Below are positions 1-64,000 of a DNA stretch of 64,000 nt, piece after piece. This DNA comes from Sanghuangporus weigelae (taxonomy: Eukaryota; Basidiomycota; Agaricomycetes; Hymenochaetales; Hymenochaetaceae). The stretch lies in NCBI GenBank assembly GCA_033182465.1, contig CP137318.1, positions 806,001-870,000 of the forward strand, given 5' to 3'. The notes under the pieces are model-generated. The model saw nothing but the letters and a program-made list of their open reading frames with translations, did not search any database and was not told the origin of the DNA. The first letter of the stretch is position 1; the number at the start of each line of letters is the position of its first letter. The position numbers and the translations under genes were made by a program.

Positions 1-2342
1 TGCGAGAAGTTGCTGTACTTTACGAGCTTGTTCAAGACGCTCATCGACGGGCTGAAAGGTCATCAGTAACAAGAATCCTATTAGAGGTCGACAAGCTCAC
101 TGGAGCTGAAGGCGCCGGAGGAGGAGGACCCGAAGGCTGACCGTAAGAAGGTGGAGGAGGACCAGGCGGACCACCACGCCCATACCCTCCAGAAGAAGGT
201 GGACCTCCATAATCATCGTTCCTACTATCGTGGCGATCACCACCATAATTGTTGTATCCTCCACGACCTCTTCCGCGTGCGCGTCCTCTGCCTCCCCCTC
301 CTCCGCTATCATAATCTTGATCATATCGGCGATCTCGATCTCGATCCCAATCATCTCGCCGGTCCCAATCGTCTCTCGGGAATCCGCCTCCTCTTCCGCG
401 AGGAGCACCGCGACCACCTCCTCTGTGGCCCCGCGTGGGAAACTCACCATAATCACGACCTCCGCGAGTAGGTCTTTCTTCCTGACGCCTAAAAGTTCGA
501 AGAAATAAGCGACCATCTGTGGAATGCTTTGAAAAGGCGTACCTTTGAGGAATGGGCCCAGGTGGAAGAGGAACATCAGGAATATCCGGAGAGAAGCCGA
601 CTTCTAAGACACCGTCTTGGAAAGGTTGATCATGCATCCTTTCATATGCATCTTCGCAACTCTAGCATCACGAAAAAGTCAGAAGCAATGAGTGTAAACA
701 AAACATCCGCAGCATACCCTAATATCGTAGAACTCAACATAGCGTTGACTGAAGAAAGTAGTATTAGCGTATCTTCGGGAAGATCTACGCGAAGATAGTC
801 ACCTATGGCGATTGTCACCCGGCTTCACATTTTTTATATCTCCAAACTGCTGAAATCTTCGGCGAACCTCATTGTCATCAATTGGCGAAGTAGTATTGTG
901 AAGGGTAGCTAGAAGTGTGCCCTGGATGGTCACAGAAGAATCTCAGAAGAAGGAGTGAAATCTTGTGAAGAGAAGACAAGCCTGGTTGCGGTCCTTAGGG
1001 TCTTTGCTATTTTGCTCGTCTGCACGAGGTAATGAATAATGCACGTCGATCTAAAAGAATTATGATATCAAGATTCTTCGGATTTAAAACGAGTGCTTAC
1101 TGGACGCCCTCCAATTTCCGTGTTTTGCAAGCGCTCACGAGCACGTTCTGCTGCGCGCAAATCGTACTAAAAGTGGAAGCATAAAAACTCTGTCCTTTTC
1201 TTTAGCCTTAGGCTCACTAATTGCCGCTCACATATGTCACAAAGACCATGCCTCGATTTGCAATGAGATCAAAGAATGTTTTAATTTCGCCATGCTCATT
1301 GAACTGCTGGCGGACCTCGTCACTGTTTGTCTCATACTGTTCACAGATGTTCGGAATAAGAATGAGCTCAATTTTTTGCGCCACGTAAGAGGACTCGCCT
1401 TAATGTTACGAATAAAAAGAGTTCTACAAGGTCGTTCACGCATTATCCTCTCCTCAATAATTGGATCAGGTTTCTCATCTCGACTACGGGGAGGAGGTAC
1501 CCCAGGGCCACCCCCTCGTCTACCTCCACGACCTCCACGACTTGATGGGCCATCTAACAAACGATGTTTGTAAGTTCAGGATGCTCACCGGGCACAATAG
1601 TCGTGCAACAAGAAACGAAATCAAATTCAAACAGACGTTCCTCTCGAAGGACACAGCGAAGCGGCGAATCTCTGAAAGAAGCGTTCCCTTTCTCGGCATG
1701 ATATAAGAACGGAACGATCTACTGCGCCTCGCTGGGAATAGTTTCGTTATAGCGGCGATCGAGCAAGCTTCCTTACAGAATCCTTAACTCGAACATCAAC
1801 CTCAGGCGCCTAATCGAATTCATGAAGAATGATTCGCAATTGAACACCGCCAAGTTCTCTGGAAGAACTGAGAAGCACAGTGATGTTTGTTTATCACGGT
1901 TTAATGCGTCCCTTTTATTCGATTTCACCACGGCCCAGAATTGGAGAAGAAATGACCGGACTCAGAATTGTCAATCTAATTCAAGCGCACCTTCGTAACT
2001 TCCATATCCTTGATCATTGTAGCTTCCAGGACTATCGCCATGAGGCGGATACGCATCGCCATAATTCGAACTCTGACCATAATAATCCTGAGGATCGTTG
2101 TTCCACTGACTGTATGACTCTGGCGTTGAAGAGTCGTAACTTGCACTCTGACTGTATCCTCCACCTCCTCCATAATCTCTTGATGAACTGTAACCACCAC
2201 GGCCACGACCCCTGGCACGAGGTGAAAATCCAGTCCCTCTGTCATAAGAAAATCGAGAATGGCTACGATCTGGGCCTGGACCGGGCGGATTGCCTCTTCG
2301 AGGTCCCTCATATACACTGGGATACGGGTGATGGCGATTCAT
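1..2342 (-). CDS. Mei2-like RNA-binding protein with two RRMs (3' end off the window)
   Basis: An RNA-binding protein, probably acting on mRNA. I read ten coding exons: 1991-2342, 1399-1553, 1232-1336, 1101-1166, 982-1050, 803-921, 718-748, 543-661, 101-488 and 1-51. They join in frame to at least 485 codons. The N-terminus is Gly/Tyr/Arg-rich (RGRG, SRDYGG). RRM1 begins at CRTLFIRNIK and includes GMVFVTYYDLRAAERA. GRPIDVHYSLP follows, then a second RRM starting GTLLATLHN and ending near YVEFYDIRSCEDAYERMH. After that comes a long RGG/Arg-Asp-rich tail (RGRARGRGRGG). The order and the GTLL start of the second RRM resemble Mei2/TEL-type proteins; whether a C-terminal third RRM exists cannot be seen. 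Introns 922-981 and 1337-1398 have GC donors. The first intron (1554-1990, 437 bases) is unusually long. The start at MNRHHPYP is the first ATG in the exon. Confidence 0.8.
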
Positions 2343-2735
2343 GGCTGATTCTCGAGTCTTCCGTAGCTTTCAAGTCTTTTACTCCAAGACAAGCTCAAGG
2401 TATGTCGATGACGTGTCGTTGAACGCAACGGAGGAGGACTGATTGGTTCTTAGTGGCTTGCGTCGCACAATTCGCTCAGAACGTCGACAAGACACACTAG
2501 ACTGTACTCTAAAGCGACTTTAAGATAACGAGAAGCTGTTGTGACGAGATGTGTACTGAGTGGGAATGAGGCCAACTTGATGGAAAAAAAAGATCGAAAC
2601 CCCTGAACCAAAATATGCGGTGCTGTCTCACGGTCACGGTCCGTCATGACGCGCAGGCCGCTGACATAATCTAACAGTCCTCCTCACTGCATTGGCACTT
2701 CCTTACCGACTGCGCCTACTACACTCTCTTCCAGC
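2343..2735. other. Divergent intergenic region, Mei2-like / Rab5
   Basis: This 393-base gap separates the starts of two oppositely transcribed genes, so it should hold both promoters. I see no clear TATA box and no further gene. Confidence 0.5.
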
Positions 2736-3805
2736 ATGGCAACTTCAAAACAGTACCAGTTCAAGCTCGTCCTTCTCGGTGCGCTACTTCTTGTGGTATA
2801 TCTCTTGATTGTGTATTGAACTATACCTCTTAGGGGAGTCTGCGGTCGGCAAGTCGAGGTGCGTGTCCTCCTCTTGATTAAGTTATCACGCTCAACGTGT
2901 TTTATGCTTGCTACTCCAGCTTGGTCCTCCGTTTTGTGAAAGACCAATTTGACGACTATCGAGAGAGTACTATCGGCGGTTTGTGTTCTCTCTCTTCACG
3001 CCTAGTTCGTGGTCCTTATCGATACTTACCACCTTTAGCTGCGTTTCTGACACAGACGGTCCCATTGGAAGATGGTTCAACGGTGAAATTTGAAATCTGG
3101 TCTGTCCTTTACCTGCTTGGTTGCTGGCTCTGGCTGACGTATGCGTTGTTATGACCCTGATCCACAGGGATACCGCCGGGCAGGAACGATACAAGGTGGG
3201 TTTATGATTTGATTTGTTTTAGGAGCTCGCGCTTACATCCGTCTAGTCGTTGGTATGCGTGCAAGAAACTGCACCCTAAAACCGAAGCTTAATCTATTTC
3301 TAAGGCTCCTATGTACTATCGCAACGCAAACTGCGCCGTAGTCGTATATGACATAACTCAACCCGCCTCACTTGAGAAAGCACGCACATGGATTCGCGAA
3401 CTCCAACGTCAGGCAGATCCATCAATCGTCATCGCACTCTGTGGAAACAAGACTGATCTCGAAGAACGCAGACAGGTGCCGCAAGAAGAGGCTAAGAAGT
3501 ACGCTGACGAGGAGAGTCTGATGTGGGGTGAGACCAGTGCGAAGACGGGCCAGGGCGTTCAGGAGATCTTCACAGAACTTGGTACGTGTTCCCGTCTTTT
3601 CTTTGTGCCGCCCACTTTAGCGTCGCTTGAGGGTGGCCAAGGAAAGGAAGGAAATCGCTGATGCTATCATATCACAGCGAAGAAACTTCCGCAGGTCGCT
3701 CCGCCACCACAAGCGCGCGGTGCTGGCGCTGGAAGAGCTCCTAGGGCGGCTGTTGATCTCAACAAGGCTGCTGCAGGCGAAGGTCAAGATGCCTGCAATT
3801 GTTGA
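2736..3805 (+). CDS. VPS21: Rab5/Vps21-type small GTPase
   Basis: An early-endosome Rab GTPase that controls vesicle tethering and fusion. Eight exons give exactly 209 codons (208 residues plus stop): 2736-2778, 2834-2858, 2920-2978, 3039-3099, 3168-3195, 3247-3252, 3305-3581 and 3678-3805. All nucleotide-binding motifs are present: P-loop GESAVGKSS, switch [37 protein letters not shown] and ETSAKTG. The [12 protein letters not shown] stretch is the Rab5-subfamily signature. The protein ends in CNC, a CXC-type double-geranylgeranylation site. The Ser-Leu of KSLAP is encoded by a separate 6-base microexon (3247-3252) flanked by 51- and 52-base introns; without it the frame or the conserved motif is lost. 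Ypt52/Ypt53-type paralogues cannot be told apart with certainty. Confidence 0.95.
3247..3252 (+). other. 6-base coding microexon of the Rab5 gene
   Basis: TCGTTG (Ser-Leu) lies between an acceptor ending CTAG and a donor GTATGC. It restores the family motif YKSLAPMYY exactly and keeps phase 0 on both sides. Confidence 0.8.
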
Positions 3806-4249
3806 AGAGGCCACGGCGTCTTCGTTACTTGATTCACTTCTCATCACTACCACGTATGTTACACTGAGCGCGGCACTCGCCTGTTCGCGCTGATTATCAT
3901 CATCATCTTTGTCATTGCACCCTTCTTTAGGCGATTCAGTTACCTTCCTTACTTCATCTGTAATCTATACGTTGCCTGTTTTACGGTTTTACCTGTTCCT
4001 ATCAACAGGTTTTTCTTCATATAGATATGGACCTGCTCAATTCCATCTCAATGCACGTTTAATCAACTTCCTATGATTACGATTGGTTTCGGAAGAACAG
4101 AATCCAGAATCCAACAACAAACCAGAGATGCATGACTGGGATACAGATGAGAACGAAATGCACGAAGATGTCCCAACAAATAGGAGAAGATAAAAAGATA
4201 AAAGAAATGTAAGAGGTCATAACGATAAACAACGAGAGAAATATCAAAC
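3806..4249. other. Convergent 3' region, Rab5 / RasGEF
   Basis: A 444-base AT-rich gap between two converging genes, expected to hold both 3' UTRs. I see no gene in it. Confidence 0.5.
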
Positions 4250-7200
4250 TCAGAAACCAGCAGCTTCAAGGCCCCTCCTAATATCCGCCTGAGAAACCTC
4301 GTTCATCAGGAGCTCCTGACTCCTCGTCCAGAAATACGAAGCGTCCCGACTCTTCGCATTAGCAATCGTCAGCTGCTCGTTAATAAAACCCACAATCGCA
4401 GGGTTCTCCGAGATGTTGATATTGCCACTACCGTTTAGAGGCTTCGATTGAAAACGCAGGATGGCGCGTACGGCGTCGTACCATTTCTGGCGCTTGACGA
4501 AGTTGATGAGCGGTGGACCGAGGGGCGCGGGTCCGCTGGAGCTGTAGCTAGTGCTGGAGCTTTGGGTTTGGCAGGTGCTGAAGGATGTGATAGAGTGAGG
4601 GGAGGAGATTGATGAGGAAGGGGAGCCTGAACAGGTATATCTGCCTGTCGTACTGCTGTGCTGCTGGCAGGTTCGCTCAGCTTCTGTAGCTAGGATCGGC
4701 GAAGTCGAGCGCAATGTCCACTGAGTTTTCGACGACAGTGGGAACTGCACGTTATCCTTCATCTGATCCTGAATATGGACGATATCCGTGAGGTATATGC
4801 CGATAAACGGTACGCATGGTCCCTCAATGGCTTGCATCGCCGCTCGGAATGCAGAGAAGTTGCCGGTTGGCTCGTTGAGTTTAGAGAGGTTCTCGAACTG
4901 GTGACTTCGCCCTGTGTGTGCCCATGTCAAGTATAAACGAGAGATCACGGCGCTTGAGAGAGCTGCGACGATGGCGGTCATAGACGAGAAGTTGTTGATA
5001 GACCGGCATTTCTATCCAAAAAATGCTCGTCAGTAAATACATTCAGATGGAGTAGAAGGGAAGCCACAACAGACCTCAGCGACTTTAATCCAATAATCAA
5101 TCGCATCAGCTCTCTTCCCAAGTCCATCATTCGCAAGCACGCTATTCTTCACCCACGCAGCAATGCGATCATGCGTAGCAGAAAACGCACTCAAGTTCGC
5201 GGCGCCTTCACCAGTCTGGTTCTTCGCCCATAATAAGCATTCTCGCGGTCGGATCTTCACATACAATCGATGCTCATATAGCATTAGCTGCGCTGCCAAA
5301 TCGCCTGCGCTGAACCGCGTGAGTTCATTCTTGGATGAACGAGAGTGCTTGCTTTTTGTTGAAGGTGTCAGCGGAAGAGGCGGGAGAAGGGTCGCTTGAA
5401 CCGTTTGAGTTGTCTAAGAAGGAATAAAAAGTCAGTTCTCGGAACAACTCGTACAATGATCTGTGTTGTCACGAACCAATTTATCAATGGACTGCAGAAT
5501 CAACTTCGCAGAAAGTGCCAACGACGGAGGTGCTTTTATCATGCTCAAGAACTCCTTCAATCTCGGCACCACATGCGGATCATCTTGCAGCAGCCCATGG
5601 TTCTCCACCCACATCGTCAAAATAGCCAAGACGCTGAAATTTTACCATCTTAATCGCTTCTCTCGTTGGCACTTAGAACGGTAGTAACTCACCGCTTCTG
5701 GACAGGCCTCAACTTCTTCTCCCTCCACTCATTCGCCTCTTCTCGAGTCAGCGAAGCAGGGTACTCCATCTCAAATCGCTCGATAAGCAGCTGGAACAGT
5801 TCGGATGCAGTCGTGAATGTGCTGAACGTCGTAAGGCAGACATCTCGATGCAGCTTCTCTTCCGTCATCTCTAAATAAAAATAGCAAATAATATACGAAA
5901 AAAGACAACCGATTCAATATGAATACAAGACAGGAGTAATCAAGCACATAACCCGATCAACGGGTACTTACTCAGAGGGTCCGCTGTTAACCTCTCGATG
6001 AGTGCAGGTAACGTCCCAGCGCGTATACTCCCATCGTAGTCCAACTTGATGTCGTCGGGTCCGTACGAAGGCTGGAGATACCAAGGCAAGTTCGCCTGCG
6101 CGACTTTCGCATTATGAAAGGCCTGCGCATCTTCGTCACCCGTCAATTGTCGAACTTTATCCGAACGACGGGGCGTAGAAGGCGGTCGAGCATCATCAAA
6201 GAAGCCAAATTGAAGCTCGTCCGCCCCTGGAGCAGCCGAGTCGGGACAGGGCGAGTCTATGAAGTCCGATAGACGGGAGAGTGATTTGAAGTCGTTCACA
6301 AGAATCGGTCGTCTCCGATATTGCCGAGTATGCAACGGAGAAGAATCGGAGCGACTTCGGTTGAGAGGCGAGCGTGGGGAGGCGCAAGATGGTGAAGGAC
6401 ATATTGGCAGCGGTGGTGTTGGAGGAGTAGGCTTGTTAACTTGTAGAGCCGAGACATCTGGTCGAGTAGGTGTTGGCATGGGATCTAGAGATGATGTTCT
6501 ACCTTTCGTAGGAACCAGCGAGCTATTAACCAAAGTAGCGTCCGAGTCGCTTTCAGTTAAATATGCATCGAACTGCTGTGGGTCTGAACGCGGTGGGCTG
6601 ATGCTCGATAAAGGCGCGACGTCGTCTGGGAAATCTGTTACAAAATGCACCGAATGCGACCGTGAATGTAAGAATGATCCCTAAAGCATAACGGCAGATC
6701 TATCAGTGGGTGTGCGTCGACACAGACAAGTATAGAGACTTTTACCTTTCCTCCGGGCTCTAATATAGGAACCCAGTTGTCATCGTCAATAGCACCATAT
6801 CCATAGGCACCATGAGCAGAGATAGGAGGCATACCCGATTCGAACGAACGTGACGACTCCACAATGAATAGTTTCTCGGCCTCATATTCATATATCCGGA
6901 GCTCCTCTTGGACGCTCATGAGTCTCTCTGCGACCTCGTGCGATAACTCCGCCAGGAACGAGCTTGGCACCCATCCAATGCGGTCATCCCGCAGCGCGGC
7001 CCACCAACCCGACTCTTCCTTCTCTACGATCTCCAGTATCTCATTCTTCCGAAACGGGAGGTGGTCCGGGTCGGACGAGGCAAAGTCGTACAGGCACAGG
7101 ACGTAGCACAATCTCCATTGGGGCGACGCGCTGAGAGGGGTGCGCGATGCGTTGGAGGACATGTCAGTGGGAGGGGAGAAAGAGAAAGACGGAGATGGCG

Positions 7201-7294
7201 AGGAGGAGCGTGGGGAGCTGGGATCGTATCCATCATTCTGAGGTTGGCAATAGTAAGGGTCTATGTGTAAACGCACGCGTTCGCCGCGCATCAT
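4250..7294 (-). CDS. CDC25: SH3-domain Ras guanine nucleotide exchange factor (Cdc25 type)
   Basis: Activates Ras by GDP release, at the plasma membrane, upstream of cAMP or MAPK signalling. The SH3 domain comes first (ALYDF-like LYDFASSDPDHLPF, then GWWAALRDDRIGWVPSSF). A disordered Ser/Pro linker follows. The RasGEF-N (REM) region starts at IRAGTLPALIERLTADPL and continues through FQLLIERFEMEYP. The catalytic CDC25 domain starts at FSAGDLAAQLMLYEH and includes AFSATHDRIAAWV, SSMTAIVAALSS, FENLSKLNEPTGNF and CVPFIGIYLTDI, and ends near LRRGLEAAGF. Introns recognised include those between GGK and GSFLHS (about 6677-6745), before KMTEEKLHRD, before VLAILTMWVE, before TTQTVQATL and before KCRSINNFSS. 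A Ser/Thr-rich stretch lies inside the catalytic domain before LINFVKRQKWYDA. The start is uncertain: ATG at 7294 (MMRGERVRLH) is used; MSSNASRT near 7163 is an alternative, and upstream exons are possible. Confidence 0.88.
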
Positions 7295-8789
7295 CAGTGG
7301 ATCAAAAATAGGCTCGACAGTCGACAGAGCTCTGCGAGTCTGGTTCAAGCGGGTGATCGTGCGTGACAGTGGGAAGAGAGGAGAGCTGCAATGACCGTGA
7401 ACGAGCTGACAGTCGCCAGGAGGAAGACAAGTTCCCCAGCTTTGGAGGACGAGGCCCAATAAAAGGCAGCGAGCAGGCACAGCTTGATGGACTCTCACTC
7501 AGAGGACTGGTGTTGCTAAGAGGGACCGCAAGATCAATTTAGTTTCGCCTCCGTTTCTGGACTGAAATCTGTGCACCATCACCATTACCTCCTTTCGGCC
7601 AAACGCGCATGATCACTCCCGTCTCCTCCCTCCCTGCGGAGAAACACGTCTTGGGCAGGCGTCGCTCAGACAACGCTCTGTTCGCGTAAGCCGACGGAAT
7701 GGAATATACGCCAATACCATTCGTGCTCTTGGGCTGAAGGAGATATGCAAATGGCATAATTTTTACCGAAGGCGAAGTACATCAACACTAATGATGTCGA
7801 ACAGCAAATTTTGTTAGATGTAATCGCAGGGTTACTAGTATCTGCCACAACAATCTAGGAAGACAGAACATATACATACCTCAAGACATGTATATCCGCA
7901 GACTCTCACACGAACTGCATCACCAACTATCCATCCAGATTCCAGATGTTCGAACGACCGCATCTCCGGCATCAAGCATAACAAACTTTACAAGTTACAA
8001 GTTTAGTGCATGGACGCGGACGTCCGAGGCCGCCACGCAACCGGATCGTTCTTGTACCTGACACTGCAAAGTGCACTGAACGATGAGCAGCAGTTGCTTC
8101 CGACACTGGTACCGATGCCGAAGTAGAAACATGATTTTCTGAGCAAAGTAAGCAATGCTCGGAGCTGATGCTAAACGGGGATGAAGGTCAAGGCACCCAC
8201 GGGTGTCCCAAACAAACTCAATCATCATGCCGTCAGCTTCGTCACTCTATCCTTTCGACGTTGGCATAAACCGCGCTGTTTGTTGAGGATCCGCGCCATC
8301 AGATGGAGCGGTGAGATATCATGATGGAGAGAACGCTTGACTATCTACTGCGCATCCTGAAAGTAAAGTTTCTGATAGGGAAAGGATAGATGAACGGAAA
8401 GCCAAGATAACAAAATGATGGACCTGCGACACAATGCTCCGCTGTGATAGAGAAAAATAATTTACATGCATTGAAGGCGGTCCACAAGTTTGTCATGGGT
8501 GATGAATACGAGCGATCGCGTCGCACCGAGCACGGAGTGTTGATTGCGTATAATTATCCTCGCGGAGTAAGAGCAAGCTTGTGTTGTTGCCGAACATTGT
8601 CGGTGCCGGCCAGCGCGTAAGCAGCTAATACAAGAGTTCGTCGCTGTCGTTTCACAAGAGCAGTGCGCGGTTGACGGTCGCGTTCAGCTCGGGGCGGCAG
8701 CCATGTAAGGCAACAACGCTCAGGGTAGCACTAGTCTGAAGTTACTCTTTCCATTCGTCACCTCATCCAAGTAAGACTCAGATGCGCAT
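7295..8789. other. Long divergent intergenic region, RasGEF / LAMTOR2-like
   Basis: A gap of about 1.5 kb between two divergent genes. It probably contains the promoter and leader, perhaps an upstream exon, of the RasGEF gene. Short reading frames occur, but none resembles a known protein or has convincing splice context. Confidence 0.4.
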
Positions 8790-9470
8790 ATGCTCGCCCT
8801 CTCCTCCCTGAACAAGCTCCTCGGGCACGTCCTAGCCCCGCCCGCACTGCACACAGCGGTCCTCTTCACTGCTTCCGGCGCGCTTGTCTCGTATGCAACG
8901 GCGTCGTCATCTGATTCGAGCTCAAGTCCGCGTTCGAAAGATGACATTCGCGTGCTCGTTGGGCTTGCGAGCGAAGTGTGGGCGGAGACGAAGGAGGATG
9001 GCGAGGGTATGGTTGATAGCGAGGTATGTCTTTCGCATTTCACGAAGTCTCTTTTGTTCTGTACCGTATCGAGATAGGCGTTCATTGACATTCTTCTGGA
9101 AATGTGTGCAGCTAGGGCGTATCATCGTCCTCCCCATCGTACCCACATCCAAACAACAGCAAGACGGCAGCAGCGGCAATAACAACGGCAGCAACAACAG
9201 CAACTCAAGTAGTCAACCACCAAAAGACTCAGCCCTCCTCATCGCCCTAAACGCAACAAACGACATCGAATGGGGCGACCTCCAGCACAAGGTTCGTCAT
9301 CCGCACATACGTTCCTACATTCCTTCCCTTCGTCTCGAATCTCATATTGACGTATATGATCTTTTGCACAGGCACAAACTCTCGCCGCACACCTTTCAAA
9401 ACCACTCGAAAAGGTCCAGGCTAAACTAGATTCCGCTCCGCCACCACTTAGCAAGACTACTCGTCGATGA
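8790..9470 (+). CDS. LAMTOR2: LAMTOR2-like roadblock/LC7 protein (Ragulator subunit)
   Basis: Likely a Ragulator subunit that anchors Rag GTPases at the vacuole for TORC1 signalling. Three exons (8790-9023, 9112-9291, 9372-9470) give 170 residues. The order matches animal LAMTOR2/p14: MLALSSLNKLLGHVL, then HTAVLFTASGALVSYAT, then LVGLASEVWAE, then ALLIALNATNDIEWGDLQHKA and AQTLAAHLSKPLEKV. The human protein is about 125 residues; the extra length here comes mainly from an Asn/Ser/Gln-rich insertion (KQQQDGSSGNNNGSNNS) between the strand ending IIVLPIVP and the strand starting ALLIALNA. The start is the ATG opening the conserved N-terminal helix. Another roadblock-family protein is the main alternative. 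Confidence 0.75.
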
Positions 9471-10064
9471 TGACACGCCCTTGAATTTCTTACTGGTTTG
9501 CTTCAAGTTTTTCAGTCTCATAATCTTGATTGGATTACACCTCGATCCTCTTGTTATCTGATTCTTACTAGACTGCACTTACCGTAATCTGCTGTTATCC
9601 CGCTGCTGTCCACGCCATGTTCCGACTTGATGAAATATTTACGATACACACTTCCTTTTGTGCTCCTTTTCTCTTGTTACTTTTGTATAGCCTGAATACT
9701 TATTAGTCGAATAGTTGCAGTTCCCCTTATCTGTATAGAGAAAATACTGAATATTACAATGTAGATTATAAAAGATAGGGCAGTAGAAGAACATCACGGA
9801 CATCACCGATTTCTTCTACGGTTACGTATGCGATGACATAAAGTAAGCCGGAAGCGGGAAGCAACATCAGTCTTTCAATCGAATGCAGTGCTGGTAGAGT
9901 CCTGTCCTTTGAAAGTTTTCAAATTTCACTAAGCAGATAGGTAGTAATTGCGTTTATCGAATAAATCATAACAGCTGAGGTAAACAGTTCTATTTCAGCA
10001 AAATTGTCAAGAGGGTCAGGGTCAATGCATCAAGAAAAGGCAATGCGGGGCAAGGAAGTTCAAT
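9471..10064. other. Convergent 3' region, LAMTOR2-like / COQ1
   Basis: A gap of 594 bases between converging genes, AT-rich and with no supportable gene; 3' UTRs are expected here. Confidence 0.5.
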
Positions 10065-11863
10065 TCAAGAAGTCCGTTTAACAACATGCTCTGCGAGTGC
10101 ATCCAGTGCGCTCCGCGCGTCGCTCTCGGGGAGGAGCTGTAATACCTCGCGCGCCTTGTCTGCGTGGACTTGTGCGAGTCCGCGTGTGCGCTCGACGCCT
10201 GAGGAGCGGCGGACGAGGTCTCTGGCCTGTGGGGAAAAACAGAAAATAAGCATAAGAGCGAGAAATTAGGATGATTTTAGAACGCTGGATTTCTGGAGAA
10301 TGATTTGACGTACCAGTTCGACGTCTCCTGCTTGTCCGAACTTGCGGCTTATGAGCGGACCCATGGCCGGATGCTCTTCCCATGCAAATAGTGCGGGGCC
10401 AGTTACGAGTCCTAATTGTAGATCCGCTCCGCCTGGTTTGCCTAATTGACTATCCACAGCTTCATAGTCCAGAACGTCATCTACAAGCTAAAAAATGAAA
10501 CCCAATAATTCATCATCTCCGACTTTCTGTAGAAAGGCGTAAGTCAAGAAAGAAAAAAACACACCTGGAAGGCAATCCCGATATTCCTCCCGTATGCATA
10601 TGCCACTTCCTTCCAAATCTCGCCTTCTCGTGCACCACCAAGGACTACAGCCGCGCGAACGCTCTTCGCGATGAGGCTCGCGGTTTTGAGGTACGATTTT
10701 TTTAGGTAGACGTTCCACATCTCTTGGCACATAGGTACCTCTAACGGTACCAACTCCTTTTCCTTGCCCTTTCCTTTGATATCTCCTTTCGACCCAAGAC
10801 CCAGACCGAGACCGAGTTCACCTAGCCCGACTTCGCTGAGCACACCGGCCTCTCCGCCGTTCACAGCCGACTGCATCTGCAGAATCTCGCCTTCGACCAA
10901 ATTCGCAATCACACCTGCAATGAGCTCCACACATTCCGACGAGCCTAGTCGGCTGAGCGCGGCGCTCGCACGCCCGAGCAGGAAATCTCCAGCGAGCACA
11001 GCGAGTTTGTTCCCAAATGCCGCAGGAGCAGATGCTACACCCCTCCGAAGCGCCGCACCATCTATCACATCATCATGCAATAGAGATGCAACGTGGATCA
11101 TCTCGACGATTTGGGCTAATCGCCGCTGTGTGGGTAGGAGTTGTGCAGGCGATGTTAATGCCGGCGTTTGTGTCGTCCTTGGTATTCCATGTCCATGTGT
11201 ATGTGGTGATGACGCGCTTGATTGATGAGAAGGCGTAGGAGGCGTGTATATTGGCCAGGGCGTGGGCACGCGAGGCGGTGGAAGCTCGAACGCACTCTCG
11301 AAGCTACGCGTGTGGTCCGGCATATTGGGATTCCAGTCGTTCAAGACATCCGGACGCGAAAGCGGGCTGTCCAACTCCTCCGCGCGCCCGCGCGCCCCCT
11401 CCTGCTCCGTAGCCCACCTCTTCTCGTCCCAATCTGCTCCCAACCCATTCGTCGCACGCGCAAAAAGCAAGACGAGCAAGGGTCTAATCTGCTTTGACGG
11501 CTGCAGAAAATAGTACTCCGCAATTTGAGTGAGAGAGGGGTGGGAAGACCCGAGCAAGTGGAGCAACGTCTTCCGTAGAGATGCAAGCTCAGGCGCGAGG
11601 TACTTGTATGGATCCACACGCGTAGCAGTACCAGTCACTTTGGTTTTCGTGGGTGAAGACGTGGCAGACTGAGCGCGACTGGGATTAATATTAATATCAG
11701 CATCTTGTATCGTACTTTCTGGGTCGTGCTTTGTTCGTGCAGCAAACGCGCTGGTGCATCGACGCGTGACGCGTACGCGTATCGAGGGCTGAGAAGCAAC
11801 GGAACGAGTTGGAACGCGAACACGGGACTCAGCCAACCGGAGATGAATCGTCCATAGCCGCAT
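10065..11863 (-). CDS. COQ1: Polyprenyl diphosphate synthase for ubiquinone side chain
   Basis: Makes the long prenyl chain of ubiquinone in mitochondria by adding isopentenyl diphosphate units. Both Asp-rich motifs are intact: LLHDDVIDGAALRRG and LVDDVLDYEAVDSQLGKPGG. Other family motifs are KQIRPLLVLLFA, LAVLAGDFLLGRASAAL, VEGEILQMQ and YLKKSYLKTASLIAKS. The C-terminus ends HVVKRTS. Two short introns near the 3' end lie between FQ and LVDDVLD and between GDVEL and ARDLVRR. The N-terminus MRLWTIHLRLAESRVRVPTRS is Arg-rich and lacks acidic residues apart from one Glu, as expected of a mitochondrial presequence. Compared with yeast Coq1 there is an insertion of roughly 100 residues (Pro/Ser/His-rich) before the first Asp motif and a Gly/Leu/Lys-rich loop (LGLGLGLGSKG) later. 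ATG 11863 is used; the open frame extends upstream to another region lacking similarity. Confidence 0.92.
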
Positions 11864-12364
11864 CTTCTTATCTAACAGTCTATAACCCCAGTATAGTCTT
11901 CCAGCTTGTTCCCTTCCCTCTTGCTGCCAGACAAAGGGAGGCCAAGTGCGAGGAGTAGCGGCGGGAGGTGGTGTCGGGAAGAGAGAGCTCGATTCCCTTA
12001 CGCAAACACTGCAAATGGGCGGCTCATTTTCCATTGGTTCTTTCTTTTTATTCACCCACGCTCAATACTCCCGGAAATTTCACCTGTTTTTCTCTTCGTC
12101 CCCACCATATGCATGACGCATGTGCAATTTCGGTACATGATACACAACCAGTACATTTTATATCCAAAAATATTCTGTACTCCAACAAGTAATTCAGTTT
12201 TCTCTTTTTCCCTTGCCTTGAAGAAAACACGTGACCCAGATATAGCCTTCCCAACGATGGATCCTTTTCCCTGAAATGAAATCCTTCCGATAACCAATGT
12301 TTTTTATGCAGCATCTCCTTCACCGACCAATTTATTCATAGGCGTTTGCAGAAGTTTCGAACTC
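11864..12364. other. Intergenic, COQ1 promoter side
   Basis: About 500 bases between two minus-strand genes. It should carry the COQ1 promoter and the 3' UTR of the upstream oxidase. An inverted CCAAT motif (CCATTGG) lies near 12032. No gene seen. Confidence 0.4.
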
Positions 12365-13852
12365 TCAGGCTTTATTCTGCAGGACACCTTCGAGTAATTC
12401 CGACGCGATCCTAGCTGAGCCCCACGACGACTGGACACCAAATCCACCATGTCTGCATCGTCCGGAACAAATCAGAATGGTCCACGATACGAACGAAGAA
12501 ACCAGGAAATACAAACCCATAGTTGTACACGAGAGGGACCTTCACCCCAGTCACCGTCTGAAGCGTGTCGGTCTCGAGTCGAATTCCACCCTTGCGCTGG
12601 GGACGTAGACCGCAGCCTTCCTCGACGATGATAGACTTTACGTCTTCGATTGTCGGCCTTTTGCTCTTGTCCTGTGCATACGTGGGTGAAAGTTCAGGAC
12701 AAAGTGCGAGTCCCCGTTCCAGGATGTTCTTGCTTGTAGCCTCGCGAGGCTTTGGCTCCCTTCAAGTGGATGAACGCCGGAAACCATCAGCGACTATCCG
12801 TTCTCAAATAAAGTGAAAAAAAAAAACATGCCAATCATTCGCGTCTCTCGTCCCTCCAACAATGACATCCCCACATCTCCTCGGGATGATATACGTCCAC
12901 AGATTCTTCCTAAAATCACTAATGGTCCTTCCGAACTGGATCCACGGCGCACGCAAGACGACCGTCTGGCCCCGCACAGGGAAGACATTCGAATCTTCCA
13001 CTCCGCCGAGATACCTTGCTTCAAGACCTGCGCATATAACGATTGCAGCAGGAGGTTTGCCGTCGGTGTATGCGCCCTCGGCGAGTTGCGCGATGTGTTG
13101 GATCCGATCGCGTTGAGTGCGTCCGCCGAGGGAACGGAACTTCTCGACGAGGTATAGGAGGTAAACCGGCATGTCGATTGTGAATGTGTTGAAGGTTATG
13201 CCAGCCGCCGCGCCGGGGATGAGCTCGTCTTCTTTTAAGCTCCTGAACTTTTCGCATCATATAGCGTCAGTCCATCGAAGTAAAATGAAAAAAGCACAAT
13301 TGCATACATTAGGCATGACTTCCAGGCAGTTCGCGAAGGGCAGTTTCTCCCCATAATACTCCGTCTGCGGAATCCGCAAGAAGGACTTTTCAGAATCCTT
13401 TCCCGGTTCGGACATCTCCCACATCACGTTGAACGTCTCGCGGTCGATCTCTGCAAAACGTACGAAAGAACTGAACATATATTCTGCAGGAGAATAACTG
13501 CATCAACCCTGACTAACTTTGTTGTTTCTCGTCTCCGTGCGCGAAGCTAACATGATGGGCTCCCTGTGAAATGCATTGGTTTCAAGGTCAGTTAACACGA
13601 CTCTACGGATATGAGGAAATGCAGAGAGCTTTAGTCACGTACAGCCCAAGGACTGGTATACCTTATATTCTTCTTATCATCCGGGAAAGTCTCTGCGACA
13701 ATCGTAACAGGATATCCTTTCTCCTGGATCTTCAACGCCGTCGAGAGGCCGACGACACCTGAGATTCATGTGCCCATCAGGGCTGTTTGAGACAATTCGG
13801 TTAGAAAAGATATTTCTTCCGTACCTGCACCCAGGACCACGACGGAGGACAT
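12365..13852 (-). CDS. D-amino-acid-oxidase family FAD enzyme
   Basis: Oxidative deamination of a D-amino acid (or D-aspartate) with FAD, giving keto acid, ammonia and H2O2. The FAD-binding start MSSVVVLGAGVVGLSTALKI is split by an intron after the first 28 coding bases. Family motifs follow: YTSPWAGAHH-like region, IVICAGLEARYLGG, VFPVRGQTVVLRAPW, WTYIIPRRCGDVIVGGTRD, CGLRPQRKGGIRLE and NYGHGGFGVQSSWGSA. The last motif is completed by an intron between NYG and HGGFG. An intron with a long T run at its 5' end separates DANDWH from PKPREATS. The product ends GVLQNKA, so it lacks the usual SKL-type peroxisomal signal of this family. D-amino-acid versus D-aspartate oxidase cannot be settled by eye. 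Confidence 0.88.
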
Positions 13853-14260
13853 GATAATCGCACACTGGTAGAACGAAACTAAACTGTCTTCAACAGATCC
13901 TTACAATCTTCCGTACTTATATGTATTTGCGAGTGGACGCCCCGAAGAGGTGTATCGGAAATCGCCCCCGTAACTCAACTCCGAGTCAGTTTGGCAGAGA
14001 TTTTCCGGTCAAGTGCTCGAGCCAAAAAATTATGTCGATCAGTTTGCTTATCGGACACATCAGTTAGACGCTCAGTAGGCGCCTACAATTTCCAATTTAC
14101 TGACACAAATAAAAACGATAAACTGACGGATATATTCACGAGACGCTCTGCAAAACAATAAAAATTTAATTTATTAAATATTTACAAATCAAATCAAAGC
14201 AACGAAATTTATTACAGAAACCTTCATGCTGTCTTCTATTCGTGAACTTAGGTCTCTTGA
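13853..14260. other. Intergenic, AT-rich
   Basis: About 400 bases between two minus-strand genes, with a markedly AT-rich core near 14155-14215. It likely holds the oxidase promoter and the 3' UTR of the Sec14-like gene. No gene seen. Confidence 0.4.
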
Positions 14261-15823
14261 TCAAACAGATACGACATTCTCCACAAAGACATGCGGTTCC
14301 TCCCGATGCTTCTCAACACCAATGTCGAGTTTTTCCACATTACCCGCAAGACCATCGGTATCTGGAGATTCTGGCGCCGAGACGGCAGTCTCTGAAGATG
14401 ACTCGGAAAAGCTAGATACAGAGGTAGAGATAAGATTATCTTGCTAAGTGATGAAATTGACGACTTACGCTCTCTTCCCTTGGGCTTTGGAGTCCGCTTC
14501 ATCTGCTTCATCCGTCTTTGAGGAATTAGGCCGATGCACTCGAGTACCATCAGGAGCTATACCACAATGCCTGAGCCAAAGAGAGTCAGCAGCGGAAGAT
14601 TTCTAGTTGTTGGAAGATAGAGCGGACGTACTCCACAATTTGCGACCAATAACTCTCAGGCTCGAACTCATATTCAAATTCTCCTCCGAAATCCGCATCG
14701 AGTTGCTCAACCGGTATGAGTTCTAGTAAGTCAGGATTGAAGCGAATCTTAATTACAGAGATATTAATAACGATCAATCAGTACATCGTCAAACGCAAAC
14801 GAATACTCACCTTGTCCCGAGTGACCGGGTCCAAAAACGGTGAGATGCCTTTGTAGAAGAAGGCGAGGATGCCGGGCATGTTGACAACGAGTCCACGGCC
14901 GAGCGTTTCGGGATAATGTCCCTGCAGGATGTGCAACACCTTCCGTGCGGTGCCAATCGAAGGATTCGTACGCAACGTTGTAGATTTGTAGTCTACAATG
15001 ATCGTAATCGATTCCACTCCGGAAGGCTGCATGTCCTTTGCTCGTTCTCTAATATTCACGTTACATTCGTTGAAAATAAGACATTTTGAGAGAGGTATAG
15101 GAAGAGACGTACAAACACCAGACGAGATGTCGCAGTTGACGAGGACTTTGCTCAGTGTTCTCTCTCCCCGGACGCATGTAGATGATAGGTCTTCCATCTT
15201 TATCGAATCCGTTCAATAATCTAGAGAAAACAAACGCAGGGGGATTAGAAATAGATTAGAATTAGAGTTTAGGAGTTTAGAATCGTCGATAGCCTGGAGC
15301 GTTCCAACCGACAACGCAACACAACATCAAGCATGATTAACCTACGTACATCTTGCCCGTCTCACTTTCAATCTTCACCTTTAAAAGGTTCTCAGTAAAA
15401 ACCAACGCAACCAAAAAAACCAAAGAGATGAATAAAGATAAAGACGTACTTCATCAGGAGGTATTAAATCCGGCTTGTACTCTCTCCGCCACTCCAAAGT
15501 AGCCTTGAGCCGCTTCTTCGCATCATCGAGCTTCCACTTCGCCGCGCGCATATAGCGAGGCACTGTATCGGGCTTCTCCAGCCATCTTTTCTCCCAGACG
15601 TGGTAATCGTCGCTCTCAGGCAGCTGCTGTTCCTTTGCGTACTATTTTAGATAGGGACGTTGTGGTGTGAATTGTTAGTCATGCGATCGTCCTGCCCGAA
15701 CGGCTATAGAAGGCGTACCTCTCGTAGACTCTCGATCTTCGCTATCTGCTCATCGGTATACGTCCATGGTTTGACAGCAGTCCTAGCTGCGGGCGTACGA
15801 TGAACCTTGTGCGTTCTAGACAT
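14261..15823 (-). CDS. Sec14-like CRAL-TRIO lipid-transfer protein
   Basis: Predicted phosphatidylinositol or phospholipid exchange protein. Start MSRTHKVHRTPAARTAVKPW. A CRAL-TRIO N-terminal helical domain includes RYMRAAKWKLDDAKKRL and TLEWRREYKPDLIPPDEV. The lipid-binding lobe includes GRPIIYMRPGRENT, VESITIIVDYKS, ARKVLHILQGHYPETLGR, VVNMPGILAFFYKGISPFLDP and IRFNPDLLELIP. A less conserved tail follows: YEFEPESYWSQIVE, then HCGIAPDGTRVHRP and an acidic, Ser-rich end VFVENVVSV. At least six introns are apparent, including one before IRFNP and one between GKRA and FSESS. It is related to the fungal CRAL-TRIO proteins of the Sfh/PDR16 group rather than a compact Sec14; the exact ortholog is unclear. 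Confidence 0.85.
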
Positions 15824-16541
15824 GCTACCAAACGTGCGTACGTCTTGAACGTGTGAGTGAGAGTTTCAAGAGACCACCGGCTTGATGACATATTTCCCTC
15901 AGGCTCAGGACTTCGTGCTGATCTGATGCGCCCGTGTTGTGTCCGATCGGATAAATCGCGGTCAGCACGTCTTACCCAATCATTTCACCGACTTCTATCA
16001 TGCATGTTATATGATTGCTATTAATATTATATTTTCCCCCAAGTTTGCGTGAACGCCTTATACAACAACTACTATCAATACTATAGAGCGAATGAATGAA
16101 TGATATGAGAGTGAAAAAGATAGCGGGAAAGAGAGGAGCTGGACAAAGAAAGAGGCATCGCTGTCGTCGAAATGAGCGTAAATTGCAAGAGACTACCCTG
16201 CAACAAAATAGGGTGGCAAGATGGATGGATGGAAGTTCGAGACATATGAGCTATGAAAAGCGGCAAGAGTAATAAAAGAATGCAAGGTATGAAAGCAGCA
16301 CGGCACAAAGAGTAAAGAGCAAAAAAAAGGATGACCAAGAAGAGAAAGCCGAATGAATAGAGCAAGGAATGAAGAAGTAGATGAAGTTGTAGTAAATGCA
16401 AATGATGATAATGATAGTACTGTTTGCATGAATTGCTGTCCCAGAATTATACTGTAGTATCGTTTGCTATGATGAAGTCCAGCAATGAAATGTTCTCCAA
16501 AGCATGTGTGTTTTACGGAGTTGGAGTTAAAATGGAATGAT
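15824..16541. other. Intergenic region, Sec14-like promoter
   Basis: A gap of 718 bases between two minus-strand genes. It holds the presumed promoter of the Sec14-like gene and the 3' UTR of the Ser-rich gene. A short GAAT tandem run lies near 16087-16100. No supportable gene. Confidence 0.45.
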
Positions 16542-19500
16542 TTACGTGCCGACTTTCCAACTAGAGGGCGGGCCTCTGCTATGTCGGTGCTGAGCCGGTA
16601 GCGGTGTGTTTGACGGAGCTGTCCTTGTCCGCGGACGAGGAGCATCTCGAGAGGAAGGTGCCGAGCTCCGAGGTATATTCCCAGTCGACTCTGCTCTTGG
16701 GTAGGAGCTCGGGAAACCAATCACACTAGCGGATCCTCCTCCGCCGGTATTCCTCATCTGCTGGTTGGGCATCTGTGATCGTCGAGTCGAAGGCCCGAAA
16801 GCATCGCCGTATACACTCGCCGCTCCCCAGCCAGCTTCGCTCATTCCGCCGGCATTTCCGGCATACATCGAGCGCGGAGCAGGAGGGAACATCGGAGCCG
16901 AGTTCCACATATTATTCATGCCTCCCATTCCATATCCTCCCATACCCATGCTCGAGCCCATCCCCATCCCCATGGCATGCCCAGGAGCGGTAAAAGCACT
17001 GACACTTGAACCACGCTCCCATTCGTCCGCTGCAGCTACCATAGCTTGCTGAGCCACCGCGTACTGATATGCCTGTTTGGCGATCTGCATAGCTTGTCGG
17101 TGAGCCGCGAGGAAGGCAGCGTCTGCCCCAGGAGGTGGAGGTGATACCATGAATTGCGCTGGGTTCGGGCCCATACCCATGCTCATACCTGGCATACCAT
17201 TCAAAGGAGTCATAGCGGACATGCCTCCCACCATAGGCGTGCTCACCCCCTGTTGTTGCCATCTCATCTGCATCATACTATTGAAGTCCATGCCAGTACC
17301 ACCTCCTATATTCAGTGGAGGTAATCGAAGAGCCATCGTCGGATCTTCATTGTCATCGTCAGTTTCAAGCGGACCACGTCCGTTGATGACGTTGGCAAGC
17401 TATGAAACGAGTAAAACCGTAAATATTCAGAGCCGAATATACAGAAGGAAAGACAAACCTCGATGGCAGCCTTTGCCTCGCTCCGCCTCCTCTCACGAAG
17501 TCTGCTCTCGCGCTCTTCTAGCGCGGCTTGAGTCTGGATTTTCGGCTGACCAAGACCAGACTTCCGTCCTCGGACAGTCTCGTCTTTGTCAACTTCCAGT
17601 GGCTCCTGGAAGCTCACACTTACGCGTTTTAAGTTACCACGACCGCCCTTCATAGCGCTTGGCGGGATGGTCCCAACAGAACTACTGGCTGGACTATCAC
17701 CGGTTCCTCGCACGTCAGGGCTGAAGTAATCGCTGCCGTCCATAGGCGTGAGGGGAGCCTTCCCATTTGACGAACCGCCAGTTGAGCTAGCAGGGCTTTC
17801 TTGACGCTTCCCACCCATCATAAATGATCGTTGAGGAGGCGACTTCTGCATTGCTGGCACCGCACGCGAGGCAGAAGACGATGCTGACGTCGAAGAGCCA
17901 GATACAGAACTTCCATTCTGAGGCGATGCCACGAGAGGCTTCGTGACAAGAGGTGGAATGCTATTTTGGGGACGTGACGTAACGGTGAATGTCGACGAAG
18001 ACGACTGGCGGCGATGTGAGACTTTGGGGGATTGAGTGGAAGCATTTTGAGGAAGATCATTGGTAGATCCAAACGACGGCGGGCTGGTTGCAGACTTTTG
18101 GGGTCTAGATACCACTCTGAACCCTGTATCACGTTCGACGCGGTCCTTCACGGGCACCGGGCACAGTTCGCTAGCTTTGCTCTGAGAGCTGTCCAGAATC
18201 TCAGATAAAGCAGAAACTGACGCGCGTCTCGCACCAGTTGTAACGGGCCTAAGCGACTCGAGACGTGGCGGCGCCATGATTGTAGTAGTGGATGCGGGTG
18301 AATCTGGCTTGGCGGAATCCGCAAAGGACAGTTTAGGGGTCGCCTTCGTATGGCTTGACAGATTAGCCTCACTTCGCGAAGCAGAACTGCTCCGATGGCC
18401 CTTCAGTCCGGCTGCCGTCGTTAGCTGCGACAGTCTGCTATTGATATCCGTTGGACTGATCAATGTCTTCCTTCCTTTTGGTAGTTCGGCTCCGCTGTCA
18501 TCTTTGAGAGGTTTACCACTTAGTGGATTGCTCTTCATATTCAAGTCAATCAGAGGCTTCCGTGGTAGCGTAGATGACCCGTCACTTCTTTGTGAAAAGG
18601 CGCTGCCTGGTCGCTTTGGGACCTTCAAGGCTGAGAGAGGAGCATCTTCATCAGAAGAATCGCTCTCAGAGCTAGACTCTGACGTATCGCTATCGCCGCC
18701 GCCACGTTGTCGTTGAGCAGCTGCAGCAGCACGTTCTAATTAAAAGACAAACACCGACGTAAGAATGGAAGGCTCATAAGATATTAAGAAAACTAGTCAT
18801 GAGGTTTCCAGATATGAAAACGCACCGCGTCTGTTGGCATCAGCAACGGCGCTCGCTCGTTGCGCGGCCGCGCTCGGACTGAGTTCACTGGTAGAATAGC
18901 TAGCTCTTTGTCGCCTATACAGGCTGAATGAACGCGTTCCCACAGTTGCTTCTGCCGGCTTCGGGAATGCAGAAGGTGGAGGGCCTCGCGATGGTGAAGC
19001 TGAGGCGTGCGAAGAACGATTGGACGTATCATGTCCAACTTCAGAACGTGTAGAAGGCATTTGCTGGTGATGAGAATAGTCGGTTGTACGAGTAGCTCCG
19101 TGCCCTAAATCAGAACGTGCCCCGTAACTACGTTTCGTTATGGTGCGCTGGCGACTCAGACGGGAGCGAGAACGGGAAGGCGTGCCGTCGTCCGAGTCAG
19201 ATTCCTCAGATGAACTAGTTTCTGAAGAAGACGATATTACTATAGACTTCCTCAAAGGCTTTGGTTGACCTCCACGACCCGGAGTGGGTGAGGGCGAAGC
19301 AGTCGGCCGGCCGGCACGAAGTGGTCTTGGCGGCACGACGTCCGAAATTGTTGAATTAGCTACAGAGACTGGGCGAATTGTCGGACTCGGTGAGCCAGTC
19401 GCTAAATTTGTACTGCTTCTGCGAGCCTGTGCTTCCCGGAAAGCCGCCACAGAAATGCGCTGAGAAGAATCCGTGGAAGCCACGCTGGCGCCTCGCGGAC

Positions 19501-20191
19501 GAGCTGGAGGGACCAATGACGATGAAGATGGAGATTGTACAGGGCTGCGTTTTGTCGAAGACTCGGACCCAGATTCAGGCAGGACATGGCGGAAAGACTT
19601 GAGGTTAAACGAAGCGTCCGGGAGGGGAGGGAGAACGAGTGAGTCTGGGTCTGGCTTTGGTGGCTTCGACTTTTTGCGCTCTCGCCAGCTAAATAGACCG
19701 CCATTAGACTTGCGCTCATTAGAGGAGTTCGGTTTCTGCAGAGGAGCAGGTTGAGGCCGGGCATTTGAGTCCGGACGGGGAAGGGTCGGCGTGGAAGGGG
19801 ACTCGCGGAGAGAGGGAAAGACAGAGGATTGGAGTGAAGGAGAGTCGAAAGAGGTATCGATACTTAAAGAGAGCTTGTCCGACGAAAAGTTGAAGCTTTT
19901 CCTTGGTTGGTCGAGAGGGCGCGTCAGTGGACTTGAGCTTGGAGTGGATGACTTCTTCTTGGAAAAGGGAAGTCTAATTTTCTTGGAAGACGCGGCCGAG
20001 ACGAAGCTCGCAGATGAAGAGGCATAGCCATCATCACCATTCCCTGCGCTGAGACCTGAGCGAGGAGGGAGGACGTAGCTCTCAGAGGATGCGGCGTCAT
20101 CGGCTTGGGGAGCCTGGGGCGATGTCGAGCCAGCCTGAGAGCTGGTAGAAGTCTTGGACTTGCCCTTCTTGAAGAAGCCAAGGATTGCCAT
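16542..20191 (-). CDS. Large Ser/Pro-rich disordered protein, function unknown
   Basis: I do not recognise this family. Three exons (about 18825-20191, 17461-18736 and 16542-17400) join in frame to about 1,165 residues. The start MAILGFFKKGKSKTS has a short hydrophobic-basic head. Most of the protein is low-complexity Ser/Pro/Arg, with acidic Ser clusters (SSSETSSSEESDSDDG, SESSSESDSSDEDAP) and RS stretches. A conserved-looking helical, charged segment lies near the third exon junction: ALEERESRLRERRRSEAKA, then LANVINGRGPLETDDD. The C-terminal part is Met/Gly/Pro-rich (GMSMGMGPNPAQF, GMGMGSSMGMGGYGMGG) and ends WKVGT. It may be a scaffold or phosphoprotein, but that is only inferred from composition. 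An in-frame ATG at 20224 would add eleven residues. Confidence 0.75.
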
Positions 20192-20911
20192 GTAGACGAC
20201 AGCAGCGACGACCGACTCACGCAATACTTTTGAGTGGCGGACGTCGACTGCTGCGACGGGACGGAGTGGATGGATGATGAGGGAGAAGAAGAGTAATAAA
20301 CGCGTTTAGTGACTGGCCCTGAAGCAACAACAATCCATGAGTGACGGCTATCCTTTTCGGGTATGATCTGATCGAAAATAGTTCTTCGGATGTTTACACA
20401 TGGCGCCACAACTTCCTTCTCCCATCCTCTATTCATCATAACTACCCCTTCAGCTCAATATCATACAGTGCATTACTCTGTCAACGGCTCGTAACCAGTT
20501 GGTCTATTCGTTATGTTATGGAACGACATGGAGAATAACACGTGTATACGTCATATGCATCATTTATTTTCTTTCTGGAATCACCATCCGTGGTAGACGT
20601 ATACCAATATTAATATGAGTATCGTCAATCTTGTATTTTGTAGTGTTGAGAATGAGGATGGATTCAAGAGTTGGGAAATGCGGTCAGCCGATAGTTCATT
20701 CATTGACCGGTTATCCACCCGTAGCTATTTGCAATTTGCCTGTAGACTAGACTCGCCACTGGAATTTAGTGCCACTACATGACGTCAGCGTAGTATATAT
20801 ACAATATGCAAGTTTTGATTGATATTCAGCCGACACTTCACTTTATGCCCGCATACAGGGTAGGAACATCGTCCGAACGAATCAAATCCCCGTAAATCGA
20901 TTGTCGAACAA
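20192..20911. other. Intergenic region, Ser-rich gene promoter
   Basis: A gap of 720 bases between two minus-strand genes. A TATATATA-like run (tagtatatatacaat) near 20790 sits in the likely 3' flank of riboflavin synthase. No gene recognised. Confidence 0.4.
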
Positions 20912-21765
20912 CTACGGGACACCCTTCTCCTTCAAGGTTTCGTCCACAACTCTTTTTATCATCGCCTTTATTCCGATATTCCCTTCGTCACTACCGCCGA
21001 GAGCAGCAATGACACTCTTCTCTACGTACTTCCCTATCATATCAACCTCAATGTTCACTTTCTCGCCAACCTGTTTGAGTCCGACCGTAGTCCGTTCACG
21101 CGTATGCTGGATGAGCATAACGCCGAACGTACGCGCAGCGTCATCAACTTGTGTAATTGTAAGCGAAGTTCCATCGATTGCGACATATCCCTTTGAAATG
21201 AGATACTGCTGGACGGATGGGATGGAAGGAGTGGGAGGTGCGAGCTCGAAGAGTACGCGAACGGAATCTCCGTCTGGAGTTCGAGAGACGATCGTAGCCG
21301 TCGTATCGACGTGCGCTTGGACGAAGTGTCCGCCGAAACGTACATGTGCACCCATAGCTCGTTCGAGATTTACTGAGTGTCCGACTTTCCTATCTCCTAT
21401 CTCATAGGAAGTGTACATTGTGTGATCAGAATGCATTCATACACGGAGGGGTTTGCGCACCTAGGTCTGTCCGACTGAGCGTTTCATTCGCTAACCAGAC
21501 TTCAAACCAGCCCCCATCCTTTGCTTCTGAGGGATCAAATGCTGTGACAGTGAGACAAGCACCGTTGACTGCGATAGAGTCGCCAATATGACAGTCTCCC
21601 AGTATTGGCGCAGCGTTCCCGATGGTCAATGTGCATCCGCCTTCATCGCGTTTGATGCTGGTTACGCGTCCAAGATGTTCCACCTGTTTGTTATCCAAGG
21701 TAAGTAAGGTGAGGATTGTAAAAGGCGATAAAAGGCGAAAGGGTACAGACCAGACCAGTGAACAT
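20912..21765 (-). CDS. RIB5: Riboflavin synthase, alpha chain
   Basis: Converts two 6,7-dimethyl-8-ribityllumazine molecules to riboflavin plus a pyrimidinedione, the last step of vitamin B2 synthesis. Two tandem lumazine-binding barrels are visible. Barrel 1 has the diagnostic MFTGLVEHLGRV start and then GDSIAVNGACLTVTAF and WLANETLSRTDLG. Barrel 2 has VGHSVNLERAM, GHFVQAHVDTTATI, GYVAIDGTSLTIT and GVMLIQHTRERTTVG. The first coding exon is only 15 bases (MFTGL), followed by a GT intron and then GTGGAACATC. A second intron splits the Gly of DLGDRKVG. The C-terminus ends TLKEKGVP. It is next to the divergent TAF2 gene; they share about 555 bases of promoter space. Confidence 0.96.
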
Positions 21766-22320
21766 GATATAGAAGTCAAGTCAGGAGGTTCCTTGGGGTA
21801 GGCAAATCATGAGCAGTGAAGGTGAATCACGATATTATCAAGTCATGCGTTGGCCAGGAAGTACAGCAAATATTCGGAAATTAAATTATCTTCTCGTCCC
21901 AATGCCATTCATTTACAAGAAGTTAATAACAGAAAAACGAAACATTAATGAAAGGACAAGGAAAATAATGCTTTAATTTCAACGATTTCAAGAGAAGGAA
22001 AGCGGCACGTGCCGTATATAGTAACTTCGGCTTACTAAGCTCAAGGAACTCCGCGTCACTCTCTTGTCACATCACAACTCTTCCTCCATAGAGCCACGCC
22101 CATCTCGTCCAGGGATACTCAGCTGCGTCTGGCTCTACGATATCGGCGACAAATCGTGTCTACAACTTAGGCCTCGCTTGCAATACACGAAATTATACGC
22201 TTTCTGTGGCTTGCTTTGGGCGTTCTCGTCAACCAGCGAAAGAAAGAAATAGCCAGTAAACTCCTCAGTCGAACAACAAACAAGTAGATTCTTCCCAAAC
22301 GCGTCTTATGCAGCGCGAAC
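21766..22320. other. Bidirectional promoter region, RIB5 / TAF2
   Basis: A gap of 555 bases between divergent starts. AT-rich on the RIB5 side. No clear TATA box; no gene seen. Confidence 0.45.
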
Positions 22321-25300
22321 ATGTCCGCAAGGGTTTCTCTATATAAGTATCCTTTACTTGATTCCAACAAGACGTTGAGGTTGACTCTTTTTCGCGGTAT
22401 ATACTAGTCACCAAAAGGTGGTTCTGGAAATCGACTTCTCGGGCTTGCTCTTCGTACGTTGTCATCTTCATGCCGTGCGTCTCTCTGACCGACGAGTTTT
22501 CATCTGATAGGGTTATACCGAATTGACGATCATACCGACAAGCAAGGACTTGAAGACCATATACCTACACGCTAGGCAGTGCCGTACGTATTGCGCTGTT
22601 TCTTCCTGAGACACCAGGAATGGAATTGACTGCCTTCATATTATGATTTTAAACAGATATCAGCTCGGTTCAAGTAAACGGATACAATGTCCCGGACTGG
22701 ATATGCCACGACCCACTCTCGAACGTTGTCATGTCTGATATTACAGATTGTCACCGCCATCCGGAGGTGAAGCGGAAGTTGTATTCCTCGTTGGCGGAGT
22801 GCGATGAGGGTGAGCTTGCTATACCGCTTCCGCGACAGGTTCATGTGAGAAGTGCGGGGAGCATAGGAGGTCGGCTTAATGGGGATGGTACGTTGAACTT
22901 TCCGCTCTTTCTTTCAGTTTACGTCTGAATCGCTGACTGGTACTTCAGTTGGGACGCCTGATCCCATCGCATCAAGCCAGACGGTCCCTCTTACTCAGCA
23001 GACCTCAGAGTTCTCTTCCATCCAAGTTCGCATCACGTACTGCGTGAAGAATCCTGTTGAAGGCATCCAGTTTGTATTACCGAGCGAGGCATACCCTTAT
23101 GTGGGTGATTTCTACCTTTGTGGGATCGTTCCTAATGCATTCATGTGAAATCTAGCGTGTTCCACATGTATACACCACCCCATCATCTCCTGATGCGGCG
23201 AGATGCTGGGCGCCTTGTCTTGATAATCTTTGGGAGAAATGCACATGGGACTTTGAGTTCATTGTGCCAAAGACTCTTGAAGATACTTCAGGAGGGGCGG
23301 ATGTGGAGAACGATGACAGTACCGTTACACCTACGATCGTTATTTGCAGCGGAGAACTTGTCGAAAAGGTATATCAAATGAGAGACTTCTGAAGTAAAAA
23401 TACTAATGGTGTTTTCAGATCGCTCATCCTAACAACGCGAACAAAGTGATCTACGTATTTTCGCAACCAGTTCTTACTTCCGTGCAGCATATCGCTTTTG
23501 CAGCCGGTCCCTTCATCGTGTATCCTATTCCGACGGACGTAGCCGGACTCTCAGATGAATCTCTCGGCTCTCAGACGCTCATGCATGCCTTCTGCCTACC
23601 GGGCTATGACTCCTATCTGGCGAACACGGTGTCATTCATGCGATCGGCGATGAACTTTTATTCGACCGACTGCGGTTCATATCCGTTTGGTTCGTACAAG
23701 ATAGTATTTGTGGACGAGTTGTTATCGCAGCGATGCGACAGCGCAACTCTGACGATCGTTTCATCGGATCTTTTGCATGGCGAAGATGTGATAGATCAGG
23801 TGTATGAATCTCGCCAGATTCTTATGCATAGTCTTGCATATCAATGGATTGGTATCAACATCATTCCCAAAACGTGGTCAGATCTATGGCTCGTCAATGG
23901 GCTGGGATTGTACATCGCGGGTCTTTGCCTGAAGAAGCTCATGGGGAATAACGAATACCGGTTCCGACTCAAGAAGGACGTTGAACGCGTTTTGGAGCTC
24001 GATAATGGTGCCATGCCGCCTATTTGTCAGCCGAGTAGTGTGGAACCCCCTGATGCATCGAAGCTGGCTTTCATCAACTTGAAAGCTCCGTTAGTACTTC
24101 ATATTCTCGACCGTCGCCTAGGAAAGTCGGGAACGTCTCTCGGTTTATCACGAGTCCTTCCAAAAATCTTCCTCTCCGCGATCAGTGGCGAAATGGCGCA
24201 GAACTGCCTGTCGACGCATTCTTTCCTGCGAACATGCAGGAAGGTCAGTGGTGTCGACCTACGAGCGTTCGTTGACCAATGGATACACGGCAGCGGGTGC
24301 CCTCAGTTCAGTTTCCTTGCGACTTTCAATCGGAAGAAGATGGCTGTCGAAATTCAGATGCGACAGGAATGTCCGGCATATATGATCTATCAGAACGACC
24401 CTGTATCGATGTCGCTTTTGAAGCCTGTTCCGTTCTTCGAGGGACAGATGACTGTGCGGATTCACGAGGCCGATGGAACACCGTACGAACATGTACTAGA
24501 CATCCTAGCTCCGATCAAGCGCTTCGAGGTCCCCTTCAATACGAAATACAAACGCGTACGACGGAACACGAAGCGCTATTTGGCGCGGCAAGCGGCTGCT
24601 CAAGCAGCCGCGGAAGGTGATGCCGAGGCAGTTGAAGCTATGGGTCTAGTCGATATGAGCTTCGGGTTGGAGATTTGGGAGAACGAAGAGGAGCGTGAGA
24701 AATGGAAGGTGATGGACTGGACGGAGGAGGAAGAGCAGACCATGGCGGGCGCGACGTATGAATGGATTAGGATGGACGCTGACTTTGAGTGGATTGCAAG
24801 GATACAGTTCGAGCAGCCGGATTATATGTGGGTGTCGCAACTGCAGCGCGATCGAGACGTGGTTGCACAGGTGGAGGTGGGTGTTTAGTTTCATATAAGA
24901 CAATTCGATTGGATTGATTGGGACATCTTCGAAGGCTGTTCATGCTCTTTCAAGACAAGCGACACCTATCGTGTCTAGTCAACTTACCAAAACTGTGCTG
25001 GTGACAAACTATTTCTTCCGAGTACGATGCGAAGCAGCTTCTGCACTTGTTACAGTGAGTTATATATATTTTTGTCTTTATGCATGCGATTCTTATCACT
25101 GCTCTCGCCTAGTGTGCTACACGAAAGCTTGATTTTGTCGGCCTCTTCCATCTTTTCAAGCTTTTCCTCCGTTATTGCTACGAACCCGAAGATCCATCCC
25201 AAGATCTTTTCTCTCACAAGTTCGTCCCTCGACCAAACGATTTTTCTGATCTTGCAGAGTATTTCGTTCGAAAGGCCAGTTATTGCTGTATTGATTCCGC

Positions 25301-28300
25301 AAACTATTGTTGACATTGGGCTTAGGCGCTTGTCAGTGCAGTTTCACAAGTGCGTCTGGAGAACGGGAAGACTCCGCCTCAGATACGGCAATTCTTCATC
25401 GACCAGCTAAGATATAACGACAACACAACGAACGCGGTATGTTGTAGTGATGATCGCTCATAGACTTCACATACTCATAAAAGTAGTTCTCCGATGCGTA
25501 TTATATCGCCACATTGGTCACCGCGCTTGCCTGTTCCACTGTCTCAACTGTACCTCCCGAGCGCGGGGAGCTGACTTTATCAGTTCCGAAGTTCGAGCAG
25601 AGTGGAGAGGATTATGAGCTTCTTCAGGCTGCCCTCATAGAAGTTGAGAGGTATCGAAGTATGGATCGTCTTATACCGTCCGTTCATAATGTTGTGACTA
25701 TTGCTTCTTTGGAGGTACTGTTTCTATCATTTCTCATGCAGTGACGATGCTGATCATACTTGAATAAGTTCCATATTATGTTGATGATGGCAAACCTTAT
25801 CCCTGGCGATCCGAAGATATTCTTCCTATCAACTCGGGAAGGGAACGCTACGCCAGTTCGTCTAGCAGGCTTCGACGGTCTTTTCTTAACGAAGTGGTAC
25901 ACGCCAAAGATCATGAATTACATACTTGCTGTGGTCGCGAACGATTCGTCGCGCATCGTCCGGCGGCATGTCGCCCGGAGTATGTGCGAGAGCTTGGCAT
26001 TGCTTGCCTCCATTGGAGAAATCAAAGCTCCTACGAAGGAGGCAGAGTCACTACTTATTGAGGAAGACGGGACGTCACCTGATAAAGCGAAGGAGAATAA
26101 GAAGTCAGAGACGGATTTGATGATTCGTGCTCTGAGGAAGGATAGGGAGGTCGGGAAGAGTGAGATCTTGCGGAAGTTCGTGATGCCTGTAGTTCTGTGG
26201 GTGCAGCGTTCTTTTATTGTCGAGACCCGACTGAACTTCATCTGATAGCGACCCGCAAGCTGACATCGAAGTCCGGTTTTGCATGCTTAAGCTAGCGGAT
26301 CTCGTCGTCAGAGGAGCAGATGAACCTTTGCCCAAGAACACCATTCATCTGCCGCCGACGCCCGTGGTTGAAGGCCCTCCGTCTCTCCCAAGTCCTGCAC
26401 CTACGAGCATCAAGATTGCACCCAAATTGTCAAAGCCTCAGATCAAGATCGGTCCAAGAAGATTAAGCCTGCAGACGCCTACTACGGCTACGCCTTCCAC
26501 ACCAGGACCTACGAAGCTTCGCTTAAGTTCTCTTGGTGATACTACAGGCACTCCTGCTCATGCCGAACCCAAGTTCAAGGAACCATTGCCACCTCCGCCG
26601 AGACCGGCTCCGGCGCCGAAGAAGAGGGAGAGACCGGTCCCGAAGGCGCAGGCTATGGGTTTGAACGTTCAGGATCTGAAGGCGTGTCAAGCGGCTCTGA
26701 AGCGCCTCAACAACTGCAAGTCGGCTCGAATATTCTTGCAGCCCGTTGATCCTGTTCGGGACAAAGCTTCTGAGTCAGTCTATTCCTTGTTTGTTGTTTC
26801 AGACACCCATCTTTATGATTATTTCAGCTATTACAACGTCATCAAGTCTCCAATGGACCTGCAGACTATGGGTCATAAGCTCCAGAATGGGATGTACAAA
26901 GACCGCCGCGAGTTTCAGGCGGATTTCCGGCTGATGATCCAGAATTGCAGAACATACAATCCGCCAGGTTCCTACCCTTATGTTGAGTCTGTCTCGCTTG
27001 AAGCCTTCTTTGACAAAGGTATGTGGTTATCATAAACTCTGACTTATTCTGTTTCTAAGGAATTTATAGTCTGGGCGAAGATCAACGCGACAGTTGCATC
27101 GGCAGAGAAAGCTATGCCGAAGCCTGCAGCTCCCGTCGAGCGTCCTAAACCTCAGCCTCCGGTGGTGCACGAACCTGTTCCAGATGTCAGTGCTATCGCT
27201 CCGGAAGTGGTTCCCGAAGCTCCTGCGCCCAAACTCAAACTCAAGCTTGGGTCGCAAGCTTTACCCAATGGGGAAGGGTCAAAGCCTCCGCCGAAGCCCA
27301 AGAAGCCCCGAAAGCTGAAGGCGACCGACATGCCACCTCCGCCGTATATTGATGATGGCTCACATGATTTGTTACAAGAAGTTATTGCCATTGAGGAACT
27401 TGAGAAGTCACCGAACAAGTCTGCGGGTTCGAAGCCACGCAAGCATGTCGAACTTGACGCGGATGAGGAGCTTCTAAGCCTTGCAAGTGCGGAACCGCCG
27501 CATCTAACGTTTGAACGTCCGGAAGTTACAGAAAAGCATCACACTCCGCTACCTCCTCCGACACCTTTACTTGCTTCTCCAAAACCGGCAGTAGCTCCAT
27601 CGAAGACGAAGAGACTAACGGAGAAGCCTATTCACCCCCCGCCTTCGATCAAAGGGAAGGAGAAGGAGAAGGAAGCGGAACACGTTTCGCCTGCTCCGTC
27701 TTCTCAAGTGGCTCAAGTTGCTTCTGGATCGCCTAACAGGTCGAAGGGTGCGACACCTCCGGTTACAACCTCTACGCCTCTCAACGAGGCGAGATGTCGC
27801 GATGTGCTGAAAACCCTTCTGAATATGCCTCAGTCGTTTTTCTTCAGAGAGCCCGTTGATCCGATACGAGATGGTTGCCCGACGTAAGTACTTTGAGCCA
27901 CACGATCTCGTGGCAAAGGCTCACAGATCCTTTCAGATATTACGATGAGATAAAGAATCCTATGGATTTCGGAACAATAGGTGCTCGTCTAAAGAAGGGC
28001 CTCTACTCTACAATGGAGGAGTTTGCAAGCGATATTGAACTTGTCTTCGCCAATTGCCGGCAGTTCAACCCTCCTGGGACACTTCCGGTAATTAATGCCG
28101 AGGCAGTAGAAAAGGTGTTCAAGCGGGAATGGGTGAAGGCAATGGAAAAGAAGCTCTCTTTCAAAGAGAAGCGTGGCCTCATGAGCATCATGACGAGGTT
28201 CATGAGCGATCAAGCGTAAGTCACGCTTTGTGATCGCCGTTCTACTCTTCTGCCGATACTGACGATTTTCTTGTTCCAGCTGGTTTGTCTTCTGGGAGCC

Positions 28301-28637
28301 TGTTGATCCAGTCGCGCTGGGGATTCCGACCTACCACGATATCATTCCTAAGAAAGATGCTCGAGATTTGCGGACGATCCGTAGCAAGCTCGACACGGAC
28401 AAATATGAGTCTATCGACGCTTGGGAAGCGGATATGTACCTCATGGTTGACAACGCTATCAAGTTCAATGCTCTCGAAAGTGAAGTAGGTCAGATCGCTG
28501 TGCGAATGCGGGAGAAGATCCGCGAGGAGTCAGCTCGTATTCGGACTCAAGCTCAGCAACAGAAGAAACGGGCTGCGTCGGGCGATCCACGTGGGAGTTC
28601 TGAGCACCTTGGCGCGAAGAAGCCCAAGTTGAGCTAA
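22321..28637 (+). CDS. TAF2: TFIID subunit TAF2 with three C-terminal bromodomains
   Basis: TFIID subunit that contacts promoter initiator DNA, here fused to acetyl-lysine readers. A 26-base first exon (MSARVSLY) splices into HQKVVLEIDFSGLLF, the TAF2 start. The M1-peptidase-like body follows: YTELTIIPTSKDLKTIYLHARQ, RCWAPCLDNLWEKCTWDFEF, HIAFAAGPF, YPFGSYKIVFVDEL and the inactive hinge region LAYQWIGINIIPKTWSDLWL, where the HEXXH zinc motif is absent as in TAF2. HEAT-like repeats run to about 26,300. A Pro-rich linker leads to bromodomain 1 (VIKSPMDLQTMG, NCRTYNPPGS), bromodomain 2 (EIKNPMDFGTIG, NCRQFNPPGT) and bromodomain 3 (FWEPVDPVALG, NAIKFNALESEVG). The acetyl-lysine Asn is present in each (26958, 28066, 28467). 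It ends LGAKKPKLS. About fifteen introns; roughly 1,800 residues. No stop or promoter-like break separates the halves. Confidence 0.9.
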
Positions 28638-29740
28638 CCCTAGTGTATCTTCCATCCGGGATCTCGCGTATTTCTCCAGTACCTTGTCTTCCTGTTTCCA
28701 GTTCTTTTTTTTTTTTCTTTCCCCCTGTTTCTTAAGTATCTGTGTTTCATCTGCTTTCAACTGCTTTCTGTCCGGACGCTGCGCATTTTTAGCTAATCTG
28801 TATCAAATGCTTTTGTGATTGTACGTACATACGTGTAGAATGCATCGAATCGTCATTCTTACTTGGTGTCCGCTATGATGGTGCTTCTATGGATCGCGAC
28901 TGGATAATCTGTAAGCGGTTTCCAAGTTTAATGCACTGGCGTGATTCTTCATCGATTATCCTGAAACAAACTCTGCAGGCGATCCGTGCATGTAATGTGG
29001 CGTAGCGTAGAGATAGACGTTCCGTTTGGTCTCTGTCTGTTTCTGATCCTGATGAGGATAGATCGCAACGATGGAATTCTTGGATCCAGTCTGGTCAGTG
29101 ACCCGCTCAGTCCGTTCGCTCACTGAGCGACTGAAGATCGATTGCAGTTGCGATCTGTTGCAGCGCATCGGAGTATAAGTTACAATGAAATAAGCAAACC
29201 GATTGGGTAGACAGAAGACGAGCCAGTTTGCTACGGTGGCCGAGGAAAGAGACGGGAAGTACCGTCAGTCTGGCTTCTTACGCTTCGCTCCGTTTCGTCA
29301 GTAAAAGAGAAAAAGAAGTCGGTGCTCACATGGACCCATGTGTACATTGCCACCGAGGTGGTTCTCTCAAAAGCGATAATTGAGTCCGAGACTTGCGTGA
29401 TCTCGGAGGATGGCTCTTAAGATCCTTGAACATAGAAATGAGCACGGACAAGCGGACTTCCGTTCATAATGCAGGTGTTTTTTTTCGATACCATATACAG
29501 GCAGGATTCCTCCGACGAATACGACCAGATGTTGTATTGTAACTGAGCATATGCTCCGCGAAAGTAGTTGCGTTAAGAAAATAATCACAGCGAGGTTACG
29601 GGGGATACAAAGCAGATTTCAAACTGGCGATGGAGCTGAAGAGACTTTGCAAGATTATAGAGGAGTGCAAGGCAGGAGATGATGAACAAATTCGAAGCGT
29701 CCAAGTTATAGATGGGACACCTCGGAGCGATAGAAGGTGT
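28638..29740. other. Convergent 3' region, TAF2 / methyltransferase
   Basis: A gap of 1.1 kb between converging genes, with a pyrimidine-rich tract (long T run) near 28706-28725 in the TAF2 3' flank. Small reading frames are present, but none resembles a known protein. Confidence 0.45.
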
Positions 29741-31431
29741 TTATGATAGGAGTAAGGCGGCTGTATCTTGTCGCCTTTCTTTCTTGCGAGCATATACTTT
29801 CTGTGCGCGGATGTATAAAGGAGTACGAGCTTCGCGTAGCTCCCGAGAAGCTTTGATTGTGAGTTGGTCGGCTACTATTTCTGGAACCCCGGTGCTCAAT
29901 AACAGAGGACGTGCAGAACGCATGAATCCCTGTAGGAGTGAATATTGCATCGAAAAATTCTGGTTTGACATATACACTTACGAGGAAGTCTTCAGCACCT
30001 TCTCTTCCTATCCGACGAAGTCTGTCAAACTCTTCTGGCGTAATTGAGTTAAGGTCAGGGCAGTTCCGAACGTCGACGTTGTCTAGCCATCCTCCAAGAG
30101 GTAGCCAAGCCTCGCGATATGTCACGTCCTCGTACGCAAGATGTTCTGAGATCCACCGATTCAATAGAGCAGCAGAATCCACATGGGCACCGCGCCTGAG
30201 GGTTGCCTGGCGCGCGAGCGTCGTGAATCGTGCAAGGTATGGGCTGGGACTGGATGCTCTTGCCTTCGGAACACGACGAGCGGGACTTGTGCCCGAACGA
30301 GCCATGCCCCGACTCGTCCAGCCTTCGGGTGGTTCTATAGTCCCCCAAATCTCACTGGTGGTGGAGATGATAGGTTGCTTGTTTATATCATATAGGCGCC
30401 AGTCGTTCTCAGTAAAGTCCGCAAGGCCGTGTGGGCGAAGAGCAAGTGCCACATCGTCAATAAGGCGGTAATAGTCTTTAATTCCCGAGGATATATGTTG
30501 AGCGTGAATAACGTCGAACTCCCCTGCAAAATGCTCGAGGCCTAGGCAGACATCGTCGATCTCAAACCGGAGATTTGACGGAATCTCAGTCCGCTCGATT
30601 AGGGATGGTATACCAGAGGGGGGTCAGCTGAAGGGTGACTCTGAAAATAGCTCGATACTTACATAGCTGGCAGAGGAACAAGGTCGACGGCCGTACAAGA
30701 GACATGAGGGAATGCATTCGCAACCTCGAGTATCCTGTGTCCCCAAAACATAAATAGGTCGAGAATGATATGAGTGAATATTAGACGGAATTACCAAGCT
30801 CCTGAGCCACAACCAATATCAAGACATGCCTTCGACCTAAGGGGGTCGTCGTTGCCTTCGAGTACTGCCCTGAAAGGCGGGACGTAGTCCCCAAAGACTA
30901 CTTGATACAGACGGTGTTGTTGGTCTCGATAACATAATTCAGTGAGACAAAGACAACAAGTCAGTGTAATAATAGATACACTAGTATTTACTACTTACCT
31001 AATCTTTGAGCTTCTTCCTCGTCCGCTGCGAGTTTGTATACGTCGGAGTGGGTGTTCACCCCCCGGCCATACTCAAAGCGGACCGCTTGCTCTTTTAATG
31101 ACTCGGTCAAAGAATAAAGTGAAGGCTGAGGAGATAGCGACGACAAGTGGTCGCTTATGGAAATTCCTTCGAAGTCAAAGGACGTGACGCTGTCCGATGT
31201 GGGACTCGGAGGTGTAGAACCAGGATTACTGACAAGATCTGTAGCTCCTTGGCTGCTGTCCTCTTCGTGGTCCGGGGGAACCTCTCTAGAAAAAGAGAGT
31301 CGATTCATACGCTGAAGAATAGTCCGGTCAGCGTTCTGAGAGCTAATGTCAATGAAGTGCGCCTGGGAGCCATCGCATTCGAGCTCGTAATGCAGGTCAT
31401 AGGAAGTAGAGACACATACGACGGACGACAT
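29741..31431 (-). CDS. SAM-dependent methyltransferase, class I
   Basis: Predicted class I methyltransferase of the fungal Methyltransf_25/LaeA-like type; substrate unknown. The N-terminal 140 residues are disordered (MSSVVCVSTSYDLHY, later DHLSSLSPQPSLYSL). FEYGRGVNTHSDVYKLAADEEE then leads into the fold, typical of these fungal methyltransferases. SAM motif I is ACLDIGCGSGAW; next are VSCTAVDLVPLP, RFEIDDVCLGLEHF, GEFDVIHAQHIS and YYRLIDDVALALRPHG. The C-terminal part includes YREAWLPLGGWLDN and ends KERRQDTAALLLS. Introns split the protein after GSGAW and between EDFL and GFMRSARP, among others. The C-terminal region GFMRSARPLLLSTG is the usual helical end. No neighbouring secondary-metabolite genes are seen, so the target could be a protein or small molecule. 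Confidence 0.85.
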
Positions 31432-33336
31432 TTAGATTGTTGGGCTCACGGACGCAAGTCCATCATGAGTGCTTTTATACGGAAGCAGATAAAATACAAT
31501 TTCTTCCGTATTTCAGACTCTATAGGGTTGATCGTCGTCGGACCAGACTCTCTTTTCCGGTGGTCATCAAGCATTTTCCCGCATTACCTTTACATCAAGC
31601 ATCACGTGTATCGGGTCGAAGTTTTGTATTCAATAGTACGTATGCATATTACGACCGTTGCCATCCTTACCCGCGCTTATCCCTTTCTCAATACTATGTG
31701 CTCCTATAGGATGGTACACGGATAGTGCATGGAACGGTACAACTTTATCATCCGTATGATGCTTCCCGCTCGGAAATGTCTACCGTCAAAGCAAGCTAAA
31801 GCTTGGATTAGGGTATTTTATTCTGCTTCTTGACCACAGTATCCTTTTTGAGATCCAATTTCGTCGTTTATACTTTCATCGTGAAGACTACCTCTAGAAA
31901 TTTGGACTTACATACTACTCTAGTCCAGGGCTCATTATCTCTCATGGTGAGCATCAAAATCAAAAGTACAACGTAATATCATAATAATATCGTACTTCCG
32001 TCTCGAGTGTGGGAGACAGCAGTGTATTGAACTAGGGCAAAGATCAATACCCGCGAGATCTTTTCACGTCTGATGCTGTATAATTCCCGGATATGATGGG
32101 GCAAGCAAAGCTTTGAAGAAGTCGCATTGCCTACACTTGCTTGTACACTGGATCTTTCCTGATATCGACTTTTAGCCGTCCATCGGCGTCCTACTTACGA
32201 AGGTACAATATTTTGATGTCTCAGCTCAACTCGACTATCTGTTTTACGGAAGGCGCACGGTACTATTCCCGAGTCCTCCGAGAGGGCATCTTTACACAGA
32301 CATTAAAGCGATTTAAAACGATCCCATAAGAAGATATTTCCGAATCGTCCGGTTGAAACGCGTTGGGTATCGTTTCTCCAACCGTTTTACAGAATTTTCA
32401 TGACTGTATGACAATCGGACGAATCTAAGACTGAAAACTTATCATAATAAAGGGAGAGAAGATCATAGTTCAGGCCCCATAGCCTGATAGGTGGGACCTC
32501 CCAACGACACCTTTTCTTTGGAAAAACTGGCGAATAAGAAAGAAACTCGCTGGAATTTTGCACGAGGGAAATTTGTTTACAAGAATTCAAGCACAACTGT
32601 TTTGGCCCCCTTCCCGGCAATATGGACGATGCAAACATTCAATCGTATGTATCAGAAGGCGTGAGGATTGGCGTAGTCTGACAACAATGTTGGGTGCGTG
32701 AAACTCGACGCTGCACTATTGTCGGTTCATTAAGCGGGCGATATTTCTCGCCGTTTGAATGCTACGTCCCTCTTTCCCCCCCGTCAGACCGTGGATTCAA
32801 GAAGGGTGAAATAGCCAATATGAATACAACGGGCTCAAGGGATCCTTGCTTCGCCTTGTCCCTCTCGACGGAAATTCAAAGAAGTTCGTGATTCATGAAT
32901 TTCTGCGCCGCTAGATCCATTTGATAAGCTCTGATTTAGTGCGGACACCTTGGGAAACGCCTTTTTGGTTCTTAATAGCCCACGGGCTACATTCCGATTT
33001 ACACCGTAGATGAGATCTTGCCTGCACAGTCGATACTCGAGAACGACGGCAAGTTCTCCGCCAAATATATATAGAATGGATTTACGGACGGATGTCCGAG
33101 GAGAACTTCGCATATCACACTGCAAAAAACTGAGGCTTCAATATCAATGAATAAGCATTTCATATCCGCTGTACATCTCGAAGTCAGGTCCATGACTTCC
33201 TCTGTAATACTTGTGAAGGCCATAGAATACACAGAATAAAGCTTACGCTTTGAACCTGACAAATTAGCATTTCATATGAGTACACTATTCCACACAAAGC
33301 CAAATCCATCACACCTTCTAATAAGCACATGCGATG
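31432..33336. other. Long intergenic region without recognised gene
   Basis: About 1.9 kb between two minus-strand genes. It must include the methyltransferase promoter and IST1 3' UTR. Short frames on the minus strand at 32835-33262 have a hint of exon structure but no family resemblance I can name. No repeats, tRNA or transposon features seen. Confidence 0.4.
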
Positions 33337-34557
33337 CTAGCGCTTCTTTAACGCTTCGAATCGCTTTGCAAGCAACGCAAATTCATCCTCGTATACCTTG
33401 GGTTTTGTCGGGGCTGGTGTCGAGTCTGAAGCCTTTGTCCCAGGTTTTGACTTATCCGACTCTTCCGTTGGTGGGATGGCAGGAAGATTAGGTACTTTCC
33501 CCTCTGCCGCAATCTTGGCTCCAATAGCGACCGGTACTTCCTGCGAAGAATCCTCAGCAGTTTCCTGTGAACCGTCAATTAACAAGAACCATTACAATTA
33601 CCAGAAGACTACTATACCTTAAGTCCACCTCCTCCGCCGGACTCATCGTCACTCTCGGCTTTTGGTTCAGGGGACCAATCAATGCCATAGCCCCTAGCAA
33701 TTTCTCTCAGGTACGCGTTTACAAGGTCGTCTGGTGGCGTGAGGAAAGTAAGTTTCTTCATGACCTAAATTAAATGAAAGATTGAGAACGATAAGGATTA
33801 CATGTTAAGAACAACTCACTCGCTCGCTCACACAGTCATCTTTGTTCTCCATCACACCGACGGAAAAATCTCGCCCATACTTGTGCATTAGCATGTCTCG
33901 TAGCACATGTAGCTCTACAAAATCAAATGAGTTTGGGTATGTTAGACTAGATACAGGTGACGAAGGTATATATTCAGCGATTCCACTGTTTAAGACGAAC
34001 CTTTCAATTCTGTTCTAGGGGCGGCATAGATAATGCTACAGACACCTTCACTTACTCCCGGATCGGGCTCGCGTGTACTGATAAAATCTGATTCCAATGC
34101 ATACCACGCAAGAAGCTGCATAACACTCACTTTTGCTCGAGAAGACCAAAGCGCGCGATAAGTAGCTCACAATACAGCTCAAGTAGCTCGAGAAGCTCAA
34201 GGTAGATATCTTCATTAATGACTGGTCACTCAAGCGGATTTCAGTCAAGAATAGCATCCGTATGACTGTCGCGATTATTCCACTCACTACTCTCGACTTT
34301 TACTCGAGCTTTCTCGATCTTCCGATGCTCTAGTAGTGTCGCGATGTCTCTGCGCGACGTCTTCGCTTGTGCCTCTTTCTTCTCCTGCAGCAGGCGCAAT
34401 CGCTGCACGCAGATCCTAGAGTCGATACATCAACAGATACAAATTACACTGTATGTCCAAGCGTACCGCAGTTGTACCTTGCAACGTTGTCAGTCAGAAG
34501 AGATGGTCAGTTCAGCGCAACACTTACCTTTGTCTTCGGAGAGTTCCACGGTGGCAT
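33337..34557 (-). CDS. IST1: IST1-family ESCRT-III regulator
   Basis: Regulates Vps4 and multivesicular-body sorting at endosomes. The first coding exon is 30 bases (MPPWNSPKTK). Next come QLRLCVQRLRLLQEKKEA-like helix, TSRRDIATLLEHRKIEKARVKVES, then INEDIYLELLELLELYCELLIARF, then GVCSIIYAAPRTELKELHVLRDMLMHKYGRDF split over introns, and CVSERVMKKLTFLTPPDDLVNAYLREIARGYGIDW, the end of the conserved Ist1 domain. A short Gly run and a Pro/Ser/Thr linker lead to the tail YEDEFALLAKRFEALKKR, which resembles the Vps4-MIT-interacting MIM1-type helix of Ist1. At least seven introns occur, several exons being very short. The protein is compact compared with animal IST1, as in fungi. Confidence 0.9.
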
Positions 34558-35631
34558 GATTTCTTGCTAAGTACGATGGGGCTATCTGTAAAGATGAAGG
34601 CCCTGATGTTTCCTGAATGAGCCTGGGATCTGCATCATTTCCTATTTTGGTTGTTGTAGTTACGCATCCAAGTCTTCAAGAGCAGCACTATTAATTCTAG
34701 CCTAAGGGATTTTTTTCGGTAAAAGCAAGCTTATTGATACAAAAGCAGTCAAGTGTACGCGTTACCCTATTTTTAGCAGAAAGAAACTACATAAATAGCA
34801 AACGTCTCGTCCATATAGCTCTAAGTTTCCAACCTTTTAGATGCTTTCTACGGTATGAACTGCTTTTGGTAACAAGTTCAACCTCAAGAAGACGATCTGA
34901 TGGTAAACGAGTTTCCTGGAGATCACCAGTGACAAAAGCGCAACAGAATGGGAAATATTTCCTCTAGGACAGTACTAGTGTCGAAATATCTAAGCAGACA
35001 AGCGGTAAGACAACTTGGGGAACGTATGAGTTCACCGCGACAGTTCAGATAGTCCTTCAAGAGCAAGACCTTGTCTCATTCACATGGCAATTCTCGGTCG
35101 GAAAGCTGGCCTGCGTTGCTGTGCGAGAATCTCAATATCGCTCTGAGACTCTACTAGCCGTCCCAGTCGTCGTAAGTATTAAAGTAATATCAACGACGTC
35201 GCAATCCAAGCTATCTTAAGCAAGCTGATCTCGAGAGATGTCGACTGCGCATATGAGCATCAAGTGATGAACAACCGCTCTTTACTCCGGATTGACTATA
35301 GACTACGCCTTCGGCAGAGCAACGTGGAGTAACGACGAACATTAGCACTTCCAATTTCGGCTTCTCAGACATTAATCAGACTACACAGCGCATTTGCATA
35401 AGCCGGAAATTGTCGCACAAAACAAGAGAAATAGACGAACGTTTACACGTTGTTATAGTGTATAGTAGTCACGTGCCTGCGCCAAGGCCCCAGATTCAGA
35501 CTTGTGAGGCCGTCAACGGTCAAGTTAGTTAATAAATACGACCATCAGCACTCAGGATACGGCAGTCCATTCATGCAACTCGCCTCGCGGACGATATCCA
35601 CCTGGTAACTCCCGTCTTGTCGTCGGATGCG
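34558..35631. other. Divergent intergenic region, IST1 / GRAM-VASt gene
   Basis: About 1.07 kb between divergent genes, AT-rich on the IST1 side. It should carry both promoters. No gene, repeat or RNA recognised. Confidence 0.45.
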
Positions 35632-38553
35632 ATGGCGCCCAACTTCTTCTCAAAGTTTGTCAAGGCAAATGACAGCCATCCGCGTTCTCGTACGATCTCT
35701 GACGCTAGTGATATTCGCGGTCGACGATCAGTTTCAAGCGCATTTGAAGCCAAGGTGAACACGCCTCCGTCTGTCATTCTCACAACAGAGAACAACAACT
35801 CTCCAGTTGCACCATCGACGCCGGGTAGTCTGCATCGTCAAGACTCGCCGCGAAGGTCACGCTCCGCGACAACTACGCCATCGACTCCACCGAAGGACTT
35901 CAAGGACGTCACGAGCTTCCCACAGACAATGAGTCCCGAAAGTGTTCCCTCTGGAAGCCCAGAAATGGGTCTGGGTATTGATCTCGGTCAGCTACCCAGG
36001 CTTCCTGAACCTGTCCTTTCTCATCCACCGGGATTGCCAAAAGAGAGCAATAGTAATATGAACGGAGTCAATCACCTGGCTAAACGAAAGGCTTCCTCAA
36101 ATTCGCTGAAGTCGCTGAAGAACCAGGAGGTCCAGAATAACGTGCCTTCCACGTCGTCAATGCCGATCAGTGTACCTTCGGCAGGATCAATACAAGCGAT
36201 CCAAGAATGGCACGCTGCAGCAAAGGCCGCCGGTCTCACCATCGAGTCTCCAACCTCCGATACTACGCCCACTACCGCAAATTTCTCGGTCACGTCAGAA
36301 ACAGATGTGCTGCCTCCATCAACGAGCACTACTTCTCAAGCATCATTGCATCCTGTCTCAAAGGATGCAGATGCTATGTCCGTCTCGTCTGCCGTTTCTT
36401 CTAACAAGAAGATGTCATGGCGGCGAGGATCAACGACGTCCAGCAAGAAGCGCAAGGCTACAGGTTTAGCAAGCGCTATTGCTGCCTCTGGTCTCACTAT
36501 GGCGAATCCTGCCGTCGCTCAGTCTTTGAGTCATTTCGCACCTCAGCCTAATTCACCGCCTCGCAATGTACCCGTGAGCCCGCTGGGAAACACGGTCGGT
36601 GTCCGACGGAAACGAGAATCCTCGAATGCCAGTCATGCACGCACACGCTCCTTGACGATTGCTGGAGACAACGAGCAATACTATTCGGATTCAGATTCAG
36701 ATTCAGAGGACGGGCTCGATCTCAACGATGAGATACCAGTGACAGGTTTTGCAGTTGCAAGTAACAAACGAAATGCGGATTTCCATGATATGTTCCCTCA
36801 GGTGCCAGAAGGAGACTATTTGATTGAAGGTATTCTAAATCGGTTATCTTATCTGATCATTTTTCTTATGACATATCTCAGATTATGGATGCGCCCTCCA
36901 GCGTGAAATACTAATTCAAGGCCGCCTGTATATTTCTGAAAACCATATCTGTTTTCATGCAAATATATTTGGGTGGGTTACCGACGTACGCTCGCACCAC
37001 ATCTTCATTTTATTTGGTATCAGCTGATTTGATTATTTCATTTATAGTTAACTATTCCTGTTTATGAAATAGCAGCGATAGAAAAACGAATGACTGCTCT
37101 CTTCATCCCGAATGCCATCCAGATCACGACGCGCACTGCGAAGTATACTTTCGCGTCTTTCCTTTCACGCGATACCACCTACGATGTCATTCACAACATC
37201 TGGAGATCAGCACGTCCAGACGCCGATTCACTTCGATCCGGCGAGGCAAGCGCACGCGCATCCTTAGAAGACACGAGTCTAAGGGCAAACGGTTCATCCA
37301 CTGCAGGAACCTCCCTTGTAAGCCCGATTAGAGGCAAAGCTACCATGTGTAAATGTGGCAAGGAGGGACAACATTACGCTGAAACGGTGATGGTTGCGGT
37401 ATTTCCGGGTACTCCGGAAAAGATTTACAATCTGATGTTTGCGAGCGGTTTCATCAAGGACTTTATGAGAGAAGAGCAGAATTTAAAAGGTCCGTTATTG
37501 CTGTTGTATGCGGACTTATCAGTCTGACTCGTCGCATTCAGATCTTCAGATTTCCGATTGGGAACCAGATCCGGAAACGAAGCTACTTGCACGCAAATTT
37601 TCGTACATCAAAATTTTGAACGGAGTGGTCAAGCAAACGAAATGCGAACTCTTAGACGAAACAGTTCATTGTGATTTTGACGATTATATTTCTACGGTGA
37701 CGACCACTCGTACTCCAGATGTACCTAGTGGAAGTGTATTTGCTATCAAAACGCGAACATGTATCATGTGGGCGAGTGTGGCGACTACGAGGGTCATCGT
37801 GACTACTCAAGTGGACTGGACAGGGAGGAGTTTTATAAGATGTGAGTCTTACGTATCTTCTGAATGAAACATCATGACTAATCCGCGACAAAAGCTATGA
37901 TTAACAGCTCTTCCATCGACGGCCAGAAGCGATATCATGTTGACCTCGAGCGAGCTATGCGCAAATATATCGCTCTGCATAAAAACGAATTTGTTCCGGA
38001 AGGCATGGAGGAAGTCGTTGATGCGCCCATCGCCATAGAAGCACTTGGGCCCTCGAAAGGCGGCGAAACAACCCTGCCGCTGTCCGAAGAAGAGGCAAAC
38101 AAGAGGCGCGAGCATGAGCGTAACCAACGCGCCACACAATGGGCATTTGATACTATTATGGGAGCTTGGAAGGTCGCGAAACAGTCCACGCTCGATGCGC
38201 TTGATCTTGTCAGCGATGCATGGGATCAGTCCAGCAGCACGACGATCTTGTATTTCGTCATCGTCGTTCTAGTGATCAGCAATTTATGGACATTGCTCAT
38301 GGTCGGTCGCCGCGAAGAGGTTGGCAGGAGGAAGGAGATGATCAGGGTGGAGGAGCAGAAGAAGTGGGTCACGGGTATCATCGCAGCGTTGACCGAAGAA
38401 AGACAGCTCGTGTATGCGAACGATTTGTTATCAAAACCCGTTCCGACAGGAGGTGAGGCCTTGCAAGTAGAACTCGATGAGCTTAGCAAAGCTTTAGACA
38501 ACGTCGAGGAACGCATTCACCAGCTTCGTAGATCCTTGGAAGACCTGGATTGA
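35632..38553 (+). CDS. GRAM-VASt membrane-anchored lipid (sterol) transfer protein
   Basis: Resembles the Lam/Ltc (Ysp1/Ysp2) proteins that move sterol at ER contact sites. Start MAPNFFSKFVKANDSHPRSR; the first ~400 residues are disordered and Ser/Pro-rich. The GRAM domain spans FHDMFPQVPEGDYLIEDYGCALQREILIQG, then LYISENHICFHANIFGWVTD, then IPVYEIAAIEKRMTALFIPNAIQI and KYTFASFLSRDTTYDVIHNIW. The VASt (StART-like) domain begins YAETVMVAVFPGTPEKIYNLMF and continues with WEPDPETKLLARKFSYIK, CDFDDYISTVTTTRTPDVPSG and DLERAMRKYI. One transmembrane segment follows, TTILYFVIVVLVISNLWTLL, then a coiled-coil end (ERIHQLRRSLEDLD). Introns include one between LIE and DYGCAL. Topology suggests a tail-anchored ER protein with the lipid domain in the cytosol. 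Confidence 0.9.
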
Positions 38554-38891
38554 TCCATACAGCGTTTTGTTGTTTGCCGGGGCGGTTATTTATTTCGAGC
38601 TTCTTCTTGTCAAGCGCTTTCCTCTTTCTTTGCGCCGCTTTGTAATGACCTCACCTGTTTGTGTATACTTCCTCTGGACTGCTAGACTGTATGAGTAGGA
38701 GTTCCATATTCGGTTCCTTGATCCATCGTATGTGTTAAAATACGGATTAGTGATAGATATAATGGTCAGTATTTCTGCAAAGCATGAAGCTGCCTTCTTG
38801 AAAGCACTGGATGCTTGTTACGGTTTGTTTGTTGTCCATCACACATCATGAATATTAGATTAGAATAATAAAATAAAATAATAATGAACTT

Positions 38892-38937
38892 GCAGGTCAT
38901 GCACGTGATGGCACGACCTGCTTGGTCAGCTTGACCA
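38892..38937. repeat. Two adjacent inverted repeats around a CACGTG motif
   Basis: GCAGGTCATGC (38892-38902) pairs with GCACGACCTGC (38911-38921) with one mismatch. The E-box CACGTG sits at 38902-38907 between the arms. Immediately after, TGGTCA (38923-38928) pairs perfectly with TGACCA (38932-38937). They may be a binding-site cluster for the thioredoxin promoter; this is inference. Confidence 0.45.
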
Positions 38938-39095
38938 CTGCTTGACCGAGTTAAATCACCTACTATTCCCGAAGGCGTCATAATCGCGAGTCCCGATACT
39001 ATTTAACCAAGACGTTTATATTTCTGAGGTCAGTACCCATCACTAGATCGTGCACTTGCAGCTGTTTTGCGTTTCGTCATTCATCCTTTCTTCCT

Positions 39096-39101
39096 TATAA
39101 A
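39096..39101 (+). promoter_or_regulatory. Candidate TATA box of the thioredoxin gene
   Basis: TATAAA lies 45-50 bases before the thioredoxin ATG. The short distance would leave a very short leader, so it may not be the functional element. Confidence 0.3.
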
Positions 39102-39145
39102 CTATCCGACGCGCATATAGCCAATTTCAAGCTTATTGATTCACA

Positions 39146-39666
39146 ATGGGTGGTGTCGCTCCAGTCGAGAAACTTGACGAGTTCAGGGAAATCGTAAGTT
39201 CCACTTTATTGCATCATCTCTCGATTGTCTCATTGACGGGTTGCTTTCAACTTCTTTCGACGCGATCCGCGTGCATTTGAGCAGATCAAGAAGGACAAGT
39301 ACACCGTGTTCGACTTCTGGGCGACGTGGTGCGGTCCGTGCCGCATGATCTCGCCGATTTTCGAGAAGCTCGCAGAGGCATCTGGAGAAGAGGTTGAGTT
39401 CTACAAGGTAGATGTCGACTCGGCGTCCGACATTGCGCAGGAAGTCGGTATAAAAGCTGTGAGTATTCAAATACCACTGGCGGTATGGTGTGATCTCACT
39501 CGAATGATCAATAGATGCCTACGTTCATGTTGTTCAAGAACGGCGAGAAAGTCGATGATCTCCTGGGTGCGCACCCGCAGAAGTTGCAGGTGAGTGATTT
39601 TGTCCTTTGGGGGAATGAGGCTAACCTGATTTACGGCTGCAGGAACTCATCGCGAAGGCGAAGTAA
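39146..39666 (+). CDS. TRX1: Thioredoxin
   Basis: Cytosolic-type thioredoxin, a general disulfide reductase. Four exons (39146-39193, 39285-39458, 39515-39589, 39643-39666) give 106 residues, the usual size. The active site is FDFWATWCGPCRMISPIF; the cis-Pro motif is AMPTFMLFKNGEKVD. It begins MGGVAPVEKLDEFREI and ends ELIAKAK. No transit peptide is seen. The 39515 exon starts with the ATG of the cis-Pro motif directly after the acceptor. Thioredoxin family members of fungal cytosol (Trx1/Trx2) are indistinguishable by eye. Confidence 0.96.
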
Positions 39667-39979
39667 TATGATAGACTATTGAGTAATTCTGACGAGAAAT
39701 AAGACTTCATGTATGATAAGATAAAATGAGAGAATCGTTTGTGATTCGTTATAGAGGTATCGAAAGCTTTGGTGCTCAATATTAACCTTCGTTAATTTTG
39801 AGTGCGCGAAGATGTGTGTGGAAGATACCGGAGTATTTGCTATCTAATCTTGATGACGACGTATAAATGCCATTCTGAATACGACGACCATCTGGTACAT
39901 GCACGCTGGTCGACGACTTGCCACGCTCGCCAGTCATTTCCATACAGCACGCAAATTTGACCAACAGGGAGTACATCTG
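39667..39979. other. Intergenic, thioredoxin to PNPOx-like gene
   Basis: About 310 bases between two plus-strand genes. A TATAAA at 39862-39867 sits 118 bases before the preferred start of the next gene and 37 bases before an upstream ATG at 39899. Confidence 0.4.
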
Positions 39980-40816
39980 ATGGCGACTGAAGGCGCTGTT
40001 CCACGTTGGCAGCGTGTTATCGATGAGGCTCTGCTGGAGGACCAGAACGCTAATGGTCAGTACCGCTGGCATCACCACTCTTACATTTCATGATGAATGA
40101 AATAAATCAAATTCATTTATGGGCGTTTAGTATATCAGTTCGCAACACTTGAGAGTAACTCTGCTCTGGGGGGAACATCACCGCGCGTCCGCACAGTAGT
40201 GCATCGAGCTTTCCTGACGCCTCGCTCTCCGGCACACCCGATATTGCTCACAACTACTGACGTTCGAACGTCAAAAGCGACGCAACTGGCCGAAAATCCG
40301 CGCGTCGAGCTAGCGTGGTGGCTACCCAAGGCTCAGACTCAGATACGCATATTAGGAAATGCATATATTCACCCTTCACCAAACTTTCAGCTCAACGGTG
40401 CGGACTCTATTTCGGAAGGACAAAAACGGACGATCGAGAATGCAGTAGCCAAACTTCGAAGCGCCTTTCCAGCCAAAGAACTGGGCTGGGAGGATTTTGA
40501 TTGGGAGAAGGAGCGTATAGAGCGATTCGACGCAGTGAGTGGCCATATGCGCGCGTCGTGGGTGAGACCTGTACCGGGCAGTCGTCTGTCCGATCCAAGC
40601 GATGCGAGGAAATGGCCAGAAACCCTTCCAAAGAGAGACGAGGCTGGGGACAAGAAAGAGCTCGTCGCGGTGGCACTCAAGAACTACGCACTTGTTGTGA
40701 TCGATCCTCTCGAAGTGGATTACGTTGAGCTGGGTGTCATGCCGAATCGGCGTACGAGGTTCTTTAAAGAGAGTGCTGGTGAAGGAGGATGGAAAGAGGA
40801 GGCATTGGTTCCGTAA
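39980..40816 (+). CDS. PNPOx-like FMN-binding flavoprotein (Alr4036-type)
   Basis: Predicted FMN-dependent split-barrel protein of the pyridoxamine-phosphate-oxidase superfamily. It has the Alr4036 architecture: MATEGAVPRWQRVIDEALLED, then YQFATLESN, PRVRTVVHRAFLTP, LLTTTDVRTSKATQLAENPRVELAWWLP, QIRILGNAYI and MRASWVRPVPGSRL, then NYALVVIDPLEVDYVELGV and RRTRFF near the C-terminus. One intron lies between QNAN and VYQF. ATG 39980 is preferred because the TATAAA at 39862 would place transcription start near the earlier in-frame ATG at 39899; that earlier ATG would add a 27-residue leader (MHAGRRLATLASHF). The substrate is not known; many such proteins are annotated as pyridoxamine oxidase without proof. 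Confidence 0.85.
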
Positions 40817-41041
40817 ATATTTGGGTATATGCGCCCCGAAAAAGTCGGATTGGCCCGTCGGAGCGAACCGTAACTTTCCGTTCAAAAAGCCAGATTAGTC
40901 TACAGACAAAACTGTATTGTAACAACATGGTGAACAAAATTCAAAGCAGGATCGTTCATCGTATAAATAATTCCAAACGTAGAGTAGTGAAAGAGGTTTC
41001 TCTGAGAAACAAGTAATCCCGGAAGACTGAATATTTCATAA

Positions 41042-41631
41042 TTATGCTTTGAGTTTTTTCGCATCCGACTCGTCTTCATCATCTTCATCCTCCTCATCGT
41101 CTTCGTCACCAGAGGTTTTCCGCTTCAAACCCACGGCAGCTACAGCGGGTGGGACGGCGTTATTTGCTCCTTTTGTGTCCGAAGTATCTCCTGTTGGCAC
41201 ACGTGCGTTGCCGTCAATAGGTTCGTCTGCGGGATCTGTCACTCCTGGAGGAGCATATCCTTCATCCTCCTCCTCATCGACTTGAGCAGATTGGTTTGGA
41301 TCCTGAGAGTAAGTAGGCTCCGCGTGAGATGAGTCATCCGGAATGATGAACAGGAGGACCTACAGCGACCAGAAGAGCGGTGAGACTCTGCAAAGACGCG
41401 TCTCGTAAGCACAAGATGGCAATTCAAAGGAAAAGGGAAGGGAACTACCTTTCGTCCCTCTTCTTCATCCCCTTCGTCGACTTCATCATCTTCCTCCTCC
41501 TCATCAACATCATCTCCCTGGTAGTCAGCGTCCTCTTCATCATCTTCAACATCATAGTCGTCGCTCTCGTATTCCTCTTCCTCTTCTCCATCCGGAATGC
41601 GTTGTTCAGGAACAGCAGGGGCTGCAGCCAT
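41042..41631 (-). CDS. Small highly acidic protein, unknown function
   Basis: Two exons (41449-41631 and 41042-41359) give exactly 166 residues. Start MAAAPAVPEQRIPDGEEEEE; the next 40 residues are almost all Asp/Glu/Tyr. An intron follows GRK; the second exon begins VLLFIIPDDSSHAEPTYS, an evidently more ordered patch, and later has VGLKRKTSGDEDDEE with a basic cluster before the acidic tail. The product ends DAKKLKA. I do not recognise the family. Acidic runs plus KRK suggest a nuclear or histone-binding protein, but this is inference from composition. Confidence 0.65.
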
Positions 41632-42732
41632 CGTTCCGCTCTGTTCTGACGAGAAGCAGTATAGATCGAAAAATCAGAATTGAAAGATCTTGCAAGGAGA
41701 ATTGAGGTTGTGGCGCGATGATCACTGATCAGAGGAAGAGATGTAGTTGGAGGTGGGACACTGGCGGAAGAAGGACGGGGTGGGGGATGAAAATGGGGAG
41801 CGTGAGTACTGAATATCAATTCATGCTGTAGATTTGCAGACAGATTTGTTAAGTAGAGGAGAGGACGCGTGAAGGTCAGACAGAAATCCTAACGCGTGAC
41901 ACGTCCCAGCCAATCGGAAGATCCCGGTTCCAGAATTGGTTGATTAGGGCTACTTGATCTGGGTCAGTTTGTACGAATAAAGTGAATATTGATATTGCAA
42001 GTCGTCTGCTTTGTCGTCGAGTGAGTAAATAATTGCAGGGAGAGAACAAGAACGTCAATGTACGTACAAAAGTATTGTCTGGACTGGCGAAGAATTATGG
42101 GGATCGCTGGCTATTGTATTTCACCTTCACAATCATTTACATTGAGAAGGGGCGACGACAAAAGGATTCGTATCTTTACGAAAGTTCTAATGAGGCTTAG
42201 AAGGGCTTAGAGAGCTTCTAAATTTTCATTTTCGAGAGAATGTGAAAGGCACGGCCCGATTTGGAGCCACAATGTTATATAAGAGACCTCGAATTAGCAG
42301 GACAGAGAGTTTAAACTTACCAGAAGCCGTTCTTCATCTCTTTTCAACCTTCTTCCTCAACCTCCACCCTCTCCAGATCACCCAGTATTACCGTTCCTCA
42401 CTCTGTTTCAGTGAAACAGTACGGCCGTTCTCCATAGAGTCGAGCCACCTTACAAGGAAGCATTTGAATATCGCGAGACGAAACTGATTCCGGCTTACCA
42501 GTTTTTCCCACTCAACAACCGTCGGCCTCGAGGCAGCCACGCAATACACGCCGCCTACGCACGCTCGCCATAATTATTGCAGTTGGCAACCCTTTACGTT
42601 CCTTACCAGTACATCCCGTCACCCGTTCACTTCCCCAACCCAGGTCACGCCTCGCATATCGCCATCAGCCTCGGATCCTCGCCAAGTATCGGCGCTAAGC
42701 AGGCTATCGTCGAGACTTGCCTTCCCCCCTTG
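41632..42732. other. Divergent intergenic region, acidic protein / PX-AGC kinase
   Basis: About 1.1 kb between divergent starts. TATATAAG lies at 42275-42282 on the kinase side, which would imply a long 5' leader of about 400 bases. No other gene is seen. Confidence 0.45.
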
Positions 42733-45700
42733 ATGCCTGTTCGTGTCCTTCGTCCTTCCTTGCCTGACAGACTCGTTCAAGCGGATAGCGACACAAGGTC
42801 AAAGAAGGCTTTGAGGTCCATCTTTGGGCTACATTCATCTACGAGCACAGATATCTCTACTAGTACAGCGAGCCCATCGCCCAACCACATCACTATCGAA
42901 TCGCGCAGCGCGCAATCATCCAAGGAGAAAGAGAAGTTCAGTACTGTCAAAGAACGTAACAGCGTCGACGTAGCAGGTACCGGTAGTGGCTCCAATTTCG
43001 CATCTCTCAGCCACAGTCAGAGAGAACCACGAGATCGCAACGGCCGCGCTAGCGTCGCTGACGTTTCTTTCTTCCAGCAAACACCTATGCCCTCTACCCT
43101 GTCTTTGAAACCCACCAACAGCTCAGTATCAACGCCCGAATCGTATCAAAGGACGACGGCCCTGACGTCGCCCAGCAGGAAGTCGAAAATGACGAGGGCG
43201 CAGGAGATGCCTCTTGAACGCGCTACTCGGCGCAAGCTGGTCCGCATTGACGCTCAGGAAGGACCATGGAGTGTTAGCGTTGCTGAATCACCTTATGATA
43301 GGAGCAATTACAGCATATACATCAAGAGTGCGTTTACTTCTTTATTGTTACTCTTTGTAGTCGTCGTGTGCGACGGAAGGAGCTTGCTGTAATTCCGAAA
43401 TTCAGTGCCTGGTGGGGATACAGCCTTCCTTTAACACTCACGGGCGGTGCTGCATTACTTTGTTTCATTCTTCGTTTCCGTTTTGCTCTATGCACGCGAC
43501 CAACTATCCAGTGCACGCCTATGGATCTTCTAATTACGTAAAACTCCATCGCATATGCGCACTTGCGCCTTTATCACTTCGTTTTCAAATCTTCTTTGTT
43601 CTCTCGTCCCTCTCCTTTGTCGGATATTAATTTGACTGATCCGCCATCCCTTTTAGCACTCACACACCATATGACGCTCACAAGGTCTAGCCAAGAAATC
43701 CTGGCTCTGCATCGAAAGCTTGTTTCCGCCCATCCTGAACTCACCTTACCCGACCTTCCTCTTCGGAATCCCGACGAACCTGTAGAGAGCGTTTTGACAG
43801 ACAAGAAACGCAAATCTTCTTTCCTTCACACTCTTTCCCGTTTCGCTACGCCGGGTCCGAATAGGAGAGATCGTCCGAAGGACGTGATAGTAGCTCACTC
43901 AACAACAAGCTCGAGAACTAGCATGGCCAGTGGCGGACAACCGGAAACACCCATTTCGATGACCACTTCGGCAACCTTGCCTTCAAAGGAGTCGGAAGCA
44001 TGGGATCCTTATGTGTCCTCCCTTACAGCACCCGACGCAAACAGCGCGTTAAGTACGGCACTTGCGGGCTATTTAACGACTCTCGCGAATGAGCCAGCTC
44101 TAAAGCATTCCAAGGCATGGAGGCGTTTTGTGCGGATTCGAGCCGACGATTTGATCAGCGAACGCATAGAAAGAGCTGTAAAGCGCGTAAGAAGCGATTT
44201 GGCGGCGCATTTATCCGCAGCGAAGTTCCAGCCCAAAAAAGCTGAGATGCGAGATGATGCTTCCCTGGCTGAATCGGCTGTTTTAATCGAACCAGAGAGG
44301 GACCAGGACACCAAGGAATCTAGCCATACCTCAGGACTGATCGAAAATATTAAGGAAGAGGAAGAAGAAGATGTTGCGACAGCAGAGAACATGTCTGTGA
44401 AGAAGGATGAAGGAATCGAGTGTGCTGCGCAGGACCTCCCTGGAACTCCTCGGCCTTCGGACACTACGCGCAGTTCTCTAGATATCCCAGAATCCGTATC
44501 GACTCCGACGGAGACTAATACCACGCTCGCAAGTCGGATACCCCGCTCACAGTCGGCTGACCCAGACAAAGCCACTCGTATGTCTCGACTACTGCAATTA
44601 TCGTCAATGAAGAACGACGGCGATGAATCTGCTGCAGAGTACGAAAGTGAGGCACAGATAGAGACTGAAGTTGAAGAAGCGAGGAGCACGACGACCGCGG
44701 ATGACGATTCGTCCTTGTCGACTACTGATCGCCAGCGAAGGCCAAAACGTTCCAAGTCGGCTCGTCTTAGAGAAAGGGCAAAGAAAGCAAAAGAAGCGAA
44801 GAAAGTAGCTATTGACGATTTCGACATGATGCGCGTACTTGGAAAGGGCTGCGCTGGAAAGGTCTTACTCGTGCGGCATAGGAAATCCGAGAATATTTAT
44901 GCTTTGAAGGCAATCACAAAACGTCATGTCCTTGCGCATCAGGAGTTGCAGCATACCTTGACTGAACAGGCTGTCCTAAAACGCATGGCCCGCGAGGGGA
45001 AGGATCCATTTGTCGTGAAGTTGTGGTGGTCATTCCACGATAAAGAAAATTTGTACCTTGTCATGGACTTCCATCCCGGTGGGGACCTCGCAACTCAACT
45101 TGCGCGATGGGGCCGGCTTGGACGTGACCGTGCAAGGTTCTACGCCGCAGAGATTGTCGACGGCGTGGACGGATTGCATGCGGCAGGCGTGATCTATCGC
45201 GATCTGAAGCCGGAGAATATTTTGATTGGTGCAGATGGGCACATCGTGCTTACTGATTTCGGTCTTTCAAAAGAATTCCCTCGACGGACATCTCCTATCA
45301 CAGCTCCTGCGACCCCTTCGGGTTCTCGAACCGATTTCCACGCACAACAACCGCTCCCGCATTGGATGAAAGGCGAGGAGAATAAAGCTGTTTGGCCAAT
45401 TGGTCAGGCCGATTCTACAATGACGTTCTGCGGTACTGCGGAATATCTCGCGCCCGAGGTCATCCAGGGCGAGCCATATAGCTATGAGGTTGACTGGTGG
45501 AGCTTCGGAACAATGTTGTTTGAGATGCTCACGGGCATCGTAAGTGCATAGTGTGTATGTCTGTTCGGTGTCTGACTCTTTTTATAGACACCATTCTGGG
45601 CGGACAATCATGCTGACATGTATTGTCGAGTGCTCAAAGACGAACTCAGATTCCCCTCAGATAGAGTCTTTGACCAGGATACCAAATCGCTTATCCGTGG

Positions 45701-47481
45701 TGTAAGTCGCTCCTTTACTTCCTGTAGAATTTTTGGGAAGCGACTAATTAATCAATAGCTTCTTCAACGTAATCCTGCATTGAGAATCAAGCAACCTCGC
45801 ATCAAACGCCATCCTTACTTCTCCATGATGTATGTGTCTTCAATATCTTCTGAATCAGCATAGTTGACAATATTCTGCAGAGACTGGTCTCATGTTTATT
45901 ATAAACGCTATATTCGTGAGTCAGCCTCAAAATCCAATCCTTCAAATAATTGATTGAATTTTGCCAGCTCCTTATATCCCGCCTATCGACCCACTGAACG
46001 CAAGCGACACTCAGAATTTTGATGACACTTTCCTCGGCATGGAGCCTATCATAGATGACCCCTTGGAGACAGGCGAAGACACTGGAGCAACCAATGAGAA
46101 GACGAATGGCGACGATGCGGGTGCGAATTCGCCTGAGCAGCAGAAAGTCGAGGCCATCCAAATGCTGGAAAACAGGCCAGACCTCTTTGATGGATATTCC
46201 TTCAAGGGTAGGCACTCGGTTCTCATCGAGGATGAGAATGAGGAGGGCGGATATCCTGAAGAAGATGAACCCGATGAAGGAGAAACTGATGAAGAGGAGG
46301 ACATCCAGAGACTGGCTAACATGGATGTGGGTCAAGAGGTTGACGGTATTGAGCCAGGGAGTGAAGCCGAAGAGCCGAAGACACCTGAGGCAAAGATGGC
46401 GAATCTACCCGAGCTAACGCCTGCGGAGGAGATAGCTGCACTTCATAGAGCTGCGATGGCGGCAGCGGAGGTTGCAGAAGAGTCATCGACACCAGTGAAG
46501 GAAGTAACAGCGACGCAACCAACAGACGTGCCAGGGAAGAAAGTGGATGGCATTGCTATCAAGGACGGAGAGCCTGAAGGAGCACGTTCGTCGCCTCAGA
46601 CACCTGTGACTCCTCAAGCAGCGTCTGCAGCACGTCAGCCAGCAACTGGGGTCGAGCCGAGGCATGCAGTTGTGGCCGTTACATCGAGGGTGCCTCCCGC
46701 ACGTGGTGGACGCCCTCGTCGTGAGAAGTCTGGTATTCATGCATTGGACCAATACCTGTCGGATGCCGGCGATGATGAGTTGACTGAACGAGATGAAGAT
46801 GATGATTGGGACTTCGTCGAGGCCCTTCCCGTTGGTGCAGAAGATCGCAACGGTGCAAAGGGTACAAGCCTGTTCGCACGCGGTGTTGTTGATCGCTACA
46901 GGCTCGCCGTGTTCCGCAAGTCGTCGACTCCTAGTAAAAATACTCAGCGGCGCAATACTTCTGGAATGTCCTTTGTATCGGATGTGTCGACTTCGGATGC
47001 GCCGTCTCCTTCACCGTCCGATAAGCAGCGTCGTGGGCGGAACGCTGGGCTTACTTTCCGCAGGCATCCGAAGCAGTTCTTGAAGAATCGATCGCCACCG
47101 CCAAGTGCTTATCCGAACGGTTCCAGCAAAATCCTTACCCATCAGTCGACTGCCAATACGATATCGTCTGCGGCCTCGAGCAGCGGCGGTATACTCTCAC
47201 CAGCTTCCTCAACTCAAGTAAGCATGACCGCTGGCCTTTCATTGAAGAGCAAACAATCGACGACATCTGTCGGTTCTCCGTCCTCTGACGATCAGTCCCT
47301 CAATGGTGATGGCCTTAATCCAGCCTCGTCTGCGGACGTTTTGTCTAGTGGACGGCAGTCACCAGATGGCACTGTGCGGACGATAACTACTGATGAACCG
47401 GACAAACCCAAGTCCAAAAAGTTGAAGAAGTATAAGGAGGGAGCTGAGAAGATGCTATCCATCTTCGCTTCTCCCCGTTAA
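42733..47481 (+). CDS. PX-domain AGC Ser/Thr protein kinase with long acidic tail
   Basis: A phosphoinositide-responsive AGC kinase, analogous in layout to SGK3. A disordered N-terminus (MPVRVLRPSLPDRLVQ) is followed by a PX-like region: PWSVSVAESPYDRSNYSIYI, joined by splicing over about 330 bases to HHMTLTRSSQEILALHRKL and HPELTLPDLPL. A Lys/Arg- and Ser-rich insertion follows, then the PX end GYLTTLANEPALKHSKAWRRF. The kinase has DDFDMMRVLGKGCAGKVLLV, YALKAITK, VIYRDLKPENILIG, LTDFGLSKEF, TMTFCGTAEYLAPEV and DVDWWSFG-like DWWSFGTMLFEMLTGI. Between DFG and the T-loop there is an insertion of about 45 residues. The AGC tail includes IPPIDPLNASDTQNFDDTFL and DLFDGYSFKG. A 450-residue acidic and Ser-rich end follows to KMLSIFASPR. 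ATG 42733 is used. Confidence 0.88.
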
Positions 47482-48652
47482 TCTGGCTAGACGTTCAGGA
47501 CCTTTTTTTTTTACTACTTGACTGGGATTCACTTTGCTATCCTAAGTTCATATTTAGTCGCACCCTCTGGTTTTGCTGTTATGGTGTTTTTGCTGTTTTT
47601 TTGCTCGTCTCTTGTACATGTGTCGCTCGTTTTCTCATCATCTTTACTCCAAACCATACATCCACAACAACAACAACAGCACTATCATTCAACCTATTGA
47701 CCTTCCTGTTATCTATACCGCAATCAAATCCAAGAAAGACACGCTCGTTGCATTCGCTGGCCTTATTTATTTACCCGTCGTCGCTCTTTATAATTCCGTC
47801 TCTTCTCCGAATCGACTGGGCCCCAAGGTATAAATAAATATTGAATTTGCTTTCTCATGCGGGCTGTTATCTATCCCCATCACATTGTTGTTCCCTACTG
47901 GTCGCCACATTGTGTCTCCATAGCAGTCCTTTCCCCTATTTCTCTTTGCGTCGCCTAGAATAGAGTCAACACTAATCGATTTACTCTGGAGATACAGTAT
48001 TGCCGTGCTTATGGTGTGGTCCGTTGATGTGCATACAGAATCAGGTCCAGGTTAGAGTTTGACCTCGAGTGTGATGTATTGGCTGAGACACTGCCAGCCT
48101 CAAGGGGGTTCGTGCTTGAGCCGGCCTGGACCTTAACTCGCCCTTGAATGCAGATCGCCCTCTTCTGGGAGAAATTGAAGGTGGAGATGATATTATTGAT
48201 ATCTACATGCAGGTGATGCTGAGGTCATCCTGGCTTACACTGACGTCGTGTCTAGATTTGTAAGGAGGAAGAAAGTGACGGCAGGCTTGATTAGGGGGTG
48301 TGGGAATGTTATTCAGAAAGGGAGCCTAAATAGGTAGAGTACATAGGGAACGGAGTCATCGACGTATCAGGTCAGGTCAGCGCGTACCACATCCATTCGA
48401 CGCGCTCACTCTACTTACTCTGCGATACGTCTCGTCTCTTCATCTCTATCATCCTCTTAGTATTGCATTCACTTGCACTACTTAATTTATAGGACTACTA
48501 CTTTCTCTTTCATTTCTTATCATTTCTTCTTTGCTTTTCATCTTTCATCATTACTTAGCTTATCATCTTCCGCTTTCTTAACTAGTTGGTTTCATTACTT
48601 GGAAGGTTCATCAGCACTCCTTGCGCATAGCCATCGGTCCTACGGCTCGTTA
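47482..48652. other. Intergenic region, PX kinase to BCAS3 gene
   Basis: A gap of 1.17 kb between two plus-strand genes, with pyrimidine runs near 47503 (kinase 3' flank) and near 48500-48560 (BCAS3 leader). A perfect CArG box lies at 48325. No gene recognised. Confidence 0.45.
48325..48334. promoter_or_regulatory. CArG (SRF/MADS-type) motif
   Basis: CCTAAATAGG matches CC(A/T)6GG exactly, 319 bases before the BCAS3-family ATG. A Mcm1- or SRF-like MADS factor could bind it; chance occurrence is also possible. Confidence 0.3.
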
Positions 48653-51600
48653 ATGTACAACACGCCCTCCACGCGCACATCAAAGAATGCTACGTCCAGG
48701 AAACGCAATAATAGAAAGATCCAGCAATATCAGTACGACAGCCAGGTGCCCGTCACGACCTTACCTGACCGTGATCCCATGCACCCGCCTCCGCCGCCGA
48801 TGCCACCCCCGACCCTGTTGGAGGACTCTCTAGTAGATGACGATGAAAAGCGCGGATTTGTGATTGATAGCCCGCAACTGGATCTGCTACAGATCAGGGA
48901 CGAGAACGAGCTTGGAGCGTCTGCTGTAGGAGAACGAACGCCTGAGGATATCAGCGCTGATGAGACCGGTCCGGATGCGGAAGGAGACCTGGTAGATCTC
49001 GAGTTCAATCCCTTCGCTGTCACAGAGAACAACGTTGCTACAAAGCAGACTCCTGAAGAGCTCACTAACGCGACTATGCCACAGCCTCAGCCAAAGGACC
49101 CAGTAACGTCCTCACGCAATGATGACAACGATGAGGCTGCGAAGTGGCCCGGCCCTCGTTTCAGTGCTCTGTCGGATACCATGGAAGCAGTTCACGCTGA
49201 GGAGCCAATGCGGGCTCAAGAGCAGACATCCGAGGTGACGAGCCTCAATTCGCCGCCAGCCTCGCCGCCGACAAATTCGGGTCACATCCGGGCACCTATC
49301 ATTGTTTCACGGTAAGCAGTTAAGCATCTTTGTTCCTTTCTAATGCTGAAAGCACTTCCATTAGACATCCTACTTCTCCGTCCTCACTCTCCCGGCAGCT
49401 GCACAATGTCCAGGCATTACTTCCGACTTCGCCGCAGCTGGGGTTTACGAGCCCGTTTGCTAATTTCGCAGCACCGAGAATATCGAACGTCACAGTCAGC
49501 GGATCAAGCTTCCATTATCCTACATCCAGGCCGTCAACTGGCCCCTTTGTGAATGCTAAAGAGACTAGGCGACGAAGCACAGGGAACTCCGGAGAATCCA
49601 GGGATCGTGATCGTGCACGCCTCAGAATGACTCCTCATTCATCTAAATCGAGTGAATCTGATGAAGAGGACGATATGCCTCCACCATCAGTTGCAAAGCA
49701 AACCCGCTATCCGACTTCGAGCGTTGGTAGCGATAAGGTCATCTTTGCGTCCTTTGCGGCTTTGGCTTTCCCGTCTCCATCATCTCCGGTTCGTCGGCTA
49801 TTGTTCATGGGCTACGAGAATGGCCTACAGATTTGGGATACCACTCATTTGGGTGAAGTCCGTGAGGTCCTCACCCGGCGCCTGTCCGGAGCGGTTGTTG
49901 GATGTAGCGTGTTTCCGACCCAGCGGTCCTCTTCACACAGGGGCTCTGCTGCAGATAGATTCGCTCAACTAAGGCCTCTATTGGGAATTGTGTAAGCCTC
50001 GACTAAGTTCTACTCTCCTCGCTAATCCTGGACTTCGCTCTGTACAGGATGGAAGAACATGATGCGAGCTATTTATTAGTCTACTCTCTGGCTACTCATG
50101 AAATAGTCAAGAAGCTGGACTTTTCCGGCGCTACTGTCACATCAGTACAAGCGAGTAATTCTTTCATTGTTGTTGTAAGTACTTGTTACATTTTGTGCTT
50201 ATCTTCTATGCTGACGAAGTTATAGGCTACCAGTTCTCCTTTTTCACTGCATATACTCTGTTCGCGGACACTTAACATTTTGCACACGATTCAATCACGC
50301 CAGTTGTACATCTTTTCTCGTCCTGTATCATTACATACTCCAGAGGGCACTGTAGAAACTGTCTATTCGGCACGGCAGGATCGCCCGCATGCCGTGTTCG
50401 CTCTTTCTTCACGACTACTTGCATTCGCGTCCGTTCCACATTCTACAGAATCACCTTCATCACTTACGAACCTATACCCGCGCATGGCGATTCCTCACGC
50501 ACCGTCTATTCAGATTGGATCATTGAATGTTACGCAGGCCGATATCGGAAACGCGGCAATTAAGGTGGGTGGTGGATTGTTGAGCGGGATGAAGACTTTA
50601 GGCGGGATTGCAGCAGCTGCGGCTCGAGGGGAAAGAAGTAGTTCTACTTCTGTGGATACGGGGGGACTGCGGAAATTCTTCTCGCGCAGTGCACCAACAG
50701 CTTCTCCGGACACTCGTCACGCTCGATCACCATCTGACAACAGTCAAATTGGGAATGAGGACCGCAGCGACCGGGGACTGTCGCCAACCACGACTGGACG
50801 CGGTGCTCATGGGGACGCTACTCACATTACGGTCTTGGATTTGCGGCCGCTTCTCGAAGATCGAGAGAATGGGAGACCCGAGCGGTTATGTGATTTCACT
50901 ATTCCGAGTGGACAGGTCGTAGCGGGACTCAAGTTCACCGAAGATGGGACAAGTTTGAGTGTCGTTCCTGGTGATGGTGGTACCGTTCGTCTGTACCAGA
51001 TCAGACCTGCTTCAGCTGTTTTGCGTTCTGCTTCTCTGAACAGAAGCGTTCACAATCGCAACAAATCCAGAACAGGTTCGACTCGGAAGGATTCCACTGG
51101 AAGCGCCGAGAGTCGATCCTCTTCAGCAGAGGAATCTACATCCTCTATGCCTTGGCATATTTATGACCTTCGTCGAGGACGGACAAGTGGTATCATCGAG
51201 GCCGTTAGTCACTCGATTGATGGAAGATGGGCTGGCATCAGCACTCGCAAGCGGACCATCCACATCTTTGCTATGAATCCATATGGTGGAAAGCCGGATG
51301 ATGCAAGTCATACTGAGGGAAAGGTCAAGAACGTCGACACGATCGTAAGAGCCTCACCACTAATCATTTCTTCATGTATACTCATTACCACATAGCAAAG
51401 CCTTTCGACAGAAGTCAGGCCGATCGTACGACTTCGTTCGAATCCAGTTACCTCTCAGGAACAACTAGGCATCCCTCTGGCCTTCACTTTCATATCATCT
51501 TCAGCGGATTCATTACCAGCAAAGTTCCTTCCTCCACCTAATACATTTTCACCACCTTCATCTGTATCATCATCAATACCATCTTCCGCACCACATCGGC

Positions 51601-52879
51601 GTACACAGTCTGTGTCACCACGGCTTCCATCGAGGCCTACAAACTATCAGGATATCCTCACCTTCGACCCTGTGGATGGGTCTTTATCTCTGCGTCGGAT
51701 GACTATCTCCACACGTATTGTGGAGACGAGCTCGTTCTTGTCTTCATTGCCGATTCCTACGGGAACAAGCATTTCCCTGCCTGGAATTGGGTTCATGGGG
51801 CGTACTAGTGCGTCCCCACCGAAGTCTGCCGCATTGACTTCTGCATCTCCTGGTATGGAGCACCTGCAGACCGAACTGGTCGCGAAGGATACGACCATTG
51901 CGACTTGGAATTTGACGAGAGATTCCAAGTCTAACGATGTAAAGGAGCCGTTAATTGTTGGTCAGGAAACGTCGGAGCGGCGTGTGCTACCAAAATCTGA
52001 GTAAGTTTTCCCCTGCATAGTCAACCATAATAATTGACAAATGGTAATTTACTTAGGTGGCTAGCACAGGCAGAACTGTCGACCTGTTCTCGCTCGACGA
52101 GAATTATTCCAGGTTCCATTTACCTTTCTTATCAATTCTCGTTCTTCGCGTTTAGCGAAGATTATCACGCGCTCATCCGACGACTGCACTTTGATATCCC
52201 AGTAGACAAGATCGAAGTTCGCAGGCAGGTTGAAGCAAGTGCTTATGCGGCAGAGCAAGGGGAGTCGTTCGTCAGTGCTGCTTCGACGCCACAAGATGCG
52301 CGTGGAGCTCGATCGTTTGATGATTCTCTTGCCTCCGCTATTCATGCAGGCCTAGAATACCCTAGTTCATCCCCGCCTATAATACCGATGCTGCCTAATG
52401 GAGCACGTCCTGGTTCTCTCAAGGCTGCGTTACCAATACGAGGCGTTGCAGTTAACCTGACGGAGGGCGTTAACGACAGCCTGGGACGTCTGAGTCGAGG
52501 GTTCCGGCGACTGCAATCACCACGAATGAGACCAGCGCGTACAGACGAGTCCGTCCCTCTCGAATTCGACGAAGAGGACGAGGCATTCTTGAGCGACCAC
52601 GCGAATGATAATGACAACGACACGATGTCCAATTCAGGCTGTGGCGGGCGCGATTCTCGCTCAGTCTCCACACCCTCGACGAACAATTTGCCGCTCCCTG
52701 GGAACGAGTCTGAGCCAGATACGGGGTGGCTTGATGATATGGATGCGGTTGAAGAAGCGGAGAGGTTTGATGAGATTAGTGCTGCGCGGCTCATGGAAGA
52801 GGAGCATATGCAGCAGCAAGCGCCGATTCGGGTTCCTCAGAAGATACGACACTTGAGGAAGGGCAGAAGGGGATTCTGA
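48653..52879 (+). CDS. BCAS3-family WD40 protein
   Basis: A WD40 protein with the BCAS3 domain, related to Atg18/PROPPIN-like phagophore-associated proteins. Start MYNTPSTRTSKNATSRKRNN; a long disordered acidic/Pro-rich head precedes the beta-propeller. WD blades are visible as LLFMGYENGLQIWDTTHLGE, YLLVYSLATHEIVKKLDF, SFIVVATSSPFSLHILCSRT and TIQSRQLYIFSRP. The BCAS3 region contains KVGGGLLSGMKTLGGIAAAA, THITVLDLRPLLED, IPSGQVVAGLKFTEDGTSL, GTVRLYQIRPAS, WHIYDLRRGRTSGIIEAV and WAGISTRKRTIHIFAMNPYGG. A C-terminal part with ISSSADSLPAKFLPP and DYHALIRRLHFDIPVDKIEVRR follows; it ends RHLRKGRRGF. Introns occur between exons at roughly 49313, 49993, 50175, 51345 and 52001. In animals BCAS3 acts with PHAF1 at phagophores; the fungal role is not established here. 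Confidence 0.82.
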
Positions 52880-53496
52880 GTCCCGATGATGATTTTTGTT
52901 TTTGCACAGGGATGACGAGTTGGAAAGAAATAAGAATAAGAACAAGAAAATCTTACATTGTATTGTTAGTTGATTAGGTAGTTAGCTTTGATTAGGGATG
53001 GTGTTAGTTGGTTGAATGTTCTAGTATAATCACTTAGACATTGTGGTTGAATATATGGGTTGGATGCGTCCTATGTGTCGATCGCTTTATAAGCAGCATA
53101 TATGTTGTACATTACGTGACGTCTATCCTAGCCTCACGCAGAACAACTAGCAGTATAAAACTCAGACTTAGTAACATTGCTTTTCACTTACACTCTAGGT
53201 AAGTCCCTCGTCCGAGTAGAGTGCAGATTGCAAGAATATTAAGTTATTATGATCAGACAACGTCTCGGAGGGACCTTGCGTTTTGGTTTACGCATCGTAG
53301 GACTCGGACTTTCCAGAGCGATCACTAGCAGCGGAGTTGGGTCATCCAAATCGCTGCAGAATTCATCGGTGAGAGCGTATATTACATGTGAGGAATCCCC
53401 GTCTCAATTATTATTCATCCATGATCTGCTCGCCGAACCGATCTTATCCCTCGGGCACGCACACGCATGTAGTCAACTAGCACTAGCATTAGCACT
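52880..53496. other. Intergenic region upstream of Tda3-like gene
   Basis: About 617 bases between two plus-strand genes. Within it an upstream reading frame starts at ATG 53249 and overlaps the start of the next gene (see findings). Confidence 0.45.
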
Positions 53497-54813
53497 ATGG
53501 CAAGTGACAGATCAGACCAGCGCAGCGTAGTCATCATAGGTGGGGGAATCATAGGCTGTACAAGCGCATACTACATTACGCATCACCCGTCATATTCATC
53601 GGAAACTACGAAAGTGACTGTCCTCGAAGCGACGTCCATCGCAGGCGGTGCGTCCGGGAAGGCTGGAGGGTTAGTAGCGAAATGGGCGTATCCGAAGGAA
53701 CTCGTGGACATTACGTTCGCTGAGCACGAGCGATTGGCGAAGGAGCATGGAGGAGCCGAGCGATGGGGGTGGAGGTATACGAATTGCGGGCAGTGGGAGG
53801 GGAAGGGCGAGGATACGCCCGTTGCGGGGTCGGCGGCTATGACTTCGAAAGTATCGCTGAATAAGAAGGACGGACTGCATACGTCTGGGACTATCCAGGA
53901 GTCCGCACACAAGGGACGGAGGAAGAAAAGAGTCCTTCCGGAGGATTTGGACTGGGTGAAGGAGGACCTGACGGAGAGCTACGAGCCGATGTCTGGGGAG
54001 GGCGAGACGGCGCAGGTGCATCCATACGAGTTTACGACGAGCATGTGTGCGCTGGCGCAGGAGAAGGGCGCGAAACTTGTTCTGGGGAAAGTCACGGCTA
54101 TAACGAATGTAGACCTCTCGATGGGCTCGAAACAGTCGAGAGCTGTTTCGGCTGTTTCGTATGTCGACAAGGAGACAGGGAATTCTGTTACGATCCCAGC
54201 TACGCATGTCATCGTGTCCGCTGGACCATGGACGTCTACGGTCCTACCAAACGTACACATCTACGGGACGCGCGCTCATTCAATCACAGTCCGACCAACA
54301 CGTCCCGTCTCCGCCCACTGCCTCTTCACAGAAATAACCATGCCCGACGGGCGCGGTGCAACACCCGAAATCTACGCACGCCCAAACAACGAAGTCTACG
54401 CCTGCTCGCCAGGAGACGGCCTCCCGCTCCCAGCGTCAACGGCAGAAGTCCAGGTCGACAATGAAGTCTGCGATACGCTATTTAAGCAGATCGCTGCTAT
54501 TAGTCCGGAGTTACGCGGTGGGGAAGTGACGGCGCGCCAAGCTTGTTATCTGCCAAATCTGAATTCTGGCCCTCGTGGATGTCCAATTGTTGGTGAGGAT
54601 GAGAGAGTGAAGGGTTTGATTATTGCTGCTGGACATACATGCTGGGTGAGTTCTCTTCACGAGTTTCTGTGTCCGCATATAGCTTTACTCATAAAAAAAA
54701 CCTAGGGTATCTGCAATGCACCGGGCACAGCGCGTGCTGTAAGTGAGCTCGTCATGGATGGGAAGATTACTTGCGGCAACCTTTCACGATTGGTTCCGCG
54801 GAATTTTATTTGA
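53497..54813 (+). CDS. DAO-family FAD oxidoreductase, Tda3-like
   Basis: FAD-dependent oxidoreductase of the DAO fold, closest in layout to yeast Tda3, a putative oxidoreductase of endosomal compartments. Start MASDRSDQRSVVIIGGGIIG, the Rossmann FAD-binding motif GGGIIGCTSAYY. Further family motifs: VTVLEATSIAGGASGKAGGLVAKW, VHPYEFTTSMCALAQEKGAK, ATHVIVSAGPWTSTVLP, SVRAHSITVRP-like RAHSITVRPTRP, ARQACYLPNLNSGPRGCPIVG and LIIAAGHTCW. One intron follows HTCW, and the second exon gives GICNAPGTARAVSELVMDGK and ends PRNFI. The substrate is unknown; it does not carry the residues I would expect of a classic amino-acid oxidase. Confidence 0.88.
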
Positions 54814-55412
54814 GCAATAGGTAGATGACCGCCGCGCTTGCTTCTGTGATATAGGACCCGTCGTCACTCACCGGGGCTTATACATGTATAACATGTCCAT
54901 AGAAAAGATTGGCTGCAATGCTTTGAGAGTAGTTTTACAACCTTTGAATGTGCAAGTTAGGTCTGATCGGAAAAGTCATCGGAAAAGGCAAAAGCTGAGT
55001 TGTTGCACTCAAATGTACCCTGGCTCAGTAAGATCAAAGCGAAGTCCCTCACAGCGAAGATAGAATATCGGCAGCTGATAGAGAATTTGCGGCAATGAAA
55101 ATTCAGAGACGTAGTGTCAGCTCGCATCCACGCGTTCATGAGCTATCATTCTAATAAGGGTTGATGTAGTCAGGACCTCGATTTTTCGCGAGTAAGGTTC
55201 GGCCACCGCTGGAAGACCTCCATGATGAAAAGTTGCAATTACCCAAGCATTGAATGATAAATGATAAATTGCACACTGTAAATTTAACAAGTATGGCTCC
55301 GACCTCTGAAAATTAGAAATAATAATCATGAAACAAGACCCTGACAGAGCAAGAGCACCACATACAGATTCTAAGGAACGCTTGTAGTATCCTCCTTCGT
55401 CGTCTGCCCGTC
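54814..55412. other. Convergent 3' region, Tda3-like / uL10m
   Basis: About 600 bases between converging genes, with no gene recognised; probable 3' UTRs. Confidence 0.45.
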
Positions 55413-56276
55413 TTAGAAAGCCTTCTTGAATCCATCCAAAGTCCTTGCCAACCGTCCACCGCTCGCCTCTCCAAGCACCATCGCCAGCTGTACCGCCGGG
55501 CTCGAAATCAGTCCAACGATCTGCTGTCTGAGCATGTCCAGCGTCAGAAGTTTCGATACGTCTTTCACTTGCTCTACCCCGAATACCCTGCCTTCGATGA
55601 GCGCGCCAGCGACGGAGAGCTCCGGATCCAACATCGGCTTCTGGCGTTTTTGTCTTCGACCGGGTACAAACTTTTCCTCATCGCCGTCCTTCCCTTTCCC
55701 CTTTTTCTTCGGCTGCTCTTCCTCCTGCTTCTTCGGAGGGATAGCGTGTTCGAGTGTGCGTAAGATGTCCCGGAGCATGGGTGGATCGAGCGAGGGTAAG
55801 GTGATGACAGCTAGCGCTCCCCCATGCGCCAAGCTCGCTATCCGCTGGATCGTCTCACTATCGAGCGGTGCGAAATTCCTCAACGTAACTCCGAAAATAC
55901 TCGACTGGATAACCGCCAGCTGGGGCAACGTCTCCGGGTCCGGCGCAACCTGCAACAGAGAGAGCTGCTTCGCGCCTTTCGGCAAAGCTGTCGCGGTGAT
56001 CTCCCTTCGCAATTTTATCAGAGCATCGGCTTTGAAGTTCTTGTGATGGAGGAATAGAACTGGACGCGAGGAGGATCGGTTGAGGAGGGAGGTGAATTGG
56101 TTGAAGAGGTATGTTTTGTGCTCGCTGAAGACGCGTGGTTCTCGTTTTCCCGGCCAGACCGTGGAAGGGCGGATTGAGACGGCATAATGTCGTCTACCCG
56201 GAAGAGCAACGAAAGAGGTGAATGATGGCCTTGGCCCTGCGGTGGACAGGCAAGGCAGACGAGCTGGTCGAAACAT
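55413..56276 (-). CDS. Mitochondrial large-subunit ribosomal protein uL10m
   Basis: Mitoribosomal stalk-base protein uL10. Single exon, 287 residues. The N-terminus MFRPARLPCLSTAGPRPSFTS and RRHYAVSIRPSTVWPGKREPR is Arg-rich and lacks acidic residues, a mitochondrial presequence. The core has FNQFTSLLNRSSSRPVLFLHHKNF, then LIKLRREITATALPKGAK, then FGVTLRNFAPLDSETIQRI and GGALAVITLPSLDPPMLRDILR, then DPELSVAGALIEGRVFGV and LDMLRQQIVGLISSPAVQLAMVL. A charged linker (Lys/Glu-rich, PKKKGKGKDGDEEK) interrupts the fold. The end is RTLDGFKKAF. It resembles yeast Mrpl11 and other fungal uL10m proteins more than the cytosolic P0. Confidence 0.85.
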   Translation of the reverse strand: MFRPARLPCLSTAGPRPSFTSFVALPGRRHYAVSIRPSTVWPGKREPRVFSEHKTYLFNQFTSLLNRSSSRPVLFLHHKNFKADALIKLRREITATALPKGAKQLSLLQVAPDPETLPQLAVIQSSIFGVTLRNFAPLDSETIQRIASLAHGGALAVITLPSLDPPMLRDILRTLEHAIPPKKQEEEQPKKKGKGKDGDEEKFVPGRRQKRQKPMLDPELSVAGALIEGRVFGVEQVKDVSKLLTLDMLRQQIVGLISSPAVQLAMVLGEASGGRLARTLDGFKKAF

Positions 56277-56518
56277 GGCGAAGGAAAGGTTGGTCCAGTT
56301 TTGAGGTCGATTTTAGACTTTTTCGTCTCACGTGATCGCCCTTTTTGCTGAAGCCTTGACCTTGAACAAGTTGAAATAGTTGAACTTGAAGCATCGAGGG
56401 GTACAACAACGTTCTACATTTCCTTAGGATAAATCTACTTTTCATACGACATGCATGTATTATATTAGGAGACAGCACAGATACATATTCAAGTTGCGGC
56501 TAAATTGGACTGAGATAT

Positions 56519-59262
56519 CTAAGAGAAGCCTGTGCGGATTGAAGGGTTGAAGATAGGTAAGGGATGTGCCTGCACATAAAGAAGTCAGCGTAAATGTTGG
56601 CTTATGAAAACGAATCAGGGGACTGGAACGCACCTCAGTGTTGAACACGTATTCTGAGTGAAACCGATCCTGCGTGAGTATCATACGATGGAAGTGTATC
56701 GTGAGGAACATACTTGATAACGGTATATCATCTGCGTATGAGAAGAGCAAGTATAGGTATTTCAATGTTTCGCTCTATCAAGGTCCTCAAGTCAGCCCAC
56801 TGTGCCTCAATAGATAATCGGTTATCGACGTACAAGCAAGAACGTCTCCATCTTATCCTCCAAAGTCACAGGAAGCTCGTCCACGTTCAGCACAGCGGCG
56901 TACCCACCCGTCGATACCTTGCAGTGCTTCTCGATAGCTTGGAAGATCCGCCAGCCGTATTCGCGGTACACGTTGTCGCCCGTCAAACGGTAAGCGATGA
57001 ACAGCGACTCAACTGTCTCCGGTCTGCAAGTATAACAGAAACAGGTCAGTATGAGTGTGGAAGTGTAAAGGATCGATGTCGACGAACCGGAGGATGTATC
57101 GCGCGTCGAGAGGAGGAGGGTGGCCTGGTCTACCGAAGAAAGAGACATAAATTGAAGAGTTTGTGCATATATGGATTGGAAAACGTACCTAGCTCCCTTA
57201 ATATACCAATCCCTCGGTGCACCCATCATTGTCGAGTCAACCCCGTCGTTTGGAAGTCTGAAATGCACAATTTCAGGTGCCAAACCGCTTTTCTCATCCA
57301 GTTCCATGGTCAGTCTCCCATCACAACATCAAGGAAAGAAAGAAGAAAATACACACGTTTGTGTCTTGTGGGTGAGCATACAAGTACGAATGAGCTCAAC
57401 ACCGACACGCCAATCGCGTTTCGCGTCGGGTGATAGCTCAGATGGGTGGGGTGGAATAGACACATTTTCCTGGAGAGCTCCTGCTGTTGTCGCGCCGAGC
57501 ATCAGGGAGCCACCGAAGAAGCATACGAGGTGATCTTGTTTGGGAACGAGACGCCAATATCTGGATGACCTCGTAATCAATATGCGTAGGACTGATGATA
57601 ACCCAGAGTACTCACGTATCTCCACCTTGTCTTCGCTCAGGGATTAACTCTGAGGTGTAGGTGATGCTAGTAAGCTTGCTTCTCTTCACGAGGTGCGTGT
57701 TGACGGCATCCATGGCTTCCAAATACATCTGATATTTTCACTTCTTAGCTTGAGGGATAGATATGTGTCAGAAGGGACCTACGCTCTTGTAAACTTCTTC
57801 TGTCCTGTTCTATAGAAAGCATCTTGAGTAAAACTACAAAGCGAACTTGCACAAACAAGCAAACTCACTGTCTGAAGATATTGTTTTCTGCATAGCTTGG
57901 TTAAGCACTGGTCGTAGCTATTATCCAAATCACTTACAAGAGGTATTCGTAGTAGGAGTCCCCACGTGAGCCTAAGCGAATATCAAAAGGGATGAAAGCT
58001 CCCGTCTCCGGGCTGTATAGATTGTTAGCAGTGGAGATAATACGGGATGGCGGACTGCGTACTCCATGAAAATAGTCACCACATGCGGGTTTATGTTATT
58101 CTGCCTGATCAAATACATGACCTATTCGTTACGATCGAATTAAGTGCCCCAGCTTTGTAACAATAAAACGTTCACGAACCTTTTCGGCAGCTCTCCAATA
58201 CGTATCATCATCGGTCAGCTCGCTAAGGTATCGCAGCTCCAACTGAAGTGTCGAAACTTCCGCCGTGCTCACCCAGCCGTTATTGTCACGGTCGGGTATA
58301 CCGATGCGTTTTGCTAAATTGACACTCGACAGCGGTAGACCTGAAGGAGTGTCGAATGCTGGGAGCATACGATCTGCGAGGTCGACCGCTTTTTCTAGAT
58401 AGAGCTTGTCACCACCCGACAGATGGTATGCGGAAAGCAACCCGCCTAGAACACGAATTGTTGTCTAAAGAGGCGCCGGGAATTCAATAGGGAAAGGTAG
58501 ACTAAAGTTGAAAACCGTACCTCGAACGTAGAGAATGACCCATCTTTCTCAAACGATAATTTCTCATCAATCCATTTTCGCGCCCGCGCGACTTCGTCAT
58601 CAAGACCCATGATCATCATCGTGTCAATCGAGTCTACGACGGTGTACCCAATACCGCCGGCATCGCTGAGGTTGGTGCCCTGATGGCTGATAGGATGGTA
58701 TTCATCTGCGCCCATGGCATCGCGTTCTGCTCGGGGCGAAGTATCAGATACACATGTCCACGAGAAGTAAGGGCGAAGAACTTGCCATAGGCGTGCCATG
58801 CATGCTAATTGGACGGACATGCTGTAAGATTGGGCACAATGAATTGGGCGATAGGATCACGCACCTTGAACGAATCCACAATTGCATTTCGCTTTTCAAT
58901 GTCTGCAACAATTTCTCCGGGTGCAGACGAAGTCACGCCGTGGAGCTTCGAATCGGCGAAGTCAATCCAAGGTTCAAGGAGGACTTTGAAAAAGTCTCGC
59001 AGCTGCGCAAGCTTCTCAGCACCGACTACACTGGTTCAAAGAAGATTATGATGTTACGCACGTAAAAGGCCAAAGTAGCCAAGATGACAGCGTAGATTAA
59101 CAAATATCTTAATGAGCTCCGTGAGCTCGTCTTTTGAATAGTCTCTTCAGCATTTCGCGTTCCAGACGCGTCTTTTTGATCCTTGAAATCCTTTGGCTGG
59201 CTTTTGGCATCTTCTGCGCCTGACTTAGCTCTTCGACGGTCTCTAACGTTTGGGCTTGCCAT
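56519..59262 (-). CDS. MNS1: GH47 alpha-1,2-mannosidase (ER type)
   Basis: Trims mannose from N-glycans (Man9 to Man8) in the ER or Golgi. Type II membrane protein: MASPNVRDRRRAKSGAED is cytosolic; one hydrophobic segment YLLIYAVILATLAFYV follows. The (alpha/alpha)7 barrel includes AMGADEYHPISHQGTNLSD, YTVVDSIDTMMIMGLDDE, TFETTIRVLGGLLSAYHLSGG, STAEVSTLQLELRYLSEL, RGDSYYEYLLKQYLQT, LVCFFGGSLMLGA and LAPEIVHF; then LRPETVESLFIAYRLTGD, EDKMETFLL and SETLKYLYLLFS-like KYLYLLFSYAD. The C-terminus ends FNTEAHPLPIFNPSIRTGFS, the fungal HPLP motif. Many (a dozen or so) introns. ATG 59262 opens MASPNV; a longer in-frame extension starts near 59478 but has no recognisable features. Golgi Mns homologues are an alternative. 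Confidence 0.9.
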
Positions 59263-59636
59263 GACGGTCGTGAGGGGTGTGGAAGCGCGACACGTACCGA
59301 AGTGCCAGGTCAGAAGTTGCAGTGGGCGAGTGATCGCCGCTCGGCTAACTTTGATGGAGTGATCGGCATGCCTGACGTAAAATAACGAGTTACCACAGAT
59401 TTCGACTGGAGCAAGTACGGTCAAGTGTATGCCCCGATATGCACTGCTTTCTTGGTACATCGATAGTCGGGAAAACATGGAATAACTGAAACCCGGTTGA
59501 GCTGACCGAGCGCAATATTATCCCGTAGATAGTATAAATACTGGTGCATGACCTACTTATCTCCCTCTTAGCTTAGCCACTTCTCTCCCTCTCCGAGTGT
59601 TCCCTATCTTCTTCTGCTTCTTCCTAATTGTCTACC
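59263..59636. other. Divergent promoter region, GH47 / xanthine dioxygenase
   Basis: 374 bases between divergent starts. TATAAATA (59533-59540) faces the dioxygenase. No gene seen. Confidence 0.5.
59533..59540 (+). promoter_or_regulatory. TATA box of xanthine dioxygenase gene
   Basis: TATAAATA, 97-104 bases before the ATG at 59637, followed by a C/T-rich tract (59561-59627) typical of fungal transcription start regions. Confidence 0.5.
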
Positions 59637-61064
59637 ATGGCTATCGAAGTCGTTCCTCTTCCCGTGCCCCCGTCTGTGGACACATCCAAGTTCAGCCCGG
59701 ACTTTGGTAGGGAAATCAAGGGCGTAAAGCCAGGAGAGCTCACAGAAGAGCAGTTCAAGGAGATTCAGCAGCTCCTTTACAAGGTACATTATTCTATTAA
59801 TTGCTTGTATGCGTCATAGTCCCTAAAGTATGTATCAAGCATGGCGCTATACTGTTCAGAGACGCCGACCTCTCTCCTGAGCAGCAGTTTGCTCTGACCA
59901 AGGTATGTATCTTCCTGAGACAATGCTGCAGGTACGCATTCCGATTGCTATGCTGTGCTAGGCCTTCGACCCAAGCTGCGAGACCTATGGTCACGGAAAC
60001 AACAAAACCGGCAAGGAAGTCAAGTCCGTGCTTCATCCGGATCTTAAAACCATCCCGCGTGTGCCGCAGGTACAACTTATCGGCAACGGTGTCGTCTATA
60101 ATCACGAAGGTCTCGCCGAGGCGAAGCTCAAGCACCCCTCGCACACGACCTTCCATAAAACACGGGTCTCACCCGAGGACGAAAAGAAGGGCTATACCCG
60201 CTTCTATCGATGGCACATCGACGCTGCGCTGTACGATCTCAATCCACCCAAGGTCACAACGTTGTATGGCATCGAGGCCCCACAGGGCGCTCCGCAGGTT
60301 GTACGCTATGACGATGGAACTGGTGATGAGCTTCCCGTCCCACTTGGCACGACTGCTTTTGTAGACGGCAAAACCATATTTGACATTCTGCCGCCGGAGC
60401 TGAAGAGTGTTGCTGTCCGAACCTGCGTCCGGTATGCACCTCATCCGTACGTCTGGATGGCCACGGCTCGCTCGAATTCGCTAGGTCTCGGTATGGAAAC
60501 GGAGGGACTTGAGATGAAACTTGATGAGCTGCCGCCATGGGACGAGAGCAAGATCAAGGTCCTGCCGATGGTATGCTTGCGGCATCTAATCGGATACGCT
60601 CATTTTCTAATCAAATGCTGTCATAGCTTTGGAAGAACCCAGTCACCGGAAACTTGCATTTTCAGGTTCACCCAAGTGCGATACAGGAGCTGCTCATCGA
60701 TCCGCTTCCCGAAGGCGCAAAGAGGGAGGGTGCTTTGTATCCTGATGGCGCGCGTCTGACGGACTTGAAGGAGGTGCGCGATCTTGTCTATAGGATGCAA
60801 CGTCCGGCTATCGCTTCTTCGTTGGTATATCCGCATGACTGGTCAGTAGATTGCACTTGTATTCATGCATTCCACGGTCGCTGACTTCGTCTCCTGTAAT
60901 ACAGGAAACCAAAGGACCTCGTCATCTTCCACAACCGCGGGGTTCTACATACCGTAGTTGGTGCGTTCACGCCTGATCAGGTGCGTGTGTTCCATCAGTG
61001 CAACCTCGCTGCATCGGACGAGCCTGCCGGACCAACACCAGAGGACGTCAAGGCTTGGGCTTAA
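59637..61064 (+). CDS. xanA: Alpha-ketoglutarate-dependent xanthine dioxygenase
   Basis: Oxidises xanthine to uric acid with 2-oxoglutarate and Fe(II), a fungal alternative to xanthine dehydrogenase. TauD-fold protein starting MAIEVVPLPVPPS. XanA-type blocks: HGAILFRDADLSPEQQFALT, AFDPSCETYGHGNNKTGKE, SVLHPDLKTIPRVPQVQLIG, GYTRFYRWHIDAALYDLNPP (iron-binding HxD), RYDDGTGDELPVPLGTTAF, YAPHPYVWMATARSNSLGLG, TGNLHFQVHPSAIQELL, VRDLVYRMQRPAIASSLVYP, FHNRGVLHTVVGAFTPDQVR (distal iron His), and end PEDVKAWA. Introns at least at 59784, 59902 and in the region 60570-60960 keep the family frame. It is the strongest family match in the purine-catabolism enzymes; other TauD-like dioxygenases are less similar. 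Confidence 0.9.
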
Positions 61065-61434
61065 TGCAATCGGATCGTGTCTGGGCCGCCAGTGCAGAAC
61101 GCTTAATGACAATTTACGATTCAATTGTCTGTCTTTTCTTGGTTTTTGGTTCCTGTAAGTTTGGAGGGGAGGATTGAAGTTGTGAGGTGGCAAGTAATAA
61201 TGCAACCTGAATGTCGTATTACGACCTATGCTCTTGTGTATCGCAAAAATGTGTAGTAGTTTTGTAACGGTTGAAGTGGTAATCCGAACAGTTTGTGACG
61301 CGACGCGTCTTGTTCATGTTCGCGTCTGAGCCACGTGCAGACGCGACTTCAACGTTCCACGCGACATCCATTTTCTCGCTCTCGCATTGACATAACCCAT
61401 TCGCGTTATCGACAACCAAACAGTACCTCCGACA
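61065..61434. other. Intergenic, xanthine dioxygenase to centrin
   Basis: About 370 bases between two plus-strand genes, with a CCACGTG motif near 61332 before the centrin start. No gene recognised. Confidence 0.45.
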
Positions 61435-62099
61435 ATGTATTCAGCTGCCTCAAAAGCCAAGCGGCGTACTCATGCCCGTCCGGAGCTCTCCGACGAACAA
61501 AAGCAAGAAATCAAAGAGGCTTTCGAACTGTTCGACACGGACAAGGACAGGTGTCTCGACTACCACGAGCTCAAAGTTGCTATGCGCGCGCTGGGGTTCG
61601 ATTTGAAGAAGGCCGAGGTGCTGAAGATCCTGAGGGACCATGACAAGACGGGGCATGGATTAATGGAGTACGAGGATTTTGTTAAGATTAGTTGCGTGTT
61701 TTGGGTTTCTTTGCTGGAACGTAGTGGCTGACACAAGCGCTCACACTTTCTGATTGTGCTTGGAACCTTTCGTAGTGAGCGAGCGTATACTTGCACGCGA
61801 CCCGCTGGACGAAATCAAACGCGCTTTTCAACTGTTCGACGACGACAACACTGGTAAGATCAGTCTGCGGAATCTTCGGAGAGTAGCTCGGGATTTAGGC
61901 GATAAACTTGATGATGAGGAATTGTACGTCCGTTCTGTCCTCCTCAATTTTGCCTGCTAGTAGCTCGGATGCTCAGGCCCTGACTCTGCATATTTTGATG
62001 TGTTTTGATAGACAAGCGATGATCGATGAATTCGATTTGGACCAAGACGGGGAAATAAACGAACAGGAATTCATCGCTATAATGACAGACGATGCGTAA
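61435..62099 (+). CDS. CDC31: Centrin (Cdc31), spindle pole body calcium-binding protein
   Basis: Four EF-hand calcium-binding protein needed for spindle-pole-body duplication and also found in TREX-2 and XPC complexes. Start [21 protein letters not shown]1 [14 protein letters not shown]2 [16 protein letters not shown]3 [14 protein letters not shown]4 [28 protein letters not shown] and [15 protein letters not shown] are typical centrin helices. An intron is spliced so that VKIMSERIL is restored (junction A/TG), and another before [10 protein letters not shown]. The end is FIAIMTDDA. Three exons; about 160 residues. The second loop is slightly degenerate at its first metal-ligand region. Confidence 0.95.
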
Positions 62100-62646
62100 T
62101 TTGTATCAATATCGTTACGCGCACTACTTGACACCGTTCTTCTCCCTGTTCTTCGCCTGCGCCGTGCCTCACTTGATTCGTATCTGATGTGGTATATTTC
62201 TTCTGCTCGGACGAGTTGTATTATTTAATTTCGTTTTTTTGCTGCCTGCCATTGGCTCTGCCATCCGACGAAGCATGTGTATGATTATTATGACACGCAC
62301 ATAATCTCGTTTCAGTGCCAGATCTAGAATCATAGTCAACGCGTCCAAGGATCGTTAGATCTTTCCCTCCTACTCATCCAGCCCGGTCCGTTACGGTCTT
62401 CCGAAGGGTTGTGTACCGCGATCACAAGATTGACGACGGAAGTTCAGAATGAGCCTACATGCGGAGTCTATTCCAGCGAACGGTCAAGACTCCTCAGAAA
62501 CGCTTCTATGTTTTTGCTTGTGACCCCGACATTTGCCCGAATTTCTATCAATTCTCGAGTGGCACCATGCGTCAAGGGATTGAGTGCTCTTTAAAACTTG
62601 GGTTGGCACTTCGTAGAGCGATGAAACGTCTCTGCATGTGAGGATA
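62100..62646. other. Promoter region of the mannanase gene
   Basis: 547 bases before the mannanase start. A GCGGAG at about 62460 fits the CreA/Mig1 type SYGGRG site. TTTAAAA near 62590 is a weak TATA candidate. Inference only. Confidence 0.4.
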
Positions 62647-64000
62647 ATGATGGGACTCTGGTCTGTTGCCGCGGCCGTGTCATTTGCTCTTGAGATTTTC
62701 TCTGCTGTATTGGGCGTGTCTGCGCGCCCGCGTCGTGTTCCTCTGGGGTTTGCTACAACGGATGGAACTCAGTTCGTAGTTGACGGGAAGCCTTTCGTAA
62801 GTCATCCGGCTTTATAACGGTTTCTTTGATGGTAAAAATACTGACTTGAATCCTCCAGAGTTTTGTCGGCGCTAACTCCTACGTTAGATTCCTGATCAAT
62901 TTTCAAAAAAAAAAATTCCATGGCTGAGATGTTTATGCTTCAAGTGGCTTCCTCTCCTGTTGACGGAACATGATGTTGAACTGACATTCCAAGGTATGCG
63001 CGAGCAAGGAATCAAGGTGGTGCGGACGTGGGTGAGCAGCAACATTTAATGGTATTAAGAAATTAGTAGATACTGGTTCTTTCTCGTGAAGGGTTTCAAT
63101 GCGATCAATGCGACTGAGCTTCCGTACGCTCTCGATTCTGGATTGACATACTACCAGGCTGGTTCATTTCATTCCAATGGGCTTGGGTTCAAGATTTGCT
63201 GATTATTTTCCCTTCTGGTTCATCAGGTCTGGAAGAGCAGCCAGTGGGCGCTCAATGACGACTCTCAAGGCTTGGAGAGGCTCGACAACGTCGTGAAGAC
63301 GGCGGCAAAGTATGATATTCGCTTGATCGTTACTTTGACGAATAACTGGTAAGAGGCAAATCCGGATAGTACACAATTTGACCTGATCGCCGGCTACAGG
63401 GTTGGATATGGGGTGAGTATTCTGGAAATCCATTCGGCAACAGCACCAACTGACAGAACTTCCAGGGCTCGGACTTGTATCTTAACTGGATGATTGGCTC
63501 GAATGCAACACATGATCTATTCTTTACGGATAGAAATGTGATCTCAGAATACCGTAAGTAATGCATTCGACCCACTTCCGATCATTTCTTCTACCCTTGA
63601 AACGATGTTGTCTTCTTAGAGAGCTATACAAAGACAATCGTGGAACGATACAAAGATTCTCCTTCGATATTCGCTTGGGAGCTTATAAACGAAGCGCGTT
63701 GTCTGAGCGACTTGATCCCTGCTGGCCCGAATTGCGTGCCTGGTTCCGACACGCTGCATACGTGGTATCGAGAGCAGAGCGACTTTGTTCGCAGCCTGTG
63801 AGTATTCATAATTATTCAAATGAGATGCGTCGTCATTAAGTTTGAACGTCATCTGACAGTGATCGTTTCCATCTGATCACGAGTGGTGGCGAAGGTCAAT
63901 TTTACTGGACTGATCCACCCGTGATGTACGCCGCGAAATGTCTTGCTGCCAGACAAGGATATTAAGCAGATGTATTCAGATGGTCCAATGGTATAGCTTC
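62647..64000 (+). CDS. Secreted GH5 endo-beta-1,4-mannanase (3' end off the window)
   Basis: Predicted endo-mannanase, secreted for hemicellulose breakdown. Start MMGLWSVAAAVSFALEIFSA, a signal peptide with a likely cut after GVSA. Blocks of GH5_7 follow: TDGTQFVVDGKPFSFVGAN (spliced to) WLPLLLTEHDVELTFQGMRE, GIKVVRTWGFNAIN, LERLDNVVKTAAKYDIRLIV, LTNNWVGYGGSDLYLNWM and the catalytic acid block FAWELINEARC, with the acid Glu in a NEAR rather than NEP motif. After RSLDRFHLITSGGEGQFYW the gene splices to a fragment WSNGIAS at the last bases. The nucleophile and C-terminal strand are outside the window. Several short introns; one (62890-62948 region) contains a run of about ten A. Confidence 0.88.

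Follow-up and report, generated by a model that had tools for sequence, protein, structure and literature searches.

The question raised by this locus of Sanghuangporus weigelae is from which of its subunits TFIID takes the ability to read acetylated nucleosomes. In TFIID, which is one of the general transcription factors, the histone readers are TAF1 and TAF3 in animals and Taf14 and Bdf1 in budding yeast. In the window, by which we mean the whole 64,000-nt stretch of DNA that was analysed, the preliminary description had noticed a TAF2 reading frame running on through short introns into three bromodomains. We consider it likely that the sole TAF2 found in this genome, which carries behind its TAF2 part a flexible linker, a bromodomain, a long linker and a close pair of bromodomains, supplies the acetyl-reading of TFIID; for this we infer that the gene gives a single transcript, that the protein is built into TFIID and binds acetyl-lysine, and that it replaces the other readers functionally.

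The TAF2-bromodomain gene is located at positions 22321-28637 of the plus strand, as modelled from an open splice and Pfam. The joining of its 17 exons gives 5,415 nt encoding a product of 1,804 residues with a single terminal stop and no internal stop, and the sizes of the 16 introns range from 50 to 73 nt, which bears out the continuous frame noticed before. The start of the gene model (HQKV...) aligns with the TAF2 N-terminus. GT-AG borders were obtained for 15 of the 16 modelled introns, the exception being intron 9, which is distant from the point of fusion between TAF2 and the bromodomains. For intron 9 (25266-25325) the best fit is GC-AG with the donor GCCAGT; an alternative in-frame GT-AG donor, 9 nt upstream, costs three residues. 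As to the other genes in the window, a putative riboflavin synthase gene, so named from its sequence, adjoins TAF2 on the minus strand (20912-21806), and a large open frame on the plus strand (43542-45551) ends in a putative AGC-type protein kinase domain.

Similarity to TAF2 spans the product up to about residue 1023, and the three bromodomains lie downstream. Pfam and the alignments to TAF2 chains of the PDB place most of the aminopeptidase-like and Ig-like region in exon 7 (23419-24876, plus strand), while exons 8-12 (24935-26196, plus strand) encode the C-terminal helical repeats (residues 734-1082; TPR_TAF2_C). When the whole protein was scanned against Pfam, Peptidase_M1 (PF01433) matched residues 333-535 (E 1.8e-10), TAF2_3rd residues 539-714 and TPR_TAF2_C residues 715-1015; the match to Peptidase_M1_N falls under its cut-off. 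The Ig-like and C-terminal repeat domains specific to TAF2 are both present (PF25316, E 1.2e-28; PF25577, E 3.7e-46). The best PDB relative of this part is the Taf2 chain 6hqa (E 2.5e-136), whose best stretch reaches residue 1023; the other is a chain labelled TFIID subunit 2 (E 9.7e-80), presumably the human one. The zinc site in exon 7 is broken, with HSLAY in place of HExxH, presumably the zinc-site motif of the aminopeptidase fold; judged from its sequence, the TAF2 part has an aminopeptidase-like fold that is catalytically dead. Searches with exon 7 gave 5 pattern matches in viral_contigs and 12 in genome_contigs, none of them a relative; these collections hold viral and prokaryote sequence and have no bearing on fungi.

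Whether TAF2 and the bromodomains belong to one gene depends on intron 12 (26197-26248, plus strand), a 52-nt intron of the form GTGGGT...GATAG, the removal of which joins the two parts with the frame kept. If it is left unspliced, the TAF2 frame stops at 26245, and the locus could then be read as two neighbouring genes, one for a TAF2 that ends there and, just beyond it, another for a three-bromodomain protein, in which case the choice of introns would have produced the joined model as an artefact. The junction itself gives such a reading some room, as two pieces taken from around it matched no Pfam family when scanned singly and residues 941-1130 matched no TAF2 chain in the PDB. However, the bromodomain frame is open already from 26235, upstream of the 26245 stop, and is in frame with TAF2 across an intron whose size and splice sites are ordinary. 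The first ATG of the bromodomain frame, at 26283, would allow 37 nt between the genes, into which a terminator and a promoter would have to fit. A report on Cryptococcus neoformans, in the part available, also implies that one gene encodes both TAF2 and a bromodomain (PMC12844337). We regard the two-gene reading as very improbable; TAF2 and the bromodomains would be expressed as one transcript. The only PDB match of residues 941-1130 was a weak one to dephospho-CoA kinase (E 0.021), and a scan for bacterial promoters and terminators is uninformative for a fungal gene.

Exon 13 (26249-26773, plus strand) connects the TAF2 side, by way of a linker rich in Pro, with the first third of bromodomain 1. 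It contains no stop in the TAF2/bromodomain frame, 7 and 6 stops in the other plus-strand frames, and 5, 13 and 4 in the minus-strand frames. Among 2,000 dinucleotide shuffles of this exon, the TAF2/bromodomain frame was open in 4 and any of the three frames in 8. For the stretch 26246-26654 alone, some frame was open in 37 of 2,000 shuffles; the linker by itself is therefore weak evidence of coding, a point that falls on the side of two genes.

When the whole protein was scanned, Pfam matched three of its stretches as bromodomains (E 1.8e-57). Scanned singly, bromodomains 1, 2 and 3 gave E values of 1.3e-22, 3e-19 and 1.5e-16 and scores of 80, 69.2 and 60.6 bits, respectively, the family cut-off being 21.7 bits. 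All three lie on the plus strand and each is split by an intron: bromodomain 1 (26685-26984; Pfam residues 1229-1310) by intron 13 (26774-26827), bromodomain 2 (27795-28099; residues about 1564-1647) by intron 15 (27884-27936) and bromodomain 3 (28181-28499; residues about 1675-1759) by intron 16 (28216-28279). Bromodomains 2 and 3 adjoin closely, and bromodomain 1 is set off from them by a linker rich in Pro and Lys (27070-27794, plus strand), which in the spliced translation counts about 250 residues including the end of exon 14. The term "three tandem" bromodomains used in the preliminary description thus suits the close pair 2 and 3 but not bromodomain 1. An NCBIfam scan of bromodomain 1 returned no family, which is uninformative for a fungal gene.

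To judge the binding pockets, the three domains were aligned to BRD4 and the codons checked; the names of the pocket residues and the L92/L94 numbering are what we take to be those of BRD4. The acetyl-lysine Asn and the Tyr of the ZA loop are retained in all three domains. The Asn codons are 26958-26960, 28067-28069 and 28467-28469; the first and the third are where they had been placed before, and the second, previously put at 28066, has to be moved by one position, since the CAA at 28066 spans two codons. PVDP occurs in every one of the ZA loops, as had been described. In the alignments as printed, RIF, FFF and FVF stand in place of the WPF shelf of BRD4 domain 1 in bromodomains 1, 2 and 3, respectively, and the positions L92/L94 are D/A in bromodomain 1 and D/C in bromodomain 2; bromodomain 3 is without the usual PMD and has KKDARD in its place. 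Because the WPF shelf is missing and, in bromodomain 3, PMD is lost, binding may be weak or absent in one or more of the domains. The changed shelf, the D/A and D/C positions and the lost PMD would suit a real fusion in which the bromodomains serve mainly as structural or protein-binding modules and read acetyl-lysine weakly or not at all, but every one of the domains retains the Asn and Tyr of the pocket and scores far over the family cut-off; we hold such a role to be unlikely. On these residues, the bromodomains of TAF2 would be expected to bind acetyl-lysine.

Overlapping bromodomain 3, a match to DUF7877, a Pfam domain of unknown function, was observed (28280-28547; residues 1713-1775), with 28.6 bits in the whole protein against a cut-off of 27 and 17.8 bits on the piece with bromodomain 3 alone. 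Since a match just above the cut-off lies over bromodomain 3, DUF7877 may itself be a family of divergent bromodomains.

As for the origin of the three domains, introns 13 and 15 cut the same aligned codon of bromodomains 1 and 2, both in phase 2, the split codon being that of the 11th residue from the P of PVDP. This shared site and phase suggest a duplication; bromodomains 1 and 2 are probably duplicates of each other, and bromodomain 3 is more divergent. A tree built from 14 bromodomains found in the S. weigelae genome, some of them partial, gave bromodomains 1 and 2 as sisters with a support of only 0.204, and bromodomain 3 grouped with the BRD8-like domain (0.782). The tree leaves the duplication undecided, and the intron site and phase are the better hint. 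By pairwise identity, bromodomains 1 and 2 are closest to Gcn5 (43% and 41%) and bromodomain 3 is closest to Bdf1 domain 1 (35%); neither these nor the tree supports point to any one donor, and none is named.

The other readers of the genome were sought by profile searches over the 33.9 Mb of its 13 contigs; the 14 genomes that served as controls gave no match, which has no bearing on fungi. Bromodomain matches were found in 15 places belonging to 10 loci, three of the places being in TAF2 and two in Bdf1. By our reading of their sequences, the remaining eight loci are putative Gcn5, Spt7, Snf2/Sth1, Rsc4-like, Rsc1-like, Nto1/BRPF-like, BRD7/9-like and BRD8-like genes.

TAF1 was located at C1:1416576-1418153, and its spliced end gives the zinc knuckle CGHCGQMGHMKTNRKC (Cx2Cx4Hx6C). 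No bromodomain follows the knuckle, the protein ends 99 residues past it, and all 15 bromodomain matches are located elsewhere than at this locus. The reader modules sit on TAF2, as the preliminary description had said, and a TAF1 with bromodomains in the same genome, which it had named as a refuting result, was looked for and not found. This bromodomain-free end agrees with the available part of a study of fungal TAF1, according to which conservation stops 3 residues past the zinc knuckle (PMC5854669). Human TAF1 resembles the S. weigelae TAF2 in being a TFIID subunit with a close pair of bromodomains (in bromodomains 2-3 here the two Asn are 112 residues apart; in the TAF1 chain 3uv5 the distance from one matched start to the next is 123 residues), but differs in that the pair is here carried by TAF2, together with a third bromodomain, and TAF1 has none.

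The genome also has a separate BET/Bdf1 gene, which combines two bromodomains with an ET domain, and both BET-type ET matches of the genome are at its locus. TAF2 need therefore not be the only source of bromodomains near TFIID. The yeast Bdf1 bromodomains read acetylation and are linked to TFIID, according to the part of the source available (PMC1199594). One might accordingly suppose that TAF2 works outside TFIID in this fungus and that Bdf1 provides the bromodomains of TFIID, as has been proposed for yeast. However, the genome-wide search with TPR_TAF2_C gave a single match, at the TAF2-bromodomain locus; since one TAF2 locus was found, its product is the only candidate for the TAF2 of TFIID, and we give the Bdf1 explanation little credit. 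The TAF2-bromodomain protein would thus be the one that assembles into TFIID. It differs from BET/Bdf1 in that the latter is a separate gene here and in that Pfam detects no ET domain in TAF2.

In yeast, Taf14 is recruited by the C-terminus of Taf2 (PMC6220335, PMC9177701) and uses its YEATS and ET domains to bind the Taf2 tail (PMC9177701), as far as the accessible parts of these papers go. The two systems have in common that an acyl-lysine reader is attached to TFIID at the C-terminal tail of TAF2, but the readers here are part of TAF2 itself and are bromodomains instead of YEATS domains, and no gene resembling Taf14 was detected. The two YEATS matches of the genome fall in one gene (L023, about 1869-2844; C4:1383581-1383962), whose tail reads as a coiled coil, in appearance presumably of the Yaf9/GAS41 type, with no ET family match. 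A search made exon by exon in six frames, and run without a known Taf14 as control, could miss a fragmented gene combining YEATS and ET, so that the absence is provisional; the S. weigelae genome may be without Taf14.

The tail of TAF1 (L013, minus strand, about 4649-8246; C1:1.416-1.419 Mb) was seen to be rich in Pro and Ser and to finish in KVKLKLSKS, which is like an ET-binding motif. The TAF2 linker holds LKLKL and the TAF1 tail VKLKL, both resembling hxhKh, to which the ET domain of Taf14 binds according to the parts available of two papers (PMC9177701, PMC7442819). An ET-binding motif in the TAF2 linkers was nevertheless rejected: the seven-residue form, as coded for the search, is absent, and the count of the shorter form was equalled in 1,270 of 5,000 shuffles of the two linkers.

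In the available part of the C. neoformans report mentioned above, published in 2026, tBLASTn with Spt7 gave four loci, three of which, including CNAG_03273, aligned through the bromodomain only, and CNAG_03273 is named in passing as the TAF2 orthologue (PMC12844337). The likeness to our gene is that of a TAF2 orthologue picked up via its bromodomain; the difference is that this part of the source is silent on a fusion and on the number of bromodomains, against three here (PMC12844337). On this report, the TAF2-bromodomain architecture is not unique to S. weigelae (PMC12844337). By name, CNAG_03273 occurs in the open-access literature in PMC12844337 only. The phrase 'TAF2 bromodomain' was found in no open-access paper, and among the matches listed in the open-access literature, a scope with subscription papers mostly outside, no paper appeared to have TAF2-borne bromodomains as its subject. 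A three-bromodomain TAF2 is probably visible in the sequence databases already, and the literature on TFIID evolution may already describe this architecture. The spread of the fusion across fungi rests on the literature only. In the S. weigelae genome, 23 matches to the fungal peroxidase extension family and 66 to DUF6534 were counted, both of which are features of Agaricomycetes. As C. neoformans, a Tremellomycete, seems to share the architecture, the trait probably dates from early Agaricomycotina, and the fusion is probably old in this group.

The way in which such a protein would act can be outlined as follows. The TAF2 body would take its place in TFIID as in yeast and animals, touching core-promoter DNA, and the C-terminal tail would extend to neighbouring nucleosomes and bind their acetyl-lysines. 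TAF2 would thereby give TFIID the acetyl-reading for which animals use TAF1 and budding yeast uses Taf14, the simplest reading being that the TAF2 lobe would read acetylated nucleosomes directly. For the Agaricomycotina as a whole we put forward, with somewhat less than even confidence, that the acetyl-lysine reading of TFIID may have moved to TAF2, where up to three bromodomains would replace both the double bromodomain of animal TAF1 and the YEATS protein Taf14 of budding yeast, so that nucleosomes would be read from the TAF2 lobe that contacts promoter DNA. The three-bromodomain tail would be a rearrangement made by nature, with which one could ask if acetyl reading is important to TFIID as such and if it makes a difference where the reader lies relative to promoter DNA; results obtained on yeast TFIID may not transfer unchanged to mushrooms.
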